Assembly (NCBI RefSeq): GCF_000505665.1
Contig: NC_023033.1
Coordinates: forward strand, 2,384,313-2,448,312
Source: Thermosynechococcus sp. NK55a
Lineage (GTDB): Bacteria; Cyanobacteriota; Cyanobacteriia; Thermosynechococcales; Thermosynechococcaceae
DNA: 64,000 nucleotides
Direction: 5' to 3'
Positions 1 through 64,000 of the stretch are shown one piece after another (position 1 is the first letter of the stretch; each line of letters starts with the position of its first letter). The notes under the pieces are model-generated. The model saw nothing but the letters and a program-made list of their open reading frames with translations. It was not told the origin of the DNA and searched no databases. The position numbers were made by a program, and so were the translations under genes.

Positions 1-234
1 ACGGGGATTGGCTTGGCTAAGCTCATGGGGGTGGGGCGTTCTTAAAATAGCCCCAAAAAAGACTCAATTAGAAAAGATGATTTTGGCGATAAAAATCAAT
101 TATTGCGATCGTCCCTAGAACTTATCAAGGCTCTCAATAGAGATGATATGCTGAGGTTGCTAAATCAGTGCGTTCCTTGGCGATCGCAAGAATGGCACCA
201 CTTTAACAGTTTTTTGTGTTTAGGAGCAGTCTTC

Positions 235-570
235 ATGCCCATTGCCCTTGGGATGGTGGAGGTACTGGGTCACCCCCCTGCCTTAGCTGTTGCGGATGTC
301 ATGGTGAAAGCGGCGCGCGTTACCCTTGTGGGCTATGAAGTGGTCAGTGGTGCTCGCCTGACAATTATTGTGCGCGGTGATGTTTCTGAAGTGCAAATTG
401 CCGTTGCAGCGGGTGTCGAAGCCGCTAAGAAAATTCCAGCTCAGAGTCCCAAGGAAAAAACACTCTATTTATCATCAACAGTGATCCCGCGCCCCCACGA
501 GAATTTAGAGGCCGTTTTCCCGAAAATGCGGTTCCAATATGGCGATGGCTGGGAGCGTTTTCTCGTTTAG
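235..570 (+). CDS. CcmK-family carboxysome shell protein (BMC domain)
   Basis: Encodes a 111-residue single BMC-domain protein of the CcmK type, which forms hexameric tiles of the beta-carboxysome shell. The segment MVKAARVTLVGYE followed by IVRGDVSEVQ matches CcmK1/CcmK2, while the C-terminal VIPRPHENL resembles CcmK4. The ATG at 235 is chosen because AGGAG lies at 222-226 and because the BMC fold starts at MPIALGMVEVLG; an upstream in-frame start at 103 would add residues unlike the family. The usual pore segment KIGSGR is replaced by VVSGAR. It is the only carboxysome gene here, so it is probably a satellite ccmK paralogue. Family assignment is firm; the paralogue number is not. Confidence 0.9.
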   Translation: MPIALGMVEVLGHPPALAVADVMVKAARVTLVGYEVVSGARLTIIVRGDVSEVQIAVAAGVEAAKKIPAQSPKEKTLYLSSTVIPRPHENLEAVFPKMRFQYGDGWERFLV

Positions 571-608
571 CAGCCTTGAAAGGGCTTCGCCAAGTTTTCC
601 TAATGAGC

Positions 609-678
609 AAAACTTCACCGCTGAGATAATTGTCTTAGCGGGGAGCAGCCCACCCAACCAACTATCTCAACAGTGAAG
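609..678 (-). terminator. Long 3' hairpin of the apcABC transcript
   Basis: On the minus strand, 37 bases past the apcC stop, a 16-bp arm (678-663) pairs with 628-613 around a 34-nt loop, followed by four U (612-609). In minus-strand RNA every position pairs, two through G-U; in plus-strand RNA those two become C-A mismatches. This makes it a 3' stem of the apc mRNA rather than of the convergent ccmK transcript. Whether it terminates transcription or protects the mRNA end is inference; the U tract is short. Confidence 0.7.
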
Positions 679-714
679 CCTCAAAATCTCTAGGAAGCAG
701 CTTTAGAGGGGTAC

Positions 715-918
715 CTAGGCCAGGCCAGTATTGACCCCGGGCTTACCCGTAAACAGTTCCACTTTCACAATTTTGCCACCCATTTTTTGGATGCGTTGTT
801 GCTCGCGGAACCAGTTTTCGTAGGGCACCAGTTTCGTGAAATAGGTATTTTGCAGTTCGCGCTGGGTGCGAATACGGGTTTGACTCGGCACGCAGGCGGT
901 AATTTTGAACATGCGCAT
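715..918 (-). CDS. apcC: Allophycocyanin-associated core linker LC7.8 (ApcC)
   Basis: A 67-residue CpcD-like small linker that sits in the central cavity of allophycocyanin trimers in the phycobilisome core and tunes energy transfer. The protein MRMFKITACVPSQTRI...GKIVKVELFTG is characteristic. The ATG at 918 gives the family's standard length and N terminus; GGAG precedes it by about nine bases. It is the last gene of apcA-apcB-apcC on the minus strand, 142 bases after apcB. That gap contains an inverted repeat which may set the lower level of ApcC relative to ApcA and ApcB. Confidence 0.97.
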   Translation of the reverse strand: MRMFKITACVPSQTRIRTQRELQNTYFTKLVPYENWFREQQRIQKMGGKIVKVELFTGKPGVNTGLA

Positions 919-954
919 GGAATGGGACTCCAAATCTGTGTGGGGGGATTACAC

Positions 955-1036
955 GTCTGGGAGCTAAAGGCCAGATTCAGACTGTTTAAGCACAATTGCC
1001 ATGACAGGCTGACACTCTAACCCCTAACTCCCAGAC
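955..1036 (-). other. Inverted repeat between apcB and apcC
   Basis: GTCTGGGAG at 955-963 is the exact reverse complement of 1028-1036, enclosing 64 nt. It spans most of the apcB-apcC spacer. A spacer stem could slow transcription or define a processing end, giving less apcC than apcAB mRNA, as linker stoichiometry requires. The stem is visible; its role is inferred. No U tract follows on the minus strand, so it is not a classical terminator. Confidence 0.45.
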
Positions 1037-1060
1037 AGATGTGCGACTGGAGAGCTGTAT

Positions 1061-1546
1061 CTAGCTTAAGCCAGAGCAGATGTAGTCAAAGTAGATGCCC
1101 ATTTCTTTGCCGGCATCCGCACCCACCAAGCTGGCAGTGACTTCTTTCATGGCTTGGATGGCTTGCACAGTGGCAGCGATGGGCACGCCCAAGGAGTTGT
1201 AGGTTTCTTTCAAGCCATTGAGCACCCGCTCATCGAGGATAGAAGGATCCCCCGCCAACATGGCATAGGTGGCATAGCGCAGGTAGTAGTCGAGGTCGCG
1301 GATACAGGCTGCATAGCGACGAGTGGTATACATGTTGCCACCGGGACGGGTGATGTCAGAGTACAGCAGGGATTTGGCCACTGCTTCTTTGACAATGTTG
1401 GCGGCATTGGCACTGATCACACTCGCAGCCCGCACCCGCAGTTCACCAGTTGCGAAGTAAGCTTTCAGCTTCTCCATGGCGGCAGTGTCGAGGTATTTGC
1501 CTTGTACGTCAGAGGCGTTGATGACAGCGGTAATCGCGTCTTGCAT
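1061..1546 (-). CDS. apcB: Allophycocyanin beta subunit
   Basis: A 161-residue phycobiliprotein, beta chain of the allophycocyanin trimer in the phycobilisome core. Cys81 in [14 protein letters not shown] is the phycocyanobilin attachment site and Asn71 (GGN) is the position usually methylated in beta subunits. Length and N terminus [13 protein letters not shown] are standard. GAGGA precedes the ATG by nine bases. It lies 59 bases after apcA and is co-transcribed with it. Confidence 0.98.
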
Positions 1547-1605
1547 AGTTCTTTTTCCTCAAAAACGATTTGGATGATGGATCAATCTAAGGATGCTGAG
1601 GCGAC

Positions 1606-2091
1606 CTACTGCATGGCGCCAATCACGAAGTCAAAGTAAGAACCGGCTTCAGCGGCATCTTCCGCAGACAGCAGCGAGCAAGCAACGTTCTTCATGGCGC
1701 GAATCCCTTCAGCCACAGCGGGAATGGGGGTACCGAGGGAGTTGTACATTTCACGCACACCCACCAAACCAATTTCTTCGATGGGGGTGACATCACCAGC
1801 AACGATACCGTAGGTCACAAGCCGCAGGTAGTAGTCGAGGTCACGCAGGCAGGTGGCGGTCATTTCTTCACCGTAGGCATTGCCACCGGGGGAGACCACA
1901 TCAGGCCGTTTTTGGAAGAGTTGATCGCCCGCTTGCTTGACAATGCGCTCGCGGTTTTCCGTCAGGGTTTGGGCAATGCGCAGACGGCGCTCGCCAGTGC
2001 TGACAAAGTTTTTGATGCGATCCAGTTCACCGGGGCTGAGGTAACGGGCCTCGGCATCTGCATTCACGATCGATTTCGTGACGACGCTCAT
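1606..2091 (-). CDS. apcA: Allophycocyanin alpha subunit
   Basis: A 161-residue alpha chain of allophycocyanin, starting [22 protein letters not shown], with the chromophore Cys81 in [13 protein letters not shown]. It pairs with ApcB to form the monomer that assembles into core trimers, which accept energy from phycocyanin and pass it to the terminal emitters. GGAGG lies seven bases before the ATG. It is the first gene of the apc operon; 227 bases separate it from the next gene and must hold the promoter and leader. No convincing -35/-10 pair was identified there. apcE is not adjacent. Confidence 0.98.
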
Positions 2092-2318
2092 TGAGTTCCT
2101 CCAAAGTTGGAATTGTAAAACAAGGGTCTTGATAATGTGGCATCTGCCATTGGAATGTTACGACTTACCGAACTCCTGAAGGAGAGAGGTACGGGGATTG
2201 ACCCGACCAGCTGCCGTAACCTTCCGCAAACATTCTCAGGCATAGGGGGGACATCTCCCACATCATCGCAATCCTTTTTAACATTCTTAACGTTTTTTCA
2301 AAAATCTGCTAAGGGCAG

Positions 2319-2639
2319 CTATTCCAGCCATTCAATAATGCGGGTGCCAAGGTCGAGGGGAATATTCACAGCCTTGCCGAGGCGGGGCTTTTCACGGGTG
2401 GTCTCAATATAGGTGCAGACCTGCTGGGCACAGCCCCAGTCATTGAGGTGCTGCGCGATCGCCCCTAGGTGGGCAGCATAGTCTTCGGGGGTATCAGGAT
2501 AAGAGGCCTGCTCAAGGTAGCGCCACATGACCTGCAAAAAGATGCGATGGCCAACGCGGCGAAACTGAAGATCAAAGGAGCGCCCCCATTTGCGCAGGAG
2601 CAAGGCATGGAGTTCATCACCAGTAAGGGGCGTCAGCAT
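2319..2639 (-). CDS. DUF3067 family protein
   Basis: A 106-residue soluble protein of the DUF3067 family, found in cyanobacteria and plastid-bearing eukaryotes, with no established function. Visible features are the N-terminal LTGDELHALLLRKWGRSFDLQFRRV, a central W-containing helix (FLQVMWRYLEQ) and the C-terminal LGTRIIEWLE. It is transcribed divergently from petC, with starts 107 bases apart, an arrangement that may reflect shared control with cytochrome b6f. No membrane segment or signal peptide is seen. Family recognition is from memory of the conserved sequence. Confidence 0.8.
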   Translation of the reverse strand: MLTPLTGDELHALLLRKWGRSFDLQFRRVGHRIFLQVMWRYLEQASYPDTPEDYAAHLGAIAQHLNDWGCAQQVCTYIETTREKPRLGKAVNIPLDLGTRIIEWLE

Positions 2640-2746
2640 TGGTTCAGCCCTTGTGGTTGGGACGGCTCGGACAATGTGATAATAGTTAACAGACGTAATT
2701 ATTTTACGGCTGTCCGTTTCGATTTCTTAGTAAATAAGCGTAAACC

Positions 2747-3289
2747 ATGGCTCAAGTTTCTGGAATGTCCGATGTGCCCGATATGGGGCGGCGACAGTTT
2801 ATGAATCTACTGACGTTTGGTACCATCACCGGTACGGCGTTGGGTGCCCTCTACCCTGTCGTCAAGTACTTCATTCCGCCCTCCAGTGGGGGCACAGGGG
2901 GGGGTGTGGTTGCCAAGGATGCCTTGGGCAAAGATATTAAGGTTTCCGAGTATCTCACAAAGCATCTGCCGGGCGATCGCTCCCTTGCCCAAGGGATTAA
3001 AGGGGATCCCACCTACGTGATTGTTACTGAGGATCACCAAATTGCCAATTACGGCTTGAATGCTGTCTGCACTCACCTTGGTTGCGTGGTCCCTTGGAAT
3101 GTGAGTGAAAACAAGTTCATTTGCCCCTGCCACGGCTCTCAATACGACAGCACAGGTAAAGTGGTGCGTGGCCCCGCTCCCCTCTCCTTGGCACTAGTGA
3201 ATGCCACTGTAACCGAAGATGACAAACTGGTGTTTACCCCCTGGACGGAAACCGATTTCCGCACGGGCAAAGAACCTTGGTGGACGTAA
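2747..3289 (+). CDS. petC: Cytochrome b6f Rieske iron-sulfur protein
   Basis: A 180-residue Rieske subunit that transfers electrons from plastoquinol to cytochrome f. An N-terminal twin-Arg segment (GRRQFMN, about residue 15) precedes a single membrane anchor at about 20-43, then a glycine-rich hinge and the soluble domain. The [2Fe-2S] ligands are in CTHLGC (108-113) and CPCHGS (126-131). petA follows after 20 bases, forming the conserved petC-petA operon. The length fits the main PetC1 form. Confidence 0.98.
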
Positions 3290-3309
3290 AAAGAAATTTA
3301 GGGAGTGGT

Positions 3310-4245
3310 ATGAAACACTTGTTCAAATCCTTGATGCTGGCGATCGCCCTTGCCGCCAGTGTACTTCTCTGGTCACCGCAAGCGCAGGCCTATCCATTCT
3401 ATGCCCAGCAGGGATACGACAGTCCTCGGGAAGCCACCGGTCGGATTGTCTGTGCCAACTGCCACTTAGCTGCGAAGCCCATCCAAGTCGAAGTGCCCCA
3501 AGCCGTTACCCCCGATGCCGTTTTTGAAGCGGTGGTGAAAATTCCCTACGACACCAGTGTGCAACAGGTGCTGGGGGATGGCTCTAAGGGGGGTCTGAAT
3601 GTCGGTGCGGTGCTGATGCTGCCAGAGGGCTTCAAAATTGCTCCCCCCGATCGCCTCCCCGAGGAGCTGCAAGCCAAAACCAGCGGCATTTACTACCAAC
3701 CCTACAGTGACGATAAGCAAAACATTATTCTGGTGGGGCCGCTACCGGGTGAGCAGTATCAGGAAATTGTTTTCCCCATCCTCGCCCCCAACCCAGCGAC
3801 GGATAAATCCATCCACTTCGGTAAATACTCTGTCCATGCCGGGGGCAATCGCGGTCGCGGCCAAGTCTATCCCAATGGCGAAAAGAGCAACAACAATGTC
3901 TTTACGGCACCGATTGCGGGCACGATTACGAGTATTACCGCTAACCCCGATGGCAGCACGGCGGTGGTGATTACCCCCGAGAGTGGCGAAGCAGTGACGG
4001 AAACCATTCCCGCTGGTCCTGAGCTCATTGTCGGTGAAGGCCAAACGGTGGCCGCTGGTGCAGCCCTGACTAACAATCCCAATGTGGGTGGTTTTGGCCA
4101 AAAAGACACGGAAATTGTCCTTCAGGATCCCAACCGCATTAAGTGGTTGCTGGTCTTCTTTGCTGCCATTACACTGTCCCAGATTCTCTTGGTGTTGAAG
4201 AAGAAACAGGTGGAGAAAGTACAAGCAGCAGAGATGAGCTTTTAG
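3310..4245 (+). CDS. petA: Apocytochrome f
   Basis: A 311-residue precursor. The signal peptide at 1-27 ends in AQA, so mature cytochrome f starts at Tyr28, whose amino group is the axial haem ligand; the haem-binding CANCH is at 48-52. A C-terminal membrane helix ([20 protein letters not shown]) is followed by a short basic stromal tail. The ATG at 3310 follows AGGGAG closely, and a longer start inside petC at 3277 adds no sensible sequence. It accepts electrons from the Rieske protein and reduces plastocyanin or cytochrome c6. Confidence 0.98.
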
Positions 4246-4266
4246 GGAGTTGTATCCCCAACGGTC

Positions 4267-5676
4267 GTGCGATACCTCCATGACACGATTGTGGCGATCG
4301 CCACGGCTATTGTGCCCCAGCAAGGGAGTATCGGCATTGTCCGTCTCTCCGGAGCCAAAGCGGTAGCGATTGCCCAATCTTTATTTGAGGCCCCTGGCAA
4401 GCAGCCTTGGGAATCCCACCGTATTCTCTATGGCTATGTCCGAGACCCCCAAACCAAGGAACGGGTAGATGAAGCGCTCCTACTTTTAATGCTTGCTCCC
4501 CGCTCCTATACCCGCGAAGATGTGGTGGAATTTCATTGCCACGGTGGCTTGATACCGGTACAGCGAGTGCTGCAATTGTGTATTGCTGCAGGTGCCCGCC
4601 TCGCAGATCCGGGGGAATTTACGCTGCGTGCTTTCCTCAACGGTCGCCTTGATCTCACCCAAGCTGAGAGTGTGGCTGAACTGGTGGCTGCCCAATCCAC
4701 CGCAGCCGCCCAAATCGCCCTCGCCGGCCTCACGGGTAAATTGGCTCGTCCCCTCCAGCAGATTCGGCAAACTTGCTTATCTCTGTTGGCAGAAATTGAA
4801 GCGCGCCTAGACTTTACCGATGAGCTACCTCCCCTGGATCCAGCAGCCATTGCTGAACAAATTCGCCAGTTACAACACCAAGTAGAGGTGTTTTTAGCCA
4901 CGGCAGAGCGGGGAGCGCTGATCCGCACCGGGCTGAAAGTGGCAATTGTTGGCCGGCCCAATGTGGGGAAGTCCAGTTTGCTGAATGCTTGGAGTCGGAG
5001 CGATCGCGCCATTGTCACCGATTTGCCGGGCACCACCCGTGATATTGTTGAGTCTCAATTGGTAGTCGGTGGGATTCCAATCCAAGTGCTTGATACCGCA
5101 GGTATTCGCGAGACCGATAACCTTGTGGAACAAATTGGCGTCCAGCGATCGCGCCAAGCCGCCCTCAGCGCTGATCTCATCCTCTTTGTCATTGATGCTA
5201 GTCAAGGGTGGACAGCTGCAGATCAGGAGATTTACGACCAACTCCAGCTGCAACGGCGGCGGCAGCAAGCGCCTCAGTCAGTCTTGGTGGTTTTGAACAA
5301 AGCGGATCTCCTCAGTGAAACCGTAGAAGTTAAAGATATTCTATTGCCCATTGCCCCCATTCCCACCGTACTGCTCTCGGCTCTCAGTCAAAGGGGAATT
5401 GAGCAGCTCGAGGAGGCCATTTTAGACCTTGTCCAGGGTCGAGGGGTGAGCGCCGCCAACCTAGACTTTGCGATCAACCAACGCCAAGCCGGGCTCTTGG
5501 AGCAGGTCCACCAATCCCTCAATCATGTGCTGGCGGCCATTGATGCCCAACTGCCCCTGGATTTTTGGACAATTGATCTGCATGCGGCTGCCCGTGCCCT
5601 TGGCACATTGACGGGGGAAGAGGTCAGCGAGTCAATCCTCACAGAAATCTTTAGCCGCTTTTGTATTGGTAAATAG
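4267..5676 (+). CDS. mnmE: tRNA modification GTPase MnmE
   Basis: A 469-residue GTPase that works with MnmG to install the cmnm5 group on wobble U34 of several tRNAs. The N-terminal folate-binding domain (HDTIVAIAT...) is followed by a helical domain carrying the inserted G domain with GRPNVGKS (229-236) and DTAGIRET, and by the invariant C-terminal FCIGK, which carries the catalytic Cys. The start is GTG at 4267; a nearby ATG at 4280 is out of frame. It lies 21 bases after petA. The 5' end of mnmG appears at the far end of the window. Confidence 0.96.
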
Positions 5677-5679
5677 GCT

Positions 5680-7416
5680 ATGCTGGGCAAAACCAGTTAT
5701 CGTTTTCTTCTTCCCTACGTATTGCGCTATTGGCGAACCCTCTCCCTAGCACTGTTGTGTACGGTGGGCTTTGTGGGCACGGCCCCCTTGGCTGCCCAGT
5801 TAGTGGGTCAAACCTCTGAACTTGTGGGGACCGGCAATGTGAGGCAGTTATTACCGTGGGCAGTGGCTGCCATCCTGCTCTTTCTTTGGCGGGGGATCTG
5901 TCAATTTGGTCAAGATGTGTTGATGGCCGATGCTGCTTTTCGGGTGGTTTACGATATTCGCCTAATTTTGTATGCCCACCTGCATCGCCTTGGGGTGGAT
6001 TTTTTTGAGCGCATGGGTAGCGGTGATCTCACCTACCGATTAGCGGGGGATGTGGAGGCGATCGCGATCGCCATAATTAGAGTGTTTCAACAACTTTTGC
6101 CGGCCCTGCTAACGGCGATCGCCCTCATGGCCTATATGTTCTGTCTCAACTGGCCACTCACCCTAGCGGCTTTGATCATCACTCCCCTGATGGTGGCCGC
6201 AATCAGTTGGTTTGGTGAGCGCTTACGCACTGCTTCGCGGCGTAATCAAGATGCCCTTGGCGGACTGTCCTCCTACCTTACGGAAACCTTCGCGGGAATT
6301 CGCTTAATCAAGGCATTTGCCACGGAGGAGACGATCTTTCAACGCTTTCAGCAAGAGGTGGAAAGGAACCGCCGGGCCTATTTTCAAATTGCTCGGATTC
6401 AGGCAACGCAGTACCCTGTGGTGGGTTTCTTAGAAGCCTTGAGTATCATGAGCTTGTTTCTGCTTGGGACATGGCAAATTGGCGCCGGCAATCTCACACC
6501 CGCGCAATTGATTAGCTTTGGCGCCGCTGCCGCTTTACTCATCGATCCCGTCAATCAAATCTCCAGCAGCTATAGCTCCCTCAAAGTTGCTGAAGCCTCT
6601 TTGGATCGCAGTTTTAGCCTATTGGCGATTGCACCGAATGTGCAAGAAGTCAGGGATGCCCAACCCTTACCCCCCATTACTGGCAAAGTAGAATACCGCC
6701 ATGTGTGGTTTGCCTATGAGCCTGATCAACCCGTGCTCCAAGAGTTCAATCTCCTGGTGCAGCCTGGGGAAGTGGTGGCGCTGGTTGGCCATTCCGGGGC
6801 AGGCAAGTCAACCCTCATTAACCTCCTCCTGCGGTTCTACGATCCCCAAGCAGGGCAAATTCTCATTGATGGCATTGATATTAAAACCGTGACCCTCAAA
6901 AGCCTGCGGCGTCAAATTGGCATTGTGCCCCAGGAAACAATACTGTTTTCAGGCACCATTGCTGAAAATATTGCCTTTGGGGATTCTGAACCCGATTGGG
7001 AGCGACTGGTTGAGGCAGCCAAAATTGCCAATGCCCATGACTTTATTACTCAGCTTCCCGATGGTTATCAAACATGGCTCGGGGAGAGGGGTATCAATCT
7101 CTCAGGCGGCCAACGGCAGCGCCTGGCGATCGCCCGTGCCATTTATGCCGATCCGCGGATTTTAATTTTGGATGAGGCAACCTCCGCTTTGGACGCCGAA
7201 TCAGAGACCTTAGTGCAAGATGCTTTGGAGAAGGCAATGAAGGGGCGTACCGCCTTTATTATTGCCCACCGTTTGGCCACGGTGCGTCGCGCCGATCGCA
7301 TTCTTGTTCTAGAGCAGGGGCGGATCATTGAAAGTGGCACTCACCAAGAACTGCTCGCCCAGTCTGCCCGCTATGCCCAGTTCTACACCCAGCAGTATCT
7401 CCCAGACGCGGAATGA
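5680..7416 (+). CDS. ABC exporter, half-transporter with fused ATPase (MsbA/LmrA-like)
   Basis: A 578-residue type IV exporter half-molecule. The N-terminal membrane domain of about six helices spans roughly residues 15-310. The nucleotide-binding domain has Walker A GHSGAGKST, Q-loop VPQETILFSG, signature LSGGQRQRLAIARAI, Walker B ILILDEATSALD and H-loop IIAHRLAT. It should act as a homodimer exporting lipid or a hydrophobic compound; the substrate cannot be read from sequence. It starts three bases after the mnmE stop and is probably co-transcribed with it. The product resembles exporters annotated MsbA, but true lipid A flippase identity is not shown. Confidence 0.93.
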   Translation: MLGKTSYRFLLPYVLRYWRTLSLALLCTVGFVGTAPLAAQLVGQTSELVGTGNVRQLLPWAVAAILLFLWRGICQFGQDVLMADAAFRVVYDIRLILYAHLHRLGVDFFERMGSGDLTYRLAGDVEAIAIAIIRVFQQLLPALLTAIALMAYMFCLNWPLTLAALIITPLMVAAISWFGERLRTASRRNQDALGGLSSYLTETFAGIRLIKAFATEETIFQRFQQEVERNRRAYFQIARIQATQYPVVGFLEALSIMSLFLLGTWQIGAGNLTPAQLISFGAAAALLIDPVNQISSSYSSLKVAEASLDRSFSLLAIAPNVQEVRDAQPLPPITGKVEYRHVWFAYEPDQPVLQEFNLLVQPGEVVALVGHSGAGKSTLINLLLRFYDPQAGQILIDGIDIKTVTLKSLRRQIGIVPQETILFSGTIAENIAFGDSEPDWERLVEAAKIANAHDFITQLPDGYQTWLGERGINLSGGQRQRLAIARAIYADPRILILDEATSALDAESETLVQDALEKAMKGRTAFIIAHRLATVRRADRILVLEQGRIIESGTHQELLAQSARYAQFYTQQYLPDAE

Positions 7417-7536
7417 CCTTTTTTCTGATGGGCTGGCCCTTTGGGTTCGTTCTATCTTCTGAATTTGGGATGGGATGTTTCCTCGACGGCGGGATGTGAA
7501 AATAGACGTTGAATTCTCAGATCAGCGAGGACGGCC

Positions 7537-8301
7537 ATGGGGAGCATTATTTCTGTGCATTCTTTTCGCGGGGGCACAGGCAAATCAAATACAACCGCAA
7601 ATCTGGGCTGTACCTTGGCGATATTGGGCTATCGGGTGGCGATCGTAGACACCGATATTCAATCCCCCGGTATCCATGTGCTCTTTGGCCTTGAGTCGGC
7701 AGATACGGAAAATGCCCTGAATGATTACCTGTGGGGACGCTGTGACATTACCGATGTGGCCCGTGATGTCAGCCATCTCATTACTGCCCATGGCCAGCAA
7801 GCCAAAGGAGCCATCTATCTTATTCCTTCTAGCCTCAAAACTAGTGAAATTACCCGTGTCTTGCGGGAGGGCTACGATGTCGGCCTGCTCAATGATGGTT
7901 TTCAGCAGTTGCTGCAAGGGCTGAATCTGGACTTTTTGCTGATTGATACCCACCCAGGACTGAATGAGGAAACCCTGCTGTCGATTACGATTTCCGATGC
8001 CTTGGTACTGATTCTGCGACCCGATCGCCAAGACTTTCAAGGGACAGCGGTCACCGTTGATGTGGCGCGACAGCTTGATGTGCCGAAAATGGTCATGGTG
8101 GTTAACAAAGTCCCCAGTGCTTTTAATCAAGACTCCCTCAAGCAGCAGGTGGAGACGACCTATGGTGTGCCGGTTGCGGGCATCCTACCTGTTTGTGAAG
8201 AGATGTTTCAACTGGGGAGCAGCGACATTTTCTGTTTACGCTACCCTGAGCATCCCTACAGTCTTATTGTCAGGAGTGTTGTGCAGCATTTGTTGGATTA
8301 G
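7537..8301 (+). CDS. MinD/ParA-like P-loop ATPase with atypical Walker A
   Basis: A 254-residue SIMIBI-class ATPase. The N-terminal P-loop reads SFRGGTGKSNTT (about 9-20), where the signature Lys of the MinD/ParA deviant Walker A is Arg11. Walker A' (VDTDIQSPG) and the loop DFLLIDTHPGL are present. Members position proteins or regulate assembly on membrane or DNA. It is not the standard MinD: there is no minE partner and no obvious C-terminal amphipathic membrane-targeting helix. A GAGGA ribosome site precedes the ATG. The gene is followed after 72 bases by a small helix-turn-helix-like protein on the same strand. Confidence 0.85.
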   Translation: MGSIISVHSFRGGTGKSNTTANLGCTLAILGYRVAIVDTDIQSPGIHVLFGLESADTENALNDYLWGRCDITDVARDVSHLITAHGQQAKGAIYLIPSSLKTSEITRVLREGYDVGLLNDGFQQLLQGLNLDFLLIDTHPGLNEETLLSITISDALVLILRPDRQDFQGTAVTVDVARQLDVPKMVMVVNKVPSAFNQDSLKQQVETTYGVPVAGILPVCEEMFQLGSSDIFCLRYPEHPYSLIVRSVVQHLLD

Positions 8302-8373
8302 GATAGCCTAGGAGTAGGGACGGTTATTTTGATCCTTTCTGGGTGCCACTGCCGTTGAGGAACACTACCGATC

Positions 8374-8688
8374 ATGAATAGTCAAGACGCCAGCAGTGAT
8401 TCCGAGAGGTGTCTCAATCCAGCAGATTTACTGGTTTTGCCCGAGCGCCAGCGATCCCTTTTGACACTGATGATGCGCCAGCCGATGCCCTGCACTGTGC
8501 CAGAATTGGCTAACCAGCTGCACTGGTCTGCCCAGGACGTCAGCGCTACCCTCGCGGAGGTTCTTCAACTGGGCTACGTAACAGTTGACAATGACACCTA
8601 CCGAGTTAAATTCGGACGGCGTACCCCGCGCGTCCAAGCCAAGGGTCAATCTCCCCGTGTCGCGGCGGTTTGGGACAAGTTGGGCTAG
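8374..8688 (+). CDS. Small winged-helix/MarR-like protein
   Basis: A 104-residue protein whose middle (LPERQRSLLTLMMRQPMPCTVPELANQLHWSAQDVSATLAEVLQLGYV) looks like a winged helix-turn-helix: two helices, a recognition-helix candidate and a wing-like 'TVDNDTYRVKF'. The C-terminal tail is basic (GRRTPRVQAKGQSPR). It could bind DNA or act as a protein-interaction winged helix. It follows the MinD-like ATPase, and the pairing suggests a common task. I do not recognise a named family; fold assignment is by eye. Confidence 0.75.
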   Translation: MNSQDASSDSERCLNPADLLVLPERQRSLLTLMMRQPMPCTVPELANQLHWSAQDVSATLAEVLQLGYVTVDNDTYRVKFGRRTPRVQAKGQSPRVAAVWDKLG

Positions 8689-8719
8689 GTCTCAAGCGGA
8701 GGTTTTCAGTCACTTCCTC

Positions 8720-8767
8720 TAAATTATTAATTATTAATATTAATAATTATTAAATTATTAATAATTA
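8720..8767. repeat. 48-bp pure A/T tract with 22-bp perfect palindrome
   Basis: Every base from 8720 to 8767 is A or T. A perfect 22-bp palindrome at 8728-8749 is centred between 8738 and 8739, and extends to 8720-8757 with two mismatched pairs. A further ATTATTAATAATTA-like stretch follows. It lies between the HTH gene and tpiA, 63 bases before the tpiA GTG. It could be a terminator core, a protein-binding site or a melted/cruciform element; there is no G/C in the stem and no distinct U tract. Confidence 0.9.
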
Positions 8768-8829
8768 CTAGGGATAACCCCTGTGGTAGGCTTGATCAGG
8801 TTAAGTTTCGCAGAGGAAAATCAGGACGA

Positions 8830-9561
8830 GTGCGCCCAAAAGTTCTTGCTGGCAACTGGAAAATGCACAAAACCCAACAGGAGGCAGTGGCCTTCCTACA
8901 GGAGTTTTTAGGGGAATTGGTGGACACCCCCAGCGATCGCGAGGTGGTGCTATGTGTTCCCTACACCTGTTTGAGTGTATTGTCTAAGAGTCTGCACGGA
9001 ACACGGGTGAAGCTGGGTGCCCAAAATGTCCACTGGGCAGATCAAGGGGCGTTTACGGGCGAAATTTCGCCACCGATGCTGGTGGAGCTGGGCGTGCGCT
9101 ACGTGATTATTGGCCATAGTGAGCGGCGACAGTATTTTGGTGAAACGGATGCCACGGTTAACCAACGGCTCAGGGCTGCCCAAAGCCACGGCCTAACACC
9201 GATTCTCTGTGTCGGTGAAACGAAAGCCCAACGGGATGCCGGCGAAACAGAAAACCACATCTTTCAGCAGTTGGCGCTGGATTTGGTGGATGTGGATCAG
9301 ACCAATTTGGTGATTGCCTACGAACCCATTTGGGCGATCGGTACCGGTGACACCTGTGAAGAAACGGAAGCCAACCGTGTCATTGGTTTGATTCGCAGTA
9401 AGTTGCACAATCCCGATGTCCCCATTCAGTACGGTGGCTCAGTGAATGCTAACAACATTGATGCCATCATGGCCCAGCCAGAAATTGATGGGGTGCTGGT
9501 GGGTGGCGCTAGTTTGCAGCCGGAGAGTTTTGGGCGCATTGTTAATTACAAGCCCCTTTGA
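8830..9561 (+). CDS. tpiA: Triosephosphate isomerase
   Basis: A 243-residue (beta/alpha)8 enzyme interconverting dihydroxyacetone phosphate and glyceraldehyde 3-phosphate in the Calvin cycle and glycolysis. Active-site features are visible: GNWKMH (Lys), the catalytic His in IIGHSERR, the catalytic Glu in [11 protein letters not shown], and the phosphate-binding GGSVN and GVLVGGASL. The start is GTG at 8830. Length is slightly below the usual 250 or so. It is preceded by the A/T palindrome and followed by a 265-base spacer. Confidence 0.97.
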
Positions 9562-9651
9562 ACATCACCCAAAGTTCCCCGTCAGTGCCCTACACCACAC
9601 CTATCCCAGAGATAGAGCACTGTCTTCTGAGCGGAAAACCTCAAAATATCA

Positions 9652-9707
9652 ACACCCAGCCTTTTTTCCAAGGATTTAAAACCGCGACAGAGCGGAAGGC
9701 TGGGTGT
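9652..9707. other. 12-bp stem in the tpiA-TPR gene spacer
   Basis: ACACCCAGCCTT at 9652-9663 is exactly complementary to 9696-9707 across a 32-nt loop, with T runs just inside the left arm. It is the only prominent structure in the 265-base spacer after tpiA. On the plus strand no U tract follows, so it is not a standard terminator for tpiA; it may be a 3' processing or stability element, or part of a small RNA. The stem is seen, the role is not. Confidence 0.4.
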
Positions 9708-9826
9708 GCCGCCCAGAAAGGGGTCGTAGCTAGCAATTTATTACAACTGTTATCGTTTGCTGACCGATCGCTTCATTTTCTTTTAGGATCGAAGTAAGGC
9801 TGAGCAATGCCGAAAGGAGGCCGACG

Positions 9827-10423
9827 ATGCGCCAACAACTCTTCAGTACTTTGACGGTTTTAGCTGCTTTTGTTGGTCTCAGCAGTGCTGTTGTGGCACA
9901 GCCGATGGCGATCGCCACCCTGACTCCCCCCGAACTTCAGGAACTGCAACGCCTGATGCCCCGCAGTGCCGAGGACTACTACAACGTGGGATTAATGCAC
10001 CAAGGTACGGGGGACCTGGCCGCTGCCATTGATGCCTTTAGCCAAGCGATCAGACTCAACCCCAGTGCTGACTACTACTTTGCTCGCGGCCTGGCCTATT
10101 ACGACCAAGGGGATATGCAGCGGGCGATCGCTGACTTTACCACTGCGCTGCGCAACGATCCACAGTTTATTGCCGCCTACTACAACCGCGGCATGGCCTA
10201 TCTTGCCCTGCAAAACTACAATGCAGCAATTGCGGACTTTGATGCTGCCCTAGCACGGGATCCTCAATTTGTTGCTGCCTACTATAGTCGGGGCATGGCC
10301 CACTTCGACAGTGGGAATGTGGAACTGGCGCAACGGGACTATGAGCGTGCTCGCGCTCTCAACCCAGCCATGACCGCCCAGTACTATGATCGCGCTCCCC
10401 GTCCCCTCACCGGTGGTCCCTAG
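9827..10423 (+). CDS. Secreted TPR-repeat protein
   Basis: A 198-residue protein with an N-terminal signal peptide (about 1-25, ending VVAQ) and three to four tetratricopeptide repeats from about residue 45 to 170, recognisable as AIDAFSQAIRLNP, AIADFTTALRNDP, AIADFDAALARDP and a terminal AQRDYERARALNP. It is probably an exported scaffold for protein-protein contacts in the periplasm or thylakoid lumen. An unusually strong AAGGAGG lies about eight bases before the ATG. No specific partner can be assigned; the adjacent genes are a small hypothetical protein and mltA. Confidence 0.85.
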   Translation: MRQQLFSTLTVLAAFVGLSSAVVAQPMAIATLTPPELQELQRLMPRSAEDYYNVGLMHQGTGDLAAAIDAFSQAIRLNPSADYYFARGLAYYDQGDMQRAIADFTTALRNDPQFIAAYYNRGMAYLALQNYNAAIADFDAALARDPQFVAAYYSRGMAHFDSGNVELAQRDYERARALNPAMTAQYYDRAPRPLTGGP

Positions 10424-10491
10424 TACCTGAAGCCACCAATTACAGCGATAATAGAGGATAATGTGCACGATAAGGATGAGCGATCGCGCCT

Positions 10492-10746
10492 ATGCCCAGA
10501 ACCCCTTCTGAATTTGCGGTTCATTTATTTCTGGAGGGCGGTCACCGTGAGGAGGTGCGCTTCCCCACCATTCAAGACTTCCAGAAGTGGTACAGCAACG
10601 AGTTGGCGGCCAAAGCAGATTCCAACGACTTTATTTCTGTTCCCATTAAAAACATTCAAGGGGAATACATGGTGGTGCGCCCCTCAAAAGTCTTTGCGAT
10701 TCGGGTAGAACCTGTGTTTGCCTCCAGTGTCGATCGGTTTGCCTAG
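10492..10746 (+). CDS. Conserved small cyanobacterial protein of unknown function
   Basis: An 84-residue soluble protein, MPRTPSEFAVHLFLEGGHREEVRFPTIQDF..., with alternating beta-like segments (IKNIQGEYMVVRPSKVFAIRVEPVF). No membrane segment, cysteine pair or nucleotide motif is present. It ends five bases before mltA and is probably co-transcribed with it. I do not recognise a named family. Codon use resembles its neighbours, which supports a real gene. Confidence 0.75.
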   Translation: MPRTPSEFAVHLFLEGGHREEVRFPTIQDFQKWYSNELAAKADSNDFISVPIKNIQGEYMVVRPSKVFAIRVEPVFASSVDRFA

Positions 10747-10751
10747 GCTCT

Positions 10752-11924
10752 ATGGCGGGTTTATGGACAGGATGGCTTCAGGGGGTCATCATCCTCGCAG
10801 CGGGCGCGATCGCCACAGCACCAACGGTTGCTCCCTTGACGCGCCAAAGCCAACTTCCACCAACCGTTGCCCTAGATACTGCCCTCTGGCAATCCCGCGG
10901 TGAGCGAGCACGACTCCTCCAAGCCATTGATCATAGTTTGCGTTACCTGCGTACTGAGAAGGCCCGCCAAGACTACGCCGCCTACACCGCTATTGGCCAA
11001 CCCGGAGCAGCCCTTGGCCCCAATCTCCAGCAGCGGGTCATCCGCTCCCTCGAACGCTTTCGCCATCTGGTACAAACCCGTCGCTCTGCGGCAGAACTGC
11101 AAGCCGCCGTCAAGCGAGAATTTGTTTTTTATCAATCCATTGGCGCCGATGGCCAAGGGCGAGTGGAGTTCACGGGCTATTATGCACCGACCTATCGTGC
11201 CAGCTTAGTGCCGACAGCAGAATACCGCTATCCTCTATTTCGTCGCCCCCCTAATTTTGAGCAGTGGCCAGAGCCGCACCCCACTCGCTTGGAACTGGAA
11301 GGGGCGGATGGGCAGCAGTGGCGCAATGGCCCTTTGCGGGGTCTGGAACTGGTCTATTTGCGCGATCGCCTTGAGGCTTTTTTGGTTCACGTCCAAGGCT
11401 CGGCTGAGCTGCAACTGCCCAATGGTCGCCGCTTTACCGTGGGCTATGCCGGCAAAACGAATCACCCCTACACCAGTATTGGCCAAGAACTCATTCGCGA
11501 TGGCAAGATTGCCCGTGAGGAACTGACACTCCCGCGCCTCATGGCTTACTTTGAGGCCAACCCTGCTGAGCTCGATCGCTACTTGCCCCGCAACGCCAGT
11601 TTTGTCTTTTTTGAACACACCCAAGGGCGTCCTCCCACAGGCAGTCTCTCGATGCCGGTGACCCCAGAGCGTTCGATCGCCACCGATAAGTCTCTAATGC
11701 CACCGGGCGCCTTGGCGGTGATCAACACGCAGATTCCCCTCAAGGCCCAAGGCCAATGGCGGCAAACCCCCGTTAGCCGTTTTGTGTTGGATCAGGATAC
11801 GGGCAGTGCTATTCGGGGGCCAGGTCGTGTCGATATTTTCATGGGCACGGGAGATGTCGCCAAAGCGCGCGCCGGTCTCGTCAATACGCCGGGGCAGTTG
11901 TACTATTTGCTACTGCGGCAATAG
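10752..11924 (+). CDS. mltA: Membrane-bound lytic murein transglycosylase A
   Basis: A 390-residue enzyme that cleaves the MurNAc-GlcNAc bond of peptidoglycan with 1,6-anhydro product formation. An N-terminal hydrophobic segment (about 3-24) acts as export signal or anchor; no lipobox Cys is seen. The MltA core includes FTGYYAP, the barrel segment VHVQGSAELQLPNG and the C-terminal 3D domain DQDTGSAIRGPGRVDIFMGTG containing the catalytic Asp. The stop codon directly abuts that of the convergent alcohol dehydrogenase. It acts at the periplasmic wall. Confidence 0.93.
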   Translation: MAGLWTGWLQGVIILAAGAIATAPTVAPLTRQSQLPPTVALDTALWQSRGERARLLQAIDHSLRYLRTEKARQDYAAYTAIGQPGAALGPNLQQRVIRSLERFRHLVQTRRSAAELQAAVKREFVFYQSIGADGQGRVEFTGYYAPTYRASLVPTAEYRYPLFRRPPNFEQWPEPHPTRLELEGADGQQWRNGPLRGLELVYLRDRLEAFLVHVQGSAELQLPNGRRFTVGYAGKTNHPYTSIGQELIRDGKIAREELTLPRLMAYFEANPAELDRYLPRNASFVFFEHTQGRPPTGSLSMPVTPERSIATDKSLMPPGALAVINTQIPLKAQGQWRQTPVSRFVLDQDTGSAIRGPGRVDIFMGTGDVAKARAGLVNTPGQLYYLLLRQ

Positions 11925-12974
11925 CTAGGGTTGCAGGGCGACTTTGATCACTTGGCGTGCCTTCATGGCTTGCAAAACACTTTCAATCTCCGTTAGGGGG
12001 GCTTGGCCACTAATGAGCTTCTCAAAGGGCAGTGTACCGCTGGCAATCAATTGCAGAGCCTGACGGACAAAGGGGGGAGTGTTGTGAAAGACCCCCTTGA
12101 GGGTGAGTTCTTCGTAGTGCAGGCGTTCTGTATCCACGCGGATCGCCGTTTCCCGGGGACAACCACCAAAGAGGTTAATCGTGGCGCCCGGCCGACCACA
12201 GGCGATCGCCGTTTCCCAGACTTCAGGAATCCCAGTGGCTTCAATGACAATGTCGGCGCCCCGTCCTTCCGTCCAGTCTTTGACGACGGCGGGAATTTCC
12301 CCGCACTGGTGATGATTGATGGTTTGCTCTGCCCCAAAGGTGGTAGCGATCGCCAGCCGCCCATCGGAACCGCCAAAGGCAAGAACCCGTGCCCCCTGTT
12401 GTGCCAGCACGCCGACAAACATTAGACCAATGGCGCCATCCCCAAGGACAACAATTTGCGGTGGACTCGGCCACGTTTCCACCATAGCCGGGTCAAAGCC
12501 AGAGCGGGCAACACCATGGAGAACACAGGCGAGGGGTTCGGTCAGCGCTGCCAAGGCAAAGGAGAGGCATTCTGGAATGGGCAAAAGGTTTTGGCGGACA
12601 ATACTGGCAGGAAGTTTCAAATACTCGGCAAAGGTGCCATTGTTAAACTCCAGATGAGGACACAGGGAAAAGGCCTGCCGCTGACAATAAAAACACTGAC
12701 CACAGGGGGCAGAATTATTGGCCACCACGCGATCGCCCACCCGCCATTCAGTCACACCAGCTCCAAGGGCAACAATTTCCCCGGCAGCTTCATGGCCAAA
12801 GAGAATCGGCGGAGTCAGCATCCGGGCATGACCCCCGCGGCGCCATACCTTCAAGTCGGTGCCACAGGTGGTGGCGGCCCGTACCCGAATCACCACTTCC
12901 CCCGGCCCCGGCGTCGGATCAGGGACGGTTTCAATGCGGACATCTTCTTTGCCGTAGAGCACTGCGGCTTTCAT
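11925..12974 (-). CDS. Zinc-dependent medium-chain alcohol dehydrogenase
   Basis: A 349-residue MDR-family oxidoreductase. The catalytic zinc site is indicated by Cys in TTCGTDLK and GHEAAGEI, and structural zinc by the cluster CGQCFYCQRQAFSLC. A Rossmann NAD(P) fold follows with VVLGDGAIGLM. It resembles sorbitol/threonine-type dehydrogenases, but the substrate is unknown. The ATG at 12974 is chosen over the TTG at 12992 because GGGGGAAG sits just before it and MKAAVLYG is the usual N terminus. It follows mraY on the same strand by 18 bases and is likely co-transcribed. Confidence 0.9.
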   Translation of the reverse strand: MKAAVLYGKEDVRIETVPDPTPGPGEVVIRVRAATTCGTDLKVWRRGGHARMLTPPILFGHEAAGEIVALGAGVTEWRVGDRVVANNSAPCGQCFYCQRQAFSLCPHLEFNNGTFAEYLKLPASIVRQNLLPIPECLSFALAALTEPLACVLHGVARSGFDPAMVETWPSPPQIVVLGDGAIGLMFVGVLAQQGARVLAFGGSDGRLAIATTFGAEQTINHHQCGEIPAVVKDWTEGRGADIVIEATGIPEVWETAIACGRPGATINLFGGCPRETAIRVDTERLHYEELTLKGVFHNTPPFVRQALQLIASGTLPFEKLISGQAPLTEIESVLQAMKARQVIKVALQP

Positions 12975-12992
12975 TGCACTTCCCCCATCCAA

Positions 12993-14111
12993 TTAGGCCA
13001 ACCATTGCAGGAGGCCGCAGAGCAGTCCCAAGAGGGCAACGACCCCATAGAAGGTGGTCACCACCCGCAGTTCTGACCACCCCCCCAGCTCAAAGTGATG
13101 GTGCAGAGGTGCCATGCGCAGCAGCCGCTTGCCCACGCCGTCGGGGCCTTTTGTTGCCTTGTAGTAGAGCACTTGGGCAATCACTGAAAGGGACTCCACA
13201 AAAAAAAGACCACTGACAATCAACAGTTCCCAGAGGTGGTGACTGGCCAAGCCAATGCCCGCAAGGACTGCCCCCAGGGCTAGGGAACCGGTATCCCCCA
13301 TAAACACCCGTGCCGGATGGTGATTGTGCCAGAGGAAGCCAAGACAGGCACCACTCATAACAACGGCCAGAATTTGCAAGTCGGGATAGGGGCTGAGAAT
13401 CATCCCTAAAGCAAGGAGGGCGATCGCCGCCGTCCCAGTCGCCAGACCATCGAGACCATCGGTAAGATTCAGAGCATTCCCTTCCGCCATCGGCACAAAA
13501 ATTGCTAAGGGGATAAATGCCATCCCTAAAGGCCAGACCCATCCCCAGGGAGCCGTCACAACCGTTGCCGTTGGATCACTACCCACCAGCCAAGCACAAA
13601 AAAGAGCCGCCCCAATGCCCTCCAGCAGGAGCCGCAGCCGAGCCGATAGTCCTTTGTTGGATTTGCGCCGCAGAACTTGCCAGTCGTCCCACCAGCCAAT
13701 GGCCGCATACCAAAGCACCAACAGGGCGATCGCCCCCACCGTTGGCGATAGCTTCCCCTGAGCAAACCCTGTCCACAGGAGGGCTAGCCCCAGCCCCGGC
13801 GGCACAAAAAAGATTCCCCCCATCGTCGGTGTGCCCGATTTTTGCAGGTGAGATTGTGGGCCATCTTCGCGGATAATTTGCCCAGTTTTCAACCGCCGCA
13901 ACATGGGCACGACGGCCATCCCTAGAACCGCCACGATGGCAAAACTCACCAAATAAGGCACCGTTAAGGTTTGCAACGGCCGTTGCCAGTGGTTTGCCCC
14001 TGTATCGTAAGCAATGCTAGCAATGAGGAGGCCAATGGCGAGAAGGCCAAAAAGCCGCCGTCCCGTTAGCCAACGGGGTTCAATCGCAGCCCTGGTTTTG
14101 GTGGAAGGCAT
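12993..14111 (-). CDS. mraY: Phospho-N-acetylmuramoyl-pentapeptide transferase
   Basis: A 372-residue polytopic membrane enzyme of about ten helices that transfers phospho-MurNAc-pentapeptide from UDP to undecaprenyl phosphate, making lipid I. Conserved segments are GTPTMGGIFF, the Asp cluster in NLTDGLDGLATG, FMGDTGSLALG and the HHHFELGGWSE loop near the C terminus. It is not in a classical mur cluster; the downstream neighbour is an alcohol dehydrogenase. Confidence 0.97.
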   Translation of the reverse strand: MPSTKTRAAIEPRWLTGRRLFGLLAIGLLIASIAYDTGANHWQRPLQTLTVPYLVSFAIVAVLGMAVVPMLRRLKTGQIIREDGPQSHLQKSGTPTMGGIFFVPPGLGLALLWTGFAQGKLSPTVGAIALLVLWYAAIGWWDDWQVLRRKSNKGLSARLRLLLEGIGAALFCAWLVGSDPTATVVTAPWGWVWPLGMAFIPLAIFVPMAEGNALNLTDGLDGLATGTAAIALLALGMILSPYPDLQILAVVMSGACLGFLWHNHHPARVFMGDTGSLALGAVLAGIGLASHHLWELLIVSGLFFVESLSVIAQVLYYKATKGPDGVGKRLLRMAPLHHHFELGGWSELRVVTTFYGVVALLGLLCGLLQWLA

Positions 14112-14156
14112 GGGGATAGCTTTAGCACATACTCCGATAATAGGGGGATTTGTGCC

Positions 14157-14402
14157 CTACTCCTCAAGCCCTAGGTCCTCTTCTTCGTCGTAATCGCCCA
14201 AGGAGTCACCCACAAATTCCTCAATTTCACCCATATCATCGAGGGTGCTATCAATGATTGGGTCTGCCTCATTGGCATCGCGGGGAATAAGGCGGCCGGT
14301 TTGCTGTAACCATTCCAAAATTGAGCGATCAGAACGCCCCTCAGCAGTGAGGTTCTTTTGGGAAATGGGTTCTTCGTACAACGAGGGATTGTATAGGGTC
14401 AT
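14157..14402 (-). CDS. DUF3134 family protein
   Basis: An 81-residue acidic protein of the cyanobacterial DUF3134 family, beginning MTLYNPSLYEEPISQ. The C-terminal third is strongly acidic (EIEEFVGDSLGDYDEEEDLGLEE). The ATG at 14402 is chosen because family members begin at this position; the frame continues upstream to 14510, but the extra 36 residues look like untranslated leader. Function is unknown. It is divergent from the small secreted protein gene, 185 bases between starts. Confidence 0.75.
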   Translation of the reverse strand: MTLYNPSLYEEPISQKNLTAEGRSDRSILEWLQQTGRLIPRDANEADPIIDSTLDDMGEIEEFVGDSLGDYDEEEDLGLEE

Positions 14403-14587
14403 AGAGCGATGGGTAACAACCAAGTAGGGGCAATCAATCCAATCTTTTAGTTTAACGTTTGGCCATAGGAATGTAAACGTTGGCCGCAGACCAATCCGCC
14501 ACAGTGGCACATTCTCTGGAACCTGCCTAAACTGGAGAAGTCTCTAAAGAATGGGCATTAGGCTTTCATACATGAGGGATCGAAAGA

Positions 14588-14910
14588 ATGTCTTTACTCA
14601 AAACATCATCCATTCCCTTGATGGTTTTAAGTGTAGTGTCTCTCGGTGGGGGGCGATCGCCACCCCCTATCCTCCAGAGGTGGTTTCCCGATTCACCAGT
14701 GAATGCACAACCGCTCTGGAACAGCAAGTGCCTCAAATGGCGCAATACGGCAATGCCTACTGCACCTGTGTGATCAATGAACTGCAATCCTCGCTGACCT
14801 TAGCCGAGTTTCAAGCCATTGGTGAAAGTGTGCAGACCAATATCAAGCCGGAAGTGCGCCAGATGCTCACCCAGACCGCCCAAACCTGCCTGCAACGAGT
14901 CAGCCAGTAA
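14588..14910 (+). CDS. Small secreted protein requiring a -1 frameshift in a G6 tract
   Basis: The ATG at 14588 has GAGGGA eight bases upstream and encodes MSLLKTSSIPLMVLSVVSLGGG, the start of a classic signal peptide. At the G6 run (14648-14653) the frame must slip back one base, giving AIATPYPPEVVSRF and an AxA-type cleavage site, then a 107-residue product with four Cys in the mature part (SEC, YCTC, TCL). Without slippage the first frame runs into nonsense; the second frame alone lacks a ribosome site and starts with leader-like residues (14551). Explanations are a base lost in the tract, programmed slippage, or a sequence error. Family unknown. Confidence 0.65.
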
Positions 14911-14940
14911 CTAGGGGGGGACAACTCCCCCCATACTTTC

Positions 14941-16191
14941 CTAGACTGCACTTAGAAACTGAGCAGCAGCAGCTTGCAGATCGGCAACTTTATCGAGTCT
15001 TTCCCAAGGCAAGTCAAGGTCATGACGCCCAAAGTGACCATAGGCTGCCACATCTTGGTAGAAGCGACCACCGCGATCTTGGGGTAAGTGGCGCAGGTTA
15101 AAGGTTTGAATAATAGCAGCGGGGCGAAGATCAAAGTGGGTTTTAATCAACTCCAACAATTGCTCTGGGGCGAGTTTGCCCGTGCCAAAGGTATCCACAA
15201 AGAGGCTCATGGGGCGAGCAACGCCAATGGCATAGCTAATCTGTAACTCGCATTTGTCCGCCAGCCCTGCGGCAACGATGTTTTTGGCAATGTAACGAGC
15301 CATATAGGCGGCACTGCGATCCACTTTTGTCGGATCTTTACCGGAAAAGGCACCCCCCCCATGGCGGGCATAGCCACCGTAGGTATCCACCACCAGTTTG
15401 CGCCCCGTGAGTCCTGAATCCCCTTGGGGACCGCCAATCACAAATTTGCCCGTAGGATTGACTAAAAAGCGGGTGTTTCCATCGGGTTGGAGGGTCAAAT
15501 CGGCAAAAACTGGCTTGACAACTGCCTCCCAGAGATCGGCTTTAATCTTGGCTTGAACAGCGCTTTCCTCGCTAATGTCATCAATGGTGGCGGTGTGTTG
15601 GGTGGAAATCAAAATTGTATCAATCCCCACTGGTTTGCCATCCTCATAGATGACCGTGACTTGGGTTTTGCCATCGGGGCGTAGGTAGGGAAGCTGACCC
15701 GTTTTACGGACAGCAGCTAAGCGGCGTGCCATGCGGTGTGCCAAGCTAATGGGCAAGGGCATATACTCAGGGGTTTCATTGCAGGCATAGCCAAACATAA
15801 TCCCCTGATCGCCGGCGCCAATGCGATCCAGTTCGGCGTCACTGAGCTGTTCCCGGGCTTCCTGGGCTGTATCCACACCACGGGCAATATCGGGGGATTG
15901 CTCATCAAGAGCAACAATGACGGCACAGCTATTGGCGGCAAAGCCATTGTTAGCATCGGTATAGCCAATTTCATGGATTTTCTGCCGCGCTAAGTTAACG
16001 TAGTTGACCTGTGCCTTGGTCGTAATTTCCCCGGTAATCAGGACTAAACCCGTATTAACAACCACCTCAGCAGCCACGCGACTCTGGGGGTCTTGGGTGA
16101 GCAAAGCATCCAGAATGGCATCGGCAATTTGGTCGCAAATTTTATCGGGGTGGCCTTCGGTGACGGACTCTGAACTGAATAAGTAACGCAA
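14941..16191 (-). CDS. metK: S-adenosylmethionine synthetase
   Basis: A 416-residue enzyme making S-adenosylmethionine from ATP and methionine. It begins with the family N terminus [27 protein letters not shown] and contains [12 protein letters not shown] and the P-loop-like [19 protein letters not shown]. The start is read as TTG at 16191, with AGGAG at 16199-16203 seven bases upstream. The open frame extends to 16491, but those 100 extra residues do not resemble MetK. A 6-bp hairpin (16225-16240) lies in the leader. No SAM riboswitch consensus was found. Confidence 0.95.
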
Positions 16192-16376
16192 GATCGCACT
16201 CCTATGGCATGGATGATTGAAAGAAGGCAAGAAATTGCCTGGTGGCAACACGGACTTTTGACTAAAAACTAAGCACTTGTTTCTAAATCCTAGGATTATA
16301 ACTGAGCAGCGAGACGTTACGAAGGTAATGTGATGATTGGCTAGACTAGGGGCAGATTTTAGACTTTTCAAGTGGT

Positions 16377-17276
16377 ATGCCTGCTTTACGCTATGCCTAC
16401 TATCCCGGTTGTGTGGCTCAAGGTGCCTGTCGGGAATTAGATCTCTCAACGCGGGCGATCGCCCCCCTGTTGGATATAGAGCTTGTGCCACTGAAGCAAG
16501 CCAGTTGTTGTGGCTCAGGTACCTTTAAGGAAAATTCATGGCTGCTGGAAGATACCGTGAATGCCCGCAACATTGCCCTTGCAGAACAGTTAGGCCTGCC
16601 CCTGTTGACCCATTGCAGCACCTGTCAGGGGGTGATTGGCCATGTGGATGAACGCCTCAAAAGGTTTCAGCGCGATCGCCCGGCGTACGTGGCAGAAATT
16701 AACCAAGTGTTGACGCAACAGGGCTGCGCTCCCTACCAAGGCACAACAGAAGTCAAGCATTTGCTCTGGGCAATTGTTGGCGATGTGGGCATTGACCAGT
16801 TGCGCGATCGCGTCCATCGTCCCCTCAAAGGACTTCGCTGCGCTGCCTTTTATGGCTGTTACCTCCTGCGCGCCCAAGAGAGACTCCCCTTTGATCATCC
16901 GCTCCATCCCACCTCGATGGAGCAGGTATTTGAGGCGCTAGGAGCGACCCCCATAGAGTATGAGGGACGTACCCAGTGCTGTGGTTGGCCAATTTCTAGC
17001 TATGCCACGGCGGCCAGTTTTGCGATGGCCGCCCAACGACTCCAGAGCGCGATCGCCAAGGGTGCGGATTGCATTGTCACCCCCTGTCCCCTGTGTCACC
17101 TCAATCTCGATGCCCGTCAACCGGAGATTGCCCAGCAGGTGGGGGTTCCCCTCAATCTGCCGATTCTCCACTTGCCGCAACTAGTGGGTCTAGCCCTTGG
17201 CCTGAGTCCGGAGGAACTTGGTTTGAGAAAGCACATCGTCTCGACGCAGCCAGTGTTAGCCAAGCTGGGTCTTTAG
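16377..17276 (+). CDS. HdrB-like iron-sulfur protein with two CCG domains
   Basis: A 299-residue protein related to heterodisulfide reductase subunit B and the cysteine-rich subunit of some succinate dehydrogenases. Two complete CCG cysteine sets are present: YYPGC / SCCGSG / HCSTC in the N-terminal half and YGC / QCCGWP / PCPLC in the C-terminal half. Such motifs bind a noncubane [4Fe-4S] cluster or zinc in electron-transfer complexes. In cyanobacteria homologues are often annotated as succinate dehydrogenase-linked; no sdhA/B or hdrA/C is adjacent here, so the partner is unknown. The stop overlaps the convergent cyclo-ligase gene by four bases. Confidence 0.85.
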
Positions 17277-17830
17277 CGGATTTCCCAGAGGCCTGATTCA
17301 GTGCAAATTGCTTGCAGCGGCTGATCCCACGGATCATGGGGCAATTCTTCTACAAGCGCTGCCTCAAAGACAATCCCCCAGCGACACACGTGCTGCCAGT
17401 CAGGGTGGGCAAAGAGGCGATCAAAAAAACCCGCGCCATAGCCGAGGCGATACCCCTGGCGATCGCAGGCAACCGCAGGAATCAAACACAGATCAACGCA
17501 AGCGGGATCAATAGGAGGAGCTTCGGGGGACGGTTGCCAGAGGCCATAGCGGCCTTGCTGGAGAGTGTCTTCTTTGCCATCAAAACAATGCCACTGTAAA
17601 TCCTGGCCCACCACACGAGGTAAGCCCCACTGTTTCGGGAGTAACCACAGGGAGCGCAAATCCGGTTCTCGGCGATGGGGCACGTAGGTCAACACCGTGG
17701 TTGCCTGTTGAAACTGGGGGTGATCAAACAAGTGCTGACAAATGCGCTGACTGCGCTCTTGCCACTCGCGATCGCTCAGGTGCTGCCGCCATTCAAGATA
17801 GTGTTGTCGCAATCTGACTTTATCGCTCAT
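17273..17830 (-). CDS. 5-formyltetrahydrofolate cyclo-ligase
   Basis: A 185-residue ATP-dependent enzyme converting 5-formyl-THF to 5,10-methenyl-THF (MTHFS/YgfA family). Family segments are RRQ-like basic N-terminal helices, [12 protein letters not shown], the substrate loop [37 protein letters not shown] and the C-terminal [16 protein letters not shown]. The ATG at 17830 ([11 protein letters not shown]) gives the normal length; a longer frame to 17890 adds 20 residues atypical of the family. It is divergent from ureA, 78 bases between starts. Confidence 0.92.
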
Positions 17831-17908
17831 TGATTTGACATTGATTTTCTGGGCCCCCAAGCCACAGGCTAGTATATGAGGTAGAGCCAATGCTTAACCC
17901 TAGCAACG

Positions 17909-18211
17909 ATGCAACTATCCCCGCAAGAAAAAGACAAGCTCCTGATTTTTACGGCCGCTCTTGTGGCCGAACGTCGCAAAGCCCGGGGTCTCAAGCTCAA
18001 TTATCCCGAAGCAGTGGCCTATATTTCTGCGGCCATCTTGGAAGGAGCGCGGGAGGGGCGCACGGTTGCCGATTTGATGAACTATGGCACAACGCTGCTC
18101 ACCCGTGATGATGTTATGGAAGGGGTGCCAGAAATGCTCACAGAGGTGCAAGTCGAGGCAACATTTCCCGATGGCACAAAGTTGGTGACAGTACATACCC
18201 CCATTCGCTGA
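17909..18211 (+). CDS. ureA: Urease gamma subunit
   Basis: A 100-residue protein starting [37 protein letters not shown], the exact length of UreA. It is the small subunit of the (alpha beta gamma)3 urease that hydrolyses urea to ammonia and carbon dioxide. ureB, ureC and the accessory genes are not adjacent, so the urease genes are dispersed, as is common in cyanobacteria. No NtcA-type GTA-N8-TAC site was seen in the 78-base upstream spacer. Confidence 0.97.
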
Positions 18212-18317
18212 AGTCTCAAGAAGCCTCAGGAGAGTGCCAACGGAGGACGAGGAACCCATCCCCAACAGGAAGAATTTTGCTGGTGATTCAAATCCCGATA
18301 AAAATAGTCGGATATGT

Positions 18318-18346
18318 TTGACAGGGTGATCGCCCCCTGCTAGGAT
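18318..18346 (+). promoter_or_regulatory. Sigma70-type promoter of thrC
   Basis: A perfect -35 TTGACA (18318-18323) and -10 TAGGAT (18341-18346) are separated by exactly 17 bases. The predicted transcript start near 18353 would leave a leader of about 27 bases before the thrC ATG at 18380. It is the best core promoter I found in this window. Confidence 0.75.
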
Positions 18347-18379
18347 GGTCAACAACTTGTCTGAGGCAGTCTGAGACCC

Positions 18380-19678
18380 ATGACCGCAACCTTGACCTCC
18401 ACCACCGAAACCGCCTATTTTACCCACCTCAAATGCAAAGAGTGTGGCGCAGAGTACGAACCCCAAGCCATTCATGTCTGTGAGTACTGTTTTGGCCCCC
18501 TAGAGGTGAAGTACGATCTGGAACGCTTGGCGGCAGTTGTAACGCGCAGCACCATTGAGGCGGGTCCGAAGTCCATTTGGCGCTACCGTCCCTTTTTGCC
18601 GGTGACCTCGGCAAACCCCATTGATGTGGGCACAGGGATGACTCCCCTCATCAAAGCCCAGCGGCTGGGGCGGCGGCTTGGGCTCAAGCATCTGTACATC
18701 AAAAACGATGCGGTGAATATGCCCACCCTCAGCTTCAAGGATCGGGTGGTATCGGTGGCGTTGACACGGGCGCGGGAATTGGGCTTTACGACGGTGTCCT
18801 GTGCCAGTACCGGCAATTTGGCGAATTCAACGGCGGCGATCGCGGCCCATGCGGGGCTAGACTGCTGCGTGTTTATTCCAGCGGATCTGGAAGCGGGTAA
18901 GGTCTTGGGGACGCTCATCTATGGACCAACGGTGATGGCGGTTGAGGGCAACTACGATCAAGTCAATCGTCTCTGCTCGGAGGTGGCAAATACCCATGGC
19001 TGGGGGTTTGTCAATATCAATTTGCGCCCCTACTATTCGGAAGGGTCAAAGACGCTAGGTTATGAGGTAGTTGAACAGTTGGGCTGGCAACTTCCTGACC
19101 ACATTGTGGCCCCCTTGGCTTCCGGCTCTCTGTTCACGAAAATTTACAAAGGTTTCCGTGAATTTGTGGCAGTGGGTCTAGTGGCTGACAAACCTGTCCG
19201 CTGTAGTGGTGCCCAAGCGGTCGGCTGCTCCCCCATTGCCCAAGCCTATGCCGAGGGGCGGGACTTTGTGGCACCCGTGAAGCCCAACACCATTGCTAAA
19301 TCGATTGCCATTGGTAACCCCGCCGATGGTGTCTATGCCCTAGACATTGCCCGCAAAACGAATGGGGCGATCGCTGCGGCCACCGATGAAGAAATTGTGG
19401 CAGGCATTAAGCTGCTTGCGGAGACGGAAGGGATTTTCACCGAAACCGCTGGTGGTACCACAGTTGCTGTTCTCAAAAAGTTGGTGGAATCGGGCAAAAT
19501 TGACCCCGAAGAAGTGACCGTTGTCTATATCACGGGCAATGGCCTGAAAACCCAAGAGGCGGTACAAAACGATATTGGTCAACCCTTGACGATTGAACCG
19601 AAGTTGGCCAGCTTTGAGCGCGCCCTAGAGCGATCGCGCACCCTTGAACGGTTGGATTGGCAACCGGTATTGGTCTAG
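18380..19678 (+). CDS. thrC: Threonine synthase
   Basis: A 432-residue PLP enzyme converting O-phosphohomoserine to threonine. An N-terminal zinc-ribbon-like segment (CKECGAEYEPQAIHVCEYC, about 19-38) precedes the fold-type II core; the PLP lysine is in MPTLSFKDRVV, and SCASTGNLANSTAA is the phosphate-binding loop region. It is followed after 49 bases by a MoaD/ThiS-like sulfur-carrier gene in the same direction. A TTGACA/TAGGAT promoter lies immediately upstream. Confidence 0.96.
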   Translation: MTATLTSTTETAYFTHLKCKECGAEYEPQAIHVCEYCFGPLEVKYDLERLAAVVTRSTIEAGPKSIWRYRPFLPVTSANPIDVGTGMTPLIKAQRLGRRLGLKHLYIKNDAVNMPTLSFKDRVVSVALTRARELGFTTVSCASTGNLANSTAAIAAHAGLDCCVFIPADLEAGKVLGTLIYGPTVMAVEGNYDQVNRLCSEVANTHGWGFVNINLRPYYSEGSKTLGYEVVEQLGWQLPDHIVAPLASGSLFTKIYKGFREFVAVGLVADKPVRCSGAQAVGCSPIAQAYAEGRDFVAPVKPNTIAKSIAIGNPADGVYALDIARKTNGAIAAATDEEIVAGIKLLAETEGIFTETAGGTTVAVLKKLVESGKIDPEEVTVVYITGNGLKTQEAVQNDIGQPLTIEPKLASFERALERSRTLERLDWQPVLV

Positions 19679-19727
19679 TTAGTTTTCCCAAACTTTGTTG
19701 AAATCTATGGATGGTTTGTAGAGGTCT

Positions 19728-20003
19728 ATGGCTGTTACTGTTTTGATTCCGACTCCCTTGCAAAAACTCACCCGCGATCAGGCAACGGTGGAGTGTCAAG
19801 CCCAATCGATCGCTGAACTCCTAGAGAAGCTAGAGCAGGACTGCCCCGGCATTAAAGGGCGCCTCTGTGATGAAAACGGTCAGCTGCGGCGGTTTGTGAA
19901 TTTCTACGTCAATAACGAGGATATTCGCTTCCTCAATGGCATTGAAACGCCCCTCAAGGATGGCGACGAGGTCAGCATCATTCCCGCGATCGCTGGCGGC
20001 TAA
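19728..20003 (+). CDS. MoaD/ThiS-family sulfur carrier protein
   Basis: A 91-residue beta-grasp protein ending [12 protein letters not shown]; the C-terminal Gly-Gly is the site that becomes adenylated and thiocarboxylated by an E1-like enzyme. It lies directly downstream of thrC and probably shares its transcript. Similar carriers such as CysO donate sulfur for cysteine synthesis, others for thiamine or molybdopterin. No moaE or thiG is adjacent, so the pathway is open. Thr/Cys pathway linkage is inference from context. Confidence 0.88.
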
Positions 20004-20189
20004 GGCGTTGTCAAGGGATGGTCTGATTCCTGCTGCACTGACTTGGCCCATAGGCAAAACATAGGCAAACCCTGTGATTTAAGGGTAAGGAAACGCTGGA
20101 GCTAGCAGGCGATGCCCCTAGGGGGTGATTTGCCCGCTCTCAAGTAGACATTTGTTAGGATCAGGGCACAGTTTTTCCCTGCTGCCTTT

Positions 20190-22430
20190 ATGTTTCAGTC
20201 TTGGCTGCAACCCCTTGCCCACTCACCGATGCTGGCCCCGGCCAAAGATATTGAGGATTCCCTGCTGCTGCGCCTAGGGGTATTGGGCCTGGTCATTGTT
20301 GGCCTGGTGACCACGGATGTTGCCTCAGAAACAACGAATAGTTTTTGGGCAGTTCCCCTCTCCATTGCCGGTTTTGGTTGGAGTTGGTGGGCACGGCGGC
20401 AAAGCAATGTTGTCGCTAAGCTAGTGATTGCCATCGGTATGTTGGTGGCATTGGCGGTGTTTTTAGGGCGGCTGGCCGCACTGAACCAAGATTCCCGGGT
20501 GTTGCTGACGGAACTGTTAATCCAACTGCAAGTGCTCCACAGTTTTGACTTGCCTCGCCGCAAGGATTTGGGCTACTCGATGGTGATTGCCCTGATTTTG
20601 ATCAGTGTAGCGGCCACCCTCAGTCAAACCATGATCTTTGGCGTGTTTCTTTTAATCTTTCTGGCGATCGCTCTACCGGTTTTAGTCCTCGACTACCGCT
20701 CACGCCTGGGCTTGCTATCCACTACACTAAACTCCCTGCGCTTGCCCTGGCCGCAATGGCTTGGTCTCTTTGCCCTGATTCTTGGCTTGGGAATGGCGGT
20801 CTTTGTGCTGCTGCCGCGTTTCCCTGGCTATCAGATTCGCACCTTGCCTGTCAGTGCTGAAATTGAAGTTCAAGGGGAGTTTGACCAAACCCGTGTGATC
20901 AATCCGGGCTACGTCAGTGGTCGTGGTGGTGGCGGTTTGGGGGAGGAACTGACCCATCAAACCTTCGACTCGAACTTTTACTATGGCTTTGGTGCCGAGA
21001 TTGACCAGACCATTGGGGGCATGATGACCCCCCAGGAACTAATGCGAGTGCGATCGCAAGCCCCCGGCTTCTGGCGAGTCCTTGCCTTTGACCAATATAC
21101 GGGGCGGGGTTGGCGCATTAGTCGCAACGATGAGGCAGAAGTGCTGCAGCGTTCCCCTTGGAGTTTTCGCTATCTGCTGCCGCAGCAACTCTCCCAGATG
21201 CCAACGCAGGAAGTGATTCAGACCTACACGATTGTTTCTGAGTTTAGTAACCTCATTCCCCACCTCTATGAGCCGCGCGAACTCTATTTTCCCACCCGTG
21301 AAATTGCCCGCGATCTCGATGGTGGGCTGCGGGCGCCGCTGCCCTTGCCAGCGGGGCTGACCTATTCCGTAATTTCTCAAGTGCCGGTGCGCGATCGCTC
21401 CCTGTTGCGCAGCGCTCCTAGACTGCATTCTCCCCTCGGGTATGAAGCCTACTTGGCAGTACCGGCGGATCTCAAACCGCGACTCCAAGCCCTCGCTAAG
21501 GATCTGCTGGCAAAGGCCGATCGCTCGATTCCTGAACCCTACGAGCAAGCCCTTTACCTCACCCAGGCTCTGAAGCAATCCTATGCCCTGAGAACTGATA
21601 TTCCTGAACTAGGTAAAGATCAAGATTTGGTGGAGGCCTTTCTTTTTGAGTGGCGCGGGGGCTATCCCGATCACTTTTCCAGTGCGTTGACACTGCTGTT
21701 GCGCAGTATTGGTATTCCCAGCCGCTTGGTAACAGGGTTAGGAACAGGGGAATTTAACCCCTTCACGGGTCTGTACGTGGTTCGTAATACCGATGCCTAT
21801 GCCTTGACGGAGGCCTACTTCCCCAATTTGGGATGGTTTCTCTTTGATCCGATTCCGGGGCACGATCTCTATCCAGCTACTCTAGAGGTGGATCAGACCT
21901 TTAGCGTTCTCCAGCAGTTTTGGCAGTGGGTCACCGGCTGGCTGCCGACCCCAGTGACAGGGCTCTTTGGTACCCTTTTTGCCACCCTCGAAACCGCTTT
22001 ACAAAAATTCTTTGATCTGTTTAGCCAAGGGCTGGGGGGTATTGTCCAAGGGATTTTGATTCTTTTGGGGGGCGCCATCACTGTCTGGGGCTTGGGATAC
22101 GCTCTCCAGGGGTGGCGATACCGTCAACGTCTGCAAAAACTGCCCCCGATCGCCCGCCTCTATGTACAAATGCTCGATGGTCTGGCCCAGCAGGGATTAC
22201 CGAAGCGCGCCAATCAAACCCCTTGGGAATACGCGCGATCGCTGCAAACCTGTAGCCGCCTTGATGCCGTCAGTCAACGGGCCATTGCAACCCTGACCCA
22301 GGCCTATGTGGCTTGGCGCTATGGTGGTGATTGCCCCCCTTTGCCCCCCCTGAAACGGGCCCTTAACCAACTGCGACAACAACGCTGGCGATCGCTACAA
22401 CGCACGGTAGCCGATTTGCGCCGTCGTTAA
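20190..22430 (+). CDS. Transglutaminase-like membrane protein (TgpA/DUF3488 type), catalytic residues replaced
   Basis: A 746-residue protein with about six N-terminal membrane helices (residues about 25-215), a large extracytoplasmic transglutaminase-like domain (about 300-570), one more helix (about 615-640) and a C-terminal cytoplasmic DUF4129-like segment. In active family members the core reads C-x-x-F-A-S and D-A-H-A-W. Here these are PDHFSS, with Pro493 at the Cys position, and DAYAL, with Tyr537 at the His position, while the Asp motif FDPIPG remains. The domain is therefore unlikely to be catalytic. The stop overlaps the convergent CorC gene by four bases. Confidence 0.87.
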   Translation: MFQSWLQPLAHSPMLAPAKDIEDSLLLRLGVLGLVIVGLVTTDVASETTNSFWAVPLSIAGFGWSWWARRQSNVVAKLVIAIGMLVALAVFLGRLAALNQDSRVLLTELLIQLQVLHSFDLPRRKDLGYSMVIALILISVAATLSQTMIFGVFLLIFLAIALPVLVLDYRSRLGLLSTTLNSLRLPWPQWLGLFALILGLGMAVFVLLPRFPGYQIRTLPVSAEIEVQGEFDQTRVINPGYVSGRGGGGLGEELTHQTFDSNFYYGFGAEIDQTIGGMMTPQELMRVRSQAPGFWRVLAFDQYTGRGWRISRNDEAEVLQRSPWSFRYLLPQQLSQMPTQEVIQTYTIVSEFSNLIPHLYEPRELYFPTREIARDLDGGLRAPLPLPAGLTYSVISQVPVRDRSLLRSAPRLHSPLGYEAYLAVPADLKPRLQALAKDLLAKADRSIPEPYEQALYLTQALKQSYALRTDIPELGKDQDLVEAFLFEWRGGYPDHFSSALTLLLRSIGIPSRLVTGLGTGEFNPFTGLYVVRNTDAYALTEAYFPNLGWFLFDPIPGHDLYPATLEVDQTFSVLQQFWQWVTGWLPTPVTGLFGTLFATLETALQKFFDLFSQGLGGIVQGILILLGGAITVWGLGYALQGWRYRQRLQKLPPIARLYVQMLDGLAQQGLPKRANQTPWEYARSLQTCSRLDAVSQRAIATLTQAYVAWRYGGDCPPLPPLKRALNQLRQQRWRSLQRTVADLRRR

Positions 22431-23767
22431 TCCTTCTCCTTGTGGTTGCTCTCATCGGCGAGGGCATCATCGCTCACCAGTTCAGTGACCAGCACCTTAT
22501 CAACGCGGTTGCCATCCATATCCACCACTTCAAAGCGCAAGCCGTCGGTTTCAATATAATCTCCCGACTGGGGAATGCGACCAAATAGCGTAATGATGAG
22601 CCCACCAAGGGTGTGGTAGTTGGCAGTGTCCTCCTGGGGCAAGCTTTCCCGCCGCAGCAATTCCTTGAGTTCATAGGTAGAAAGCAGACCATCCAACAGC
22701 AAAGAGCCATCCTCCCGCTGAACAATTTGTGGTTCCTCCTCCTCATCGTGGCGCAGTGTGCCAATAATTGCTTCCGTGAGATCATTGAGGGTGACTAGTC
22801 CTTCAATGCCACCGTATTCATCGGTAATCAGAGCAATGTGTTGGCTCGACTGGCGAAAGAGTTCAAGGACATCAAGCGCCGGTAGGCCTTCGGGAACAAA
22901 CAGCGCCGGCTGCACCAGTTGCCGCAGGTCAATGGTTTGCTGGGTTAAGCGAGCCGCTAAAAAATCCTTGGCTGAGATAATCCCCAAGCAGTGATCAATG
23001 GTTTCCTCAGCAACAGGAAACCGTGAATGGGAACTGGCTAGGATTTCCGCCTCTATTTCTTCAAGGGAAGATTCAATATCCAGCCAAACAATATCGGTGC
23101 GGGGGGTCATGATGGATTGAATCGGGCGATCGCCCAAGTTAAAAATCCGCGCCACCATATCCTGCTCTGCCACCTCAAAGAGACCCGCCCGGGCCCCCTG
23201 CTCAATCAGGACCTTGATTTCATCCTCCGTAACCGTTTGGTCGGCAGTGGTGGCAATGCCCAATACTTGCAAGATGGCATCTGTGGAGATGCTGAGTAAA
23301 TGCACAATCGGGGCTGCTAATTTCGTCAGCCAAGTCATTGGCTTGGCAATATTGCAGGCGATCGCCTCCGGATAGGTCATGGCAATCCGCTTGGGCACCA
23401 GTTCACCTATCACCAAGGAAAGATATGTAATCCCCGTCACCACAAGGGCAATGCTCAAAGGCTGGCTGTGTTGACCCAACCATGGCACGGGACTCAGGGT
23501 AGCCTGTAACCGCTGGGCAAGGGTGGCACCCCCCACAGCACCACTGAGAATACCAATCAGAGTAATGCCAATTTGTACAACCGAGAGAAAATCATTGGGG
23601 GAGTTGGCCAGTTTCAGAGCTGCCCTCGCCTTGCGTTTACCGCGTTTTGCCAGTTGCTCGAGGCGGACTTTGCGCGCAGAGACCACTGCGATTTCAGCAC
23701 CAGCAAAAATGCCATTGGCGATGATGAGCAGCAGGACAAATAAAAGTTCTAAGGCAGCGGCAGACAT
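22427..23767 (-). CDS. CNNM/CorC-HlyC family membrane protein with CBS pair
   Basis: A 446-residue protein with the UPF0053/DUF21 domain of three or four membrane helices (residues about 1-190; signature AEIAVVSARKVRLEQLAKRG), two CBS domains (about 205-340; TPRTDIVWLDIE) and a C-terminal CorC_HlyC domain. Family members mediate or regulate Mg2+ and Co2+ transport; the old 'hemolysin' label is historical. It is a monocistronic gene on the minus strand, with a 314-base divergent spacer to the channel-like gene. Confidence 0.93.
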   Translation of the reverse strand: MSAAALELLFVLLLIIANGIFAGAEIAVVSARKVRLEQLAKRGKRKARAALKLANSPNDFLSVVQIGITLIGILSGAVGGATLAQRLQATLSPVPWLGQHSQPLSIALVVTGITYLSLVIGELVPKRIAMTYPEAIACNIAKPMTWLTKLAAPIVHLLSISTDAILQVLGIATTADQTVTEDEIKVLIEQGARAGLFEVAEQDMVARIFNLGDRPIQSIMTPRTDIVWLDIESSLEEIEAEILASSHSRFPVAEETIDHCLGIISAKDFLAARLTQQTIDLRQLVQPALFVPEGLPALDVLELFRQSSQHIALITDEYGGIEGLVTLNDLTEAIIGTLRHDEEEEPQIVQREDGSLLLDGLLSTYELKELLRRESLPQEDTANYHTLGGLIITLFGRIPQSGDYIETDGLRFEVVDMDGNRVDKVLVTELVSDDALADESNHKEKD

Positions 23768-24081
23768 TGCAGCTATTCTTCTAGGGGCGACCCCAGATAT
23801 ACATTCTCCGTCGGCATCGTCGGTGGTCAGACCTATTCAAGAGACTGCTCCTTTACTGCCGATGTTGTTTCCATGATGCTGAATAAATTGCTCCTCTGCC
23901 ATATCGCCCTATGGAGGGGATGTGATTCCATTATTAAGCAGTCTTTGCGGTTTTGAGGGGGTTTCATCCTATTGCAAAGGGCTGTATAGCAGTCAGGATA
24001 CTGGAATCTGGGAGACTCTACAAGAGGGAGAGAGTCACCAAGGGAATCCTAGAATAGACGTGATGTTTCCCTCGCTAGCCA
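23768..24081. other. Divergent intergenic spacer, no gene seen
   Basis: This 314-base spacer separates the starts of the CorC gene (minus) and the RCK-channel-like gene (plus) and must contain both promoters. TTGCAA near 23974 with an AGGATA-like hexamer 17 bases later is a weak plus-strand candidate. Short open frames inside lack ribosome sites and recognisable sequence. I see no RNA gene or strong repeat. Confidence 0.6.
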
Positions 24082-25134
24082 ATGCAAGCGCGGCTTCAAC
24101 GCTTCCTTACCCTGGGGGCGATCGCGATTCTGGTGCTGTTGATTGTGGCTTTTGTCTGGAGCGAAGAGGCATTGCAGTCACCCAGCCGAGCTTGGGAGGC
24201 CCTCAGTAATGCAATCATCACACTGGTGGGAGAGTATCCCGATCGCCCGCGAACCCTGCTGGGGCAAGTCGTGCAACTGCTACTACTGCTCTTTGGCACC
24301 TTTGCCTTTGGTGCCCTGATTGGCAAGTTTTCCTCCTACTTTGTCACCCAAGCCCTTGCCCAAACGCTGCCCATGAAATCCTTTAGCAACCATATTATTA
24401 TCTGCAATTGGAATACCAAGGCTCCCCTGGTGCTACGGCAACTCATTGAGGCCAACCGCTACTATCCCCGCGATATTGTCCTGTTGTGTGCGGAACCCAT
24501 TAAACTTAACTCCGAATTTCAAGAGCGCACCGATGTTTTTGTGGTGCAGGGGGATCCCACCCACCACAGTACCCTCGAACGCCTCAATGCCCCCAAGGCC
24601 AAGGCAATTATTCTGCTTGCCGATGCCGATATGGAAGCCCCCGATGAAAAAAATGTTCTTATTGCCCTTGCGGTGAAGCATCTGGAGAAAACCCCTGGCC
24701 ACGAGCAGGATATTCATGTGGTGGCCGAATTGGTGAATAGCGATCGCCGGCGCCACCTCAAGGAAGCAGGGGTCGATGAAGTCATTTTCAGCCAAGACTA
24801 CAGTTCTGGCATCCTAGCCCAAAGTGCCCTCTTTCGGCAAATGTCCGAGGTCTATCGCCAACTCCTGACCTACTCCGATCACACCAATGAGTTTTACTTT
24901 ATTGAGCCAAGGTACTATCCTGCCACCCTTTATGGCCTCTCATTTCCTGCCCTTAGTGCTTGGGTGAGTGAGTACAGCAACCGCCATCCCGACAATCCAG
25001 TTCTCCTTGTGGGGATTCGCCGCCAAAATCAACAGGTGTTGCTCAACCCTCGTCCCACAGACTTTCGGGGCCTTGACGCCAGTGACACCCTCATTGTTAT
25101 GGCCTATCACCCTATCTATGACTTGCGCGGATAA
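24082..25134 (+). CDS. Two-helix channel-like protein with RCK (TrkA-N) domain and atypical filter
   Basis: A 350-residue protein. TM1 is at about 8-25, a pore-loop-like segment at 34-55 and TM2 at about 60-82, followed by a TrkA-N/RCK domain (HIIICNWNTKAPLVLRQL, about 103 onward) and a C-terminal TrkA-C-like part. The architecture is that of a calcium- or nucleotide-gated potassium channel. The filter, however, reads ITLVGEYPDRP (46-56) rather than TVGYGD, so selectivity is uncertain. It may conduct another ion, like CASTOR/POLLUX-type proteins. Its end overlaps the convergent glycosyltransferase by 19 bases. Confidence 0.85.
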   Translation: MQARLQRFLTLGAIAILVLLIVAFVWSEEALQSPSRAWEALSNAIITLVGEYPDRPRTLLGQVVQLLLLLFGTFAFGALIGKFSSYFVTQALAQTLPMKSFSNHIIICNWNTKAPLVLRQLIEANRYYPRDIVLLCAEPIKLNSEFQERTDVFVVQGDPTHHSTLERLNAPKAKAIILLADADMEAPDEKNVLIALAVKHLEKTPGHEQDIHVVAELVNSDRRRHLKEAGVDEVIFSQDYSSGILAQSALFRQMSEVYRQLLTYSDHTNEFYFIEPRYYPATLYGLSFPALSAWVSEYSNRHPDNPVLLVGIRRQNQQVLLNPRPTDFRGLDASDTLIVMAYHPIYDLRG

Positions 25135-26300
25135 ACCCGTCCTTTCCAAGCACCGCCCCGGCCTTGCCAGTGACGACGGGCAGAATCCAGGGTCATCAGG
25201 GTATAGAGAAAGGCAATCACGGGCAGTGTCAGCGCCCAGCCGCCATTAAGGCCATAGAAACGCACCGTTGGCCCGTAGGCGATCGCCATGCCCCCCCAAG
25301 TGAGTCCCCCCATGACGGCTAAGGGCAGTGATTGACTCATAAGACCGATCCCAAGGGCAAAGGGGGCCCACAAATACACCAGGGTCATGCCAATCACCGT
25401 TGCCACAAGCAAAAGCGGCGAATAGGACAACTGCGTATAGGCGGTGCGAGCCACCATCTGCCAAATACTGCCGAGCGTATTGTAGGCACGCAGGCTCACA
25501 GTGGTGGGGGTCAGCCCCAACCAAATGCGGTAGCCGGCTCGCTTGACGGCGGCGGCCAAGGAACAATCATCAATCAGGGCATCCCGAATACAGGCAATGC
25601 CACCAATTTTGTCCAGCACCGCGGGATCAATCAAAATACAACCGCCGGCGGCAGCTGCCGTTGCCCGCTGCGGATCGTTGACCCAACGGAAAGGATAGAG
25701 CTTGGCAAAGAAAAAGACAAAGGCGGGAATTAGGAGTTTTTCCCAGAGACTTTGGCAGCGCAGTTTCACCATGAGGGACACCAGGGCGCATTTTTGCTGA
25801 CGGGCGTGGGCAACCAATTGGCGCAAATTTTGGCGATCGTGGGCAATATCGGCATCCGTCAGCAGCAAGTAATCGGGATCAAAGGCACGGGCTGCTTCAA
25901 TGCCTTGGGACAGTGCCCAGAGCTTACCTGACCAGCCGAGGGGGAGCGGTGTGCCCTCGATAATTGTCAGGCGATCGCCCTGACCGAGATCAAGAGCCGT
26001 TTGGCGAGCGATGTCTCCTGTGCCATCGTCACTTTGATCGTCCACCACAATCAGGTGGAGGGGTCCTGCGTAGTCCTGTTCTAGGAGCGATCGCACACTG
26101 GTGCCAATCACCGCCGCCTCATTGCGGGCTGGAATGACAATCACGACCGTTGGCCAAACCTTCAGATCTCCCCCCTGTAGCCGCTGATCCGGGCGCCAAA
26201 ACTCTCCCCAAAACAGCAGCAAAACCAGCCAGATCAAAAGGGAAAGACCTGTGACACTCAACAGGATAGAGATCAACACGGGGGGCATAGTCATCACCAT
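25116..26300 (-). CDS. Family 2 glycosyltransferase, HpnB-like
   Basis: A 394-residue membrane glycosyltransferase. An N-terminal helix (about 7-30) is followed by the GT2 core with VIVIPARNEAAVI, VVDDQSDDGT, the metal-binding LLTDADIAH and a DDCSLAAAVKRAGYR motif, and by three or four C-terminal helices. It closely resembles the hopene-associated HpnB glycosyltransferases. Other hopanoid genes are not adjacent, so the acceptor is not proven. The ATG at 26300 overlaps the end of rsgA by seven bases, indicating translational coupling. Confidence 0.85.
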   Translation of the reverse strand: MVMTMPPVLISILLSVTGLSLLIWLVLLLFWGEFWRPDQRLQGGDLKVWPTVVIVIPARNEAAVIGTSVRSLLEQDYAGPLHLIVVDDQSDDGTGDIARQTALDLGQGDRLTIIEGTPLPLGWSGKLWALSQGIEAARAFDPDYLLLTDADIAHDRQNLRQLVAHARQQKCALVSLMVKLRCQSLWEKLLIPAFVFFFAKLYPFRWVNDPQRATAAAAGGCILIDPAVLDKIGGIACIRDALIDDCSLAAAVKRAGYRIWLGLTPTTVSLRAYNTLGSIWQMVARTAYTQLSYSPLLLVATVIGMTLVYLWAPFALGIGLMSQSLPLAVMGGLTWGGMAIAYGPTVRFYGLNGGWALTLPVIAFLYTLMTLDSARRHWQGRGGAWKGRVYPRKS

Positions 26301-27340
26301 TCGCTATCGAGGACTTCCTCAGCCATGGGATTGAGGTGCTGATGTTGCTGCCGTCGCGATCGCCGACGATATTTTTTCGGATCCAAGAGGGGTTCAAGGC
26401 GCTGCTGACCTTGGCGGTCACTCTTGGCCTTCACTGGGGGCACCTTCCCCAAGGATGGCTCTGAACTAGCGATTGTTTCTAGCTGGTGTAAATACGCAAT
26501 GTAGAGGGGGTAGCGCTCCCAGTTGCCACGGACACAGCAGCCCGGTTCCTGATCGTGGCGACAGTTATCAAAGAGGCACTGATTCTTGCTTAGCCGTTGG
26601 CGAATCTCCGGAAAAGCCGCCGCCAATTGCTGCGGATCTGGGGGCAATTCCGGTTGGTTAAAGCCCGGTGTATCGGCAATCCAGCCCCCCGCCGGTAGGG
26701 GAAAGAGTTCCACATGGCGTGTAGTGTGCCGTCCTCGATGCCAGTGATCGGAGACCACGCCGACGCGAATATCCTCCCGAGGTGTAAGATGGCGGATCAA
26801 GCTACTTTTGCCCACCCCCGAGGGGCCACAGACGACCGTGATTTGATTGGCCAGATGGGGACGCAGAGCCTGCCAAGCTGTTCCTTGGGTAAGGCTGAGG
26901 ACATGGCAACGATAGCCCCATTGTTGCAGGCGATCGCGCCACTGCTGTTGCGCTTGGGGAGAAACCAAATCCGCTTTGGTAAAAACCACCTGAATTTCAA
27001 CATTTAACCCTTCAGCGGTCAAAAGGAAGCGGGTAATTTGATGGACATCCGCAGGGGGGTCGGCCAAGGCAAAAAGCAGCAAAATCTGATCTACATTGGC
27101 AATTGCCGGGCGGGGCAATTGATTGCGGCGGGGCAAAATCTCAGCGATCGCCCCCCGTTGTCCTGGCCAATCGGGATGGCTCACCACCACCCAATCTCCC
27201 ACGCAGATCTGTTGCCCCATCTTCTTGAGGCGAGCACGGCGCACGCAGAGGAGTTCCTCAACCCCATTGGTGGGTTCCCGTAGGCGGACACGATAGTAAT
27301 TGGCCTGGACAGCTCGCACCAAGCCCACCAGCTCACTCAT
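26294..27340 (-). CDS. rsgA: Small-ribosomal-subunit GTPase RsgA
   Basis: A 348-residue circularly permuted GTPase that matures the 30S subunit. An OB-fold N terminus (VGDWVVVSHPDWPGQRGAIAEILPRRN) is followed by the permuted motifs: FTKADLV (G4), then GPSGVGKSSL (G1) and ADTPGFNQ (G3), and by a C-terminal zinc finger (CLFDNCRHDQEPGCCV). A basic C-terminal tail (KKYRRRSRRQQHQH) is extra. Its ATG overlaps the tusA-like stop as ATGA. It sits in the esterase-tusA-rsgA-hpnB-like run. Confidence 0.95.
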   Translation of the reverse strand: MSELVGLVRAVQANYYRVRLREPTNGVEELLCVRRARLKKMGQQICVGDWVVVSHPDWPGQRGAIAEILPRRNQLPRPAIANVDQILLLFALADPPADVHQITRFLLTAEGLNVEIQVVFTKADLVSPQAQQQWRDRLQQWGYRCHVLSLTQGTAWQALRPHLANQITVVCGPSGVGKSSLIRHLTPREDIRVGVVSDHWHRGRHTTRHVELFPLPAGGWIADTPGFNQPELPPDPQQLAAAFPEIRQRLSKNQCLFDNCRHDQEPGCCVRGNWERYPLYIAYLHQLETIASSEPSLGKVPPVKAKSDRQGQQRLEPLLDPKKYRRRSRRQQHQHLNPMAEEVLDSEW

Positions 27341-27558
27341 GCGGGACGCTGCACCTGAAGGGCAAAATAGTCCTGCCGTGGCTCAATTCTGAGAACCTCA
27401 TAGCCCGCCATCCGCAAACTATCGGGCACCTGCTCAATGGGTTCGCCCGCATCCAACCACACCTCAAGGGGCTGCTGGGGGGGCAACTGTTGCAGGCGCA
27501 GTTTCGTGCGCACAAAGTTCAAAGGACAGGGCGTTCCCCGTAGATCCAATGTTTCCAT
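27337..27558 (-). CDS. TusA-like sulfurtransferase
   Basis: A 73-residue SirA/TusA-fold protein, METLDLRGTPCPLNFVRTKLRLQQLP. Members carry persulfide sulfur on the first Cys of a CPxP motif, for tRNA thiolation or cofactor synthesis. Here the motif is CPLN, so the second Pro is missing while the Cys is kept. The ATG at 27558 is preferred; the frame opens to a TTG at 27582 directly against the upstream stop. It is translationally coupled to rsgA (ATGA overlap). Confidence 0.83.
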   Translation of the reverse strand: METLDLRGTPCPLNFVRTKLRLQQLPPQQPLEVWLDAGEPIEQVPDSLRMAGYEVLRIEPRQDYFALQVQRPA

Positions 27559-27582
27559 GGCAGGGCCAGTAACCAACTGCAA

Positions 27583-28371
27583 CTATCTTCCCAAAAAGGC
27601 GACCACCTTGGCGAATACCTGCTCTCGCTCCACATCCAGGGGGAGCAAATGATCCGAATCCTTGAGCCAATGCAATTCCTTGTTGGGACTGCCTAAGTCT
27701 TCATAGATCCTCTGTGCCCCTTGGGGGTCCACGATGGTGTCGGCGCGACTTTGGAGAATCAGTGTCGGTGTTGTGATCATGGGCAGCTCCTGCTCCACTT
27801 GGGCAATGAGGTCGAGGGCACTGCCTACTGCCTGTAAATTGAAACTCTTAAAAAAACAGGCTTCTTCCGCTGCTTGGCGCAGAGCGCGATCGCGAATCGG
27901 TAGGCTCCGCCGAGGTACCCAAGGAATCCAGCGACCAAGGGACCGCACCAGCCTCTCGGGTCTGACGGCGGAAAACCAAGGTCGATAGATGCGCAAAAAG
28001 GGCGCAAGGAGCACTAGGGCATCAACGGAATAGTGATAGGCAAGATGGAGGGCTAGGGTTCCTCCTGTGGAAAAGCCAACCACCGCAACCGTTGAGTAGC
28101 TCTCTCGCAAGACTTGGAAGGCGGTGACGACGGCCTCATACCACTGCGGCCATGTCGAGGCGGGCATTTGGGCACTGGGGCGATCGTGCCCCGGATACAG
28201 AATGCCCTGAACCGTCCAACCCGTTTCATAGAGAACTTCTCCCAAAAGCTGCAGTTCATAAGCCCCACCCCCCAAGCCATGGAGGAGCAAACAGGCGCGA
28301 TCGCCCGCCCTATGGCCATAGAAAAAGGGAAGATTGACCAGACTCACAATACCCTCGAGCCCTTCATGCAA
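27583..28371 (-). CDS. Alpha/beta hydrolase, carboxylesterase-like
   Basis: A 262-residue serine hydrolase of the thermostable monoglyceride lipase/carboxylesterase type. The oxyanion segment is LLLHGLGGGAYEL, the nucleophile elbow VVGFSTGG, the acid is in QSRADTIVDP, and the catalytic His is in KDSDHLLPLD near the C terminus. No signal peptide is seen. It is first in the minus-strand run that continues with tusA, rsgA and the HpnB-like gene. Substrate unknown. Confidence 0.88.
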   Translation of the reverse strand: MHEGLEGIVSLVNLPFFYGHRAGDRACLLLHGLGGGAYELQLLGEVLYETGWTVQGILYPGHDRPSAQMPASTWPQWYEAVVTAFQVLRESYSTVAVVGFSTGGTLALHLAYHYSVDALVLLAPFLRIYRPWFSAVRPERLVRSLGRWIPWVPRRSLPIRDRALRQAAEEACFFKSFNLQAVGSALDLIAQVEQELPMITTPTLILQSRADTIVDPQGAQRIYEDLGSPNKELHWLKDSDHLLPLDVEREQVFAKVVAFLGR

Positions 28372-28447
28372 CCACCATAAAAAATCTACCCCGATCGCTC
28401 GAGGTAGAGGAGGCGGCGTTCACCTAGGCAGCAGTTGCCCAGTGAGC

Positions 28448-30715
28448 CTAAAAGCGCTCGTGGAACGTGCGGTTAATAACATCCAACTGTTGTTCGCGGG
28501 TGAGTTTAATGAAATTCACCGCATATCCAGACACCCGAATGGTGAGTTGTGGGTACAGTTCAGGGTGATCCATAGCATCTAGCAACATTTCGCGGTTGAG
28601 CACGTTGACGTTGATGTGGAAGCCCTGATCATGGATGTACCCATCCAACATATTCACCAGGTTGCTGATTTGATCTTCCCGGGTCTTGCCAAGGGCACTA
28701 GGCACGATAGAGAAGGTATTGGAGATGCCATCTTGGGCATGGATATAGGGCAACTTGGCCACGGACGCTAGTGAGGCGATCGCCCCTTTGGTATCGCGAC
28801 CGTGCATGGGGTTGGCCCCTGGCGCAAAAGGTTCACCCGCCTTGCGGCCATCGGGAGTACTGCCGGTTTTCTTGCCATAGACGACGTTGGAGGTAATCGT
28901 CAGGATTGACTGGGTGGGCACCGCATTGCGGTAGGTTTTGTGTTTGCGGACTTCGTTCATGAAGGTTTCCACGACCCACACCGCAAGACTATCCACGCGA
29001 TCGTCATTGTTGCCGTACTTCGGAAAGTCGCCCTTGATCTCGTAGTCCACGGCCAACCCTTCGGCATTCCGGATTACTTTCACCTCGGCGTACTTAATGG
29101 CCGAGAGGGCATCCGCCACCACCGATAGACCAGCCACCCCACAGGCCATTGTGCGGAAGACATCGCGATCGTGGAGCGCCATCTCCAGCCGCTCATAGCA
29201 GTACTTATCGTGCATATAGTGGATGACGTTAAGGGTATTTACATACACCTTCGCCAACCAAGCCATCATCTGCTCAAAGCGTGGCAGCACCTCTTCCCAC
29301 TTCAGTGTGTCGCCGGTAATTGGGGCAAACATCGGTGCCACCTGCTGACCAGAGACTTCATCCCGACCACCGTTGATTGCGTAGAGGAGGGCTTTGGCCA
29401 AGTTCACCCGTGCCCCAAAGAATTGCATTTGTTTGCCGACTCGCATCGCCGAAACGCAGCAGGCGATCGCGTAGTCATCCCCCCAGTAGGGACGCATCAA
29501 GTCGTCGTTTTCGTATTGGATGGAACTGGTGTCAATGGACACTTGAGCACAGAAACGCTTGAAGGCCTCTGGCAAGTTTTCCGACCACAGCACCGTCAGG
29601 TTGGGTTCGGGGGCAGGCCCCAGGGTATAGAGGGTATTCAAAATACGGAAGCTGGTTTTCGTCACCAACGGGCGACCATCGAGACCCATACCGCCAATGG
29701 ACTCCGTGACCCACGTGGGATCCCCAGAGAAGAGTTCATTGTATTCCGGCGTCCGCAGGAAGCGCACCATCCGCAGTTTCATGACAAAGTGGTCAATCCA
29801 CTCTTGAATGTCGGCTTCTGTGGCTGTGCCCTGACGCAAATCTCGCTCAAAGTAAATGTCAAGAAAGGTTGAGACCCGCCCAAGGGACATGGCAGCGCCG
29901 TTTTGTTCTTTGACCGCCGCCAGGTAGCCAAAGTAGAGCCACTGAATAGCCTCTTTGCCATTGGCCGCTGGCCGCGAAATATCAAAGCCATAGCTGGCGG
30001 CCATTTCCTTGAGTTCATTGAGGGCTTTGATTTGCTCTGAGAGCTCTTCTCGCAGGCGGATGGTTTCTTCATCCATGACATCGACTTCAAGGGAGGCCTG
30101 CTGCGCCTGTTTGTCGGCAATCAAGCGATCTACCCCGTAGAGCGGCACGCGGCGATAGTCACCAATAATCCGACCCCGGCCGTAGGCATCTGGCAGTCCG
30201 GTAATGATTCCCGATTTACGGCAGCGGCGCATTTCGGGTGTGTAGGCATCAAAGACGCCATCGTTGTGGGTTTTGCGATATTTGGTAAAGATTTCCTTCG
30301 TGCGCGGATCTAGTTCATAGCCGTAGGCCTTGAGGGCGGTTTCAACCACGCGAATGCCGCCAAAGGGCATAATCGCCCGTTTCAAGGGCTTATCGGTTTG
30401 CAGGCCAACGATTTGCTCCAGCTCCCGATCGATGTAACCCGGTGGGTGGGCTGTGATTGAGGAAGGCACGCTGGTGTCGGCATCAAGGACGCCTTTTTCG
30501 CGCTCTAGAGCCATCAGCGCACGCACTTTTGCCCAGAGTTGCTGGGTGCGATCGCTGGCGCCTACGAGGAAGGAAGCATCTCCGGTGTAGGGGGTATAGT
30601 TGCGCTGAATAAAGTCGCGCACATCAATGTGCTCAACCCAGTCACCCCCTGTAAATCCTTGCCATGCCGCTTCGGGCAATTCTGTGTAGCGTGTAGTGTA
30701 GCGTGTACAGTTCAT
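28448..30715 (-). CDS. pflB: Pyruvate formate-lyase (formate acetyltransferase)
   Basis: A 755-residue glycyl radical enzyme converting pyruvate and CoA to acetyl-CoA and formate under anoxia. The catalytic Cys-Cys pair is in [13 protein letters not shown] (about residue 415) and the radical glycine is Gly730 in RVSGYAV. Length and both domains match full PflB. The ATG at 30715 has AGGA about nine bases upstream and starts [12 protein letters not shown], encoded by a short direct repeat. The radical-SAM activase pflA is not adjacent and must be elsewhere. It implies fermentative capacity in the dark. Confidence 0.95.
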
Positions 30716-30926
30716 AGTCCATGTTCCTCATCAAGTGGGCAGCAACTTCTCGCGATCGCCTGTAACCGATAGCGATCGCTCCTTCCAACCAGCAAGAACC
30801 TGCTAACTGCAACTGCTAGAAAATGCGTAAGAGATTAAAAAATTGCCCTCAATCCACAAATGCCAATCAACCTTTTGTAGGCCAAGCCCCATCACTATTT
30901 TTCGGCCTGCTTACACCTACACCTTC

Positions 30927-30932
30927 ATTATA
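30927..30932 (-). promoter_or_regulatory. Candidate -10 box of the pflB promoter
   Basis: TATAAT on the minus strand lies about 211 bases upstream of the pflB ATG, in the 293-base spacer between pflB and dusB. No good -35 is found at 16-18 bases, so an activator may be needed. If used, it gives a long leader of about 205 nt. Two HIP1 octamers lie in that leader. Confidence 0.35.
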
Positions 30933-31008
30933 ACCCTTCGGCTCTAGAAGCTTCTTTTACGAAGTTTTTGTGAAAATGTTGCGAAACACAAATCTTTTTT
31001 TCATTTGT

Positions 31009-32052
31009 TTAGGCTGCGATCGCCTCCATTTCGGAGGCCATTTGCAAGCGCTCAATTGCTGCATCGAGGAGAGCTAAACCAGCCTCTAGGGTTTCAATGC
31101 GACACAATTCACCGCGCAGTTCTGCTGCATCGGCAAAGCCCTTGGCGTACCACGTCAAATGCTTACGCGCTTGGCGAATCCCCCGTTCCCCTTTGTACTC
31201 CCAGAGGGCAATCAGATGATCTCGCGCACATTGCAGACGCTCAACCACCGTTGGCGCAGGCCGCAATTCCCCCGTTTTCAAAAAGTGATCAATTTCTCCC
31301 ACCAAGAAGGGATATCCCATCGTTCCCCGCGAGCACATCACCCCATCTGCCCCGGTTTGCTCCAAGCAGCGGACTGCCGCCTCTACCGAGAAAATATCGC
31401 CATTGGCAATCACGGGAATACTGACGCGCTCCTTCACCCGCGCAATCCACTCCCAGCGGGCTGGGCCATTAAAGCCCTGGGCACGGGTACGCCCATGAAC
31501 CGTAATCATTGCCGCACCAGCATCTTCCATCGCCTTGGCAAAGTCAAGGATATTGATTTCCTCATCACTCCAGCCAATGCGAGTTTTCACCGTGACTGGC
31601 ACAGGCACCGCCTTTGAGACCGTACGCACAATGGTTACTGCTGTTTGTACATCCCGCAGTAGGGAAGAACCACCGCCATTCTTCGTGATTTTATTCACGG
31701 GGCAGCCCATATTGATGTCCACGGTGTCTGCCCCTTCAGCCACTGCCTTTATCGCGGCTTCTGCGAGAAAATCAGGCCGACAGTCAAAAAGCTGAATACT
31801 GATGGGATGCTCATTCGCATCCACTTCCATAATCCGGGGTAATGTTTTCAGATAGTGCAGCCCCGACGCACTGACCATCTCGGTATACATCATCGACTCA
31901 GGGGCATATCGGCGCACTAAGCGGCGAAAGACGAGGTCCGTTACACCTGCTAAAGGGGACTGCAATACCCGACTATTGACCCTAACAGAGCCAATCTGCA
32001 GTGGCGTGGCTAAACGGGCTTTGAGCGCTGGTGACAGGGTTGGCGTGCTCAT
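31009..32052 (-). CDS. dusB: tRNA-dihydrouridine synthase, DusB type
   Basis: A 347-residue FMN enzyme reducing uridines in the tRNA D-loop. Visible motifs are SPLAGVTDLVFRRL, the DINMGCPVNKITKNGGGSSLL catalytic Cys region (the Cys of GCPVNK), VKTRIGW, VHGRTRAQGF and VIANGDIFS with the phosphate-binding VMCSRGTMG. Family assignment to DusB follows from these segments. It is monocistronic between pflB and a glycosyltransferase on the same strand. Confidence 0.94.
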   Translation of the reverse strand: MSTPTLSPALKARLATPLQIGSVRVNSRVLQSPLAGVTDLVFRRLVRRYAPESMMYTEMVSASGLHYLKTLPRIMEVDANEHPISIQLFDCRPDFLAEAAIKAVAEGADTVDINMGCPVNKITKNGGGSSLLRDVQTAVTIVRTVSKAVPVPVTVKTRIGWSDEEINILDFAKAMEDAGAAMITVHGRTRAQGFNGPARWEWIARVKERVSIPVIANGDIFSVEAAVRCLEQTGADGVMCSRGTMGYPFLVGEIDHFLKTGELRPAPTVVERLQCARDHLIALWEYKGERGIRQARKHLTWYAKGFADAAELRGELCRIETLEAGLALLDAAIERLQMASEMEAIAA

Positions 32053-32160
32053 AAAATGACTAGCTTAACAACTGATACTTGGAAACTCAAAGTACTGAGG
32101 GAAGCTAATTAATTCTATCAAAAGCTCGCCCGTCAACCTACCGCTGGTTCCTTACATCAC

Positions 32161-32198
32161 ATTTTTAATTTCACTTTGAATTTTTAATTTCACTTTGA
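32161..32198. repeat. Perfect 19-bp tandem duplication at the 3' end of a glycosyltransferase gene
   Basis: ATTTTTAATTTCACTTTGA occurs twice in direct succession (32161-32179 and 32180-32198). Because 19 is not a multiple of three, the second copy changes frame and supplies the stop codon at 32171-32173. The unit is AT-rich compared with the neighbouring genes. It looks like a recent slippage or repair duplication. Confidence 0.95.
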
Positions 32199-33136
32199 TA
32201 GGCTGCATAAACCGCTTGAACATTGTACCAGTTCAAAAAGATGCGAGCCACCTCAAGGGCATCTTGGGGGCGACCGATGTTAATCAACCATTGCAACAGG
32301 GGTGCCAGGGTTTTTTCATTGAGCATACCACCGAGGGATAGGATTGCCCAAAGAAGGTAATGAAAAGGGGTCATTTGAATCATGAGCTTCACTTCCCAAA
32401 TCGGATGCTTTTTATAGAACAAGACCCCCATTCTCCCCCTTTCAATCTCTTTCTGAATGAGGGCAGGCACTTGGCTGAGGGAAAAGGAGGGATGCCAGTG
32501 GTAGCCAACTGCTTCAGGGCACTTCAGTAATCGTAAACCTAATTTTTTTAGGCGCACCCCTAGTTCTAAATCTTCCCAGCCGTAGAGTTGAAACTGGGTA
32601 TCAAAGAGGCCTGCCTTTTCCAACCAGTGGCGGGCGATCGCCACATTTCCCGTTGCAAAATAGGCAGCTGAAAAATCAGTTATCTTATATGGCTCTGAAG
32701 TTGGATCTTCAAAATTACAGGTATTAATCACACGCCCATAGGAAAAGGCAGGAACCTGAGTCACATCCTCTATTCCAAGGCGTTTTTGTTCTCGCATTAA
32801 GCGCCGCACATGGGCATCTAAGAAGGTTGAAGTCACAACTAAGTCGCTATCAATAAAAATCATCCAGTCACCCTGAGCTGCTTGGATACCTAAGTTGCGA
32901 GCAGCTGCAGGACCAAGATGCTCCTGTTGCAACCATTGCACACAGGGAAATTCATGACGATGCTCTTTGAGCCACTCAACCGTATTGTCCGTTGAACCAT
33001 CGTCAACAATAATGACTTCATAGCCCTTGATGCCCAGATCAGGATGCCATCTTTGATGGGCGATCGCCCGCACACACTTTTCTAAAATCGGCAAACGATT
33101 ATAGGTAGGAATTACAACGCTAAAAAACATGATCAC
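32171..33136 (-). CDS. Family 2 glycosyltransferase
   Basis: A 321-residue GT-A fold enzyme. FSVVIPTYNRLPILEKCV opens the nucleotide-sugar domain, IIVDDGSTDNTVE and the metal site FIDSDLVV follow, and the acceptor segment YGWEDLELGVRLKKLG carries the probable catalytic ED. A C-terminal hydrophobic stretch (FHYLLWAILSLGGML) may touch the membrane. It is probably involved in surface polysaccharide or glycan synthesis; donor and acceptor are unknown. The last residues (SEIKNSK) are set by a 19-bp tandem duplication that moves the stop codon. Confidence 0.9.
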   Translation of the reverse strand: MIMFFSVVIPTYNRLPILEKCVRAIAHQRWHPDLGIKGYEVIIVDDGSTDNTVEWLKEHRHEFPCVQWLQQEHLGPAAARNLGIQAAQGDWMIFIDSDLVVTSTFLDAHVRRLMREQKRLGIEDVTQVPAFSYGRVINTCNFEDPTSEPYKITDFSAAYFATGNVAIARHWLEKAGLFDTQFQLYGWEDLELGVRLKKLGLRLLKCPEAVGYHWHPSFSLSQVPALIQKEIERGRMGVLFYKKHPIWEVKLMIQMTPFHYLLWAILSLGGMLNEKTLAPLLQWLINIGRPQDALEVARIFLNWYNVQAVYAAYQSEIKNSK

Positions 33137-33164
33137 TCCCGAAACGTGGTCTTGAGCTCCTCAA

Positions 33165-34052
33165 CTAGCTTGTTCTATCTAAAACCCAACTATGAAGACG
33201 GTGAGAACAAAGGCGCAGAAACGCATGGTCAAGGTTTTTTTCTGCTTCTGTTCCTTTATAACATTGCTTTAGCTGCCACAGGAGTTGGAACGTTTTCCAT
33301 GGGTCTTTCTCTGCTTCCTGAGCCTCAGTTCGCGCAATACCTAACTTGACACTTAGGAGTTGCTGCCAGTGGCGCGAACGAATCCGTTGACTATTTTGAG
33401 CTTGCTGGCGGCGGTAAAGGCTGGAGGTTTGTTTCCGATGCGTCCGGTATTGGAGAAGTGCCTCCGGGAGATTCCCCATCTTGAACCCTGCTGCCCATGC
33501 CCGCTGCCATAGATCATAATCTTCCACCAGTGGCCACTCAGAGGAGTACCTCAGCTCCTTGAATACCTCCGAGCGACCGATCACAGATGGATGGGCAAAA
33601 GGTACACCAAACAACAGCTCTGCTTCACAACCTTCATGGGAATAGGGATAGTGCCAGTAACCAGTTGCTGTGCCGATGAGTTGAACCGATGCGCCACAAA
33701 TATCTAATTTCTTCTCCCAAAGAAAGTTAAGCTGAGATGCGAACCTATGAGGTAGAGCCACGTCATCTGCATCCATTCTGGCGATATACTCACCCCTAGC
33801 AATTTCAATTGCTTGATTCAGTGTTTTGACTAAACCTTGGTTAGATTGGTTGATTAAGCAAATACGAGAATCAATTTTTGCATAATTCGACAATATTTCA
33901 AATGATTTATCCAAGGAACCATCATTAATTATAATCAACTCAAAATTATCAACGGTTTGACTAATGATAGATTCCATAGCTAAATGAAGATATTTTTCGG
34001 AATTGTAAACAGGTAAGATCACTGAAATAAGTGGCTTATTAATGACATTCAT
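33165..34052 (-). CDS. Family 2 glycosyltransferase with AT-rich 5' end
   Basis: A 295-residue GT2 enzyme starting MNVINKPLISVILPVYNSEKYL, with IIINDGSLDKS, the metal site ARMDADDVALP and a WPLVEDYDLWQRA acceptor motif. The ATG at 34052 is chosen; the frame continues to 34190 without resembling the family. About 27% of bases in 33901-34080 are G or C, against more than 50% further into the gene, so the 5' part looks imported or recombined. It lies 28 bases upstream of the other glycosyltransferase and probably shares its transcript. Confidence 0.88.
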   Translation of the reverse strand: MNVINKPLISVILPVYNSEKYLHLAMESIISQTVDNFELIIINDGSLDKSFEILSNYAKIDSRICLINQSNQGLVKTLNQAIEIARGEYIARMDADDVALPHRFASQLNFLWEKKLDICGASVQLIGTATGYWHYPYSHEGCEAELLFGVPFAHPSVIGRSEVFKELRYSSEWPLVEDYDLWQRAWAAGFKMGNLPEALLQYRTHRKQTSSLYRRQQAQNSQRIRSRHWQQLLSVKLGIARTEAQEAEKDPWKTFQLLWQLKQCYKGTEAEKNLDHAFLRLCSHRLHSWVLDRTS

Positions 34053-34104
34053 GATGAAATTATTAACAAAAATAGCGATTGAAGAGAGAGTTAAAAATAG
34101 TCGC

Positions 34105-34860
34105 TCACTCGAAGGTGTATTGCAAAAGAGCCATGGCCCCCATTGCCAGGCCAGCCCCGACTGTGGTGTTAATACCATTGACCAGTTCATTGCTGAGCCA
34201 AGGGTAGCGTCCCTGCAGCGTTGCTCCCACTAGACTCTCCACAAGATTGGCAAAGAAAGCAGCAAGGATGCAAATGGGAATGGCGATCGCCCCCATCAAG
34301 CCCACACTCCAGCCTAGCAGAGCAATTGCAGTCGCACCAACTAGCCCCGCCAGGGTTCCCTCTAGGCTCACGGCACCTTCAGTGCCCCGCGGCACAGGTT
34401 GCAGTGTGGTGATGAGGAACGTGCGCTGGCCATAGGCTTTGCCTACTTCACTGGCACAGGTGTCCGACAGCTTCGTACTAAAACTGGCAACAAACGCCAC
34501 TAGGAATAACTCCCGCCATTGGGGAAGTAAAACTACAAGGAGTGCGCAGACAGTCCCTGTAAAAGCCGAGCCCCAGACGTTCTCCGGTCCGCGCGCCCCT
34601 GAGCGTTTTTCCGCAATACCAGCGGCCTCTTTTTCGGTCATACCGAGGCGGGTGACAGCTGAACCAACAAGGAAATAGACCATGACAATCAGATAGCCTT
34701 GCCAGCTTAAGGTGCCCCAAATCAGCACGCCGAGGAGCCACGCATGGAAAAGTCCTGCTGGGGTGAGTAATTTTTGCCGGGTCAGAAGGGCGATCGCGCC
34801 AAGGACGGTATTGAGCAAAACACCCATCCACCAAGGATTCAGTAACAGGATGCCATCCAC
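34105..34860 (-). CDS. DUF92/TIGR00297 membrane protein, VTE6-like (putative phytyl-phosphate kinase)
   Basis: A protein of about 251 residues with six or seven membrane helices. Conserved segments are GLFHAWLLGVLIWG, the KRSGARGPENVWGSAFTGTV loop, SFSTKLSDTCASEVGKAYG, and PVPRGTEGAVSLEGTLAGL. Plant VTE6 and its cyanobacterial counterpart act as phytyl-phosphate kinases supplying phytyl-diphosphate for tocopherol and phylloquinone. Start choice is uncertain: GTG at 34860 has GGAGGG eight bases upstream; an ATG at 34899 would add 13 residues. It is divergent from the metal-permease gene. Confidence 0.82.
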   Translation of the reverse strand: MDGILLLNPWWMGVLLNTVLGAIALLTRQKLLTPAGLFHAWLLGVLIWGTLSWQGYLIVMVYFLVGSAVTRLGMTEKEAAGIAEKRSGARGPENVWGSAFTGTVCALLVVLLPQWRELFLVAFVASFSTKLSDTCASEVGKAYGQRTFLITTLQPVPRGTEGAVSLEGTLAGLVGATAIALLGWSVGLMGAIAIPICILAAFFANLVESLVGATLQGRYPWLSNELVNGINTTVGAGLAMGAMALLQYTFE

Positions 34861-34921
34861 GAGAACCGCCCTCCGACTGTACTGGCAGCACCTTATCATA
34901 CTTTTCAGACATAGAGGACAG

Positions 34922-35767
34922 ATGATGATCACTTGGCTATTGGAACCACTGCAACACGCGTTTATGGTCAAGGCACTGGGAGTAAGCACCCTTGTGGGCG
35001 GCGTTTGTGCCGTATTGTCTTGTTTTTTGACCCTGAAGGGCTGGGCACTGATGGGGGATGCCGTGTCCCATGCAGTCTTACCTGGTGTGGTTTTGGCCTA
35101 CTGGCTAGGGTTACCCCTTGCTTTGGGAGCTTTTGTCTTTGGTCTGATGGCCGTGACCCTGATTGGTTTCATTCAGCAGCAGACAAGGGTAAAGGAGGAT
35201 ACCGTTATTGGCTTGGTGTTTACGGGCTTTTTTGCCTTGGGGTTGGTGTTGCTCTCGAAAACCGCCAGTAGCGTTGACCTGATGCACATTCTCTTTGGGA
35301 ATGTCTTGGGCATTAGCGATCGCGACCTCTGGCAAACGGTCATTGTTAGCCTCATGACACTGATCACGATCGCTCTCTTGCATCGCGACTTGATCCTCTT
35401 TTGCTTTGATCCGACCCATGCCCGCACCATTGGTCTGAATACAACGCTGCTGTACTATCTTCTGCTGGCGTTGCTATCCCTAACCACTGTGGCTGCCCTG
35501 CAAACCGTGGGCATCATTCTCGTTGTGGCGATGCTAATTACACCGGGGGCAACCGCCTATTTGCTGAGCGATCGCTTTGGCATCATGGTACTGATTGCCC
35601 TAGCCGTGGGTGGTCTTGGCAGTTTACTGGGCACCTACATCAGTTACTACCTTGATGTGTCAACGGGTGGCTGTATTGTTGTCCTGCAAGCAGTGATTTT
35701 TTTCCTGACGATGATTTTTGCCCCCAAGCATGGTCTTTTGGCCAAAGCCCGCTCTCCCCTGAGTTAG
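34922..35767 (+). CDS. Metal ABC transporter permease (ZnuB/MntB family)
   Basis: A 281-residue permease with eight or nine helices. Family features include LVGGVCAVLSCFLTLKGWALMGDAVSHAVLPGVVLAYW near the N terminus and VGIILVVAMLITPGATAYLLSDR toward the C terminus. It belongs to the Mn/Zn/Fe importers and is closest by eye to cyanobacterial MntB, which supplies manganese for photosystem II. The ATPase and binding protein are not adjacent, so it is either a lone permease or part of a split transporter. The ATG at 34922 is chosen; an upstream frame to 34712 runs through the divergent gene. Confidence 0.88.
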   Translation: MMITWLLEPLQHAFMVKALGVSTLVGGVCAVLSCFLTLKGWALMGDAVSHAVLPGVVLAYWLGLPLALGAFVFGLMAVTLIGFIQQQTRVKEDTVIGLVFTGFFALGLVLLSKTASSVDLMHILFGNVLGISDRDLWQTVIVSLMTLITIALLHRDLILFCFDPTHARTIGLNTTLLYYLLLALLSLTTVAALQTVGIILVVAMLITPGATAYLLSDRFGIMVLIALAVGGLGSLLGTYISYYLDVSTGGCIVVLQAVIFFLTMIFAPKHGLLAKARSPLS

Positions 35768-35871
35768 GCTGAAGGATTAGATTATTTTTATTTTCTGAGG
35801 TGTTGCCGATGCCTTTGCTAGAGTTCATGATATAGTTGCCCCATATTTATCATGGGTGAAGAAGTTGCGTT

Positions 35872-37107
35872 ATGGAGTCAGATCAACGGTGGCCTACGGA
35901 ACCTGTTCCGTCTGAAGTCCGCGCCTCCTTTGTCTTGGGAGAGGTAGGCATTGCATCTGGCAACAGTGACCATGGCGCACCAGCCGATGTGTTAAGGAGT
36001 TATGACAGCTTGGTGGAAACTTCAGCGGCGCGCATCAAAGTGATTGGTGTCGGTGGTGGCGGTGGCAATGCAGTTAACCGCATGATTGCCAGTAATGTGG
36101 CTGGTGTTGAATTTTGGTGCGTCAATACTGATGCCCAGGCGCTCGCCCAATCCCAAGCCCACCGCTGCCTGCAAATTGGCCAGAAACTCACCCGTGGTCT
36201 TGGTGCAGGTGGCAACCCTGCCATTGGTCAAAAGGCGGCTGAAGAATCCCGTGAAGACCTTGCTGCGGCGCTCAAGGATGCTGATTTGATTTTCATTACC
36301 TGTGGCATGGGTGGCGGTACTGGCACTGGTGCTGCCCCAATTGTGGCGGAAGTAGCCAAGGAACAGGGAGCCCTAACCGTGGCAGTGGTGACCCGCCCCT
36401 TTACCTTTGAGGGTCGTCGTCGAGCGAGCCAAGCCGATGAAGGGATTGAAGCACTGCAAAGTCGCGTTGATACCCTAATCGTGATTCCCAATGACAAGAT
36501 TCTCTCGGTGATCTCTGAGCAAACATCGGTTCAGGATGCGTTTCGCGTTGCCGATGATGTGCTGCGCCAAGGGGTTCAGGGGATTTCCGACATTATTAAC
36601 CTGCCGGGGCTGATTAACGTGGATTTTGCCGATATTCGCTCGGTGATGGCTGATGCCGGTTCTGCCATGATGGGCATTGGTATTGCCTCTGGAAAGTCAC
36701 GAGCCACTGAAGCCGCCCTCAGTGCCATTTCCTCACCGCTACTGGAGGGGTCTATCGAGGGTGCCAAGGGCGTTGTCTTTAACATTACAGGGGGCACAGA
36801 TCTCACCCTCCATGAAGTCAATGCTGCTGCAGAGGTCATTTACAATGTGGCCGATGCCAACGCCAATATCATCTTTGGTGCTGTGATTGATCCCCAAATG
36901 CAAGGGGAAGTTCAAATCACCGTTATCGCCACTGGCTTTAGTGGTGAACCCATGAGCCGCAGCCGTACCACAACCAAGACAACACCCCTGACGAACCGCC
37001 CCCTAACAACGGCACCTCCCACTCCTGAAGCACCTGCACCAGAGGTTGAAGCCAAACCCAGGTTGGATATTCCTGAGTTTCTCCAGCGACGGCGACCAAC
37101 CCCCTAG
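35872..37107 (+). CDS. ftsZ: Cell division protein FtsZ
   Basis: A 411-residue tubulin-like GTPase forming the Z ring. The N-terminal extension of about 50 residues precedes [17 protein letters not shown]; the tubulin signature [10 protein letters not shown] and the T7 loop [11 protein letters not shown] are intact. A Pro/Thr-rich linker (about 365-395) leads to the conserved C-terminal tail [12 protein letters not shown], which binds FtsA/SepF-type partners. It is a single gene, not in a dcw cluster; mraY and ddl are elsewhere in the window. Confidence 0.97.
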
Positions 37108-37126
37108 GTATACAAGGCACCCATCC

Positions 37127-37993
37127 TTAAAGACCCAATTCACGAGCGATCGCTCGTAGCCCCTCGCGGTAGGAGGGATAGCGGAGTTGAACCCCTAAAG
37201 CCTGCTTGATTTTGTCATTGCGCACTCGCCGAGATTCACGCCAAAAAGATTGAGCCATTGGACTCAGATTGGCCACCTTCAAGGGTATGGCTGGTGGTGC
37301 TGGACGACCTAAAAGACGATAGGCCTCGAGTAAAACAGGGAGCGACTCTGAGGGTTGATCATCACTCAGGTTATAGATTTCCTGCGGGGTAGGCCGTGCC
37401 AGCGATCGCTCAAGGGTTTGGACAATATCCGCCACATGGATACGGCAAAAGTAGTGCCCCGGCTTATCAATGAGTTGAACATCGCCTTTGAGAATGCGAG
37501 CGATAGGATTGCGTCCTTCTCCGGGGCCATAGATGCCGGGGAGGCGAAAAATGTGGGTAGGCAGATTGGCGTTGAGAAAGATTTGCTCAATCCTGACGCG
37601 GTGTTGTGAACGCAAATTTTGAGGGTTGACGGGTGTCGTTTCATCTACCCAGCCCCCTTGGCGATCGCCATAGACCCCCGTTGTCGAAAGATAGCCAAAC
37701 CATTGCAGATTCAGTTTTTCTAACTGAGGCAACAGTGCTAGCGCAACCGCATCCTCCCCTTGGCGATCGGGGGGAATACTATTGAGGACGTGGGTTACCC
37801 CCTCAAGGGCAGCTGGTACTAGGGGAAATTGCTCCCCCTGCTGCTCCCATTTAAAAGGAAAACAGGGAATAGCGCTGAGTTCTGGCGGCAGCTCCCCCCG
37901 ACGGTTGGTAATGACCACATCAATGCCTTGGGCTTGGAGCGATCGCGCTAACCAAGTTCCTGTATAACCACAACCCAGAATCAGAACCCGCAT
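37127..37993 (-). CDS. NAD(P)-dependent epimerase/SDR family protein (YeeZ-like)
   Basis: A 288-residue atypical extended SDR. The dinucleotide-binding motif MRVLILGCGYTGTWLARSL (GCGYTG) lies at the N terminus; STTGVYGDRQGGWVDET holds the Ser/Tyr region, with FRLPGIYGPGE downstream. It resembles YeeZ and other nucleoside-diphosphate-sugar epimerase relatives; the substrate cannot be deduced. It is convergent with ftsZ and starts six bases after the desC stop, so it is probably co-transcribed with desC. Confidence 0.85.
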   Translation of the reverse strand: MRVLILGCGYTGTWLARSLQAQGIDVVITNRRGELPPELSAIPCFPFKWEQQGEQFPLVPAALEGVTHVLNSIPPDRQGEDAVALALLPQLEKLNLQWFGYLSTTGVYGDRQGGWVDETTPVNPQNLRSQHRVRIEQIFLNANLPTHIFRLPGIYGPGEGRNPIARILKGDVQLIDKPGHYFCRIHVADIVQTLERSLARPTPQEIYNLSDDQPSESLPVLLEAYRLLGRPAPPAIPLKVANLSPMAQSFWRESRRVRNDKIKQALGVQLRYPSYREGLRAIARELGL

Positions 37994-37999
37994 TGCGCG

Positions 38000-38833
38000 C
38001 TAGTCTTGGGAAGAGACTGCCGGTGCCTCCACCAAGCGCACCTTCGTAGCCAAGCCCAGCAATTGCAAGAAGCGAATGGTGAGCCACGTCAGATCCAGCT
38101 CCCACCACTGCAAACCATGGCGTGCCGAGTATTGATAGGCGTGGTGATTATTGTGCCAGCCCTCACCAAAGGTTAACAGGGCTACCCACCAGCAATTCGT
38201 TGAGTGATCCGTAGTTTCAAACGTGCGATAGCCAAAGGTATGGGTAGCACTATTGACCAGCCAAGTGGTGTGATAGACGGTTACAAGCCGCACAAAAATT
38301 CCCCAAACCACAAATGGCCAGCCCCCCCAAAGATAAAGGACAATGGCCAAGACCACCTGAATGGGAAGAAAGTACTTGTCAAGGAATTGATAGACGGGGT
38401 CATCAGCAATATCTTTGGTGAAACGGGGAATTTCTGCCTCCGCCGGCACCTCACGAAACATCCATTCAATATGGCTCCACCAAAAGCCCTTACGGGAATC
38501 GTGGTGATCATTCGGTTGATCGGAGTACAGATGGTGATGGCGGTGCAGCCCAACCCACCAAATCGGCCCCCCTTGCATTGAGAGCGTGCCGCAAAAGACC
38601 AGGAAATACTCCAGCCACTTGGGAACTTGGAAGCTACGATGGGAGACCAGACGGTGCCAACCAAGGGTAATACCGATGCCAGCGGTTAACCAGTGGAGCA
38701 CAAGGGCCAGCAGGACTGCTCTCCAGCTAAACATGCTGGGTAAAAAAGCAAGAAGAGCACCGAGGTGTACAAAAATAATAAAGGTCGCCGTAGGCCAGGC
38801 AATGGGGGGTTTGGCAACGGTCGCTTGGGTCAT
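38000..38833 (-). CDS. desC: Acyl-lipid delta-9 desaturase (DesC type)
   Basis: A 277-residue diiron membrane desaturase that puts the first double bond into stearoyl or palmitoyl chains of membrane lipids. The three His boxes are visible: GWHRLVSHRSF, GLHRHHHLYSD and GWHNNHHAYQ. Four hydrophobic segments flank them. The ATG at 38833 (MTQATVAKPP) is chosen because AAGGA lies eight bases upstream; the frame runs back to 38899. In thermophiles it may be the only desaturase step; no desA/B is nearby. Confidence 0.94.
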   Translation of the reverse strand: MTQATVAKPPIAWPTATFIIFVHLGALLAFLPSMFSWRAVLLALVLHWLTAGIGITLGWHRLVSHRSFQVPKWLEYFLVFCGTLSMQGGPIWWVGLHRHHHLYSDQPNDHHDSRKGFWWSHIEWMFREVPAEAEIPRFTKDIADDPVYQFLDKYFLPIQVVLAIVLYLWGGWPFVVWGIFVRLVTVYHTTWLVNSATHTFGYRTFETTDHSTNCWWVALLTFGEGWHNNHHAYQYSARHGLQWWELDLTWLTIRFLQLLGLATKVRLVEAPAVSSQD

Positions 38834-39152
38834 GAACACATCCTTAAAACAACTGAATAGGTTGCTGTTCCCTCTAGACTGAGCTTGAACAACACCCATC
38901 AGACTTTAGTATAACGAGCTACGGTTGAGTATCTTTACTTAGAATGTTTTGCCCAAGACGAATGATTGAGCCTTTGCTTCTAGAAATTCCCTCTGGTGGG
39001 GGAAGTCTCTGGGGAAAGTGTCCCCGAAAATAGCAGGCATCATACCAAATAGCAGGCTGATTATTTCATTGTCTATGGTTTTGTAACGAAATGTTGCATT
39101 TTCTCAGATTGATCCCTAGGATAGAGGGTAAGGTGTGGTAGTTATAGGAATC
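38834..39152. other. Divergent spacer between desC and the DUF2949 gene
   Basis: This 319-base spacer holds the promoters of both genes. A small hairpin GGGGA-AAGTG-TCCCC lies at 39011-39025. AAATAGCAGGC occurs twice in direct orientation at 39028-39038 and 39047-39057, 19 bases apart, a spacing of about two helical turns that would suit a regulator binding one face. No gene is seen. Confidence 0.6.
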
Positions 39153-39350
39153 ATGAAAACGCCACGTTGGACACGACTCATTGACTTCCTACAGCGGGAG
39201 ATGGCACTGCCCACCGCTGCCATTGACTTTGGCCTCAAGCACTGCGATGAGCAGGTGAATCTGTTGCCGGTTGTTCTTTGGCAGTATGGCTTGGTGAGCC
39301 TTGAGCAGCTTGACCGCATCTTCGATTGGCTAGAAGCTAGTCAGCCCTAG
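39153..39350 (+). CDS. DUF2949 family protein
   Basis: A 65-residue soluble protein, KTPRWTRLIDFLQREMALPTAAIDFGLKHCDE...VVLWQYGLVSLEQLDRIFDWLE, of the cyanobacterial DUF2949 family. Function is unknown; the conserved VLWQYGL..LEQLD segment is predicted helical. Start choice: ATG at 39153, with an in-frame GTG at 39135 as alternative because the AGGAA site lies very close to the ATG. Confidence 0.8.
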   Translation: MKTPRWTRLIDFLQREMALPTAAIDFGLKHCDEQVNLLPVVLWQYGLVSLEQLDRIFDWLEASQP

Positions 39351-39383
39351 GGGCGCTCTCAGGATTCCTTTATTTATTTAGGC

Positions 39384-39866
39384 TTAATGAATTAGTGTTT
39401 CCTTAGCAACAAAGTCGTAGCTTTGGGAAATCCCTAACTGTTGAGGCACAGAGATGGGACTTTGCCAGCCCACGGGTTCAATTGACAACAGGGATGAAGG
39501 GACTTTGAACGTTCCCCAGAGATGAACCTTCTTACCGAGTAGCTCTGGTGGAACCGTAATTTTGTAACTACAACTATTGCTACCAGTAGGTGACAAAGTA
39601 GCGGTAGCACCTCCTACTGGAAAGCTGCCGGGAGGATGCAGTGTAGCATTAATCACAATCTCATTGCAGGAGATGGAATGAGATTTAGTAACCTTCCCGA
39701 TGATGGTAGGGCGCACCTGCAGATTGCTTGGGATTTTGAATTCGACATTATTACTTGGTCGTTGCGATTGCAGGGTCTGGGTGGAAGCTAGAGGTACAGC
39801 ACGGCTCACAGCGGGGCTGAGGGCAACGGCGAGGCAAGCGAGAAGTAAGCCTTTTTGATTCAGCAT
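39384..39866 (-). CDS. Secreted hypothetical protein
   Basis: A 160-residue protein with a clear signal peptide (MLNQKGLLLACLAVALSPAVSRA, cleavage near residue 23). The mature part is rich in beta-type segments, Ser, Thr and Pro, with two Cys (SISCNEIVI and SNSCSYKITV) that could form a disulfide across a beta sandwich. No known family recognised. It is monocistronic, preceded by a 195-base spacer. Confidence 0.75.
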   Translation of the reverse strand: MLNQKGLLLACLAVALSPAVSRAVPLASTQTLQSQRPSNNVEFKIPSNLQVRPTIIGKVTKSHSISCNEIVINATLHPPGSFPVGGATATLSPTGSNSCSYKITVPPELLGKKVHLWGTFKVPSSLLSIEPVGWQSPISVPQQLGISQSYDFVAKETLIH

Positions 39867-40061
39867 TGGGTGTCCTTTGTGTAAGTGGAGAGAACGGTTT
39901 TGTCTAGCCCCTTCCGGGGTGAATACTCTTATCCTAGATGGGTTGACTAAGAGCAGCGGTGGTATTTCTCACCCGTAACTGATGATGCTCATCACCAAGG
40001 GCGGTGACCATTGCAACCGTTGAATGGAGGAATTGACCAGTAGAACGTCTTAGCTATATTG

Positions 40062-41069
40062 CTAAATAGAAAATAATTTGCAAGAAATTAATAAAAGTAT
40101 TCCTGTCAATCCTAAGGCCATGAGGTAAATCTGGCGGCTAAGGTCAAGCGCAGACCAGATCGTTTTTTGATCAAGGGAGTGTAACGGTTCTCCTAAAAAG
40201 GGTTTCACCTTCACCGTGCCGCGGTAGATATTCGTGCCCCCCAGACGTACCCCCAAGGCCGCTGCATAGGCACACTCACTCCAACCAGAATTGGGACTCG
40301 GATCCTTGGGAGCATCACGGCAACACCATTGCCACACTCGCTGCCACTGCCCGGAGCAGAGGGCAACGAGAAAGACCAACAACCGACAGGGCAACCATGT
40401 GAGGACATCATCAGTTTTGGCGGCAAACCACCCCCAATGGGTGTAGGGTGGCTCACGGTAGCCGATCATCGAGTCCAAGGTGCTGGCGGCTTTATAGGCC
40501 ATGACCAGCGGCAAGGGACTCACTTGCGGCACGATCAGGGTGGCGATCGCCCCATAAAAAAGTGGTGCCATCATGCCATCGGTGGTATTTTCACTTACGG
40601 TTTCCAGAACTGCCCGCAGAATTTCAGGTGCCTCTAGGTGGGCAGTTTCGCGACCCACATACTTGGCTAAGGACTGGCGTGCCCCTTCAAGATTGCCAGT
40701 TGCCAAAGGTGCCAATACCTCTGCTGCTGCATCCCGTAGACTACGACCCGCAAAGCCACTGGCGGTACCCACAACTGCAACTCCCCAAGCGAGGAGGGGT
40801 GAAATTGCCATCCCCAGTGCCACTAAGCCCCAACTGATTAGGGCAGAACCTAGGATTAAGCTCAGTGTAAGCAGTGCCCCCCCCAACCGCTGTCCCCAAA
40901 CTGGCCAGCCTTGGCCATAGTTGAACCAATGGCTGAGGAATTGGATATAGGCTCCCATCCAGCGTACCGGGTGTGGCCAGCCCCAAGGATCTCCAAAACC
41001 AAAGTCAAGGAGGGCCGCGGCCAGAAGAATCGTGTAGGCAATGAGGGGGCAAGACACAGGAACGATCAA
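40062..41069 (-). CDS. cbiB: Adenosylcobinamide-phosphate synthase (CbiB/CobD)
   Basis: A 335-residue membrane protein of the cobalamin (or pseudocobalamin) pathway that attaches the aminopropanol arm to adenosylcobyric acid. Conserved segments are LLDFGFGDPWGWPHPVRWMGAYI, SVSENTTDGMMAPLFYGAI, KAASTLDSMIGYR and a FAAKTDDVLTWLP loop. It carries about five hydrophobic stretches. It lies 26 bases downstream of futA on the same strand but no other cobalamin gene is adjacent. The symbol cobD is used in some cyanobacterial annotations. Confidence 0.93.
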   Translation of the reverse strand: MIVPVSCPLIAYTILLAAALLDFGFGDPWGWPHPVRWMGAYIQFLSHWFNYGQGWPVWGQRLGGALLTLSLILGSALISWGLVALGMAISPLLAWGVAVVGTASGFAGRSLRDAAAEVLAPLATGNLEGARQSLAKYVGRETAHLEAPEILRAVLETVSENTTDGMMAPLFYGAIATLIVPQVSPLPLVMAYKAASTLDSMIGYREPPYTHWGWFAAKTDDVLTWLPCRLLVFLVALCSGQWQRVWQWCCRDAPKDPSPNSGWSECAYAAALGVRLGGTNIYRGTVKVKPFLGEPLHSLDQKTIWSALDLSRQIYLMALGLTGILLLISCKLFSI

Positions 41070-41095
41070 CGGGGGTCATCGCTCATTTTAGGGTT

Positions 41096-42163
41096 TTAGC
41101 GCCATCCAGCCCGGTCCATAATCCGCAGTGCTTCAGCATTGTTGCGGCCAAAAACTGCTGCATTGACACGTTGTCCTCGGAAATTGCCAAACCGTTGCAC
41201 AATCGGATGCACGGGTACCCCCGAGCGGACCGGATATTCAAAGTTGGCCATTGCAAACATTTCTTGCGCCTTCGGACTCACCAGATACTCCAAAAAGCGA
41301 ATTGCCGCCTGACGATTGGGGGCGCCAGCTACCACACCGCCGCCACAGATATTTACATGGGCACCACGATCGCGCTGGTTGGGGAAAAATAAGCCCACTT
41401 TCTCAGCAACTGCTCGATCTTCTGCTTTATCTGAGGCAATCAACCGTGCTAAATAGTAGTGATTTGCAATTGCAATGCTGCCAACACCCGCTGCGCAGGC
41501 ACGAATTTGAGCGGTATCATTTCCCTCGGGGGGGCGGGCAAAGTTTTGGGCTAGGCCCCTTGCCCATTGTTCCGTTTTTTGGGCACCATGAATTGCTAGC
41601 AATGACCCCGTGAGGGACTGATTGTAGATATTGCTGGAACTGCGACAGAGAACCTGCCGGCCCCACTTCGGATTAGCCAGATCCTCGTAGGTGGAGAGTT
41701 GGTTGGGATCCACTTTGGATTTATTGTAAATGAGGACACGCACCCGCCGCGAGAGACCAAACCAGTGTCCTTGAGGCTCCCGTAGGTTTGCTGGCACAAT
41801 GCTGTTGAGTACCCTTGACTGAATTGGCTGCAAAATACCGGCTTCCTGTGCTCGCCACAAGCGACCTGCATCCACAGTAATCAGGACATCGGCAGGACTG
41901 CGACTCCCTTCACTGCGAATCCGTTCAATCAGAGCATCAGCTTCAGCCTCAATAATGTTGACGCGAATCCCGGTCTGCTGCGTAAAACCGTTGTAGAGGG
42001 CTTTGTCTGTGTCGTAGTGCCGTGCCGAATAAACATTGATCACACCTCCTGAGGACTGTTGCGCATAGCTTGATTCAGTGTTTTGGTTCCAGAGGGAGTG
42101 GGTTACATAAGCTGTTGCTGCGGCGCCCATGCCGAGGAATACACGGCGACCTACTTTCTCCAT
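41096..42163 (-). CDS. futA: Iron(III) ABC transporter substrate-binding protein (FutA/IdiA)
   Basis: A 355-residue periplasmic ferric-iron binder. The N-terminal [15 protein letters not shown] is a twin-arginine signal, suggesting folded export. The mature domain starts at [17 protein letters not shown] and includes the tyrosine ligand cluster in [12 protein letters not shown]. In cyanobacteria FutA2 feeds the FutB permease and FutA1/IdiA protects photosystem II under iron limitation; which role applies is not decidable here. futB and futC are not adjacent. Confidence 0.93.
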
Positions 42164-42243
42164 ACTTGAGAATCTCTCCTAAAATTAATCTGAGGAATAT
42201 TCTAGGGCTGGACGGGCAGTTTTGCAACTCTTTCGCAATAAGT

Positions 42244-42612
42244 TTAGCCTTTGCCGTACCACCACTGGCGATCGCTTGCAGCCAGCTCTACCCAATAGAG
42301 GGTTATGACCATCATGGTGTTTGTTTCAATGTGGCGTACCCAATAGCTGGGATGCCGTTTTGTAGCACTATCGAGGACAAGCCGCCGGCCAATGCGTCGC
42401 CAACTAGGTTCTTTGCTGCGCCAAGCAATACGACAACAGGGCCACGGTAACTGTTCCCGATCAAAAAGGCGACAACAGGCCCCCGCTACCTCATAGCTAA
42501 AGGAATAACCCGGACTGTAAAAACGCGTGCCGGTAGGCCAAAGGAGTGGGAATTCTCTGGTTGCGGAGGAGGCAATCAAGGAAATACACCAGGGTGCAGA
42601 CCAGTTCTCCAA
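42244..42612 (-). CDS. Hypothetical Trp/Arg-rich protein
   Basis: An open frame of up to 122 codons fills the spacer between futA and the next hypothetical gene. From about residue 30 the composition and codon use look genuine: TRFYSPGYSFSYEVAGACC, RIAWRSKEPSWRRIGRRLVLD, HPSYWVRHIETNTMMVITLYWVEL. Five Cys and eight or more Trp are notable. The start is uncertain: the first codon is TTG, next to a 14-bp tandem duplication (42611-42638) that may have damaged the original start region. No family recognised. Confidence 0.5.
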   Translation of the reverse strand: MENWSAPWCISLIASSATREFPLLWPTGTRFYSPGYSFSYEVAGACCRLFDREQLPWPCCRIAWRSKEPSWRRIGRRLVLDSATKRHPSYWVRHIETNTMMVITLYWVELAASDRQWWYGKG

Positions 42613-42638
42613 TGTATCAGCAGAAATGTATCAGCAGA
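42611..42638. repeat. 14-bp perfect tandem duplication
   Basis: AATGTATCAGCAGA is repeated exactly at 42611-42624 and 42625-42638, between two minus-strand hypothetical genes. It places a stop in frame just upstream of the 42612 start, so it may have shortened or shifted the downstream frame. Confidence 0.9.
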
Positions 42639-42651
42639 TCAGGCATTGACC

Positions 42652-42984
42652 TTAGGGCTCTTGGGCTGCAATCAAGAGTGCACAGCAGCTAAAGCCGATG
42701 ACAAGTGGAAACAAAGACTGCAGCCAGCCACTCAAGCCCGTGGTGACTAGAGCGATCGCCAGTGCCAACATCTGTAGGCGTCGTTGCTGCGGTGAGAGGG
42801 CAACCGGCAGTTCAATGAATTGCAACCCCTCCGTGGGCAAGGGTAGGGGCATCACTCCCCCCGGCGGAAATGCCCAATACTGGTACTGCTCAATGAACAG
42901 ATCGGTCCAGCCGTGTTCTTGGCACCAGGCCACTGCGGACTGATAGGAGTATTTGAGTAGCTGCAACGAAGGATGACGATCCAT
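42652..42984 (-). CDS. Small membrane-associated hypothetical protein
   Basis: A 110-residue protein: a soluble N-terminal half (YSYQSAVAWCQEHGWTDLFIEQYQYWAFPPGGVMPLPLP) and a C-terminal pair of hydrophobic segments (about 70-108; LQMLALAIALVTTGLSGWLQSLFPLVIGFSCCALLIAAQ). Function is unknown; I do not recognise a family, though the hydrophilic part looks conserved-like. The downstream neighbour on the same strand is the Trp-rich hypothetical gene, 39 bases away. Confidence 0.7.
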   Translation of the reverse strand: MDRHPSLQLLKYSYQSAVAWCQEHGWTDLFIEQYQYWAFPPGGVMPLPLPTEGLQFIELPVALSPQQRRLQMLALAIALVTTGLSGWLQSLFPLVIGFSCCALLIAAQEP

Positions 42985-43383
42985 AGGGGCACTGGTAAGG
43001 GCAAGACAATCAACATCTCTATTGAGAACATAACAGAACTAGGAAATCTGTTTGGAAGGCTTGTAGTAACTCTTAATCCTTTTGCTTGGAAGAAAATTAA
43101 GATTCCCCAAATGAAGTCGGCAGATATGCAGATATACTGAAAGATAGAGTTGTCCCAGAAAGGAATACGGTTCATACACACCTGATCGTTCCTGATCCTT
43201 GCAGCCCATTACGTAAAGAAATGTTTATTTATGTTTTGCAGTGAGGGGTGTTGTTAAGCCGTTAATTCATGGTTGTCAACGATGATTAAATTTTTCCCAA
43301 ATCCCTATGAAATCTTGATTTGCCGTGAATCTAACCCCATCATCAAATCCCTTAAAAATTTAAAAATTATCTAGGAGGCGGTC
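42985..43383. other. 399-base AT-rich spacer upstream of the pyruvate-kinase-like gene
   Basis: No convincing gene is present. The last 180 bases are about one-third GC, well below the window average, and end with an AT palindromic stretch (TTAAAAATTTAAAAATTA) just before a strong AGGAGG at 43374-43379. It must hold divergent promoters for the hypothetical gene and the kinase-like gene. I see no clear -35/-10 pair. Confidence 0.6.
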
Positions 43384-44892
43384 ATGTTGCTGGAGGTGCC
43401 AACTGTACCCATTTCACCTGCTGCCTTGCTCGATAGCCTGTTAGAACTGCGGCAGGAAATTACTAAAGAGGGGGAAGCCCGTTTTCAAGAGTGGCAATCA
43501 AAAATTAAGCGATCCGAATTTATACCTAGTGCGCGCAATCTTGCCTACTATTTGGCCTTGCGCTGGCGGGATCTACGGGCAATGCAAATGGCCTTAATGC
43601 CTTGGGGGTTATCGTCCTTAGGACGGATTGAGTCACGGGTGCTCCCCAATTTGGATGCGGTGATCAATACCTTGGGTGCCCTTTGTCGTGCCCATGAGTC
43701 ACTGCCGCCGCGCCCACCCCTTGATGCTTTTTTTGCGGGCGATCGCCAACTGCGCCGCCAAACGGCGGAACTCTTTGGCCCAATTCGTGGCAAACGCCAT
43801 GTGCGGATTATGGTGACACTCCCCACCGAAGCGGCCACTGACCGGCAATGGAGTATTACGCTCCTGCGCAAGGGAATGAACTGTGCTCGCATCAACTGTG
43901 CCCATGATGACCCTGCTACTTGGGAAGCGATGATTGAGCATCTGCGCGCGGCAAGTCACATTACGGGTCAACCCTGCAAAGTTCTCATGGACTTGGGGGG
44001 ACCGAAACCCCGCATTGCTGCGACTTGGCCGGCAACGGTGCGCGTCCACGGTGGCGATCGCCTGCGACTGACAACGGAAATTTGCCCTGATGGCGGCCAG
44101 ATACCGCAATTCACCTGCTCCTTGCCAGAAATTTTGCCCCAATTAGAGGTGGGGCAGCGGGTTTGGATTGATGATGGCCACATTGGCGGTCGCATTGTCA
44201 GCAAAGATGCCCAAGGGGTAGAACTCACCATTACCCACTGCAAGGAAGGGCAGCGGCTGAAGGTGGCCAAGGGCTTGAACTTCCCCGACAGTGATTTGCG
44301 CCTGTCTCCTTTGACCGACAGCGATCGCGAGCATCTTGCCTTTGCTTGCCGCTATGCTGACATCATTGGCTACTCCTACGTTCAGTCCGCTGAGGATATT
44401 GCCCTACTGCAACGGGAACTGGCGCATTGTGGTGGCGATCGCGCCGACCAGATGGGCATCATTGCCAAAATTGAGACCCCGAAAGCGATTCGAGCACTGC
44501 CAGAAATGATCATTCAAGCGGCGGGTCGACAACCCTTTGGTGTCATGATTGCCCGGGGCGATCTCGCTGTTGAAATTGGCTACCAACGCTTGGCGGAAAT
44601 GCAGGAGGAAATCCTCTGGATCTGTGAAGCGGCCCATGTTCCTGTGGTGTGGGCCACCCAAGTCCTTGAAAACTTAGTCAAAAAAGGCGTGCCCTCCCGT
44701 GCCGAAATCACCGATGCAGCCATGGCGGAGCGAGCGGAGTGTGTCATGCTCAACAAAGGTCCCTATGTAGGGTTAGCAGTGGATATTCTCGACGATGTCC
44801 TTGCCCGCATGGAAGCGCACCAGCAGAAGAAAACACCGCAACTACGGGCACTGCACTCGTGGCACCCCTACGAGACCATTGGGCGCCCATAA
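43384..44892 (+). CDS. Divergent pyruvate-kinase-like protein
   Basis: A 502-residue protein. Residues about 1-135 form an N-terminal helical region absent from normal pyruvate kinase. The barrel follows: RIMVTLPTEA, ARINCAHDDP, LMDLGGPKPRI, a B-domain-like insert (about 220-300), IIAKIETPKAI, VMIARGDLAVEIG and WATQVLENLVKKGVPSRAEITDAAMAERAECVMLNKG. The usual C-terminal effector domain is missing, and the normal GE-T-A-K-G loop is NKGPYVG. Catalysis is possible but the fold may have another role. A near-perfect AGGAGG precedes the ATG. Confidence 0.82.
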   Translation: MLLEVPTVPISPAALLDSLLELRQEITKEGEARFQEWQSKIKRSEFIPSARNLAYYLALRWRDLRAMQMALMPWGLSSLGRIESRVLPNLDAVINTLGALCRAHESLPPRPPLDAFFAGDRQLRRQTAELFGPIRGKRHVRIMVTLPTEAATDRQWSITLLRKGMNCARINCAHDDPATWEAMIEHLRAASHITGQPCKVLMDLGGPKPRIAATWPATVRVHGGDRLRLTTEICPDGGQIPQFTCSLPEILPQLEVGQRVWIDDGHIGGRIVSKDAQGVELTITHCKEGQRLKVAKGLNFPDSDLRLSPLTDSDREHLAFACRYADIIGYSYVQSAEDIALLQRELAHCGGDRADQMGIIAKIETPKAIRALPEMIIQAAGRQPFGVMIARGDLAVEIGYQRLAEMQEEILWICEAAHVPVVWATQVLENLVKKGVPSRAEITDAAMAERAECVMLNKGPYVGLAVDILDDVLARMEAHQQKKTPQLRALHSWHPYETIGRP

Positions 44893-44900
44893 ACCTGTGA

Positions 44901-46154
44901 TTACCCCTTAGAGAAAATGCTGGGGCGAATTTTATCCCCGTCCCGCAGGGGGCGACTTGCGCGGACAACATAGCGATCGCCGGCCTTGAGGCCACTGAGG
45001 ATTTCCACTTGACCCTGCCGCCGTTGGCCAAGGGTGACCTGCCGCTCCTGCACGCGATCGCCAACCACCACAAAGACGCTCCCCTGCCGTGAGGAGAGTT
45101 GCCCCTCCTCAAAGCCACCGAGGGCGGATTGGGGAATCATTAAGCGCGGCGCATTCGCTCCTTGGAAAGCCACCCGTGCCAGTAAACCACTGCCCAAGCG
45201 TTCATCGGCATTGTCAATCACCACTTCCACAGGAATCAGACGGGCAGCGGCAGCGGCAGGTGAAATTCGGGTAATCCGTCCTTCGTAGGTGCGATTGGGC
45301 ACGGCATCAAAGGTGACTGTCGCCCGTTGGCCGGGGGCTAATCTAGCCAATTCCCGTTCTGAGACTTCCACGACAACCTTGAGTTGGCGAATATCGCCAA
45401 GGCGGAGAACTTCCCCCCCCGGTTGCAGTAGGTTGCCCACTTCCGTGAGTCGCTCTAGCACCACGCCATTGAGGGGCGATCGCAGGAGAGCTTGATTCAA
45501 CCGTGCTCGTGCCTGTTGGACAAGGGCGGTTTGGGCCTGTACCCGACCCTGGGCAACGGCCACTCCCTGTTGAGCTGTCACCACCTCTGCTTCGCGGGAA
45601 CGTAGTACCTGCCGTGCTGTTTGCGCCGTTGTGCGTGCCTGTTCTGCTGCTTGTGCTGAGACGGCGCCATCCCGCAGCAGGGCTTCCAGGCGGCGGGCAT
45701 CGCTTTCTGCCTGGTGGAGGGTAAGACGGGCTTCTTCGACAGCCGTGCGGGCACGATTGACGGCGGCTTGGGCTTGGATCACTTCGTTGCGGCGGGCAGC
45801 CAGTTCTGCTTCTGCTTGAAAGACGGCGTTTTTCAGGACAACGGGATCCACCGCCGCCAGCAGTTGCCCCGGTTGCACGCGATCGCCCACATCCACGCCT
45901 AGTCGAATCACTTGACCTTCCACCTGCGATCGCACCATCACTTCACGGTAGGGGCGAGTGGTGCCCGTGAGGGTTGTATCGGCCTCTAACTGGGCCAAGC
46001 GTGCCACAGCCACATCGACAGCCACTCCGTCACGTTCTGGACGCGCAACCGCTGGCGATTCTAAGCGACCCATGGCCGACTGGCATCCCCCCAAGAGCAC
46101 CGCGATCGCGATCGCCCCCAGCCATTGTTGCTTCGCCATCATCTGCCTGATCAT
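44901..46154 (-). CDS. RND-type periplasmic efflux adaptor (MFP) lipoprotein
   Basis: A 417-residue membrane fusion protein. A lipobox LLGGCQS (Cys about 24) indicates lipidation. VRSQVEGQVIRLGVDVGDRVQPGQLLAAVD starts the lipoyl half-motif, a long alpha-hairpin coiled coil rich in Ala and Arg follows (about 105-215), then the beta-barrel and membrane-proximal domains. It should bridge an inner-membrane pump to a TolC-like channel, but neither is adjacent. It is convergent with the kinase-like gene (8-base gap) and lies 25 bases after holB. Confidence 0.88.
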   Translation of the reverse strand: MIRQMMAKQQWLGAIAIAVLLGGCQSAMGRLESPAVARPERDGVAVDVAVARLAQLEADTTLTGTTRPYREVMVRSQVEGQVIRLGVDVGDRVQPGQLLAAVDPVVLKNAVFQAEAELAARRNEVIQAQAAVNRARTAVEEARLTLHQAESDARRLEALLRDGAVSAQAAEQARTTAQTARQVLRSREAEVVTAQQGVAVAQGRVQAQTALVQQARARLNQALLRSPLNGVVLERLTEVGNLLQPGGEVLRLGDIRQLKVVVEVSERELARLAPGQRATVTFDAVPNRTYEGRITRISPAAAAARLIPVEVVIDNADERLGSGLLARVAFQGANAPRLMIPQSALGGFEEGQLSSRQGSVFVVVGDRVQERQVTLGQRRQGQVEILSGLKAGDRYVVRASRPLRDGDKIRPSIFSKG

Positions 46155-46179
46155 CTTGCCAACTGCTGCCGATAGCCTA

Positions 46180-47115
46180 TCACACTGTCCCCAACTGCAT
46201 CAGTAACACCTCCCAGGCAAGCCGAGGTTGAACGTACTGCTGCAAATACTGACGGGCACGCTCCAATTGCTGAAGCACCAGAACACACCGAGGGAAGTCT
46301 CTTCGCTGCCAAATTTGCTGCTGCATTAGACTGAGGAGCCAGAGCTGCCGTTCCACATCGAGGGATTGAGTAATCTCCCGTGCCAATTCCAAAGCCGTTT
46401 GCAGAGGTAGGGGGACAGTCAACTGTTCACCGAGGTGGCGAAACGCCTCAGGAATCTCTTGCCATGTTTGCCACGCCTGCAGAATTGCCCCCGGAGACCC
46501 TGCTCCCAAGTCCAGGAGGGCGGGAGTGACCTGATGCCAAAAGTCAGGGGGGGCCACCTGTCGCAGCACCTGTTCGACCTCCTGACGACTCAGGGGATAG
46601 AAGGGAATTTTCTGACAGCGGGAAACAATCGTATTCAAGAGTGCCGACGGGCTAGGGGCAATCAGAATCAAGGTGGCCTGCCCCGGTTCTTCGAGGGTTT
46701 TCAGCAGGGCATTGGCGGCGGCTTCGTTCATGGTTTCAGCCTGGGTCAAGACCACTAGCGATCGCGGCGCGCGCATGGGTGGTTGGCTGAGGTGACGACT
46801 CAGTTGGCGAATTTGCTCTAGACGAATCTGGGGGGCACTGCGGGGAATCTCCTTGTCAGCCGCCAGCAGTTGGCGACGGGTGTAGAGTGTTCCTTGGACA
46901 CTGTAGGTGGGCTCCATCCAGAGGACGTCGGGGTGGTTGCTAAGATCCCTGGCCTCATTGAGAATTGCTTGTAGAAAACAGCGGGCAGTGAGGGCACGGC
47001 CTACCCCTTCGGGTCCAACAAAGAGATAGGCGGGGGCAATGTGCCGGCGATCGAGGGCATGGATCAGGAGTTGAATGGCGGTTGGTTGACCAATGACGGG
47101 ACGAAACCAATTCAT
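46180..47115 (-). CDS. holB: DNA polymerase III subunit delta'
   Basis: A 311-residue clamp-loader subunit. The N-terminal AAA+ fold reads VIGQPTAIQLLIHALDRRHIAPAYLFVGPEGVGRALTARCF; the P-loop has Arg in place of Lys, as is usual for delta', which does not need to hydrolyse ATP. The sensor region NAAANALLKTLEEPG and SRCQKIPFYPL are conserved. No zinc-binding cysteine cluster is evident. Its ATG overlaps the upstream DHH-CBS-CCA gene stop as ATGA, indicating translational coupling. Confidence 0.92.
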   Translation of the reverse strand: MNWFRPVIGQPTAIQLLIHALDRRHIAPAYLFVGPEGVGRALTARCFLQAILNEARDLSNHPDVLWMEPTYSVQGTLYTRRQLLAADKEIPRSAPQIRLEQIRQLSRHLSQPPMRAPRSLVVLTQAETMNEAAANALLKTLEEPGQATLILIAPSPSALLNTIVSRCQKIPFYPLSRQEVEQVLRQVAPPDFWHQVTPALLDLGAGSPGAILQAWQTWQEIPEAFRHLGEQLTVPLPLQTALELAREITQSLDVERQLWLLSLMQQQIWQRRDFPRCVLVLQQLERARQYLQQYVQPRLAWEVLLMQLGTV

Positions 47116-49835
47116 GGCTTGGGGAAATGGGCTTCAACATAGGCAATGGCACTGGAGCGATCGCTGATAAGGCCATCGAGCATCGCCGATCGCAGGGCAA
47201 GGAGAATTTGCCGCAACTGCGGTCCACGGCGGTAACCCAACTGTTGCAGATCATGGCCATTCAAGGGCGGCTTTTGCAGGCGCCACTGCCAGAGATACTC
47301 CCGCAGTAGGGTGACCTCTGCTAGGGCTGCTGCACTGCCCTCTGCTTGCAACACCGCTGCCAACAGCACAATCAGCGGTAGGGGGTGGCTCTCCAAAAAC
47401 CTCCAGTGGTGGCTGCGCTGTGGCGTTGTCTGCCGCAACGTCTGCCATTCCTGCTGGAATTGAGGAAAAGTATCGAGCCACTCACAGAGGGGCTCCCCCA
47501 GTTGGAGTTGACGCGCGATCGCCCCCGCTGTGGGCACGGTCACAATTAAGGCCAAAAGTTCTAGCTCCCACAGGGGAAAGGTTTGCCACTGCCGCCGCTC
47601 AGGAATCTCTGGCCACCACTTCCAAACCAACTGCAAGCGCCCCTTGGCCGCCTCATCAAAGGTGACTTGGCGATCCAAACACTCAAGGGCACGCAACTCG
47701 GCGAGTAGCGTCAAGGCCCGCTCACCGCCAAAGTGCTCGTTTGGAGCAAGGGGCAGTTCAAGGATGTGGCGCAGTTCGTTGCGCAGTCGACTTTGTAGGG
47801 AAGGCCGTTTTGAGGTGGGGCGATCGCGGGTGGCAAAGACACCGCTGGTGAGGGCATATTCAATGTACTGGCGGGTTTGCGGCTCCAACTCAAATCCCAA
47901 ACGTACAGCAAAACGCACAGCTCGAAAAATGCGCGTTGGGTCTTCAATAAAACTATTGGGGTGGAGAACCCGAATCAGTCCCCGCTCTAAATCCTCCTGC
48001 CCACCAAAAAAATCCAGAACCTCCCCGTGGCGCGGTGGGGTAAGGCGCATGGCGAGGGCGTTGATGGTAAAGTCGCGGCGGTAGAGATCTTGGCGAATCG
48101 AACTGGCGGCCACTTCTGGATGCGCGGCCGGATAGGGATAAAACTCACTGCGGGCAGTGGCAATATCCACGGCAAACCCCGCTAAAGCTGATGCCTTCGG
48201 CCAATGGAGTGTTGCCGTTTGAAACTGACCGTAAATCTGTAAATCGGTTTCTGGGTAAAGCGCATGGAGTGCTTGCGCCAAATGCACCCCAGCGGCCTCC
48301 TCCTGCTGTACCCCATCTACCACCAAGTCAAATTCCCGTGTGGGTAAATGGTGATTCCCCTGGGCAATCGCCAAGAGCAGATCTCGCACCGCGCCGCCCA
48401 CGAGGTACAGTTGCCAGCCACGCTCCCTGGCGATCGCTGCCGCCCGCTGTAGCAGTGTCCACAGTTGCTCCGGCAGCCGCTGTTGCAGTGCCTCGTAAAG
48501 GTTTAGGGTTGGCAGCGGGCACACTGTTTCCCGGTTGCGGTTGAGGGCATAGAGGTGGCGTAGGACATCGGTACGAGTGACAATCCCGACGAGGTCGCCT
48601 TGATCATTCACCACTGGTAACCGCCCAATATCGTACTGCACCATTAGGGCTTGAATCTCCGGCAGCGGTGTGGTGGGGGAAATGGTGCGCACCGGCGCTT
48701 TCATATAGCCTTTGACCGGGGCATGGGCAAATCCATGGTGCAGGGCCACATCCAAATCCCGCCGTGAAATAATCCCCTGAAGTTCTCCTTCGGCACTCAC
48801 CACCGACAGACCAGAGTGGCCATAGCGCAGCAAGACGCGGTGGGCATCGGCAATGGGGGTTTCTGGACGGACTGTGCGTACCGGCGAAGACATGAGTTCG
48901 GCAGCGGTGGGAGGATGGGGAATCTGTTCCCTAAGGCGAGTAAATAGTTCCTGGAGCATTGCCTCTGGCGCCTCTGTGGTCACCGTCACAGCTGCGGCTT
49001 GGGCATGACCACCGCCGCCCAGGGGAGCAAGCAAATGTGCAACATTGACGTTGGGAATGTGACTGCGGGCAATAATGGCGAGATGATGTTGGCGATAGGA
49101 GTGCCCAAGGAGAATGGCATCGCACTCACTGAGATCCGCCAATTGGGTGATGAACCGTGAGAGGCCAGGGAGATACTCCGCCGTATGTAGCAATACCCAG
49201 CCCAGCCGATAGCCCTGATGAACCACTTGCTGGAGATTGGCCCAGGCCTGCCGCAGTAACGGCTGTAAATTTTCGCTCAAACCTTCCGCGCAATAGGCGG
49301 CGATCGCCCGCTGATTTGCCCCTTGGCTCAACAGCCATGCTAAGGCCTGCACATCCCGCACCGTGGTTTGCTCAAAGGTTAGGGAACCCGTATCGGCGTG
49401 AATCCCTAGGGCCAGGACAGTCGCTTCTGTAGGCGTCAGGCTAATCTCTGCCGCCTGCAACTGTTCGCAAACAATGGTGCTGGTGGCTCCAACAGGTTCT
49501 AACCATTGCTGCTGCGAGACAATGTCCCCCCTCATCTCCAAATGGTGATCGTACAGACCAATTTGTACTTGGGGTTGATCCAGCCATCCTGCCGCTTGCC
49601 CCAACTGGCGACGCCACTGCGTATCCACCACCCAAATCTGCCGCAATTGGCTGGGGTCAACGGCCCTTGCTTCAATGAGAGGGTATTCATCGCGATGGTA
49701 GGCCAAAAACTCCCCCACCTTAGGATGGGTACCCCCCGTCAAGACAATTTTCGTCCCCGGATGAAGGCGCGTCAGACCAACGGCTGCCCCAAGGGTGTCA
49801 AAATCAGCAATTTGATGACAAAGAACAACATTCAT
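47112..49835 (-). CDS. DHH-CBS-CBS-CCA tRNA nucleotidyltransferase fusion
   Basis: A 907-residue multidomain protein. Residues 1-300 form a DHH/DHHA1 phosphoesterase-like half, with DHH at 97-98, an active-site-like QIADFDTLGA at the N terminus, and GGGGHAQAAA at 273. Two CBS domains span about 314-366 and 378-430. The nucleotidyltransferase head begins at about 475: LVGGAVRDLLL (478-488), EFDLVVDG (501-508) and RRDFTINALAMRL, with the C-terminal helical body completing a class II CCA/poly(A) polymerase. It likely adds or repairs the tRNA CCA end; the DHH and CBS parts suggest control by nucleotides. Coupled to holB. Confidence 0.92.
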   Translation of the reverse strand: MNVVLCHQIADFDTLGAAVGLTRLHPGTKIVLTGGTHPKVGEFLAYHRDEYPLIEARAVDPSQLRQIWVVDTQWRRQLGQAAGWLDQPQVQIGLYDHHLEMRGDIVSQQQWLEPVGATSTIVCEQLQAAEISLTPTEATVLALGIHADTGSLTFEQTTVRDVQALAWLLSQGANQRAIAAYCAEGLSENLQPLLRQAWANLQQVVHQGYRLGWVLLHTAEYLPGLSRFITQLADLSECDAILLGHSYRQHHLAIIARSHIPNVNVAHLLAPLGGGGHAQAAAVTVTTEAPEAMLQELFTRLREQIPHPPTAAELMSSPVRTVRPETPIADAHRVLLRYGHSGLSVVSAEGELQGIISRRDLDVALHHGFAHAPVKGYMKAPVRTISPTTPLPEIQALMVQYDIGRLPVVNDQGDLVGIVTRTDVLRHLYALNRNRETVCPLPTLNLYEALQQRLPEQLWTLLQRAAAIARERGWQLYLVGGAVRDLLLAIAQGNHHLPTREFDLVVDGVQQEEAAGVHLAQALHALYPETDLQIYGQFQTATLHWPKASALAGFAVDIATARSEFYPYPAAHPEVAASSIRQDLYRRDFTINALAMRLTPPRHGEVLDFFGGQEDLERGLIRVLHPNSFIEDPTRIFRAVRFAVRLGFELEPQTRQYIEYALTSGVFATRDRPTSKRPSLQSRLRNELRHILELPLAPNEHFGGERALTLLAELRALECLDRQVTFDEAAKGRLQLVWKWWPEIPERRQWQTFPLWELELLALIVTVPTAGAIARQLQLGEPLCEWLDTFPQFQQEWQTLRQTTPQRSHHWRFLESHPLPLIVLLAAVLQAEGSAAALAEVTLLREYLWQWRLQKPPLNGHDLQQLGYRRGPQLRQILLALRSAMLDGLISDRSSAIAYVEAHFPKP

Positions 49836-49930
49836 CAGAACTTCCGCAAGGGGGCACTAGCGACAGTTGTGAGCTGGCACTACCCTGTATCCAGTCTGCG
49901 GCAAGTTGTGTTCAAGCAAAAGGATAAAAA

Positions 49931-50425
49931 TTAGTAGAGAAAAGGAATCAGTTTTTTCACCGACTGCCGATAGGTTGAGTAATCCTTAAACTTTGTCGAT
50001 AGCCACTGTTCCTCTTGAGCCGCCTTGCGGTCAAAGAAAATAAACAGGGCGATCGCCCCCAGACCATGGGAAAGGCTCATTTGCCAGACGCCATAGGCCA
50101 ACGCTAAAAAAATCACACTGCTATAGATGGGATGGCGCACCCAAGCATAAACCCCCGTCGTCACTAACTGACTCTCCTCCTTCGGATGGGGTAAGGGCGT
50201 CAAGCTGTTCCCTAGGTGAAACACGCCAGCAATACCTAGGCCAAGGCCAATCAGCCCCAAGCCAAGGGTCAGACCTAGACGCACTGCAAAAGGTGGGCGA
50301 GCCATTTGTACCACCGGCAAGAGAATAAAGCCAATACTGAGCACGGTTTGCCCAAGCACCCAAAACTCTCCCCGCTGGTTGCGCCACCAGTCTTTGCTGA
50401 AGCCCCACTCTTGCAGTTTATTCAC
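49931..50425 (-). CDS. Isoprenylcysteine/phospholipid methyltransferase-family membrane protein
   Basis: A 164-residue protein with four or five membrane helices and the C-terminal SAM-binding motif LVTTGVYAWVRHPIYSSVIF ... EEQWLSTKFKDYSTYRQSVKKLIPF, typical of ICMT/PEMT relatives. Substrate unknown. Start: GTG at 50425 (MNKLQEWGFSKDW) is preferred; the frame opens to a TTG at 50455 and neither has an ideal ribosome site. It follows the Fe-S membrane protein gene by about 59 bases on the same strand. Confidence 0.82.
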   Translation of the reverse strand: MNKLQEWGFSKDWWRNQRGEFWVLGQTVLSIGFILLPVVQMARPPFAVRLGLTLGLGLIGLGLGIAGVFHLGNSLTPLPHPKEESQLVTTGVYAWVRHPIYSSVIFLALAYGVWQMSLSHGLGAIALFIFFDRKAAQEEQWLSTKFKDYSTYRQSVKKLIPFLY

Positions 50426-50484
50426 CTTGGTTACCGCTCTCCGTGGATATTTCAAATTGTAGCGATCCTGTAGCGATCGCAGGG

Positions 50485-51018
50485 TTACTCCACAGGGGGC
50501 AATAATTTTGTGGCTTTAGCAGCGGCTTTTTTCGCCTTTGTTTGGCCACTTCCCAGTTTGCCGAGGGATTCTTGGAGCGTTCCCATCGGACAAATCGCAC
50601 ACCACGCCCGCTGATTAAAGATCACCCCCAAGAGAATGGCAACAATGGAGGTAACGACGCACATATTGACAAAGAGACCACCCACGGCCATCCAGTTGCC
50701 CCATGCCAACGTCATGCGAATGGCAAAAACGGTCATGATGAAGCTAAACACAGCCCAACGAAAACTCTGTTTTTTGAAGAGTTTGGGATAGGGACGGTGG
50801 GGACTAAAGTGATAGAGGACAATGTCTAGGAAGGCGCCACGCGGGCAGAGGTTACCACACCAATAGCGGCTCCGAAAATAGGCCAGCACAGGAATTCCCA
50901 GCATCATTGCCAGCATCAGGTACCCCAACCACGGATACCAGAGGCCACCGATCGCAATTAAGAAAAAGAGCCAAATGGTTGCCCACTGACTAGGCTTGCC
51001 CCTCAGTGATCGCTTCAT
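50485..51018 (-). CDS. Membrane iron-sulfur protein of the NapH/CcoG type
   Basis: A 177-residue protein with four hydrophobic segments and two cysteine clusters: YWCGNLCPRGAFLD and WCAICPMGTLQE. These resemble the inner halves of NapH/NosR/CcoG polyferredoxin membrane proteins, which pass electrons across the membrane. There is no additional ferredoxin domain, so the protein is shorter than those homologues. The C-terminal tail is Lys/Ala-rich. Electron donor and acceptor are unknown. Confidence 0.8.
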   Translation of the reverse strand: MKRSLRGKPSQWATIWLFFLIAIGGLWYPWLGYLMLAMMLGIPVLAYFRSRYWCGNLCPRGAFLDIVLYHFSPHRPYPKLFKKQSFRWAVFSFIMTVFAIRMTLAWGNWMAVGGLFVNMCVVTSIVAILLGVIFNQRAWCAICPMGTLQESLGKLGSGQTKAKKAAAKATKLLPPVE

Positions 51019-51155
51019 AGGATGGCTACCATACAGTTTTATATGCTTATATGAATATAAGGTTATTTAGAAGAAAAAGTCAAGGCCCAGATGCCGTGCC
51101 TTCATGACTCTTTAATGTTCTTTACGTTATGTTCTTTACGGTGTTAGGCCAGTAG

Positions 51156-52187
51156 CTATGCGTGCCGCTCTAGGGCCAATTGCACCAAACGATGGACCAA
51201 TTCTGGGAAAGACACGCCACTGGCCGCCCACAGTTGCGGGTACATGCTCAGGGCGGTAAACCCCGGCAGCGTATTCACTTCATTGATCAAGACTTCCCCA
51301 GTGCTTGGTACATAGAAAAAATCAAAGCGAGCTAAGCCAGCGGCATCGAGGGCCTGAAAGGCTTGCAGGGACATGCTGCGAATTTGCTCACTCACCGCCG
51401 GGGGAATCTCCGCAGGGATATGGAGCTGAGCGCGGCCATCGGTGTATTTGGTTTCGTAGTCGTAAAACTCACTGCTGTAGGTAATCTCCCCCACCACTGA
51501 GGCTTGGAGTTTATCATTGCCGAGCACAGCACACTCGAGCTCACGGGCAACCACAGCCGCTTCCACAATAATGCGGCGATCCAGTTCGGCAGCGGCCTCA
51601 AGGGCCGTTGTCAGTTGTTGGCGATTTTTGGCTTTGGAGATGCCCACCGAGGAGCCAAGGTTGGCGGGCTTAACAAAGCAGGGATAGCCCAATTCGGTTT
51701 CAATGCGATCGCACAAATGATTGTAACGACAGGGATCTGACCACAGGTCACTGCGCTGAAGTGCCACATAGCGCACTTGGGGTAAGCCGATTGCCCCAAA
51801 GACTGTTTTCATCAGAATTTTGTCCATACCAATGGCAGAGGCAGCTACCCCTGACCCCACATAGGGGCGCTGCATCAATTCCAAGAGTCCCTGAATCGTT
51901 CCATCTTCCCCATTGGGGCCATGGACAATGGGAAACCAGACATCAATGGTGTCAACCACGGCTGGAAACTGCCACAGGGAACTCTCTGATGCCGTGCCTT
52001 CAGGGATGCCAATCCGCTCTGTGTGCCGCCAGCGACCATCTTTTTGGATGTAGATGGGAATCACCTCATAGCGATCGTGATTGTCCCCCGCGGCAAAGGC
52101 TTGGGCGATCGCTGCCGCCGAGACTACCGAAACTTCATGCTCCCGTGAGCGACCTCCAAACAATAGCCCAACCCGCAGACGACCCAT
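51156..52187 (-). CDS. ddl: D-alanine--D-alanine ligase
   Basis: A 343-residue ATP-grasp enzyme joining two D-alanines for the peptidoglycan stem. Motifs include [67 protein letters not shown] and [23 protein letters not shown]. Family length and both signatures are intact. It is divergent from petP with 72 bases between starts. The product feeds MurF and then MraY, whose gene lies at about 13-14 kb. Confidence 0.97.
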
Positions 52188-52259
52188 AGGACAAACCCGT
52201 GTGAATGTGACGGTTTCTTGGTACGATTTTCAAGGATTATACAAAGTTTGGGAGTTGCT

Positions 52260-52454
52260 ATGGACGTGGGGCAAAAAGTGCGCGTCTGTCGAATTCGCGA
52301 TCGCGTCGCCCAAGACATTATTCAAAAACTTGGCCAAGTGGGTCAAATTACTGGTTTTAAAATGACCGACGGCAGTGGGGTTGGCGTCGTTGTCACCTTT
52401 GACGATCGCTCCAGCACTTGGTTTTTTGAGGATGAAGTTGAACTCGTTGGCTAA
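52260..52454 (+). CDS. petP: Cytochrome b6f complex subunit PetP (DUF2862)
   Basis: A 64-residue SH3-like protein, MDVGQKVRVCRIRDRVAQDIIQKLGQVGQITGFKMTDGSGVGVVVTFDDRSSTWFFEDEVELVG, which matches the cyanobacterial PetP family, a peripheral b6f subunit affecting complex stability and linear electron flow. The ATG at 52260 has GGGAG upstream and gives the normal length; the frame continues back to 52218. Although in the same window, it is 49 kb from petCA and sits between ddl and atpB. Confidence 0.9.
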   Translation: MDVGQKVRVCRIRDRVAQDIIQKLGQVGQITGFKMTDGSGVGVVVTFDDRSSTWFFEDEVELVG

Positions 52455-52665
52455 GTCCTGCCCTGCCGCCTTTTTCACAGCAACTGAGCTGGGTCCATAG
52501 GGCCTTAGGTTGGCTCTCCCACAGGATCCCACTGAATCCGATAGAAAAAGGTTGCATTAGTGGTACGTTGTATTGTGGTGCGCTTGCACCAAAAGCTGCA
52601 TTCCACTTTCAGTCTTGATCGCTGTGCCCCCTAGGGAGCGATCGCCCCTTGAAAAACGCAAATGA

Positions 52666-54141
<1,476 letters not shown>

Positions 54142-54207
54142 GTGAGTACATGTCAATAGCGGGTGGGGTAGCCCACCCGTTCCTTCTTGAGTGACAAGGA
54201 ATACATT

Positions 54208-54624
54208 ATGGTGATGACTGTTCGGGTAATTGCGCCTGATAAAACTGTTTGGGATGCCCCTGCCGAGGAAGTGATTTTGCCTAGCACAACGGGCCAGTTG
54301 GGCATTCTCTCAAATCATGCCCCCCTCTTAACTGCTTTGGAAACGGGTGTCATGCGGGTGCGTCAAGACCGCGAATGGGTGGCGATCGCTCTGATGGGGG
54401 GTTTTGCCGAAGTTGAAAACAACGAAGTGACAATTCTCGTCAACGGTGCTGAGCGCGGGGACACAATTGACCTCGAAAAAGCCAAAGCTGAGTTTGCCGC
54501 AGCACAGGCCGCCCTCGCTCAAGCCGAACAGGGGGAATCCAAACAGGCTAAAATTCAAGCCACCCAAGCCTTTCGTCGTGCCCGTGCTCGCCTGCAGGCC
54601 GCAGGGGGCGTGGTCGAGATTTAG
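54208..54624 (+). CDS. atpC: ATP synthase F1 subunit epsilon
   Basis: A 138-residue epsilon subunit: N-terminal beta sandwich ([42 protein letters not shown]) and C-terminal two-helix arm that inhibits hydrolysis ([19 protein letters not shown]...). The ATG at 54208 follows AAGGA and gives the cyanobacterial length; a GTG at 54187 would add seven atypical residues. Cyanobacterial name atpC (also atpE in some schemes). A Rho-independent terminator follows 47 bases after the stop. Confidence 0.97.
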
Positions 54625-54671
54625 TTTTTTCTAATTTTTTCTCATTTGATTCTCATTTGATGAAGTTCAAG

Positions 54672-54702
54672 ACCTCCCCAACGGCTGACGGGGAGGTTTT
54701 TT
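54672..54702 (+). terminator. Rho-independent terminator of atpB-atpC
   Basis: ACCTCCCC (54672-54679) pairs with GGGGAGGT (54690-54697) around a ten-base loop, followed by a T-rich run TTTTTATT. On the plus strand this ends the atp transcript. It lies two bases from the convergent prfB stop; on the minus strand no U tract follows. Confidence 0.88.
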
Positions 54703-54704
54703 AT

Positions 54705-55818
54705 TTAGCTGGCCTCCGCCGTTTGCTGCCGCAGGTAGGCGTGGATAAAAGGATCAAGGTCACCATCCATCACATCTTGAATGGCTGTCGTTTCCACCTC
54801 TGTGCGCAGGTCCTTGACCAGTTGATAGGGGTGGAAGACATAGTTGCGAATTTGGTTGCCCCAAGCCGCCTCAACAACATCGCCACGAATATCGGCAATT
54901 TCCTTGGCCTTTTGCTCTTGGGCAATCACCAATAGTTTCGCCTTGAGAATGGCAAGGGCTTTTTCCTTATTTTGCAGTTGCGATCGCTCCTGCGTGCAGC
55001 GGACGGCCAAGCCCGTTGGTTTATGGACAATGCGCACTGCCGTTTCCACCTTGTTCACGTTTTGCCCTCCCTTGCCACCACTGCGGGAAGTGGTAATTTC
55101 TAAATCGCTTTCGGGAATCTCAACCGTAACGGATTGATCCAGTTCAGGCATCACATCCACACCGGCGAAGCTAGTTTGTCGTTTGCCATTGGCATTGAAG
55201 GGAGAAATGCGCACCAGCCGATGGGTACCCTTTTCAGAACGCAGATAGCCATAGGCGTAGCGACCGCGAATTTCCAAGGTTGCCGACTTAATGCCCGCCT
55301 CCTCCCCTTCTGAAAGTTCTGCCAGATGGGTTTGGTAACCGTGGCGCTCCGCCCAGCGGGTGTACATCCGCAGCAACATTTCTGCCCAATCCTGGGCATC
55401 GGTACCCCCCGCCCCAGCATTGATTGTGAGAATGGCGTTGTTTTTGTCGTAGGGGCCACTGAGGAGTTGTTCTAGTTCCCAACGACTTAACTGGGTGTCT
55501 AACTCCCTAAGCAGCGTGGTTGCCTCTGTCACCAACCCTTCATCCGGTTCTAACTCCAGTAGTTCCAGGGCTGTTTCCACGTGTTCAATTGCTTTTTGCC
55601 ACTGTTGGAGCTGGCTGAGGGTCTCCTTGGCTTCAGTGAGTTGTTGCAGCGTGGCTTGGGCTGTGGCCTGATCATTCCAGAGATCTGGCTGAGCGGCGGT
55701 GTGCTCAAGGTCATGAATCTTGGCCTTCAGTGCCGCTGGGTCAAAGATAGTCCTGGGTCTGACCCAGGCGATCGCGCAACAGGGAAAAATCGCGTTTGAG
55801 TGTGCTTAAATCAGTCAT
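54705..55818 (-). CDS. prfB: Peptide chain release factor 2, with programmed +1 frameshift
   Basis: Reads UGA and UAA stop codons. Frame one starts at ATG 55818 and encodes MTDLSTLKRDFSLLRDRLGQTQDYL (25 codons), then in-frame UGA at 55743-55741 within CTT TGA C. Slipping +1 at CTT continues into DPAALKAKIHDLEH and on to 54705, giving 370 residues, normal RF2 length. The SPF specificity tripeptide (VRISPFN) and GGQ motif (SGGKGGQNVNKVET) are present. This is the classic autoregulatory recoding, here next to a hairpin. Annotations that start at 55580 miss the N-terminal domain. Confidence 0.95.
55741..55767 (-). promoter_or_regulatory. prfB programmed frameshift site and upstream hairpin
   Basis: On the minus strand the order is: inverted repeat (55767-55753, 7-bp stem-capable), AGGA-like Shine-Dalgarno element (55754-55751), then GAC TAT CTT TGA. 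The stop sits at 55743-55741. Slow decoding of UGA when RF2 is scarce allows slippage. The SD-like AGGA overlaps the 3' arm of the hairpin, so structure and anti-SD pairing could compete. The frameshift itself is well established for RF2; the hairpin role is inference. Confidence 0.85.
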
Positions 55819-56008
55819 TTTGGGATGCAAAGAATGGGAATTCTATTGATATTTTACCAAAGCAGATCTACTGCAAATGCTGCTGCTATTGGCTGTGTCT
55901 AGGGCAGTTGAGGACGCCTAGGCAATAAATGTTAAAAGTTTCGCCCTTGCCCTAGGTCCCCTGCAAGTGTCACCATAATCCCTAGGTGAACTCTGGGGAA
56001 GCTAACCC

Positions 56009-57868
56009 ATGGCCATCAAAAACTCGCCCGAAGTCCCGCGCAATCGTTGGATTGGCAATGCCTTACTCTTCCTCGGTTTGGGGTTTTTGCTCCTGAATAT
56101 CTTCTTTCCCCAACTCTTTGCACCGCGCCCGCCCCAGGTTCCCTACAGTATGTTTATCCATCAGGTGCAAGAGGGGGAAGTGGCTCGCGTCTATCTAGGC
56201 CAAAATGAGATTCTCTATCAACTGAAGCCCGAAGGGAATAAACCACCCCAAGTTTTAGCAACCACTCCGATCTTTGATCTCGAGTTACCCAAGCGCCTCG
56301 AGGAAAAGGGAGTGGAATTTGCGGCTGCGCCGCCCCCCCGCAATAGCTGGTTGTTGAATATCTTGGGTTGGGTCATTCCGCCGATTGTTTTTGTCTTGAT
56401 CCTTCAGTTCTTTGCCAGTCGCCAAGTAGGCGGTGGTCCCCAAGGGGTCCTCTCCATCAGTAAAAGTCGGGCCAAGGTCTATGTGGAGGGAGCAAACACC
56501 GGCATTCGCTTTGAGGATGTGGCTGGGGTTGAAGAAGCCAAAGCAGAACTGGTCGAGATTGTGGATTTCCTAAAAAATCCCCAACGCTATATCCAAATTG
56601 GGGCCCGCATTCCCAAGGGGGTGCTGCTGGTGGGGCCGCCGGGAACCGGCAAAACCCTGCTGGCCAAGGCCGTTGCTGGCGAAGCTAATGTACCCTTCTT
56701 CTCCATTTCGGGCTCGGAGTTTGTCGAGTTATTTGTGGGTGTCGGCTCTGCCCGGGTGCGGGATCTCTTTGAGCAGGCGAAAAAGCAAGCCCCCTGTATT
56801 GTCTTTATTGATGAATTGGATGCCATTGGTAAGTCCCGTTCCAGTGCCGGCTTCTATGGTGGCAATGATGAACGGGAGCAAACCCTGAACCAACTGCTCA
56901 CGGAAATGGATGGCTTTGATGCTACGGGGGCAACGGTGATTGTCCTTGCTGCAACCAACCGCCCAGAAACCCTTGATCCGGCATTGCTGCGCCCCGGCCG
57001 CTTTGATCGTCAAGTCTTAGTGGATCGCCCCGATTTGAGTGGTCGTGAAGCTATTTTGAAAATCCATGCCAAAAAGGTGAAACTGGCCCCTGAGGTGGAT
57101 CTGCACGCGATCGCTGCCCGCACACCGGGGTTTGCCGGTGCTGATTTGGCCAACTTAGTCAACGAAGCAGCTCTACTAGCGGCTCGTAATCAGCGGGAAA
57201 TGGTGACCCAGCAGGACTTTGCCGAAGCCATTGAACGCATTGTGGCGGGTCTTGAGAAGAAAAGCCGCGTCCTCAACGACAAAGAGAAGAAAATTGTTGC
57301 TTACCACGAAGTCGGTCATGCCCTTGTGGGCTGTGCGCTGCCGGGCAGTGGTCGGGTAGAAAAGATTTCCATTGTACCCCGCGGCATGGCGGCGCTTGGT
57401 TATACGTTGCAGTTGCCGACGGAGGATCGCTTCCTCCTTGATGAGCAGGAACTGCGCGCCCAAATTGCCACGTTGTTGGGGGGGCGATCGGCAGAGGAGA
57501 TTGTCTTTGGCACCATCACTACTGGAGCCGCCAATGATCTGCAACGGGCAACAGATTTGGCAGAGCGGATGGTGCGCAGCTACGGCATGAGCAAGGTTCT
57601 TGGCCCCCTTGCCTTTGAGCAACAACAGTCGAGCTTTTTGACAAATAATGGCATGATGCTACGGGCAGTGAGTGAGGAAACCGCTCAAGCCATTGATCGC
57701 GAAGTCAAAGAAATTGTTGAGTCAGCTCATCAACAGGCGCTCAGTATTCTTAAGGAAAACCGTGATCTTCTCGAAGCGATCGCCCAAAAACTCCTCGAAA
57801 AAGAAGTGATTGAGGGTGAAGAACTTCACGACCTACTGGCTCAAGTGAAAACCCCCGCCGCTGCCTGA
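56009..57868 (+). CDS. ftsH: ATP-dependent zinc metalloprotease FtsH
   Basis: A 619-residue membrane AAA+ protease. TM1 spans about 17-36, a lumenal or periplasmic domain about 37-110, and TM2 about 113-132. The AAA module has GPPGTGKT (Walker A), [11 protein letters not shown] (Walker B) and the second-region-of-homology [20 protein letters not shown]. The protease domain has the zinc motif HEVGH. Cyanobacteria have several FtsH paralogues, including those repairing photosystem II; which one this is cannot be decided here. A CATAAT -10-like box lies about 40 bases upstream, with no good -35. Confidence 0.97.
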
Positions 57869-57889
57869 GCAAGAGGGCTGCAAAAACCC

Positions 57890-57915
57890 AAAAAAAGACC
57901 AGCGAATTACTGGTC
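57890..57915 (-). terminator. Minus-strand Rho-independent terminator downstream of tldD
   Basis: GACCAG (minus strand, 57915-57910) pairs with 57902-57897 around seven bases, followed by seven U (57896-57890). It faces the minus-strand tldD gene but lies 185 bases beyond the tldD stop, leaving room for a structured 3' region or a separate small RNA. Confidence 0.75.
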
Positions 57916-57944
57916 ATTCAGTCCAATGTTTTTGTCTCAGAGGA

Positions 57945-58002
57945 GAAGTTAAGGCGTACACAAAACGTGAGGACGATCCGAAAGCGGCACTGCCTTAGCT
58001 TC
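57945..58002 (-). ncRNA. Candidate structured RNA between ftsH and tldD
   Basis: An 11-bp stem (57945-57955 with 57992-58002; one G-U) encloses 36 nt containing a small inner CCG/CGG hairpin (57978-57987). On the minus strand it is followed by a terminator with U7 at 57896. It could be an independent sRNA of about 100-150 nt or the processed tldD 3' UTR. No strong promoter was found directly before it. On the plus strand the stem is also possible, at the 3' side of ftsH. Confidence 0.4.
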
Positions 58003-58099
58003 CCTTCTTCTTTCTATGATAATGTAGCCAGAGTCACAAAAATTCACATATAAAATCTTTAGGTATTTCTACTCAAACCCATAACTGCAGGTAATTGGT

Positions 58100-59566
58100 T
58101 TAGCGGCCACCCACGGTAATGGCATCCACTTTGATGTGGGGTTGACCCACGGTGACGTAGATACTACCGCTAATCGAGCCACAGAAACCAGGGGCAAGGG
58201 CAAGATCGTTGGCAGACATGGAAATCCGCTGCATGATTTCTTTGGCTTCGCCAATCAGTGTGGCTCCTTTGAGGGGGTGTTTGATTTGGCCATTTTCAAT
58301 CCAGTAGGCCTCCTCAACAGCAAAGTTAAATTGACCCGTGGCACCGACGCTGCCGCCCCCCATGCGTTTACAGTAAATACCGCGATCAACGGAGGCAATC
58401 AGATCCTCTACAGTGTACTTGCCAGGAGCAATGTAGGTGTTGCGCATCCGCGAAGCGGCAGCATAGGTATAGCTTTGACGTCGGCCACTACCGGTGCGGG
58501 GGTGTCCTGTGCGCATTGAACCTGCGCGATCGCTCAGAAAATTCTTGAGGATGCCATTTTCAATCAGTAATGTGCGCTGCGTTGGCATTCCTTCATCGTC
58601 CATATCAATACTGCCAAAGGCACCGCTGGTAATTCCCTCATCCCAAGCGGTCAAGTTTTCATGGGCAATTTTTTCACCTTTTTTATCGGCAAAGGGGGTC
58701 GTCCCCCGTTCAATTTGAGTGGTTTCCAAGAGATGACCACAGGCTTCATGGAAGATCACGCCCCCAAATTGGTTGGCCATGATCACTGGGTAAGTGCCCG
58801 ATTCCACGTAGTTGGCATAGAGCATTTTGCCCGCCGCTTCGGCAACGGTATCGGCTAAGGTGGTGTAGTCCCACTGGCGCAAAAAGTCTGGATTACTGGT
58901 ATCGCCATTGCGCTCACCAATGGAAGCGCGGTGCTCGCCATCAGCACAGAGCACAGAGCCCACTGCCGACTGAGTGAGGCGAATGTCCCGAGCAAAGGTA
59001 CCATCACTGGCGGCCACCATCACCTCTTGCCAATCGCGAAAATAACTGAGGCGACGGGATTGCAGATGTTGGGTTTTCTGGCGCAGGCGATCGCTGCCTG
59101 CTAGGAGAATATCGGCCACCTCAGCAATGGAACTACAGGTGGCCAGCCAGCTTTCCTTCTGGCCTTGGGCATAGTCCCGCAGCAGTTCAAGGTGAATTTC
59201 AGGTACATAGGCTTGGGGACTGGGTAAGAGCAACCCCATTAAGCCCAGGGCCTTTTCGAGGGCAGTGCGCAGCCCGTTGAAGCTGAGGTCATTGGTGCTC
59301 ACGTAGCAGTCACGAGTACCCCGAAAAACACGAATACCCGCCCCTAAGCTCAAGCGCGGAGAAACACTCGTCAGGCGATCCTCCTCGACAAGGGTACTGA
59401 GGTAATGACTGCGCTCAAGGAAAATCTCAACAAAATCAGCGCCAGCCGCTCGTCCAAGGCCAAGGAGTGTGGCAAGGGGAGCTTCCCAAGAGCCATCAAA
59501 GCGATCGCCTTCGGGGGAATAGCTAAGGTGGGCAAGATCCGCAGAACGAAGTAGCGTGGCTGGCAT
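58100..59566 (-). CDS. tldD: TldD-family metalloprotease
   Basis: A 488-residue zinc peptidase of the TldD/PmbA family, known to trim peptides such as microcins and degrade unfolded peptides as a TldD/TldE heterodimer. The zinc motif is in [12 protein letters not shown], with the Cys ligand expected in the segment [17 protein letters not shown]. The ATG at 59566 is preferred over a TTG at 59575. A partner tldE is not adjacent. It is followed by a spacer with a structured element and minus-strand terminator. Confidence 0.93.
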
Positions 59567-59617
59567 TGTTAACAATCACTTAACATATCCCCACTATAGC
59601 AAATTCCCCCTCGCAGC

Positions 59618-59923
59618 CTAGTTTTCAGCTTTGGCTAAAAAGGAGAGGTGGTAGAGGGTATCCTTGGCGGGGTGGGCTTGCACCTCTTGGAGTACCACCG
59701 TTCCCTGCCACGGCAGATCCGGGATCGAAAGCTGAATCGGAGTTTTCTGGGGACGGGCATCCCGCACCAACAATTCGGCGGCACGGGTATCCACCACCAG
59801 GGAAATCGAAGACTCGATGGTAGGGCCGTAGAGGACGGCAGGGATTTTGCCATTACGCCGCAGGGCATTGGGCTTGGCATCAGCAGGGCGTAGTTGCCCC
59901 TCAATCACTAAGGAACGAGACAT
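59618..59923 (-). CDS. rplY: 50S ribosomal protein L25
   Basis: A 101-residue 5S-rRNA-binding ribosomal protein of the L25/TL5/CTC family: MSRSLVIEGQLRPADAKPNALRRNGKIPAVLYGP at the N terminus and VLQEVQAHPAKDTLYHLSFL at the C terminus. It is the short form without the extra C-terminal domain. It starts 14 bases after purA on the minus strand, so the two are probably co-transcribed. Confidence 0.93.
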   Translation of the reverse strand: MSRSLVIEGQLRPADAKPNALRRNGKIPAVLYGPTIESSISLVVDTRAAELLVRDARPQKTPIQLSIPDLPWQGTVVLQEVQAHPAKDTLYHLSFLAKAEN

Positions 59924-59937
59924 CGCTGCAACTCCAA

Positions 59938-61290
<1,353 letters not shown>

Positions 61291-61423
61291 TTAACTCGTT
61301 AATTAACACAATCGTCTATTGTAACCCCTGCAGCAGATGCACACAAGCGCGCGATCGCAAAAATTTTCCCAGTGTCCTGCCCGTCCTAGGGGCGATCGTG
61401 CTACCATAAAAGATGCTTTGCAT

Positions 61424-61495
61424 GCCGATGTAGCTCAGTGGTAGAGCACTCGATTCGTAATCGAGCGGTCATGAGTTCGAATCTCATCATCGGCT
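61424..61495 (+). tRNA. tRNA-Thr (anticodon CGT)
   Basis: The acceptor GCCGATG (61424-61430) pairs with CATCGGC (61488-61494), with T at the discriminator position. The D arm carries AGCTCAGTGGTAGAGCA, the anticodon stem CTCGA/TCGAG (61449-61453, 61461-61465) closes the loop TTCGTAA with anticodon CGT at 61456-61458, and GTTCGAATC forms the T loop. CCA is not encoded. It reads ACG threonine codons. Confidence 0.95.
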
Positions 61496-61536
61496 TGGTT
61501 AAGCTGTTTACAGCCGTCTGCCCGCGGGAACATACT

Positions 61537-62169
61537 GTGTTTGCCTACCTCAGAGGAACCGTTGTCGGCCATCAAGTGGAGGGTGGTCATCGTTCTGCCC
61601 TGATCCTAGAGGTGAATGGAGTCGGCTATCGCCTACTAGTGACGTCTCATCTTTTGCGGCAATACCCGCCGAGTGCTGAGGTGGTGCAGATTTTTACCCA
61701 CCTCAGTATCCGTGAAGATCAGCTGCTCCTCTATGGCTTTGCCTCGGCAGCCGAGCGAGATCTCTTTCTCCGTTTGATCCGTGTCAATGGGGTTGGGCCG
61801 CAGATGGCACTATCGCTGCTGGATACACTACCCTTGCCAGAGCTTGTCCAAGCGATTGTTAGTGGCAATACTCGGCGTCTCAGCCGCGCACCGGGGGTGG
61901 GTCATAAAACCGCTGAGCGCATTGCCTTGGAACTCAAAGCTGCCCTGAGTGCTTGGCGACAGGAAACGGGATTGGCAACGACTCCCTCTGGCCTACCCAC
62001 AGAGGCGATTCGTGAAGAACTGGAGTTAACGCTCTTGGCCTTGGGCTATAGCGATCGCGAGATTGAAGCCGCCCTCACTGCCGTCGGGCAAACGACCACC
62101 CTCCCTAAGAATAGTGATCCAGAGGCATGGCTACGGGAGGCAATTGCATGGCTAAGTGCCAATACATAG
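61537..62169 (+). CDS. ruvA: Holliday junction branch migration protein RuvA
   Basis: A 210-residue protein that forms tetramers on Holliday junctions and recruits the RuvB motor. Domain I is an OB fold ([20 protein letters not shown]), domain II has two helix-hairpin-helix motifs ([13 protein letters not shown] and [16 protein letters not shown]), and domain III follows a flexible linker ([20 protein letters not shown]). The GTG at 61537 is chosen because the longer frame from 61438 runs through the tRNA. Close spacing to tRNA-Thr (41 bases) suggests possible read-through. Confidence 0.94.
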
Positions 62170-62205
62170 CTATTGCTGAGCCAATACCCCCCTTTAAACT
62201 AGCTG

Positions 62206-62230
62206 TAAAAAAGGGGGCAAGCAGCCCCCT
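62206..62230 (-). terminator. Rho-independent terminator of the coiled-coil gene
   Basis: AGGGGGC/GCCCCCT (62212-62218 with 62224-62230) forms a seven-bp stem around a five-base loop; on the minus strand it is followed by a run of six U. It lies 28 bases past the stop of the minus-strand coiled-coil gene and 36 bases past the convergent ruvA stop. A pyrimidine run upstream (62187-62194) could pair alternatively on the plus strand. Confidence 0.8.
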
Positions 62231-62257
62231 ATGAGTTGAATGAAAGATATTAATTTC

Positions 62258-63070
62258 CTAGGAAAACATGGGCAGGTGAGAATAGAGGGCTGCCCACAGG
62301 GGACTCCAAGGCCCAAGGTTGAGTACTAGAGCCGCAATCGCCACGGTGCTGCTGAGCCATGTCAGCCATTGGGAGTAGAGATTTGCCCCTTCCTTGCGTG
62401 TTTGCAGGTGTTCAACGGTTTGCTGAAGCTGCTCGACTTCTTGGTGGAGACCGGCAATTTCATGGTGTAACCCCTCAATTTCACAATCGCGATCGCTCAC
62501 CGTGGCCTGGCAAGCCGCCAGCTCTGCTTCTTTTTCGCGGCAGGTGGCTTCCATTGTGGTTAAAGAAGCAATTAATCTCGACCTTTCACTGGCATATTCC
62601 TCTTCAAGGCTGCTGCTGCGCTGGTAGGCGGTTTCTAGCTCTTGGCGATAGCGATCGCAATTGTCCCGCAGGGCTTCGTTTTCCGCTTGGCTACTGTTGA
62701 GGGCATTCGTCAATTCTGCCACCTGCTGGCGATAGTCACTGACTTGAGTTTGCAGTTGCTGTTGCTGGTCCTCTAGCTCTTGACAGCGGTTTTGCAGCCA
62801 TTCCACCTCTGAGCGCAATTGCTCAATTTCTTGGCGCTGGCGATCCCGCTCCTGTTCACTGCGGGTGACCCATTCCTTGAGCCCTTCGATACGCTGGGCC
62901 TGTTCGCCAACAATTCTGTGCAGGCGATCGCACTCTTCTTTCAAACGTTGGACAGAACCCTTGTACTGCCGCTGTACCCAAGCCCGCAAAAACGATAGGC
63001 CGGAGATGGTAAATCCAATCAGGGCATAGGTGCCCACCAGTGTATGACCCGTGGCCGACATCTGTAACAT
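62258..63070 (-). CDS. Coiled-coil protein with membrane segments at both ends
   Basis: A 270-residue protein. A hydrophobic segment near 9-29 (HTLVGTYALIGFTISGLSFLRAW) is followed by an almost uninterrupted heptad-rich coiled coil at about 38-230 (e.g. REEKDRLHRIV-like charged repeats: ECDRLHRIVGEQAQRIEGLKEW, EIEQLRSEVEWLQNRCQELEDQ), then a C-terminal hydrophobic pair (about 233-262). It could tether two membranes or span the periplasm. No family is recognised. It has its own terminator and is monocistronic. Confidence 0.75.
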   Translation of the reverse strand: MLQMSATGHTLVGTYALIGFTISGLSFLRAWVQRQYKGSVQRLKEECDRLHRIVGEQAQRIEGLKEWVTRSEQERDRQRQEIEQLRSEVEWLQNRCQELEDQQQQLQTQVSDYRQQVAELTNALNSSQAENEALRDNCDRYRQELETAYQRSSSLEEEYASERSRLIASLTTMEATCREKEAELAACQATVSDRDCEIEGLHHEIAGLHQEVEQLQQTVEHLQTRKEGANLYSQWLTWLSSTVAIAALVLNLGPWSPLWAALYSHLPMFS

Positions 63071-63359
63071 ATTGAACCCCTGAACTTTAGTTGAATGTCA
63101 ACGAAAAGCCGCAATTCAGAATATAGCCCTTTTCCCAAGGATGGAACCCGCCCAAAACAGCCAAAGCCGCTGTCGGACAGGTCTTTGTCTTTTTATCCTT
63201 TGGCGATCGCTCCCCTAGGCAGGCGCAGGGCGATAACTTTTGGGAATAAATGCAGAAACTTCTACTTCCTAGTCTAGCGAGGGAAAATGACTGCTGGGGT
63301 TAGCTTCTTGATAGCATTGGTAGAATAAGAATGCACTGGAATTTGCAAGGGGAAGACCA

Positions 63360-63650
63360 ATGACTGAGGCAGCTGTATTGCCTATTCTGTTGATGGGGAT
63401 TGCGAACTTTTTGCAGATCTACTTAATTATTCTGCTGATTCGCGTACTTCTGTCGTGGTTTCCTAATATCAACTGGTACAATTCGCCCTTCTCAATTCTG
63501 AGTCAGTTAACAGATCCTTACCTGAATATCTTTCGCGGTCTGATTCCTCCCATCGGGGGTCTTGACTTTTCGCCAATCATTGCCTTCTTCCTCTTGCAGT
63601 TTATCGTTCAACTGTTGGCGGGGTTCTCCAGTAGCGCCACGTTCTTTTAA
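63360..63650 (+). CDS. YggT/YlmG family membrane protein
   Basis: A 96-residue protein with two membrane helices and the YggT signature: [58 protein letters not shown]. Members are linked to membrane-complex or division-related processes and, in plastids, nucleoid partitioning; the precise role here is unknown. AGGGGAAG precedes the ATG. The partial mnmG begins 31 bases downstream. Confidence 0.9.
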
Positions 63651-63681
63651 ACCACTTTCGGCTCATGAGGGTACAATCGCC

Positions 63682-64000
63682 ATGTCAACGCTGCCTGCGT
63701 TTCAGGATGAATTTAATGTCATTGTTGTCGGTGCGGGTCATGCAGGCTGTGAAGCGGCCTTGGCAACGGCGCGGTTGGGCTGTCGTACCCTGTTGCTGAC
63801 CCTCAACCTCGATAAGATTGCTTGGCAGCCCTGTAATCCTGCGGTGGGTGGTCCTGCAAAATCACAACTGGTGCACGAAGTGGATGCCCTAGGGGGCGAA
63901 ATTGGGCGTGTCACCGATCGCACCTATCTGCAAAAGCGGCTCTTGAATGCCTCACGGGGGCCAGCGGTCTGGGCATTGCGGGCGCAAACGGATAAGCGCG
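63682..64000 (+). CDS. mnmG: tRNA uridine-5-carboxymethylaminomethyl modification enzyme MnmG, 5' part
   Basis: The first 106 codons are present, cut by the window end: [39 protein letters not shown], then [39 protein letters not shown]. The dinucleotide-binding GAGHAGCE and NPAVGG motifs are diagnostic of MnmG (GidA). It is the FAD-dependent partner of MnmE, encoded about 58 kb upstream in this window. The rest of the gene is not visible. Confidence 0.95.

Follow-up and report, generated by a model that had tools for sequence, protein, structure and literature searches.

A probable 454 homopolymer undercall splits the gene of a small exported four-cysteine protein in the genome assembly of Thermosynechococcus sp. 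NK55a

The genome of Thermosynechococcus sp. NK55a was assembled with Newbler from 454 GS FLX+ reads at ~26x coverage (PMC3907722), that is, on a platform which is prone to homopolymer errors. In 454 contigs, such errors were found in 2.1–2.8% of genes (PMC3277595). The artificial frameshifts that 454 undercalls create (PMC3277595) resemble those of the NK55a assembly, where one-base deletions lie at or beside homopolymers, approximately 3% of genes are concerned and the frame is broken only in the 454 assembly. In the published case, A/T runs were the more error-prone ones, whereas several of the NK55a runs consist of G/C, which counts against an undercall (PMC3277595). The gene considered here lies in the analysed window, a stretch of 64,000 nucleotides (contig NC_023033.1, positions 2,384,313 to 2,448,312), and its closest counterpart is the orthologous exported four-cysteine protein of Thermosynechococcus encoded between a DUF3134-like gene and metK. 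The locus, start, signal peptide, cleavage site, four cysteines, and stop are all the same; the difference is that the NK55a assembly has one G fewer.

In the deposited sequence, the frame opened by the ATG at 14588 departs from the family sequence after the signal-peptide half, and the frame that remains open is that of a 119-aa ORF, which starts at the ATG at 14551, carries ...GAIATPYPPEVV... and ends at the TAA at 14908–14910 (Table 1). Ten other genomes of the genus, all holding the locus, were used for comparison, and the DNA alignment comprised 11 genomes. In all ten relatives, the signal peptide and the mature part were encoded in one frame with neither a stop nor a shift (for example, MSLLKKSSISLTVLSAVSLGGGAIA-APYPPEVV); thus, the two halves are not the product of a chance ORF overlap. 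The G run of the relatives was G7 in six genomes, G8 in one, and GGTGGGG, GGGGGCG, or AGTACGG in the other three, always in frame, and the one-base shortfall at the run was confined to the NK55a assembly. A profile built from the ten intact proteins matched the NK55a sequence at full strength and without a stop over positions 21–107, and its first 20 positions were unmatched in NK55a; a scan of genome contigs retrieved only one relative, which was already known. The mature part was almost unchanged on the NK55a branch, with no decay, and the signal-peptide part carried three unique residues, K6T and two in the hydrophobic stretch. An earlier note on this DNA had proposed a secreted protein whose signal peptide starts at the ATG at 14588 behind a ribosome-binding site and whose mature part is reached by a −1 frameshift at a G6 run, the join giving SLGGGAIA-TPYPPE. 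The position of the run was confirmed, GAGGGA was found ahead of the ATG, the signal peptide proved to be conserved in the relatives, and the join gives exactly the protein that all ten of them encode, so the two halves do belong together. A biological need for a shift was not supported, since the relatives are single-frame and three of them have an interrupted G run or none. The conserved block upstream of the gene was not called by a simple consensus promoter scan.

Table 1. Features of the split gene (window positions) and other NK55a genes in which a one-base deletion within or beside a homopolymer breaks the frame
Feature	Position	Strand	Basis or remark
Gene of the small exported four-cysteine protein	14588..14910	+	One-base deletion versus all relatives splits the frame
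Signal-peptide half, MSLLKTSSIPLMVLSVVSLGGG	14588..14653	+	Translation; relatives have MSLLKKSSI...AVSLGGGAIA
G6 run, one G short	14648..14653	+	11-genome DNA alignment
Mature half, GAIA-TPYPPEVVSRF...CTC...TCLQRVSQ, −1 frame	14650..14910	+	Translation; family profile match without stop
Fortuitous 5′ part of the 119-aa ORF, MGIRLSYMRDRKNVF..., outside the gene	14551..14649	+	Closed in relatives
Ribosome-binding site GAGGGA of the ATG at 14588	14574..14579	+	Sequence; GAGG conserved in 11/11 genomes
Upstream block GTGGCACATTC.CTGGAACCTGCCTAAACTGGAGAAGTC, probable promoter	14504..14543	+	Strong conservation upstream in the genus
pilT-family gene	genome 2465215		One-base deletion in or next to homopolymer
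Response-regulator gene	genome 2482875		One-base deletion in or next to homopolymer
lipA (one of two)	genome 2486610		One-base deletion in or next to homopolymer
Unnamed 203-aa gene	genome 2509374		One-base deletion in or next to homopolymer
mnmG	window 63712–64000 and beyond, genome 2448024–2449870		Lost A in a run just past the window end

The protein carries four invariant cysteines (C, CxC, C), and the layout with a YPP motif behind the signal peptide and C...CxC...C after it was found in the relatives, in paralogues, and in homologues of other genera; in the NK55a assembly, it appears only once the frames are joined. The conserved signal peptide speaks for the predicted export, and the paralogues and the family members of other genera likewise begin with one. 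Two paralogues of NK55a, at genome positions 1464021–1464251 and 527111–527392, are also small secreted proteins that share with the split gene the signal peptide, the YPP/YPQ motif after the cleavage site, and the four cysteines in the C...CxC...C order, although their frames are intact and their sequences distant from it. Pfam and NCBIfam searches found no family for the protein, and the group represents a small exported four-cysteine family without a named model in either collection. Membership in DUF4168 (PF13767) was considered and rejected at E = 0.091 and 14.2 bits, against a gathering cut-off of 25.8. For the protein of a relative, an AlphaFold model (mean pLDDT 69.6) shows four helices packed, with moderate confidence, into a small bundle, and a fold search with this model gave no significant match.

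Frame breaks were then counted in a census of three genomes, each being searched for breaks in genes that the other two have intact. It covered the ~2.24–2.52 Mb part of the NK55a genome, ~280 kb of 2.52 Mb, and about half of the DNA taken for it was not common to all three genomes. An earlier census that included short and antisense ORFs had shown no clear excess of frameshifts. After that result had been seen, the filter was tightened to ORFs of 90 aa or more without overlaps. Under this filter, 6 of 201 NK55a genes proved to be broken by the loss of one base within or adjacent to a homopolymer, versus 0 of 203 and 0 of 199 in the two relatives (Fisher p = 0.0013); all three genomes also had frame breaks of other kinds, which do not enter these numbers. 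The share in NK55a is close to that published for 454 contigs. The exported-protein gene is the sixth of these genes, and the other five are given in Table 1. Among them, mnmG is apparently a sole copy, with a single full match in each genome of the genus; it is single-frame in all ten relatives and split only in NK55a. Two mismatch-repair genes are broken in the same manner, mutS1 by a T6 to T5 deletion and mutS2 by a C8 to C7 deletion (genome 1626953 and 1939487), and mutL is intact. With mutS1 and mutS2 included, eight of the eight frame-breaking events were deletions (p = 0.008). Two of the lost bases were a single G after A6 and one of the GG after A5; thus, slippage during replication inside a run does not account for these two events. 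Across 231,244 aligned columns, NK55a had 12 unique homopolymer-associated one-base deletions versus 4889 unique substitutions, and the two relatives together had 7 versus 19016 (p = 6e-5); for the other one-base indels, NK55a showed no such increase per substitution (p = 0.67). This all-column count repeats the excess seen in the census independently of the ORF filter. The substitution branch of NK55a was the shortest of the three genomes compared. Two events of another kind than those at homopolymers were also unique to NK55a, a tandem duplication of 7 bp (TAGTTAG) and the in-frame loss of 3 bp in ligA (genome 2305321, + strand, outside the window; 2272023).

Slippage of the ribosome (−1) or of the RNA polymerase on the G run, by which a short and a full product would be made, seems very improbable at this locus. 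In the signal-peptide frame, the paired codons GGG GGG would let the A-site tRNA re-pair after a −1 shift, and the mature frame is conserved; however, the shift is needed in no relative, a second overlapping frame is conserved in none of the ten, and there is no conserved slippery site, since three relatives lack the intact G run. The region downstream of the run (14654–14740) showed no unusual structure (z = −0.33), and no frameshift element of Rfam was detected at threshold, the weak match listed falling 3′ of the stop codon. It is hardly credible that the 119-aa frame from the ATG at 14551 is a real gene with a non-secreted product. This frame is indeed open in the deposited sequence, but its upstream 33 codons are neither open nor conserved in the relatives, where the mature frame reaches the signal-peptide start and stops shortly upstream of it, and for this reason the 14551 start is regarded as fortuitous. 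It is the signal peptide that is conserved, and it also starts the paralogues and the homologues in other genera. Homologues that start at the 14551 ATG and run in one frame without a signal peptide, which the earlier note had named as the finding that would speak against its reading, were not seen in the relatives.

We consider it unlikely that the deletion is real and recent, in which case the gene would have become a pseudogene only lately, or the sequenced culture would carry a null allele of it, and the cause might be a loss of mismatch repair through the mutS1 and mutS2 frameshifts. Homopolymer indels rise when mismatch repair is lost. Both mutS genes are split in the assembly and their loss would itself explain the homopolymer deletions. 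A recent real mismatch-repair defect would give a similar deletion excess, which counts against an undercall; the three unique residues of the signal peptide could also reflect relaxed constraint. Nevertheless, real slippage should yield insertions as well as deletions, and two of the deletions did not arise by slippage within a run. In a mutator of long standing, substitutions should have accumulated on a long branch, yet that of NK55a is the shortest; mutL is undamaged, and real deletions would demand the simultaneous loss of mnmG, a lipA, and other genes, including several housekeeping ones. The further possibility, that NK55a is really devoid of mismatch repair through the breaks of mutS1 and mutS2 at homopolymers and gathers deletions that turn off genes like that of the exported protein, is quite doubtful; if it were true, NK55a would be a mutator, of natural or laboratory origin, among the thermophilic cyanobacteria.

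Among the alternatives raised in the earlier note, a sequence error is thus the best supported, a real broken gene comes second, and slippage last. As far as the comparison of genomes allows us to judge, the split gene is probably a 454 homopolymer sequencing error rather than a real deletion or a regulated frameshift. Two marks of 454 artefacts are present, namely, the platform at moderate coverage and the genome-wide excess of homopolymer deletions over the relatives; the closing of gaps with Sanger reads by the authors of the assembly (PMC3907722) counts against an undercall. If the base was lost in sequencing, the gene would be intact in the cell and would encode a 107-residue secreted protein, the deposited sequence would be one G short of a G7 run, and its G6 would be an undercall that persisted into the consensus. 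The signal peptide would direct the export of the protein and be removed behind AIA or AIAA, and the mature form would be a small helical domain, probably with two disulphides, in the periplasm or outside the cell.

Explained as a sequencing error, the locus no longer offers the false lead of a switchable secreted protein. NK55a has been named as lacking mutS1 (PMC5101192), which agrees with the split of this gene described above, and an error of this type is the probable source of the published absence. Many one-base deletions at homopolymers are likely to be present in the NK55a reference, and gene absences drawn from this assembly, including that of mutS1, need rechecking.
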